A stretch of 15,767 nt of DNA from Candidatus Poribacteria bacterium (GCA_014730235.1 WJIO01000366.1:1-15767), one strand, 5' to 3'. Shown: positions 1 through 15,767, numbered from the stretch's first letter. Translations and numbers: made by a program. The notes: generated from the letters alone by a model not told the origin.

Positions 1-132
1 AAGGGACGAAGCAGGGCCTGTTATTGCAAAAACAGCACCAATTTTGTAAACTTTTTCTTCCCGGGCGCAACCTGTAATGGATGCTGCGACGATAGACAAA
101 GCGAGGCACAATAGAATAATTTTTTTTAACAT
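1..132 (-). CDS. ABC-type solute-binding lipoprotein (branched-chain amino acid/LivJ type), 3' part beyond window
   Basis: Only the first 44 codons lie in the window. They encode a lipoprotein signal peptide: positive start MLKK, a hydrophobic stretch, then the lipobox SITGC with the lipidated Cys at residue 22. The mature part opens with EEKVYKIGAVFAITGPASSL, the usual first beta-strand and loop of Peripla_BP_6 binding proteins (LivJ/Leu-Ile-Val class). Such proteins capture amino acids or small amides outside the membrane and pass them to a LivHMGF permease; no permease gene is visible here. The ATG at 132 has a GGAGG seven bases upstream. The gene is last in the visible iorA-iorB-paaK-ACT series, 62 bp after the ACT gene, so it probably supplies the substrate of that pathway. 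The ligand cannot be read from this fragment. Confidence 0.8.
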   Translation of the reverse strand, partial: MLKKIILLCLALSIVAASITGCAREEKVYKIGAVFAITGPASSL

Positions 133-194
133 TTTCACCCCTCCCCAGAGTGTTTTTCTAAAAACGTGTGAAAAGAATATATTAGAATTGGAAA

Positions 195-626
195 TTAGAT
201 CCTATATACCTCCTCTCCACTCAGGATTTTTAAATTACTACCTTTGAGTATTTCAATAGCTTTGTTTGGATCCTCAAACCTGAAGATCATAATGGCATTT
301 TGCCCTGAGCTCTGGACAAAAGCATACATATATTCAACATCCATTTCCGCTTCCTTCAGTGGCGCAAGTATCCCGGCCAAACCACCGGGTTTGTCAGGAA
401 CTTCAACAGCAACCACGTCAGTTTCACTAAGGGTATAACCTGCGGTTTTCAAAACATCGGAAGCCTTATGGAAATCACTTACTATAACTCGGAGTATACC
501 AAAATCCGCTGTATCCGCCAACGATAAAGCACGAATATTTATGTTGTTGTCGGCCAGAATTTTGGTCACTTCCGCCAATCTGCCGGATTTGTTTTCCAGA
601 AATATGGAAATCTGTTTAACAGTCAC
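195..626 (-). CDS. Tandem ACT-domain amino-acid-binding protein
   Basis: This 143-residue protein consists of two ACT domains, about residues 4-65 and 70-140, and has no catalytic domain. The ACT signatures are visible as [19 protein letters not shown] at the N-terminus and [17 protein letters not shown] in the second half, each a strand followed by the Gly-rich loop that binds amino acids. It starts with GTG at 626, preceded by a near-perfect AGGAGGTGAT that overlaps the end of the paaK-like gene 16 bp upstream, so the two are probably translationally coupled. Stand-alone double-ACT proteins of this type often follow CoA ligase and indolepyruvate oxidoreductase genes. I infer that it senses an amino acid and modulates the pathway, but its binding partner and ligand are not shown by the sequence. 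Confidence 0.88.
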
Positions 627-642
627 AGGATCACCTCCTGAC

Positions 643-1947
643 TTATTCTTTTTCTTTTCTCAGGTCTCTGACTCGCTTCGCTTTACCTTCGCTTCTTGCG
701 ATAGTTTTTGGCTCAACAAGCTGAACCTTTACAGAAATACCTAAAAGGCTTTCGATCTCGTCCTGTATTTTACCCTGTATAGCCTCTAGTTTTCTGACTT
801 CGTCGGAGAATATCTGTTCGTTTACCTCAACACGTAAAAGTAAATCATCCAGATGGCCCACGCGGTCAACCACGATCTCATAATGAGGCTCTACCTCTTC
901 TACGGCAACAAGCACGCTTTCAATCTGAGATGGGAAGACGTTTACACCGCGAATGATAAGCATGTCGTCAGTCCTGCCGGTGACACGTTTCATCCTTACT
1001 ATGGTTCTTCCGCATTTGCACTTCTCCGGATGCAGTGAAGTTATGTCTTTTGTGCGGAATCTGATAACCGGGAAAGCCTCTTTAGTCAAAGATGTTAATA
1101 CCAGTTCGCCGGTTTCACCATAAGGCAGCGGTTCGCCTGTTTCAGGATTAATGATCTCGGCCACGAAGTGGTCTTCAAATATATGCAGACCGTTCTTTTC
1201 TTCGCATTCAATGGAAACCCCGGGACCTATTACCTCTGTCAGACCATAAATATCCCTTGCATCAATGTTAAGCTTTTCCTCTATCTCGTCCCGCATGCTG
1301 TCAGACCAGGGCTCCGCGCCCAGTATACCTACACGCAGGGGGAGCTCTTTTATGTCCACACCCATTTCAGCAGCTACTTCAGCGATATAAAGCACGTATG
1401 AAGGCGTAGCTGTTAGTATGTTTGAACCGAAGTCCTGCATTATCATGACCTGACGCTTAGTGTTTCCACCGGAAGTAGGAACAACAGTTGCACCCAGCTT
1501 TTCTGCTCCATAGTGAACACCAAGACCGCCGGTAAAGAGACCATAACCGTAGCTGTTCTGGATTATATCATCTCTGGTAGCTGTTGCACAAACCAGTGTC
1601 CGGGCCATCAACTCAGCCCACATATCAATGTCTTTTCTGGTATATCCTGCAACTACAGGTTTACCTGTTGTGCCTGAAGATGAATGAATCCTTACTATGT
1701 CGCTCATGGGTTCAGCAAATAGATCGAAAGGATAGGATTCCCTAAGGTCGGCTTTTGTAATAAAGGGTAGCTTTGATATATCTTTGATAGTTCTAATATC
1801 GGTAGGTTTAACTCCGGCCTTATCGAAGGATTTTTTATAAAAAGGAATTTTGTCGTATACCTTGCGGATAACTGCTTGGAGTCTAGTCAACTGTAATTCT
1901 TCCAGGTCGTTTCTGGACATACTCTCATATTTTTCATTCCATATCAT
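643..1947 (-). CDS. paaK: Phenylacetate-CoA ligase family protein (AMP-forming)
   Basis: This enzyme of 434 residues joins an aryl acid such as phenylacetate to CoA at the cost of ATP, through an acyl-AMP. The AMP-binding P-loop SSSGTTGKP lies at about residues 89-97, followed by an [11 protein letters not shown] motif. The C-terminal lid has HPEKCKCGR and [20 protein letters not shown], both typical of PaaK. Length is normal for the family. An in-frame ATG at 1953 abuts the AGGAGG, so the ATG at 1947, six bases further on and beginning [10 protein letters not shown], is the better start. It lies 30 bp after iorB and 16 bp before the ACT gene. Beside IorAB it could activate the free aryl acid or, in reverse, act on the acyl-CoA made by IorAB. 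The family is clear; the acid used (phenyl-, indole- or hydroxyphenylacetate) is inferred. Confidence 0.9.
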
Positions 1948-1977
1948 CAGCATCCTCCTATTGTTTTCAGGAATTCT

Positions 1978-2559
1978 TTATTTTATAATATCCAATCCCA
2001 TCTGGAAAGACTTCATATTTGCCTCAATAGCTCGTTCCGGAACTCTCATTCTGATTACGTCTATCCAGATATCCGCGGGAATATTGAGCAATTTGGACGC
2101 TGCACCCAGCATGGCCGTATTGGCAGTTCTAATGTTACCTGATTCCTTTGCAATATTCAGGGCATCTATAAAAATTACCGATTTGTATTTACTGGTTAGC
2201 TTATCTTCAATATTTTCCGGATATTTTGCAGTCCCATTTATGACGGTGCTGGGATTAATCTGTTGACGGTTAACGATTATATTGCCATCTTCTTTCACAA
2301 AATCAGCCATTCGCAAAGCTTCTAGTTTTTCAAAGGCCAATAACAGATCACATTCACCCTTTATAACCAGTGGTGAATATATCTTCTCACCAAAGCGAAT
2401 GTGGCTGTTTACGCTACCTCCTCGCTGAGACATACCGTGAATTTCGCTCTTCTTTACATCATGACCGGCCTGAGCTGCCGCCTCAGATATTATCTCGCTG
2501 GCTGTAAGTATTCCCTGTCCGCCAACACCGGTAAGTATTAAATTTGTTACTTTATCCAA
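1978..2559 (-). CDS. iorB: Indolepyruvate ferredoxin oxidoreductase, beta subunit
   Basis: This 193-residue protein is the small (POR gamma-like) subunit of the TPP enzyme that oxidatively decarboxylates arylpyruvates to arylacetyl-CoA and reduces ferredoxin. The family marks are GVGGQGI at residues 11-17 and IHGMSQRGGSVNSHIRFG at about 40-57, plus a late PADIWIDVIRMRVPERAIEAN segment. It starts with TTG at 2559, with AAGGAG eight bases upstream; no better ATG is available. It works with IorA, encoded upstream on the same strand, but the two are separated by 245 bp holding an inverted-repeat element and a palindrome, whereas iorA and iorB are usually closely spaced. Downstream it leads into the paaK-like gene after 30 bp. 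Confidence 0.93.
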   Translation of the reverse strand: MDKVTNLILTGVGGQGILTASEIISEAAAQAGHDVKKSEIHGMSQRGGSVNSHIRFGEKIYSPLVIKGECDLLLAFEKLEALRMADFVKEDGNIIVNRQQINPSTVINGTAKYPENIEDKLTSKYKSVIFIDALNIAKESGNIRTANTAMLGAASKLLNIPADIWIDVIRMRVPERAIEANMKSFQMGLDIIK

Positions 2560-2640
2560 GAGTCTGACTCCTTAAAACAATATATAAAATTATGGTTCTT
2601 CCGGGTTTAGTATAGTTACAATTGAAAATTCCCTCAGCTT

Positions 2641-2710
2641 GTCATTCTTGCGAAAGCAGGTATCCTGTCTTTATTCGGATCTACTGGATACCTGCTTTCG
2701 CAGGAATGAC
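2641..2710. repeat. 70-bp inverted-repeat element (MITE-like), copy 1
   Basis: Arms at 2641-2665 and 2686-2710 match in 24 of 25 positions when one is reversed, with a 20-base spacer. Outer ends read GTCATTC and GAATGAC. Each arm itself holds a short palindromic unit of the form ATTC(C/T)TGC-N4-GCAGG(A/T)AT, reminiscent of the dRS3-type ATTCCC-N8-GGGAAT units of Neisseria; this is a resemblance, not an identification. A related copy lies at 8740-8814. It carries no gene. Because it lies between iorA and iorB it would form a strong hairpin in an iorAB transcript. Confidence 0.85.
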
Positions 2711-2771
2711 AGCGTAAAGAAGTTTCTTATCTTTACCACACTGAATCCGGAAGAGCCAAAATTATTTTGTA

Positions 2772-2793
2772 TTGACATGGCATGCCGTGTCAA
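2772..2793. promoter_or_regulatory. Palindrome with TTGACA on both strands, possible promoter/operator
   Basis: TTGACATGG and CCGTGTCAA flank a CATG centre, giving a near-perfect palindrome with one wobble pair, 12 bp past the iorA stop. Each arm carries TTGACA. On the plus strand it is followed 16 bases later by TATATT (2794-2799), one base off the -10 consensus and pointing antisense into iorA. On the minus strand TTGACA is followed 16 bases later by TACAAA, four of six, pointing towards iorB. It could be a separate iorB promoter with an operator, an antisense promoter, or merely a post-iorA hairpin. No T-run follows, so it is not a classical terminator. Confidence 0.4.
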
Positions 2794-2804
2794 TATATTT
2801 ATAT

Positions 2805-4559
2805 CTAAACGCTTATGCTTATAATTGCCTTTGATTTGCAGACATCGGCACAAACCATACATCCACTGCATAGCATAGAATCAATTTTAACTTTTTTATT
2901 ATCAGATGAAATGACGGATATAGCCGGACAGCCTAAACGCAGACAAAGCTGGCATCCTATACAGGAGGCCAGATCAACTTCGGCGATTTGAGTTCTCTTT
3001 TCCCGTCTTAGTAGCAGACACGGCTGATTTGTAACTATAACGGACAGTTCATCTGAATTTACAGCTTTATCTATGGCTTTATCCAGAGCTTCCAGATCGT
3101 AGGGATTAACTACTTCGGTATTTTCCACCCCCAGGGCTTTCGCAAGTTTTATAAAGTCAGTTCGCTTGGTTTCTTCGCCCATCAATGTTACGCCTGTTCC
3201 TGGATGCTCTTGCCTTCCGGTCATGGCTGTTGTATCGTTATCCAGTATTATTACAGTTCCTCTGGATTTGTTGTAAACCATATCCACAAGACCTGTTATA
3301 CCTGAATGAACAAAAGTAGAATCACCAATTACAGCTACCACGTTGTCACTTCTGCCAGTGGCTTTTTCGATACCCAAAGCCGATCCAACGCTGGCTCCCA
3401 TACACACGCATGTATCCATTGTTTCCAGGGGTGGTAAAACACCGAGAGTATAACATCCAATATCACCGGTTACAGTAAGCTTTTTCCTTTTAAGGGTGTA
3501 AAAGACGCTTCTGTGAGGACAACCAGCGCACATGGCCGGAGGACGGGCTGGTAGGTTCATCTTTTCTGATGGAGTGGGATGTATTATCTTCATATCTTCC
3601 ACTTTATTCTGGAAAAATTCTGCCAGATAGTCGGGTGAAAGTTCCCCGGTTAGTTTACCTACCCCTTGAACGGATATACCCATCTGCAATATCTGATCTT
3701 CAAGGAAAGGATCTAGCTCTTCTACTACAAAAAGTTTTTCAACCTTGCCAGCAAAATCCCTTATCATATCCTTTGGAATAGGATTAGTCATTCCCAGTTT
3801 TAATACAGAAGCTTCAGGTAGCACTTCTTGGCAGTATTGATAAGATATACCACTGGTTATAATGCCTATTTTGGGGTTTTTAATTTCCATCTTCTGGATG
3901 GGTATTTCTTCTGAAAATTCTTTCAGCTTCTTAAGACGGTCCTCTACAACCACATGACGCAGACGACCATGAGCAGGTATCATAACAAATTTTCTGGGTT
4001 CTTTTACAAATTCCAACGGTATTTCTGATTCAACTCTATCTTCCATTTCCACCAGGGACTTGGAATGAGCTATACGCGTTGTGATCCTGACTATTATAGG
4101 GGTATCATACTGTTCGCTTATACTGAAACCCATTTTCACAAATTCTTTGGCTTCTTGACTGTCGCTGGGTTCCAGCATAGGGATTTTTGCAAATTTAGCG
4201 TAATTTCGGTTATCCTGTTCATTTTGTGAACTGTGCATGCCGGGATCACCAGCACAAAGTAGCACAAAACCGCCTTTTACACCAGTGTAAGACATAGTAA
4301 ACAATGGATCAGCAGCTACGTTTACTCCTACATGCTTCATAGTCACCAAAACTCTGGCGCCTGCAAAGGATGCACCTACACCGACTTCAAAGGCTACCTT
4401 TTCATTTGGTGACCATTCGGCGTAAATTTCGGGATATTCTGCTGCTACGGTTTCAAGTATTTCTGTGCTAGGGGTTCCGGGATATGCACTGGCTACAATC
4501 ACGCCGCTTTCATAAGCCCCGCGAGCAACGGCTTCGTTACCTGAAAGGAGTTTCTTCAT
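2805..4559 (-). CDS. iorA: Indolepyruvate ferredoxin oxidoreductase, alpha subunit
   Basis: This is the 584-residue catalytic subunit of IorAB, which converts an arylpyruvate plus CoA to arylacetyl-CoA and CO2 while reducing ferredoxin. The N-terminal pyrimidine domain has SAYPGTPSTEI at about 24-34. The TPP domain has CAGCPHR (344-350), GDIGCYTLG (365-373), GDSTFVHSG (412-420) and NDTTAMTGRQEHPG (441-454). The C-terminus carries a ferredoxin-like domain with two [4Fe-4S] motifs: C533, C536, C539, C544 followed by Pro, and C564, C567, C570, C574. Length and domain order match the family. The ATG at 4559 has AAGGA about ten bases upstream and AT-rich DNA before it, so it is probably first in the operon. 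Iron-sulfur clusters and ferredoxin use point to an anaerobic cytoplasmic pathway. The exact 2-oxoacid is inferred from family knowledge. Confidence 0.95.
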   Translation of the reverse strand: MKKLLSGNEAVARGAYESGVIVASAYPGTPSTEILETVAAEYPEIYAEWSPNEKVAFEVGVGASFAGARVLVTMKHVGVNVAADPLFTMSYTGVKGGFVLLCAGDPGMHSSQNEQDNRNYAKFAKIPMLEPSDSQEAKEFVKMGFSISEQYDTPIIVRITTRIAHSKSLVEMEDRVESEIPLEFVKEPRKFVMIPAHGRLRHVVVEDRLKKLKEFSEEIPIQKMEIKNPKIGIITSGISYQYCQEVLPEASVLKLGMTNPIPKDMIRDFAGKVEKLFVVEELDPFLEDQILQMGISVQGVGKLTGELSPDYLAEFFQNKVEDMKIIHPTPSEKMNLPARPPAMCAGCPHRSVFYTLKRKKLTVTGDIGCYTLGVLPPLETMDTCVCMGASVGSALGIEKATGRSDNVVAVIGDSTFVHSGITGLVDMVYNKSRGTVIILDNDTTAMTGRQEHPGTGVTLMGEETKRTDFIKLAKALGVENTEVVNPYDLEALDKAIDKAVNSDELSVIVTNQPCLLLRREKRTQIAEVDLASCIGCQLCLRLGCPAISVISSDNKKVKIDSMLCSGCMVCADVCKSKAIISISV

Positions 4560-4681
4560 TCTGAATTGTCCTTATAATTTTTATATGTATTTATAATATA
4601 GTATATATGGAATGGTGTTGATATAAGGAAGTTTAATAAAAGATTTTAAATCTTCCAATCATGCTGAAAATCCACATCAAT

Positions 4682-4700
4682 CCCACTTTAGAAAGGTGGG
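4682..4700 (-). terminator. Weak hairpin between the TPR gene and iorA
   Basis: CCCACTTT and AAGGTGGG form an eight-pair stem around a three-base loop, with one imperfect pair, 46 bp past the TPR stop. A second AT-rich 15-base palindrome at 4640-4654 is followed on the minus strand by TTATT. Either could end the TPR transcript ahead of the iorA promoter region. Neither has a full GC stem plus U-run, so this is a tentative call. Confidence 0.28.
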
Positions 4701-4745
4701 AAATAAGATTCTCTTTTCAAAATTTCTCTAATCAGCAACATTCCC

Positions 4746-5840
4746 CTATGACTTTTCCACAGAATTTATCCAGTCAATTCGGGACTGGCTTTTTTCATAG
4801 AGATCGGTTCCTGGAATAAAGTCAAAATCAACTGACCTTTGATAATATCTTAAAGCACTTTCCCAATTTCCCTCTTCTTGATATTTCTTACCTGTGCGTA
4901 TATTATTTATTATAGTGGATGACAATTTTTCATATTCCTGCAAAGCTCTGGCTGCTTCTGAAGCATTTTGCTGACTCCAGTTTTCCTTCTGTGAGTAGAT
5001 TATTCTATCATATATTTCCAGGGCTTCCAACCACTGTTTTTGGGATTCCTTTTGACCTGCAAGTTTAATCAAGTTATCATAAGAGGAATTTTTACCGGCA
5101 ACAGATTCGTATTTTGATATTACATCTTTTGCCTTTTGGACAGAAGACATTGCCTTTGCCTGAATGGCTGATTCCACATTCCACTTGAATCTATCCGCTA
5201 TGAATTTATATGATTCCAGAGCTTTGTCCCATTCTCCCAGATTTTCATAGCATCTTCCTTTATCAATATAAGCCAACAGGTTAATATAGGATTCGGGATT
5301 TCTGGATAGTTTTTCATATTGCTGAATAGCTTTTCTCAAGTTATCAGATCCATCGAGTTGTTCATAACATTGACCAATGGCCCTTTGAGAGTATGGAGCA
5401 AAGACACTGTCAGAATATTTTTTAACTATTTTCTGAAAATCCGATATAGCTTCATTATATCTACCCAGATAATATGAACTTTTGGCAGAATAAAACAAAG
5501 CTTCTGTGATGGTGTGATCGTGTCCACCAACTTTGGGTATTTCCTGAAGTTTGATCCTGGCTTCTTCAAACTCTTCCTTTGTAGATTCGGTAATACCATC
5601 TTCACTTAACGCTGTTTCAGCATTAGAATATATTTCTCTGGCCTCAGTTAGAAGCCTGGCCGCTTTTTCATTTTTCCCTGTTATATAGTTGCTATAGAGT
5701 GCTATTGCGGCAATGATAACAATCACTCCAGCGATCACAGCTATTATTTTCTGCCAATTTTCACTAATAAACGCAGAAATACGTGCCGTTGTGGAAATAA
5801 GCTTATCTTCTTTAAGTTGATTTTTTGTTACCCTTACCAT
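4746..5840 (-). CDS. Membrane-anchored tetratricopeptide repeat protein
   Basis: This 364-residue protein has a short basic N-terminal segment, one membrane segment at about residues 32-50 (IIAVIAGVIVIIAAIALYS), and a long helical region outside the membrane. TPR-like helix pairs are visible, for example ALFYSAKSSYYLGRYNEAI, then AYIDKGRCYENLGEWDKALE and GKKYQEEGNWESALRYYQRS. The layout resembles the YfgM/PF09976 class of single-pass TPR proteins, which act as chaperone-like adaptors at the cell envelope, but I would not name it beyond that. GAGGTGAT lies directly before the ATG at 5840. It stands alone between hairpins, 190 bp after the FmdB gene. Its partner and role are not shown by the sequence. 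Confidence 0.82.
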   Translation of the reverse strand: MVRVTKNQLKEDKLISTTARISAFISENWQKIIAVIAGVIVIIAAIALYSNYITGKNEKAARLLTEAREIYSNAETALSEDGITESTKEEFEEARIKLQEIPKVGGHDHTITEALFYSAKSSYYLGRYNEAISDFQKIVKKYSDSVFAPYSQRAIGQCYEQLDGSDNLRKAIQQYEKLSRNPESYINLLAYIDKGRCYENLGEWDKALESYKFIADRFKWNVESAIQAKAMSSVQKAKDVISKYESVAGKNSSYDNLIKLAGQKESQKQWLEALEIYDRIIYSQKENWSQQNASEAARALQEYEKLSSTIINNIRTGKKYQEEGNWESALRYYQRSVDFDFIPGTDLYEKSQSRIDWINSVEKS

Positions 5841-6030
5841 ATCACCTCTGCCTTTTCCTAAAATATTTTATGCAATGGTAGATATACAAGTGGCTGGTGC
5901 GGAGTCGAATTACTGTATTCCCGGAGCAAACTGAAATGAGTTTGCAGCTTTTCCAAAACGTAAGGTGAGGTATATTCCGAAAAGAGATGAATGGAGAGAG
6001 GTACTGAACGCATATTATCAGATACCCTTA

Positions 6031-6267
6031 TCATTTAGAACAAGTTCTACAGCTAGTTGCACTACAAGATGCACAACTGGATTTACTGCTGAAATATTGC
6101 TCATTATTTCTGGCACTTCCTGATGCCATAGCAAAGACTGACATTAGGCGTTCCACTTTTGGATTTTCACACTCAGGACAGGAAACAGAATCGGCTTCAC
6201 TAAAAGAACGACAGAGTTCCTCAAATCTTTTATTGCAATTTATACAATGGAATTCATAAACCGGCAT
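6031..6267 (-). CDS. FmdB family zinc-ribbon protein
   Basis: This 78-residue protein begins MPVYEFHCINC, the standard opening of FmdB-type regulatory proteins. A zinc ribbon is formed by C8, C11, C30 and C33. A Ser/Asn-rich linker leads to a C-terminal pair of CxxC motifs at C65/C68 and C73/C76, also common in the family. A TTG one codon upstream is possible, but the ATG at 6267 matches family starts. The ribosome site is poor. It lies downstream of tRNA-Gly on the same strand with no clear terminator between, so it may share that transcript. FmdB proteins are thought to be small regulators (named from formamidase regulation), yet the function of most members is unknown. Confidence 0.88.
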   Translation of the reverse strand: MPVYEFHCINCNKRFEELCRSFSEADSVSCPECENPKVERLMSVFAMASGSARNNEQYFSSKSSCASCSATSCRTCSK

Positions 6268-6384
6268 CAAAAATCACTCATAGAGGAATTTTTTAATAAA
6301 AAATTGAGCTTTGTCCATCTACATCTAAAAGACGAGGTAGAAAAGCCCACGTTCTAGCACAGCCAACTACACCAATAAATAACA

Positions 6385-6460
6385 TGGAGCGGGCAACGGG
6401 GCTCGAACCCGCGACATTCAGCTTGGGAAGCTGACACTCTACCAACTGAGCTACGCCCGC
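6385..6460 (-). tRNA. tRNA-Gly (anticodon CCC)
   Basis: The 76-base cloverleaf folds completely. The acceptor stem GCGGGCG pairs with TGCCCGC with one G-U pair; the D arm starts TAGCTCAGTTGG. The anticodon stem TCAGC/GCTGA closes a seven-base loop TTCCCAA with anticodon CCC, which reads GGG. The T arm has GCGGG-TTCGAGC-CCCGT. The discriminator base is T, as usual for bacterial glycine tRNAs, and the CCA end is encoded. A perfect promoter precedes it at 6479-6507. Confidence 0.97.
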
Positions 6461-6478
6461 GCCCAAATTAACGTATAT

Positions 6479-6507
6479 ATTATACAGACAAGCCAAGTCC
6501 ATGTCAA
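6479..6507 (-). promoter_or_regulatory. Consensus sigma-70 promoter of tRNA-Gly
   Basis: On the minus strand TTGACA (6507-6502) is separated by exactly 17 bases from TATAAT (6484-6479). Both boxes are perfect. Transcription would begin some 7 bases further on, leaving about a 12-base leader before the tRNA 5' end at 6460. This also indicates that the host uses an ordinary housekeeping sigma-factor consensus. Confidence 0.92.
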
Positions 6508-6607
6508 GCGATTTTCTGCTTTATTCCGTAATGACAAAAAACGGCTGTATTTATGTGCTTAAATATTACATATTATTGAAAATTCTGAAGTAACAAAACT
6601 GTAAAAT

Positions 6608-8629
6608 TTACATACTTCCGAAGATGTCTGGTTTTCCAATAGCGACAGCTTTGACAACCGATGAAAGAAGAAGATCTTTTCCCTTTTGGTCATGACCTTC
6701 CGCCGCTGTCGCTTTTTGATCAGCGGCTTCTATTTTTATTTCCAGGCTTTCACCTGCGCCAGCGCGAATAGCATTTTCCTTTGCTATTTCGAGAGCGGTT
6801 TTTTCTGCATAGGATTTCGCCTCGTTTAACCTTAGAAAGTCCGTTTTTTCCTCAGGAGTATGGACTGTATAACCAGCAATTCCAGCGGCTGTGTATACAG
6901 GTTCAATTAATATTTCCACCGTTTCTATTATATTTCCTGTTATTGCACCTACTGCGTTGGCTACTTCTGCGTGTTCAGGGATTATTAACTGAGCTTTGAG
7001 TATTTCTGCAACCTGGGGAAAATAGGCCTGTACCGGAGCGCCAATAGCAATTATAGGTAGTCTAACGGATATATCAAACTTAATTTCAGGGATGAGGTTA
7101 CGTCCCATCATCTTCTCTATAAAAAGAGTACATGTTTTGCAGTTGTAGAAATCTGAATTGTCAAGTTCCTCAGATAAAAACTTGGATAGTATTTCGGTAG
7201 ATAATTTTTCCTTTACCTTTTTCTTTACCTGACTTATGCAATCGACTTTTTTAATATTGGCATGAGAAGCGTATATTTTCACAGCAATTTCTGCCGCTTC
7301 TGTGTTCCATATCCTGTATGTTCCCTCTGCATGGAGTATGTCTGTAGGGGTTAAGCCGATTCGACTAATAATACCCATTTCTTCTAGTCTACCTGTGTTA
7401 AGCAAGGCAGGATGTAGCAGTTTTAGCCTTTTAGATAGAAGCCGGGCTGATAAAGGCCCATTGTTTAACTCAGAACATATCATACGTTCATTTTCATCCA
7501 GAAAGCCGTTATTTGCAAACTTTACCCTGATAAAGAAATCCGTAGGAGGGAGCATATTACTACGCCATTCGGCATCGCGTAGTTCCCTTAATTCATTTAT
7601 AATTTCAGCATGCTCTGATGCAGCCAGGGATAAAGGAATAACTCTCTGAGGATTTAGTGTAATCCGATTCCACTTATCAATAGTTATATGACTATCACCA
7701 CCGAGTCCTGATGTCTGGATATCCGCTGCCCGGACACTGGTTCGCCATTTACCAACAGATGCGCCGTCCATATTTATCTGTGGAATTCCGTTCCTCAATA
7801 TGGCAATATCGGTAGTAGTGCCTCCCATATCAGCTACAACACCAGTTTCTGTACCAGAGAGAAACTTAACACCCATTATACTGGCGGCAGGGCCTGATAA
7901 TATGGTTTCGATGGGTCTCTCCATAGCAACTTTATCACTTACAAAATGACCATCACCTTTTACAACCATGAGAGGGGCAGATATGTTTCTTTCTTCCAGG
8001 GCTTTTTTAATTGCATCAATAAGTTCTTTTATAACAGGTATTAACCTAGCGTTAAAAGCTGCCGTTATGGCTCTTTTTATAGAGTTTAACCTGCTGGTGA
8101 GTTCGTGTCCGCAAACTACAGGTAAATTTGTTAAATCCTTTATCATCTTGCTGGCTATTATTTCGTGTTTGGGATTTCTTACGCCGCCATATGCAGATAC
8201 ACCATAAGCATCAACTATTTCGCGAGTTTCCAGTATAGCTTTTTTCAGATCATCTATGTCAAGCGGCATTATTTCTCTGCCGGATATCTCGTGACCACCG
8301 TTTACCAGACGTATATCCCTTATAGGGAAATCTGTTCCAAAACCATATTTGTAAAGAGTTTTTTCGTCATAACCTATTCCCAACAAGCAAGCTCTGGCGC
8401 CTTTACCCTCAACAATAGAGTTTGTGGCTAGAGTTGTAGATACAGAAACAAGTTTAATATCATGGGGATAAAGTTTGCCCAGATTGTCTATTGAATTTGC
8501 TATTCCTATGGATAAATCCTGTCTTGTTGTTAGGGCCTTTGCTTTTGCTAAAACCTGGCCAGAATCAAAGTTTATTATTACTGAATCGGTATAAGTTCCA
8601 CCTGTATCAACGCCTAATCCTAAATTCAT
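6608..8629 (-). CDS. Hydantoinase/oxoprolinase family protein (HyuA-like), stand-alone
   Basis: This 673-residue protein belongs to the ATP-dependent HyuA/5-oxoprolinase group, cytoplasmic enzymes with an ASKHA (actin-like) nucleotide fold that open cyclic amides or carboxylate ketones. The N-terminal phosphate loop is GVDTGGTYTDSVI from residue 6, and the Hydant_A core has VKGDGHF (223-229), ETILSGPAASIMG (241-253), DMGGTTTDIA (267-276) and GLGGDS (308-313). A late ANAVGAITGNI segment completes the nucleotide site. The length is close to that of typical HyuA subunits. The usual HyuB partner is absent: tRNA-Gly lies downstream and the upstream neighbour diverges. The ATG at 8629 follows a GGAG by eight bases. 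The family call is firm; the substrate cannot be told. Confidence 0.9.
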   Translation of the reverse strand: MNLGLGVDTGGTYTDSVIINFDSGQVLAKAKALTTRQDLSIGIANSIDNLGKLYPHDIKLVSVSTTLATNSIVEGKGARACLLGIGYDEKTLYKYGFGTDFPIRDIRLVNGGHEISGREIMPLDIDDLKKAILETREIVDAYGVSAYGGVRNPKHEIIASKMIKDLTNLPVVCGHELTSRLNSIKRAITAAFNARLIPVIKELIDAIKKALEERNISAPLMVVKGDGHFVSDKVAMERPIETILSGPAASIMGVKFLSGTETGVVADMGGTTTDIAILRNGIPQINMDGASVGKWRTSVRAADIQTSGLGGDSHITIDKWNRITLNPQRVIPLSLAASEHAEIINELRELRDAEWRSNMLPPTDFFIRVKFANNGFLDENERMICSELNNGPLSARLLSKRLKLLHPALLNTGRLEEMGIISRIGLTPTDILHAEGTYRIWNTEAAEIAVKIYASHANIKKVDCISQVKKKVKEKLSTEILSKFLSEELDNSDFYNCKTCTLFIEKMMGRNLIPEIKFDISVRLPIIAIGAPVQAYFPQVAEILKAQLIIPEHAEVANAVGAITGNIIETVEILIEPVYTAAGIAGYTVHTPEEKTDFLRLNEAKSYAEKTALEIAKENAIRAGAGESLEIKIEAADQKATAAEGHDQKGKDLLLSSVVKAVAIGKPDIFGSM

Positions 8630-8672
8630 AAAAAGGGCTCCGTTTTAATTTCCTATTTAGTTAGTGATCAAA

Positions 8673-8845
8673 GTAATCGTTAAAAAATGGAAAATGTGTT
8701 TAGAAAATACCTTTATAATTATGGTAAATTACAAAATTCGTCATTCCTGCGAAGGCAGGAATCCAGAAAAAACACTATATTGGGAGACTGGATTTCTGCC
8801 TTCGCAGGAATGACAACTAAATTATATCCATTTTCTAACGATTAC
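8673..8845. repeat. Nested inverted-repeat element, outer arms
   Basis: Outer arms at 8673-8691 and 8827-8845 (core TAATCGTTA-A/G-AAAATGGA) match in 18 of 19 positions when one is reversed. They enclose the related inner inverted repeat at 8740-8814. The whole 173-bp unit could fold as a two-tier hairpin or be a MITE-like insertion that landed inside an older palindrome. The outer arms are not present around copy 1 at 2641-2710, so they may belong to the site or to a second element. No transposase is encoded. Confidence 0.7.
8740..8814. repeat. 75-bp inverted-repeat element (MITE-like), copy 2
   Basis: Arms at 8740-8766 and 8788-8814 match in 26 of 27 positions when one is reversed, with a 21-base spacer. 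Ends read GTCATTC and GAATGAC as in copy 1 (2641-2710), and both arms carry the same short unit ATTCCTGC-N4-GCAGGAAT or a one-base variant. The two copies differ in spacer sequence and in a few arm positions (CGAAGG against CGAAAG), with compensating changes in both arms, so the pairing is kept. Confidence 0.87.
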
Positions 8846-8926
8846 ATCAAAATATAAAATAGTGATAATTTATAGCACAATTGTTTTTGAAATGTCAATG
8901 AACAAGTTTTTCTTTAGGTAATTTTT

Positions 8927-8949
8927 CTGGATTCCTGAATGACGAATTC
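8927..8949. repeat. Decayed end of a GTCATTC-type repeat
   Basis: CTGGATTCCTGAATGAC resembles the right arm of copy 2 with about ten internal bases removed. It continues as GAATT, so that GAATGACGAATT (8937-8948) is the exact reverse complement of AATTCGTCATTC at 8735-8746, which starts five bases outside the copy 2 left arm. It looks like a remnant of a further copy or of a larger element. Confidence 0.5.
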
Positions 8950-9019
8950 TATAATTAAACATAGAATAAAATGACTAATGGCTGCAATTCTGAGAAAAAC
9001 AGTGAATACTACTTAAGTC

Positions 9020-9047
9020 TTGATTATCCTAATGATTTATGTATAAT
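9020..9047 (+). promoter_or_regulatory. Sigma-70-type promoter of the discoidin-permease-GH95 genes
   Basis: TTGATT (9020-9025) and a perfect TATAAT (9042-9047) are 16 bases apart. Transcription would start near 9054, giving a leader of about 80 bases that contains a weak hairpin at 9067-9082, ahead of AGGAGG at 9121-9126. It probably drives the secreted-protein gene and, through it, the permease and GH95 genes. Confidence 0.65.
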
Positions 9048-9132
9048 ACGACTATATAGATTAAGTATCTGATTTTTCAGATTGTATTTTTGGTTAGATT
9101 CATTTCTGAAAATACTAAACAGGAGGTATGAA

Positions 9133-9783
9133 ATGAGGTTTAGGAGCCTTAAATGCGAATCATTAATTTTATCTTTGGCTGCTTTGTTTATTTTTACATT
9201 CTTAGTTAATGCACAGGAAGATGGAGAAAATCTTATATCCATAGAAAACGGTGGCTCTCTGGTATTATCCGATGGTGCTCTACCAGATTGGCCTGATGAA
9301 GACTGGAATGGGGCTATTGATGGGGATTTAGAGTCCTGGTCAGGTACAGTGACTACTTTTTTAGTTCCAGAGGGTGAAGAAAATCCCTGGGCTATATTTG
9401 CTTTTAATAATGAATCAACTCAGGTGATTGGTTCCGTGGGCTTTTTTATGTTGCCTAAAGCCGTTATAGATGATAACTGCAAAACACGATGCGGGAAAGA
9501 TTTTCAGGTTTCGGTTTCCGCCACCGGCACTGATGAAAATGATTTTGAGGTTGTGTTGGAAGATACTCTGGAACTCGATTTAAACCTTCCCTTTGAAGAT
9601 CAGGAATGGATTGAGTTTGAATTTGATGCAGTAAAAGCAAAGTATATAAAACTGGATTTTCTTTCCAACTATGGGGATGCAACATATGTAACTCTGGGAG
9701 AATTTGCTGTATACGGCGGCGTTTTGGCTGTTGAACCGACAGCTAAAGTTGCCAGTACATGGGGTAAAATCAAATGTAAGTGA
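9133..9783 (+). CDS. Secreted discoidin-like (F5/8 type C) domain protein
   Basis: This 216-residue protein starts with a Sec signal peptide (basic MRFRSLK, hydrophobic core to about residue 24, likely cut after VNA at 27). The mature part has the pattern of a galactose-binding-like jelly roll: NGAIDGDLESWSGT near the start, KDFQVSVSATGTDENDFEVV in the middle, and a KYIKLDFLSNYG then LGEFAVYGG ending. Such domains bind sugars or other surfaces without cutting them. A CKTRC motif could form a disulfide. After the domain comes a short tail AVEPTAKVASTWGKIKCK. The ATG at 9133 follows AGGAGG by six bases; a longer upstream reading lacks a ribosome site. It leads the permease and GH95 genes, so I infer a glycan-binding role at the cell surface, without proof of the ligand. 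Confidence 0.75.
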   Translation: MRFRSLKCESLILSLAALFIFTFLVNAQEDGENLISIENGGSLVLSDGALPDWPDEDWNGAIDGDLESWSGTVTTFLVPEGEENPWAIFAFNNESTQVIGSVGFFMLPKAVIDDNCKTRCGKDFQVSVSATGTDENDFEVVLEDTLELDLNLPFEDQEWIEFEFDAVKAKYIKLDFLSNYGDATYVTLGEFAVYGGVLAVEPTAKVASTWGKIKCK

Positions 9784-9794
9784 TAATCGGTTAA

Positions 9795-9836
9795 TATATT
9801 TCCCTTTCACAGTTAAAACTGTGAAAGGGAAATATA
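9795..9836 (+). promoter_or_regulatory. Perfect 20-bp hairpin before the permease ribosome site
   Basis: TATATTTCCCTTTCACAGTT (9795-9814) is repeated in exact reverse complement at 9817-9836 around AA. It starts 12 bases after the stop of the secreted-protein gene and ends four bases before the GGAGG of the TTG-started permease gene. No U-run follows in either direction, so it is not a standard terminator. It may stabilise the upstream message, lower expression of the distal genes, or be a protein-binding palindrome. Confidence 0.7.
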
Positions 9837-9851
9837 GACTGGAGGCAGCGT

Positions 9852-11753
9852 TTGAAATCAAAGGGTGTCACCTGGAAAGCTATCCTTATAGGTTTATTGC
9901 TCATACCCATTAATTCTTTTTGGATCATACGCAGTGAAACAGAAGGTATGATATTTTACTCAACTACTTCATCTCTTTTCTGCAACGTCATTTTTATTTT
10001 ATTCATCCTTACCTTACTGAGTGTATTTATAAAGCTTTTCTATTCTTCCACTGCCTTTTCTCAAGGTGAACTGCTGGTTATATATACAATATTATCTATT
10101 GCGGCTGCAATTTCAGGTGAAAGTATCGGACAGCAGCTAATAAGACATTTTGCCACACCTGTATGGTCTGCCACTCCTGAAAACGAATGGACAAACCTGT
10201 TTTACAGGTATTTACCCCAATGGTCAATAATTGATAACAAAAATATCCTCGAGGCCTTTTTTAGAGGTAACAACGAGGATACGTCTTTATTGTATACACC
10301 ACTACACTTGAAAGCATGGTTATTTCCCCTTCTGGTCTGGTGTGGTTTTGTCTTTGTGCTTGTTTTCGTTATGATATGTATAAATGTAATTATTCGGAAA
10401 CAATGGATCGAAAACGAAAAGTTGAGTTATCCTGTAATCCAGTTACCTCTGGCCATGACGGAACAAAGGATATTTTTGAAGAACAAAAACATGTGGTTGG
10501 GTTTTGGCATCGGGGCTGGGATCACCCTTTTAAACGGTGCTCATTACATTATACCTGCTGTGCCGGGAGTAAAGAACATATATGACATCAGCGGTCTTTT
10601 TGTGTCCAAACCATGGAATTCAGCGACTCCTATAGTTATCGCATTTTACCCCTCCGCTATTGGTCTTGCCTATTTCATGCCTATGGATCTGGCCTTTTCC
10701 ACATGGTTTTTCTTTTTGTTCTGGAAAGCTCAGATTATCTTTGGTTCAGCTTTTGGAATGCACAGCTTACCCGAATTTCCATATTCCAAATGGCAGCAAA
10801 CTGGCGGATATCTTGCCATAGGGATACTGGCGCTGTGGACGAGTAGACGACATATTTTTAAGGTATTTAAACAGGCATGGAAAAAAACTGATAGTAAAAA
10901 TGAAATTCGAGAACCTATGAAATACCATACAGCTATATTCGGTTTATGTTCAGGCTTTGCTGTTATTGTATTATTCGGAATATGGTTGGGAATGACAGCA
11001 TGGCTGGCTTTTTGTTTCTTTGGTATATACTTTATTTTGTCTATAGCTGTAACCCGTATGCGGGCCGAACTGGGTCCTCTGGTGCATGAGCTATATTACA
11101 GCAACGCTGGTCAGATTATAACGGCGATTACAGGCACACGCAGGATTTCACCCCACAGCCTGACAGCCATGTCTGCTTTTTGGTGGCTTACCCGGAGTCA
11201 GAACTCCAATGTTATGCCTCATCAACTGGAGGGTTTGAAGCTGTCCGAGCGTGCAGGTATTAACACGCGTTCTTTATGGATTTACATGGTTATAGCATCG
11301 GTTCTGGGTATTTTCTTCTGTTCTTACGCTTTGCTGGATAAGGCCTATCGTTATGGAACTTCTACAGGCTTTGCTTACCAAAGTTATTCCAGGCTTCATG
11401 GATGGTTAACTGTACCCAATCTGGTGGATGTATCTTCGGTGATTTTCATGGTTGCCGGTTTCCTGTTTACTATTTTTCTGTTATTCATGAAAAGGTGTTT
11501 TCTGTGGTGGTCATTTCATCCCCTGGGTTATGCGGTTACTCAGGGAGATTGGGCCATTACGTTTATATGGTTTTCTATATTTTTAAGCTGGTTTATCAAA
11601 TCCATCATACTTAAATACGGTGGGCTTAAAATCCATCGTCGGGCCACGCCTATATTTCTCGGCCTGATACTGGGTGACTTTGTAATAGGTGCATCATGGG
11701 GGTTGTTTGGTCTAATGACAGGAATAAGAACTTACCCATTTAAAAATTGGTAA
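9852..11753 (+). CDS. OPT-like multi-pass permease, DUF6785/DUF6784 type
   Basis: This 633-residue protein is almost wholly membrane-embedded, with about 12-14 hydrophobic helices, for example residues 10-27, the VFVLVFVMICINVII segment and the closing IFLGLILGDFVIGASWGLFG. Family marks are WIENEKLSYPVIQLPLAM after the early helices, PMDLAFSTWFFFLFWKAQ in the centre and VTRMRAELGPLVHE later. I recognise these as the DUF6785/DUF6784 group, relatives of oligopeptide transporters (OPT) found in Armatimonadota, Planctomycetes and candidate phyla. It starts with TTG at 9852, six bases after a strong GGAGG; no ATG fits. It lies between a secreted binding protein and a cytoplasmic GH95 enzyme, with the latter 21 bp downstream, so I infer that it imports the glycoside they use. 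Transport substrates of the group are, to my knowledge, unproven. Confidence 0.75.
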   Translation: MKSKGVTWKAILIGLLLIPINSFWIIRSETEGMIFYSTTSSLFCNVIFILFILTLLSVFIKLFYSSTAFSQGELLVIYTILSIAAAISGESIGQQLIRHFATPVWSATPENEWTNLFYRYLPQWSIIDNKNILEAFFRGNNEDTSLLYTPLHLKAWLFPLLVWCGFVFVLVFVMICINVIIRKQWIENEKLSYPVIQLPLAMTEQRIFLKNKNMWLGFGIGAGITLLNGAHYIIPAVPGVKNIYDISGLFVSKPWNSATPIVIAFYPSAIGLAYFMPMDLAFSTWFFFLFWKAQIIFGSAFGMHSLPEFPYSKWQQTGGYLAIGILALWTSRRHIFKVFKQAWKKTDSKNEIREPMKYHTAIFGLCSGFAVIVLFGIWLGMTAWLAFCFFGIYFILSIAVTRMRAELGPLVHELYYSNAGQIITAITGTRRISPHSLTAMSAFWWLTRSQNSNVMPHQLEGLKLSERAGINTRSLWIYMVIASVLGIFFCSYALLDKAYRYGTSTGFAYQSYSRLHGWLTVPNLVDVSSVIFMVAGFLFTIFLLFMKRCFLWWSFHPLGYAVTQGDWAITFIWFSIFLSWFIKSIILKYGGLKIHRRATPIFLGLILGDFVIGASWGLFGLMTGIRTYPFKNW

Positions 11754-11774
11754 AAATTACTCATGGAGGTAAAA

Positions 11775-14159
11775 ATGTCTAATAAAAAACATAGGATGAT
11801 AATGCGCTCCCCGGCCACCCGATGGCAGGATGCTTCCGCTACTGGCAATGGCTCTGTGGGAGCAATGATGTACGGCCAAATACGTACTGATGTGATCCTG
11901 ATAAACCACGAAGCTCTTTACTATCCCAGAGATCATAGAAAACTGCTGGATGTTTCGGATAAGCTACCCGAACTTAGAAATCTGATTGATCAGGGTAAAT
12001 ACCAGGAAGCCGCAAAGCTTATGCCCAGAGTCCATGCAGAACGGGGAGGGATGCAGGAGGGTTCTACTAGCGATTATACCGACCCATACCAGCCTTTCTG
12101 CGATATATCCCTGAGAACATCAACGGATGGGCCTTTCAGTAAATACTGTCGCGGGGTGGATTTTGAAACTGGTCGGGTGTGGACGGAATGGTCGGACAAT
12201 ACAGGCCATCTAACCCGGGATTTATTTGTGTCCAGGGCAAATGACACCATATTTATGCGTATAAAGGGAGACAAGCCGGGAATGGTATCTCATGCTCTCC
12301 GGATTTGTCAGTACGATGCCTCTGGTCAGCACGAAGGTGTATTCACTTCCAAAGGTCTGAAACCTGCTGAATACAGCACAAATGCAGAGGATAACGGCTT
12401 TTTGGTTTTTACCGGCAGATATCAAGATAAATATGATTTTGGCGCGGTTGGTAAAGTTACCATTATAAATGGTAAGATGCGCTCAGATCGGGGCGAAATT
12501 GTTGTTGAGGGTGCAGATGAAGTGCTGATGAAGGTAAAGTTGTTTATTCGGGAAAATCCGGAGGAAGCTGTACCGGGTCTGAAAGAAGAACTGGAAACTG
12601 ATGAGACAAATTTTGATGAAGCATTGGCAAAACATACGGCTTTACATGGTGAAATATTCAATCGCATGAAACTTAATTTATGTGAACCTTCTGATATGAC
12701 AAACGAGGAGTTGCTTCTGGCGTCTTATGGTGAGGAAATACCAACAGCACTTATCCAGAATATATTTGACTACGGTCGCTACCTGCTGATATGCTCCAGT
12801 AGTTCCAGCGGCTGGCCCGCCAACTTACAGGGAATCTGGAATGGTGATTATATGCCGGCATGGAATTCGGATTTCCACACTGACGAAAATATCCAGATGA
12901 ATTACTGGCAGGCTTTACCGGGCAATATGGCCGATTTGACCCTTTGTTATTTCGATTACTTTGAACGATATTTGAATGATTACAGGGATAACGCCAGAAA
13001 GCTCTATGGGGCCCGGGGTATTCTCGTGCCAATTGCTCAGACTACTCATGGCATTGCTTTTCCGACCATATGGACAAACTGGATTTCAGCCGCAGGATGG
13101 CTGGGGCAGTTATTCTATGATTATTTCCTTTTCACCGGTGACAGGGATTTTTTGGCTAAACGGGCTGTTCCCTGGTTAAAGGAAACGGCTTTGTTTTACG
13201 AGGATTATTTATACGAAGGTGAGGACGGTAAAATGATATTCTCACCTTCTCTTTCTCCGGAAAATGTTCCCTCCGGTCAAGGGATGGGGCTTTTAACTAT
13301 CAACGCCACCATGGATGTGGCCGTCTGCCGGGAAGTATTAAACAATCTCTGCGAAGCATGTGAGTTATTGAATATTGAACAGGACGGGGTAAGCCGATGG
13401 CGCGGTATATTGAGCAAGCTTCCTGAATACGAAGTAAACGAAGACGGTGCGATAAGAGAATGGTTATATCCCGGGTTCAAGGACAATTACCATCACCGAC
13501 ATCAGTCTCACATATATCCTATATTTCCAGGCCTTGAAGTGACAGAGGAAACAAATCCTGAAATATACGAAGCCTGCAAAATAGCTGTGGAAAAACGTCT
13601 GGTGATTGGATTAACCAGCCAGAGCGGATGGTCTACGGCTCATATGGCCAACATATATGCTCGATTGGGAGATGGCAACCGGGCTTTGGAATGTCTGGAA
13701 ATACTGAGCAAAAGCAGCACCGGGCCTAACCTTTTTACATATCACAACGACTGGCGGAATATGGGATTAAGCCTTTACAGTAAAAATCCACCCTTCCAGA
13801 TCGACGCAAATTTTGGTATGGCTGCGGCTATAATTGAGATGCTGGTATTCAGCAAGCCCGGTATCATCAAGCTTCTTCCGGCTGTACCGGACAAATGGAA
13901 TTCCGGAAGTATAAAAGGTGTGGCATGCCGGGGTGGAGTTTTGGTTGATATGGAATGGAATTTCTATAAGGGCTTTGTCAAAGCCGGTTTTATCAGCAAA
14001 AGAGATCAGGATATACTGGTGAAACTACCCGGGAAGATAAAACAAACAACCGTAATACCCTCAGAAACAAAAATAGTGAAATCTGATTTGGGTGATTCCT
14101 ATATTTTTATTAAAATTAACCAAAATAAGAAAGTAAATATTGACTTTGAAATAGAATAA
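11775..14159 (+). CDS. Glycoside hydrolase family 95 protein (alpha-L-fucosidase-like)
   Basis: This 794-residue protein has the GH95 layout: an N-terminal beta-sandwich opening with RSPATRWQDASATGNGSVGAMMYG, an alpha/alpha-barrel with WPANLQGIWNGDYMPAWNSD and ENIQMNYWQALPGNM, and a C-terminal beta domain. GH95 enzymes invert alpha-L-fucosides and in some cases alpha-L-galactosides. Against the Bifidobacterium AfcA residues recalled from the literature, the acid maps to E496 (SPSLSPEN), the base-assisting Asp to D677 (FQIDANFG), and the two catalytic Asn to D370 and N372, so one Asn seems replaced by Asp. There is no signal peptide, so the enzyme is cytoplasmic. The ATG at 11775 follows GGAGG by five bases; the upstream ATG at 11763 overlaps that site. 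It lies just after the permease gene, which presumably delivers its substrate. The family is sure, the sugar is not. Confidence 0.87.
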   Translation: MSNKKHRMIMRSPATRWQDASATGNGSVGAMMYGQIRTDVILINHEALYYPRDHRKLLDVSDKLPELRNLIDQGKYQEAAKLMPRVHAERGGMQEGSTSDYTDPYQPFCDISLRTSTDGPFSKYCRGVDFETGRVWTEWSDNTGHLTRDLFVSRANDTIFMRIKGDKPGMVSHALRICQYDASGQHEGVFTSKGLKPAEYSTNAEDNGFLVFTGRYQDKYDFGAVGKVTIINGKMRSDRGEIVVEGADEVLMKVKLFIRENPEEAVPGLKEELETDETNFDEALAKHTALHGEIFNRMKLNLCEPSDMTNEELLLASYGEEIPTALIQNIFDYGRYLLICSSSSSGWPANLQGIWNGDYMPAWNSDFHTDENIQMNYWQALPGNMADLTLCYFDYFERYLNDYRDNARKLYGARGILVPIAQTTHGIAFPTIWTNWISAAGWLGQLFYDYFLFTGDRDFLAKRAVPWLKETALFYEDYLYEGEDGKMIFSPSLSPENVPSGQGMGLLTINATMDVAVCREVLNNLCEACELLNIEQDGVSRWRGILSKLPEYEVNEDGAIREWLYPGFKDNYHHRHQSHIYPIFPGLEVTEETNPEIYEACKIAVEKRLVIGLTSQSGWSTAHMANIYARLGDGNRALECLEILSKSSTGPNLFTYHNDWRNMGLSLYSKNPPFQIDANFGMAAAIIEMLVFSKPGIIKLLPAVPDKWNSGSIKGVACRGGVLVDMEWNFYKGFVKAGFISKRDQDILVKLPGKIKQTTVIPSETKIVKSDLGDSYIFIKINQNKKVNIDFEIE

Positions 14160-14186
14160 ATCAGGTAAAATATGCTATTGTGGAGG

Positions 14187-14207
14187 TCATAAAATTTCTA
14201 TTTATGA
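14187..14207. terminator. Weak hairpin between convergent genes
   Basis: TCATAAA and TTTATGA form a seven-pair stem around a seven-base loop, between the GH95 stop and the stop of the opposing nuclease-like gene. The stem is AT-rich and followed on the plus strand by TTTACTG. It may serve as a weak shared terminator. Confidence 0.3.
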
Positions 14208-14208
14208 T

Positions 14209-15399
14209 TTACTGAGAATGTAATTCATCCCTCAGGAATCTTATGGCCTCTTCGAAAGCCTTAAAATCGCTTTCGTCGGCAAGAAATTCTTCTACGCTGA
14301 AGTCGGGCCATCTGGTATAATCTTCTTTTTGTTGTTGAAGTATCTTTATACCCCGTAGTTTTTCCAAGAATCTTGGCAGAATTTCTTGGTAAACTTGTTC
14401 TTCCTGCCATTCAGAAAAGTTAAACATTATCTTACCGTTTGCGTCTACAATAAACACTGTAAGACCATCTCCAGTAAGTATAAAGTTAAAAGCCCCAGCT
14501 CCGCCTGATCCCCACCATATTATATCATCAGCCGTTTCTACTGATAGTTGGTATAATTGCTTTATCTGTTTTACGGCGTTTTCGCTCAAATTTTCCTTGC
14601 ACTTATTGAAAAATAGTTCTTCCTTCTCTTCGTCTTTTTCCAGGGGTTTGGCCGGTTGAGCAATGGTAGGTTCATTGCTTCTTTCTCCCAATTCTTCTAC
14701 AACAGCATATCTCTGATTTTCTTTGTTTGAGAATGATCTATATTTGTTTTTTGCACTTTGCTTTAGATCAAATACAATAAGCCGGGGAACCACTATGTCA
14801 ATACCTTCATCAGAATAGTTTCTGATTTCCAGGGCATAAGTCTCAAAGGAAAAAGGCCCCCGGGCGTTAAGGAATTTTATTGTACGTCTTAATTCATTGT
14901 TTAGTCGGTTGATAGTGATTATTAAACGAAAGTTTCCGCGTCCTAGGGTAGTGTTCAGGTTTTTTACAAAATCTTCTGGATCCCAACTTTCGGAATCTAC
15001 TTTTTCTTCCATAATTTCCTGTAGATGTTTACCCTGGTTTTCCAGAAATATGGCATCAAATTCTTCATATGACATCTCCCACAAAACCGCGCCGTATTCT
15101 AAAACTCGGCCCATAATCTCCCTTCGGGTAGAAGAATCCTTTGGCATTTTACATTCTATTATTGATATTCCGCCTTTATCATCAACTCCTATAAGTCCGG
15201 TGCTGTCTTCTGAACCATTTGCTGATGGTGCTTTTATGCAAATTTTTATATTTGCTTCACCATCATCTGAGCCATCAATGGATAAAAGTTCAGGTATTTG
15301 ATATATCAGATCTCTTACAGAGCTTTCATCCTGCTGTGTTTCACTATCTGGTATCCTTCTCCATTCGCTATCTTTTCCTTTTCTTACAGCTATTTTCAT
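14209..15399 (-). CDS. PD-(D/E)XK nuclease-like protein (DUF91/NucS-related)
   Basis: This 396-residue protein has a nuclease core in its first third. E25 lies in a DESSVRDLIYQIPELL helix, D73 in GLIGVDDKGG, and E82-C-K84 in ISIIECKMP, followed by a helix EIMGRVLEYGAVLW. That is the E...D...ExK pattern of PD-(D/E)XK proteins such as NucS and DUF91, where the last helix usually carries Q..EY; here Arg takes the place of Gln. The middle is charged and likely flexible. The C-terminus (IIWWGSGGAGAFNFILTGDG and LTVFIVDANGKIMFNF) looks like a separate small beta domain. There is no methylase, helicase or other defence gene beside it. The ATG at 15399 follows GGAAGGA by a normal gap. A DNA-cleaving role in repair or defence is inferred; it is not shown. 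Confidence 0.7.
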   Translation of the reverse strand: MKIAVRKGKDSEWRRIPDSETQQDESSVRDLIYQIPELLSIDGSDDGEANIKICIKAPSANGSEDSTGLIGVDDKGGISIIECKMPKDSSTRREIMGRVLEYGAVLWEMSYEEFDAIFLENQGKHLQEIMEEKVDSESWDPEDFVKNLNTTLGRGNFRLIITINRLNNELRRTIKFLNARGPFSFETYALEIRNYSDEGIDIVVPRLIVFDLKQSAKNKYRSFSNKENQRYAVVEELGERSNEPTIAQPAKPLEKDEEKEELFFNKCKENLSENAVKQIKQLYQLSVETADDIIWWGSGGAGAFNFILTGDGLTVFIVDANGKIMFNFSEWQEEQVYQEILPRFLEKLRGIKILQQQKEDYTRWPDFSVEEFLADESDFKAFEEAIRFLRDELHSQ

Positions 15400-15539
15400 T
15401 CCATAATCCTTCCACCCAAAATCAAACTTTCTTAGATTTTATGTATTAATATTATAATATTTCTATCTATGATCCCTAGTCGAGAAACATTAAATAAAGC
15501 GGTCTAATATTTATCAAGAAATATACTGGTAAAAGGATT

Positions 15540-15580
15540 GATATTATGGGGCAGATTGTAACAATCTGCCCCATAATATC
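15540..15580 (-). terminator. Long palindromic hairpin, probable terminator of the right-edge gene
   Basis: A 19-base arm containing GGGGCAGATTG (15540-15558) and its exact reverse complement (15562-15580) enclose TAA. It starts 32 bases past the stop of the minus-strand gene at the right edge and is followed on that strand by AATCCTTTTACC, a modest U-run. Position and stem strength suit a terminator; the plus strand lacks any T-run after it. Confidence 0.6.
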
Positions 15581-15612
15581 TAGTGCGAGGTATTTGGATA
15601 TAAATTAATTAA

Positions 15613-15767
15613 TCAATCTTCACCTACGACAGTATATCCGCCAATCAGCCAGTAGGCAGTAGCAAAGGAATATAATTTCCCCATTAGTTTATCCACATTT
15701 TCCGGGTTAGAATGGTATCCACCGTCAGACCAGACTTTGTTATTGGCTTCAACACTTTCCCATAGGC
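15613..15767 (-). CDS. 3' end of an unrecognised gene, runs off the right edge
   Basis: Fifty codons and a TGA stop are visible on the minus strand, with the start beyond the window. The fragment reads LWESVEANNKVWSDGGYH, then SNPENVDKLMGKLYSFATAY and ends WLIGGYTVVGED. It is rich in aromatic residues and Gly. I do not recognise the family. The reading is supported by an uninterrupted frame up to the edge, protein-like composition and a terminator-like hairpin 32 bases past the stop. Confidence 0.55.
   Translation of the reverse strand, partial: LWESVEANNKVWSDGGYHSNPENVDKLMGKLYSFATAYWLIGGYTVVGED

Follow-up and report, generated by a model that had tools for sequence, protein, structure and literature searches.

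A predicted OPT-fold permease of the expanded DUF6785/DUF6784 family encoded beside a putative cytoplasmic GH95 enzyme in Candidatus Poribacteria

We analyzed a stretch of 15,767 nucleotides (hereafter the window), which is contig C310 of a Candidatus Poribacteria genome of 5.53 Mb in 451 contigs. Gene calls and Pfam searches placed three co-directional genes on the + strand, at the coordinates given for them in the initial annotation (Table 1). Gene 2 starts with a TTG codon with GGAGG upstream, and gene 3 has an alternative start, a second ATG at 11775 with a better GGAGG than the first ATG. Gene 2 follows gene 1 after a gap of 69 bp and gene 3 follows gene 2 after only 10 bp, and closeness of the latter kind normally implies co-transcription. 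Genes 1–3 may be co-transcribed in the source genome, and the spacing is compatible with this, but a predicted hairpin lies between genes 1 and 2. In the main genes of the window, the Pfam scan detected neither SusC/SusD nor an ABC transporter. The gene set at the start of the window is one of anaerobic aromatic amino acid degradation.

Table 1. Positions of genes and sequence features in the window
Feature	Position	Strand	Description
Oxidoreductase gene set	195-4559	-	Indolepyruvate ferredoxin oxidoreductase alpha (TIGR03336) and likely beta subunit; also PaaK-type phenylacetate-CoA ligase and small ACT-like protein
Imperfect inverted repeat	2588-2763		81-nt arms; between two 2-oxoacid oxidoreductase genes
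Hydantoinase/oxoprolinase-A-like gene	6608-8629	-	673 aa; Pfam and NCBIfam models cover the first ~330 residues only
Palindrome	8740-8814		GTCATTCCTGCGAAGGCAGGAATCCAG-type; intergenic
Candidate promoter	9020-9047	+	Sigma-70-like, TTGATT-16-TATAAT; highest score of the + strand sites ahead of gene 1
Gene 1	9133-9783	+	Secreted 216 aa galactose-binding-like protein (Sad1_UNC / weak F5_F8_type_C)
Inverted repeat	9795-9836	.	Perfect, 20 bp, spacer of 2 nt; in the gap after gene 1
Gene 2	9852-11753	+	633 aa DUF6785+DUF6784 polytopic permease, predicted OPT/YSL fold (YS1-like)
Gene 3	11763-14159	+	798 aa GH95 enzyme without signal peptide
Unassigned gene	14209-15399	-	396 aa; no Pfam or NCBIfam match; GGISIIECKMPKD motif recalls PD-(D/E)XK nucleases (by eye only)
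Second palindrome	15540-15580		Perfect, 20 bp; intergenic

Sigma-70-like sites were no commoner than in shuffled sequence (21 compared to 16.4 ± 4.3), so the promoter candidate upstream of gene 1 is suggestive only, and the single promoter initially proposed for all three genes is therefore an inference. The inverted repeat between genes 1 and 2 was analyzed as RNA, where 81 nt folded with a free energy of -33.2 kcal/mol (z -7.1). A U tract was absent, and the terminator scan did not report the repeat. It was present as a single copy in the source genome, and a dispersed repeat was rejected on this basis. The hairpin could separate or modulate the expression of genes 1 and 2.

The N-terminus encoded by gene 1 has a Sec-type signal peptide, MRFRSLKCESLILSLAALFIFTFLVNAQ, with cleavage before E. 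The protein had been described as a secreted discoidin protein; secretion was supported, but the discoidin assignment was not, as F5_F8_type_C (PF00754) reached 16.4 bits against a curated cut-off of 28.2, whereas Sad1_UNC passed with 28.3 bits against a cut-off of 22. Thus, 'galactose-binding-like' is a safer label than 'discoidin', and from its sequence the protein is more safely treated as a member of the galactose-binding-like superfamily only. The product would be a small secreted beta-sandwich protein. Its sole relative in 84 Poribacteria genomes was a 56% identical orthologue in G004, on a contig that contained no permease and encoded pyruvate dehydrogenase E2 nearby.

Gene 3 encodes the N-terminal (PF14498), (alpha/alpha)6 catalytic (PF22124) and C-terminal (PF21307) domains of a GH95 enzyme, all above the Pfam cut-off and with an E-value of 3.5e-115 for the catalytic domain. 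This three-domain build is shared with AfcA (2EAB), FucOB (7zo0), BH0842 (2rdy) and BACOVA_03438 (4ufc). The closest solved structures were BH0842, the alpha-L-fucosidase 8zbv and the L-galactosidase BACOVA_03438, and residues were assigned by alignment with these three and from published assignments (PMC10154630, PMC4491172). E500 is at the position of the general acid Glu (AfcA E566), and N376 and D681, equivalent to AfcA Asn423 and Asp766, are both kept. H372 is a His at the fucosidase-specificity position, as in fucosidases. In contrast to AfcA, which has Asn421, gene 3 has D374, and an Asp is also found there in 8zbv. The specificity position is a Thr in the L-galactosidase BACOVA_03438 and a His in the fucosidase AfcA, and the authors who compared both enzymes termed this determinant not definitive (PMC4491172). 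H372 would favour fucose within that limit, and the enzyme looks catalytically competent. BACOVA_03438 has a signal peptide (PMC10154630), whereas the N-terminal check of gene 3 revealed no hydrophobic N-terminus, i.e. no signal peptide, in agreement with the intracellular location given in the initial annotation. Gene 3 is thus predicted to encode a cytoplasmic inverting GH95 enzyme of the fucosidase type, which would trim a small fucosylated compound already present in the cytoplasm.

The missing signal peptide had also been taken to mean that an intact glycoside enters through the adjacent permease. However, of 16 further GH95 proteins from Poribacteria, none had an obvious signal peptide, as judged by N-terminal hydropathy only. 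A cytoplasmic location thus seems to be usual for GH95 in Poribacteria and does not itself implicate the permease, and the argument was further weakened by the finding that only 1 of the 16 other GH95 genes has a permease as its direct neighbour. Gene 3 was 54% identical to the GH95 of G011, which lies on a contig without a permease, and 26–39% identical to the remaining Poribacteria GH95s. As a separate observation, tandem runs of four distant GH95-like genes encoding ~800 aa each were present at G012:C122:13330-21934 and G013:C39:23042-32203.

Matches to DUF6785 (2.3e-149) and DUF6784 (3.5e-32) together spanned the full length of the gene 2 protein, and a sequence search of the PDB with either the protein or the family alignment returned no real relative. 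An AF2 model built with 53 homologues had a pLDDT of 90.5 and a pTM of 0.92; a model from the single sequence was useless (pLDDT 43.5). When the model was searched against the PDB with Foldseek, YS1 was the only strong match (E 4.9e-9, TM 0.69–0.72), and VIA-align superimposed 543 residues on YS1 with a Z of 25.7 and an rmsd of 3.7 Å, compared to a Z of 5.0 for the next entry. The fold of barley YS1 (PDB 7wst/7wsr), which belongs to the YSL branch of the OPT superfamily, is thereby shared over the whole chain (543 of ~600 residues), and both are single-polypeptide, all-helical polytopic permeases. Gene 2 differs in that it is bacterial, only 12% identical to YS1 and has dozens of paralogues per genome. 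The family also has conserved motifs of its own, RKQWIENEKL..YPIIQLP, RMRAELGPP and HPMPxQLExFKLAER, and its invariant acidic residues include E189 and E406. The residues for proton coupling in YS1 are Asp446, Asp490 and Asp494.

The gene 2 protein had no match to Pfam OPT (PF03169) at E<=0.1, and none of the DUF6785 copies in the source genome matched at E<=0.001. This would fit an alternative in which DUF6785/DUF6784 is an unrelated polytopic family, for example MFS- or APC-like, with a superficial likeness to OPT. However, the best MFS or APC match among the folds listed was the one with a Z of 5.0, and sister members of the family exceed the OPT cut-off, so that this alternative is essentially refuted. 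Across the phylum, the OPT profile had matches in 50 of 84 Poribacteria genomes, and in 10 of these a match exceeded the curated cut-off. All 30 loci that were fetched from these matches encode full-length DUF6785 members (690–860 bits with the A4 alignment profile). Gene 2 has no OPT match of its own while sister proteins score above the cut-off, so it is assigned to the superfamily by its fold and by its link to the rest of the family. On the strength of the fold model and the sister-protein matches, we place DUF6785/DUF6784 in the OPT superfamily as a divergent branch, and the description of gene 2 as an OPT-like permease was upheld. Barley YS1 is a proton-coupled, elevator-like symporter that imports Fe(III)-deoxymugineic acid together with protons (PMC9691689). 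Gene 2 would accordingly encode a secondary transporter of the inner membrane that has a YSL-like fold and belongs to the OPT superfamily. By analogy with YS1, it is most likely an ion (proton)-coupled elevator symporter that imports one small polar organic solute, with coupling, direction and substrate all inferred.

The source genome contains 42 copies of the DUF6785/DUF6784 family, and the family was present in 84 of 84 Poribacteria genomes, with 8 to 91 first-look candidates per genome and with 42 and ~29 copies in the two genomes that were fully scored. Most paralogues in the source genome were 31–48% identical to gene 2, the nearest at 48%. The closest named relatives of the gene 2 permease were from Candidatus Poribacteria MAGs, and the nearest ones belonged to other genera, with 63–64% identity in G014, G001 and G025 and 69% identity over 294 residues in L170. 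Because these relatives were found in other genera and not in the same genome, the paralogues represent old subfamilies and not recent duplicates. Such old, divergent paralogues, present in dozens per genome, probably differ in substrate. Relatives of the family were also found in Hydrogenedentota, Armatimonadota and Desantisbacteria. Among 5.39 million papers searched, none mentions DUF6785 or DUF6784, and our literature searches found nothing relevant on OPT transporters in Poribacteria. One DUF6785 orthologue group of 18 loci (L175, L181, L190 and others) showed conserved synteny, with dnaN divergent upstream and with genes for an ABC ATPase, an ABC-2 membrane protein, ABC_transp_aux (GldG-like), DUF4340 and a SIMPL protein downstream.

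The gene neighbourhoods of orthologues were then compared. None of the gene 2 orthologues in G001, G025 and the partial L170 had a GH95 alongside, and the G014 genome had no GH95 at E<=1e-30, although some orthologue contigs were short (G014 3 kb, L170 5.4 kb) and distant neighbours could be missed. Instead, the gene upstream of the permease in G001 encodes an outer-membrane FadL/TodX-like protein, a convergent fragment of the enolase superfamily (MR_MLE_C) lies close by in G025, and L170 adjoins a DegT/DnrJ-type aminotransferase. Within 8 kb of the 16 other Poribacteria GH95 genes we observed 2 permeases compared to 1.34 expected, and a phylum-wide linkage between GH95 and DUF6785 was therefore rejected, with proximity at chance.

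The initial annotation had proposed that a lack of glycoside hydrolase enrichment beside DUF6785 homologues would speak against a module. Thus, 30 close co-directional neighbours of permeases in the source genome, outside the window, were compared to 20 matched control genes, and no enrichment was found in this small sample: glycoside hydrolase-like genes made up 3 of 30 permease neighbours (GH67-like, GH51-like and apiosidase-like) and 2 of 20 controls (GH78-like and GH51-like). Genes that we classified as broadly carbohydrate-related numbered 13/30 and 8/20, respectively. Given the small samples, a weak association restricted to some permease subfamilies is possible. The neighbours of paralogues were mixed, with housekeeping genes (SelA, Era, NAD synthase, ComEC) and sugar-related genes alike. 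Gfo/Idh/MocA genes within 1.5 kb of permeases were not significantly enriched (5 compared to 2.1 expected, P 0.066).

Secreted proteins of the LamG_3 or F5/8 type were found within 1.5 kb of source-genome permeases 9 times, including the window gene, compared to 2.0 expected (P 3e-4 in a Poisson test that ignores clustering; three of the nine share one locus and two share another). In the complete genome G081, scored for LamG only, there were 0 LamG_3 proteins near permeases compared to 1.3 expected. With a modest signal in the source genome that was absent in G081, we do not claim a systematic partnership between LamG/discoidin proteins and permeases, and LamG/F5-8-type proteins beside permeases are a lead only. 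LamG_3 domains numbered ~90–98 per genome in G000 and G081, which are from different families, mostly in single-domain proteins of ~250–300 aa.

Taken together, each of the three genes has orthologues in different contexts and GH95-permease proximity is at chance, and the functional three-gene glycan module put forward in the initial annotation was not borne out. Like PULs of the SusCD type and ABC-type glycan loci, the trio combines a glycoside hydrolase with a neighbouring transporter and a secreted protein of the binding type. It differs from them by having no regulator and, in the main window genes scanned, neither SusC/SusD nor an ABC transporter, and by a gene set that is not conserved between genomes. 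We consider it likely, with a probability of roughly 75%, that an OPT/YSL-type permease, an independent cytoplasmic GH95 of the fucosidase type and a secreted protein were joined by lineage-specific shuffling and form no conserved system. Genes 1–3 would be independently distributed and brought side by side, and gene 2 would not be specifically a glycan transporter. The short gap between genes 2 and 3, the LamG/F5-8 enrichment, the short orthologue contigs and the small control (30 compared to 20 genes) all count against this explanation.

The same tight, co-directional arrangement could instead reflect a young but genuine module, in which a small glycoside, fucosylated (or L-galactosylated), enters intact through the permease, the cytoplasmic GH95 removes its sugar and the gene 1 protein captures the ligand outside. 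A GH95 with its catalytic residues and no signal peptide, the modest enrichment of lectin-type proteins beside source-genome permeases, and other paralogues that adjoin GH67-like, GH51-like and apiosidase-like genes, a sulfatase and sugar aldolases would all agree with it. We nevertheless find it unlikely, as the linkage was absent in all three orthologue sets, glycoside hydrolase neighbours were no more frequent than in controls, the hairpin separates genes 1 and 2, the lectin enrichment was not replicated in G081, and the OPT substrates in the papers that we found (metal-chelates, peptides, glutathione and folate) are not sugars. A permease that carries such a classical substrate, for example a short peptide, a metal-chelate or an amino-acid- or folate-like compound, with no link to the GH95, seems quite possible, if short of an even chance. 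The full-length YS1-like fold and the OPT profile matches argue for it, as do the many paralogues that adjoin non-carbohydrate genes (methyltransferases in addition to SelA, Era and NAD synthase) and the aminotransferase beside the 69% identical relative. On the other hand, ~40% of the close neighbours were carbohydrate-related, though the genome background was equally so, the MR_MLE_C fragment near the G025 orthologue would fit sugar acids, and no peptidase or siderophore gene was linked among the neighbours scanned. It is also conceivable, though improbable in our view, that the whole phylum takes up organic solutes through an arsenal of dozens of single-polypeptide OPT-fold permeases and that gene 2 is among those which bring in small glycosides or sugar derivatives intact, to be hydrolysed in the cytoplasm. 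If true, such a branch of sugar carriers would stand apart from the OPTs that have been described, whose substrates are metal-chelates, peptides and folate.

Under the explanation that we prefer, lineage-specific shuffling, the trio cautions against reading a system into operon-like spacing seen in a single genome. The novelty is in the OPT-fold assignment and in the expansion of an uncharacterised family, and not in the trio. With the OPT/YSL assignment, two domains of 'unknown function' become a transporter family that is open to testing and has a known structural template, and the phylum-wide expansion raises the question of what chemistry in these uncultured bacteria calls for dozens of permeases of this kind.
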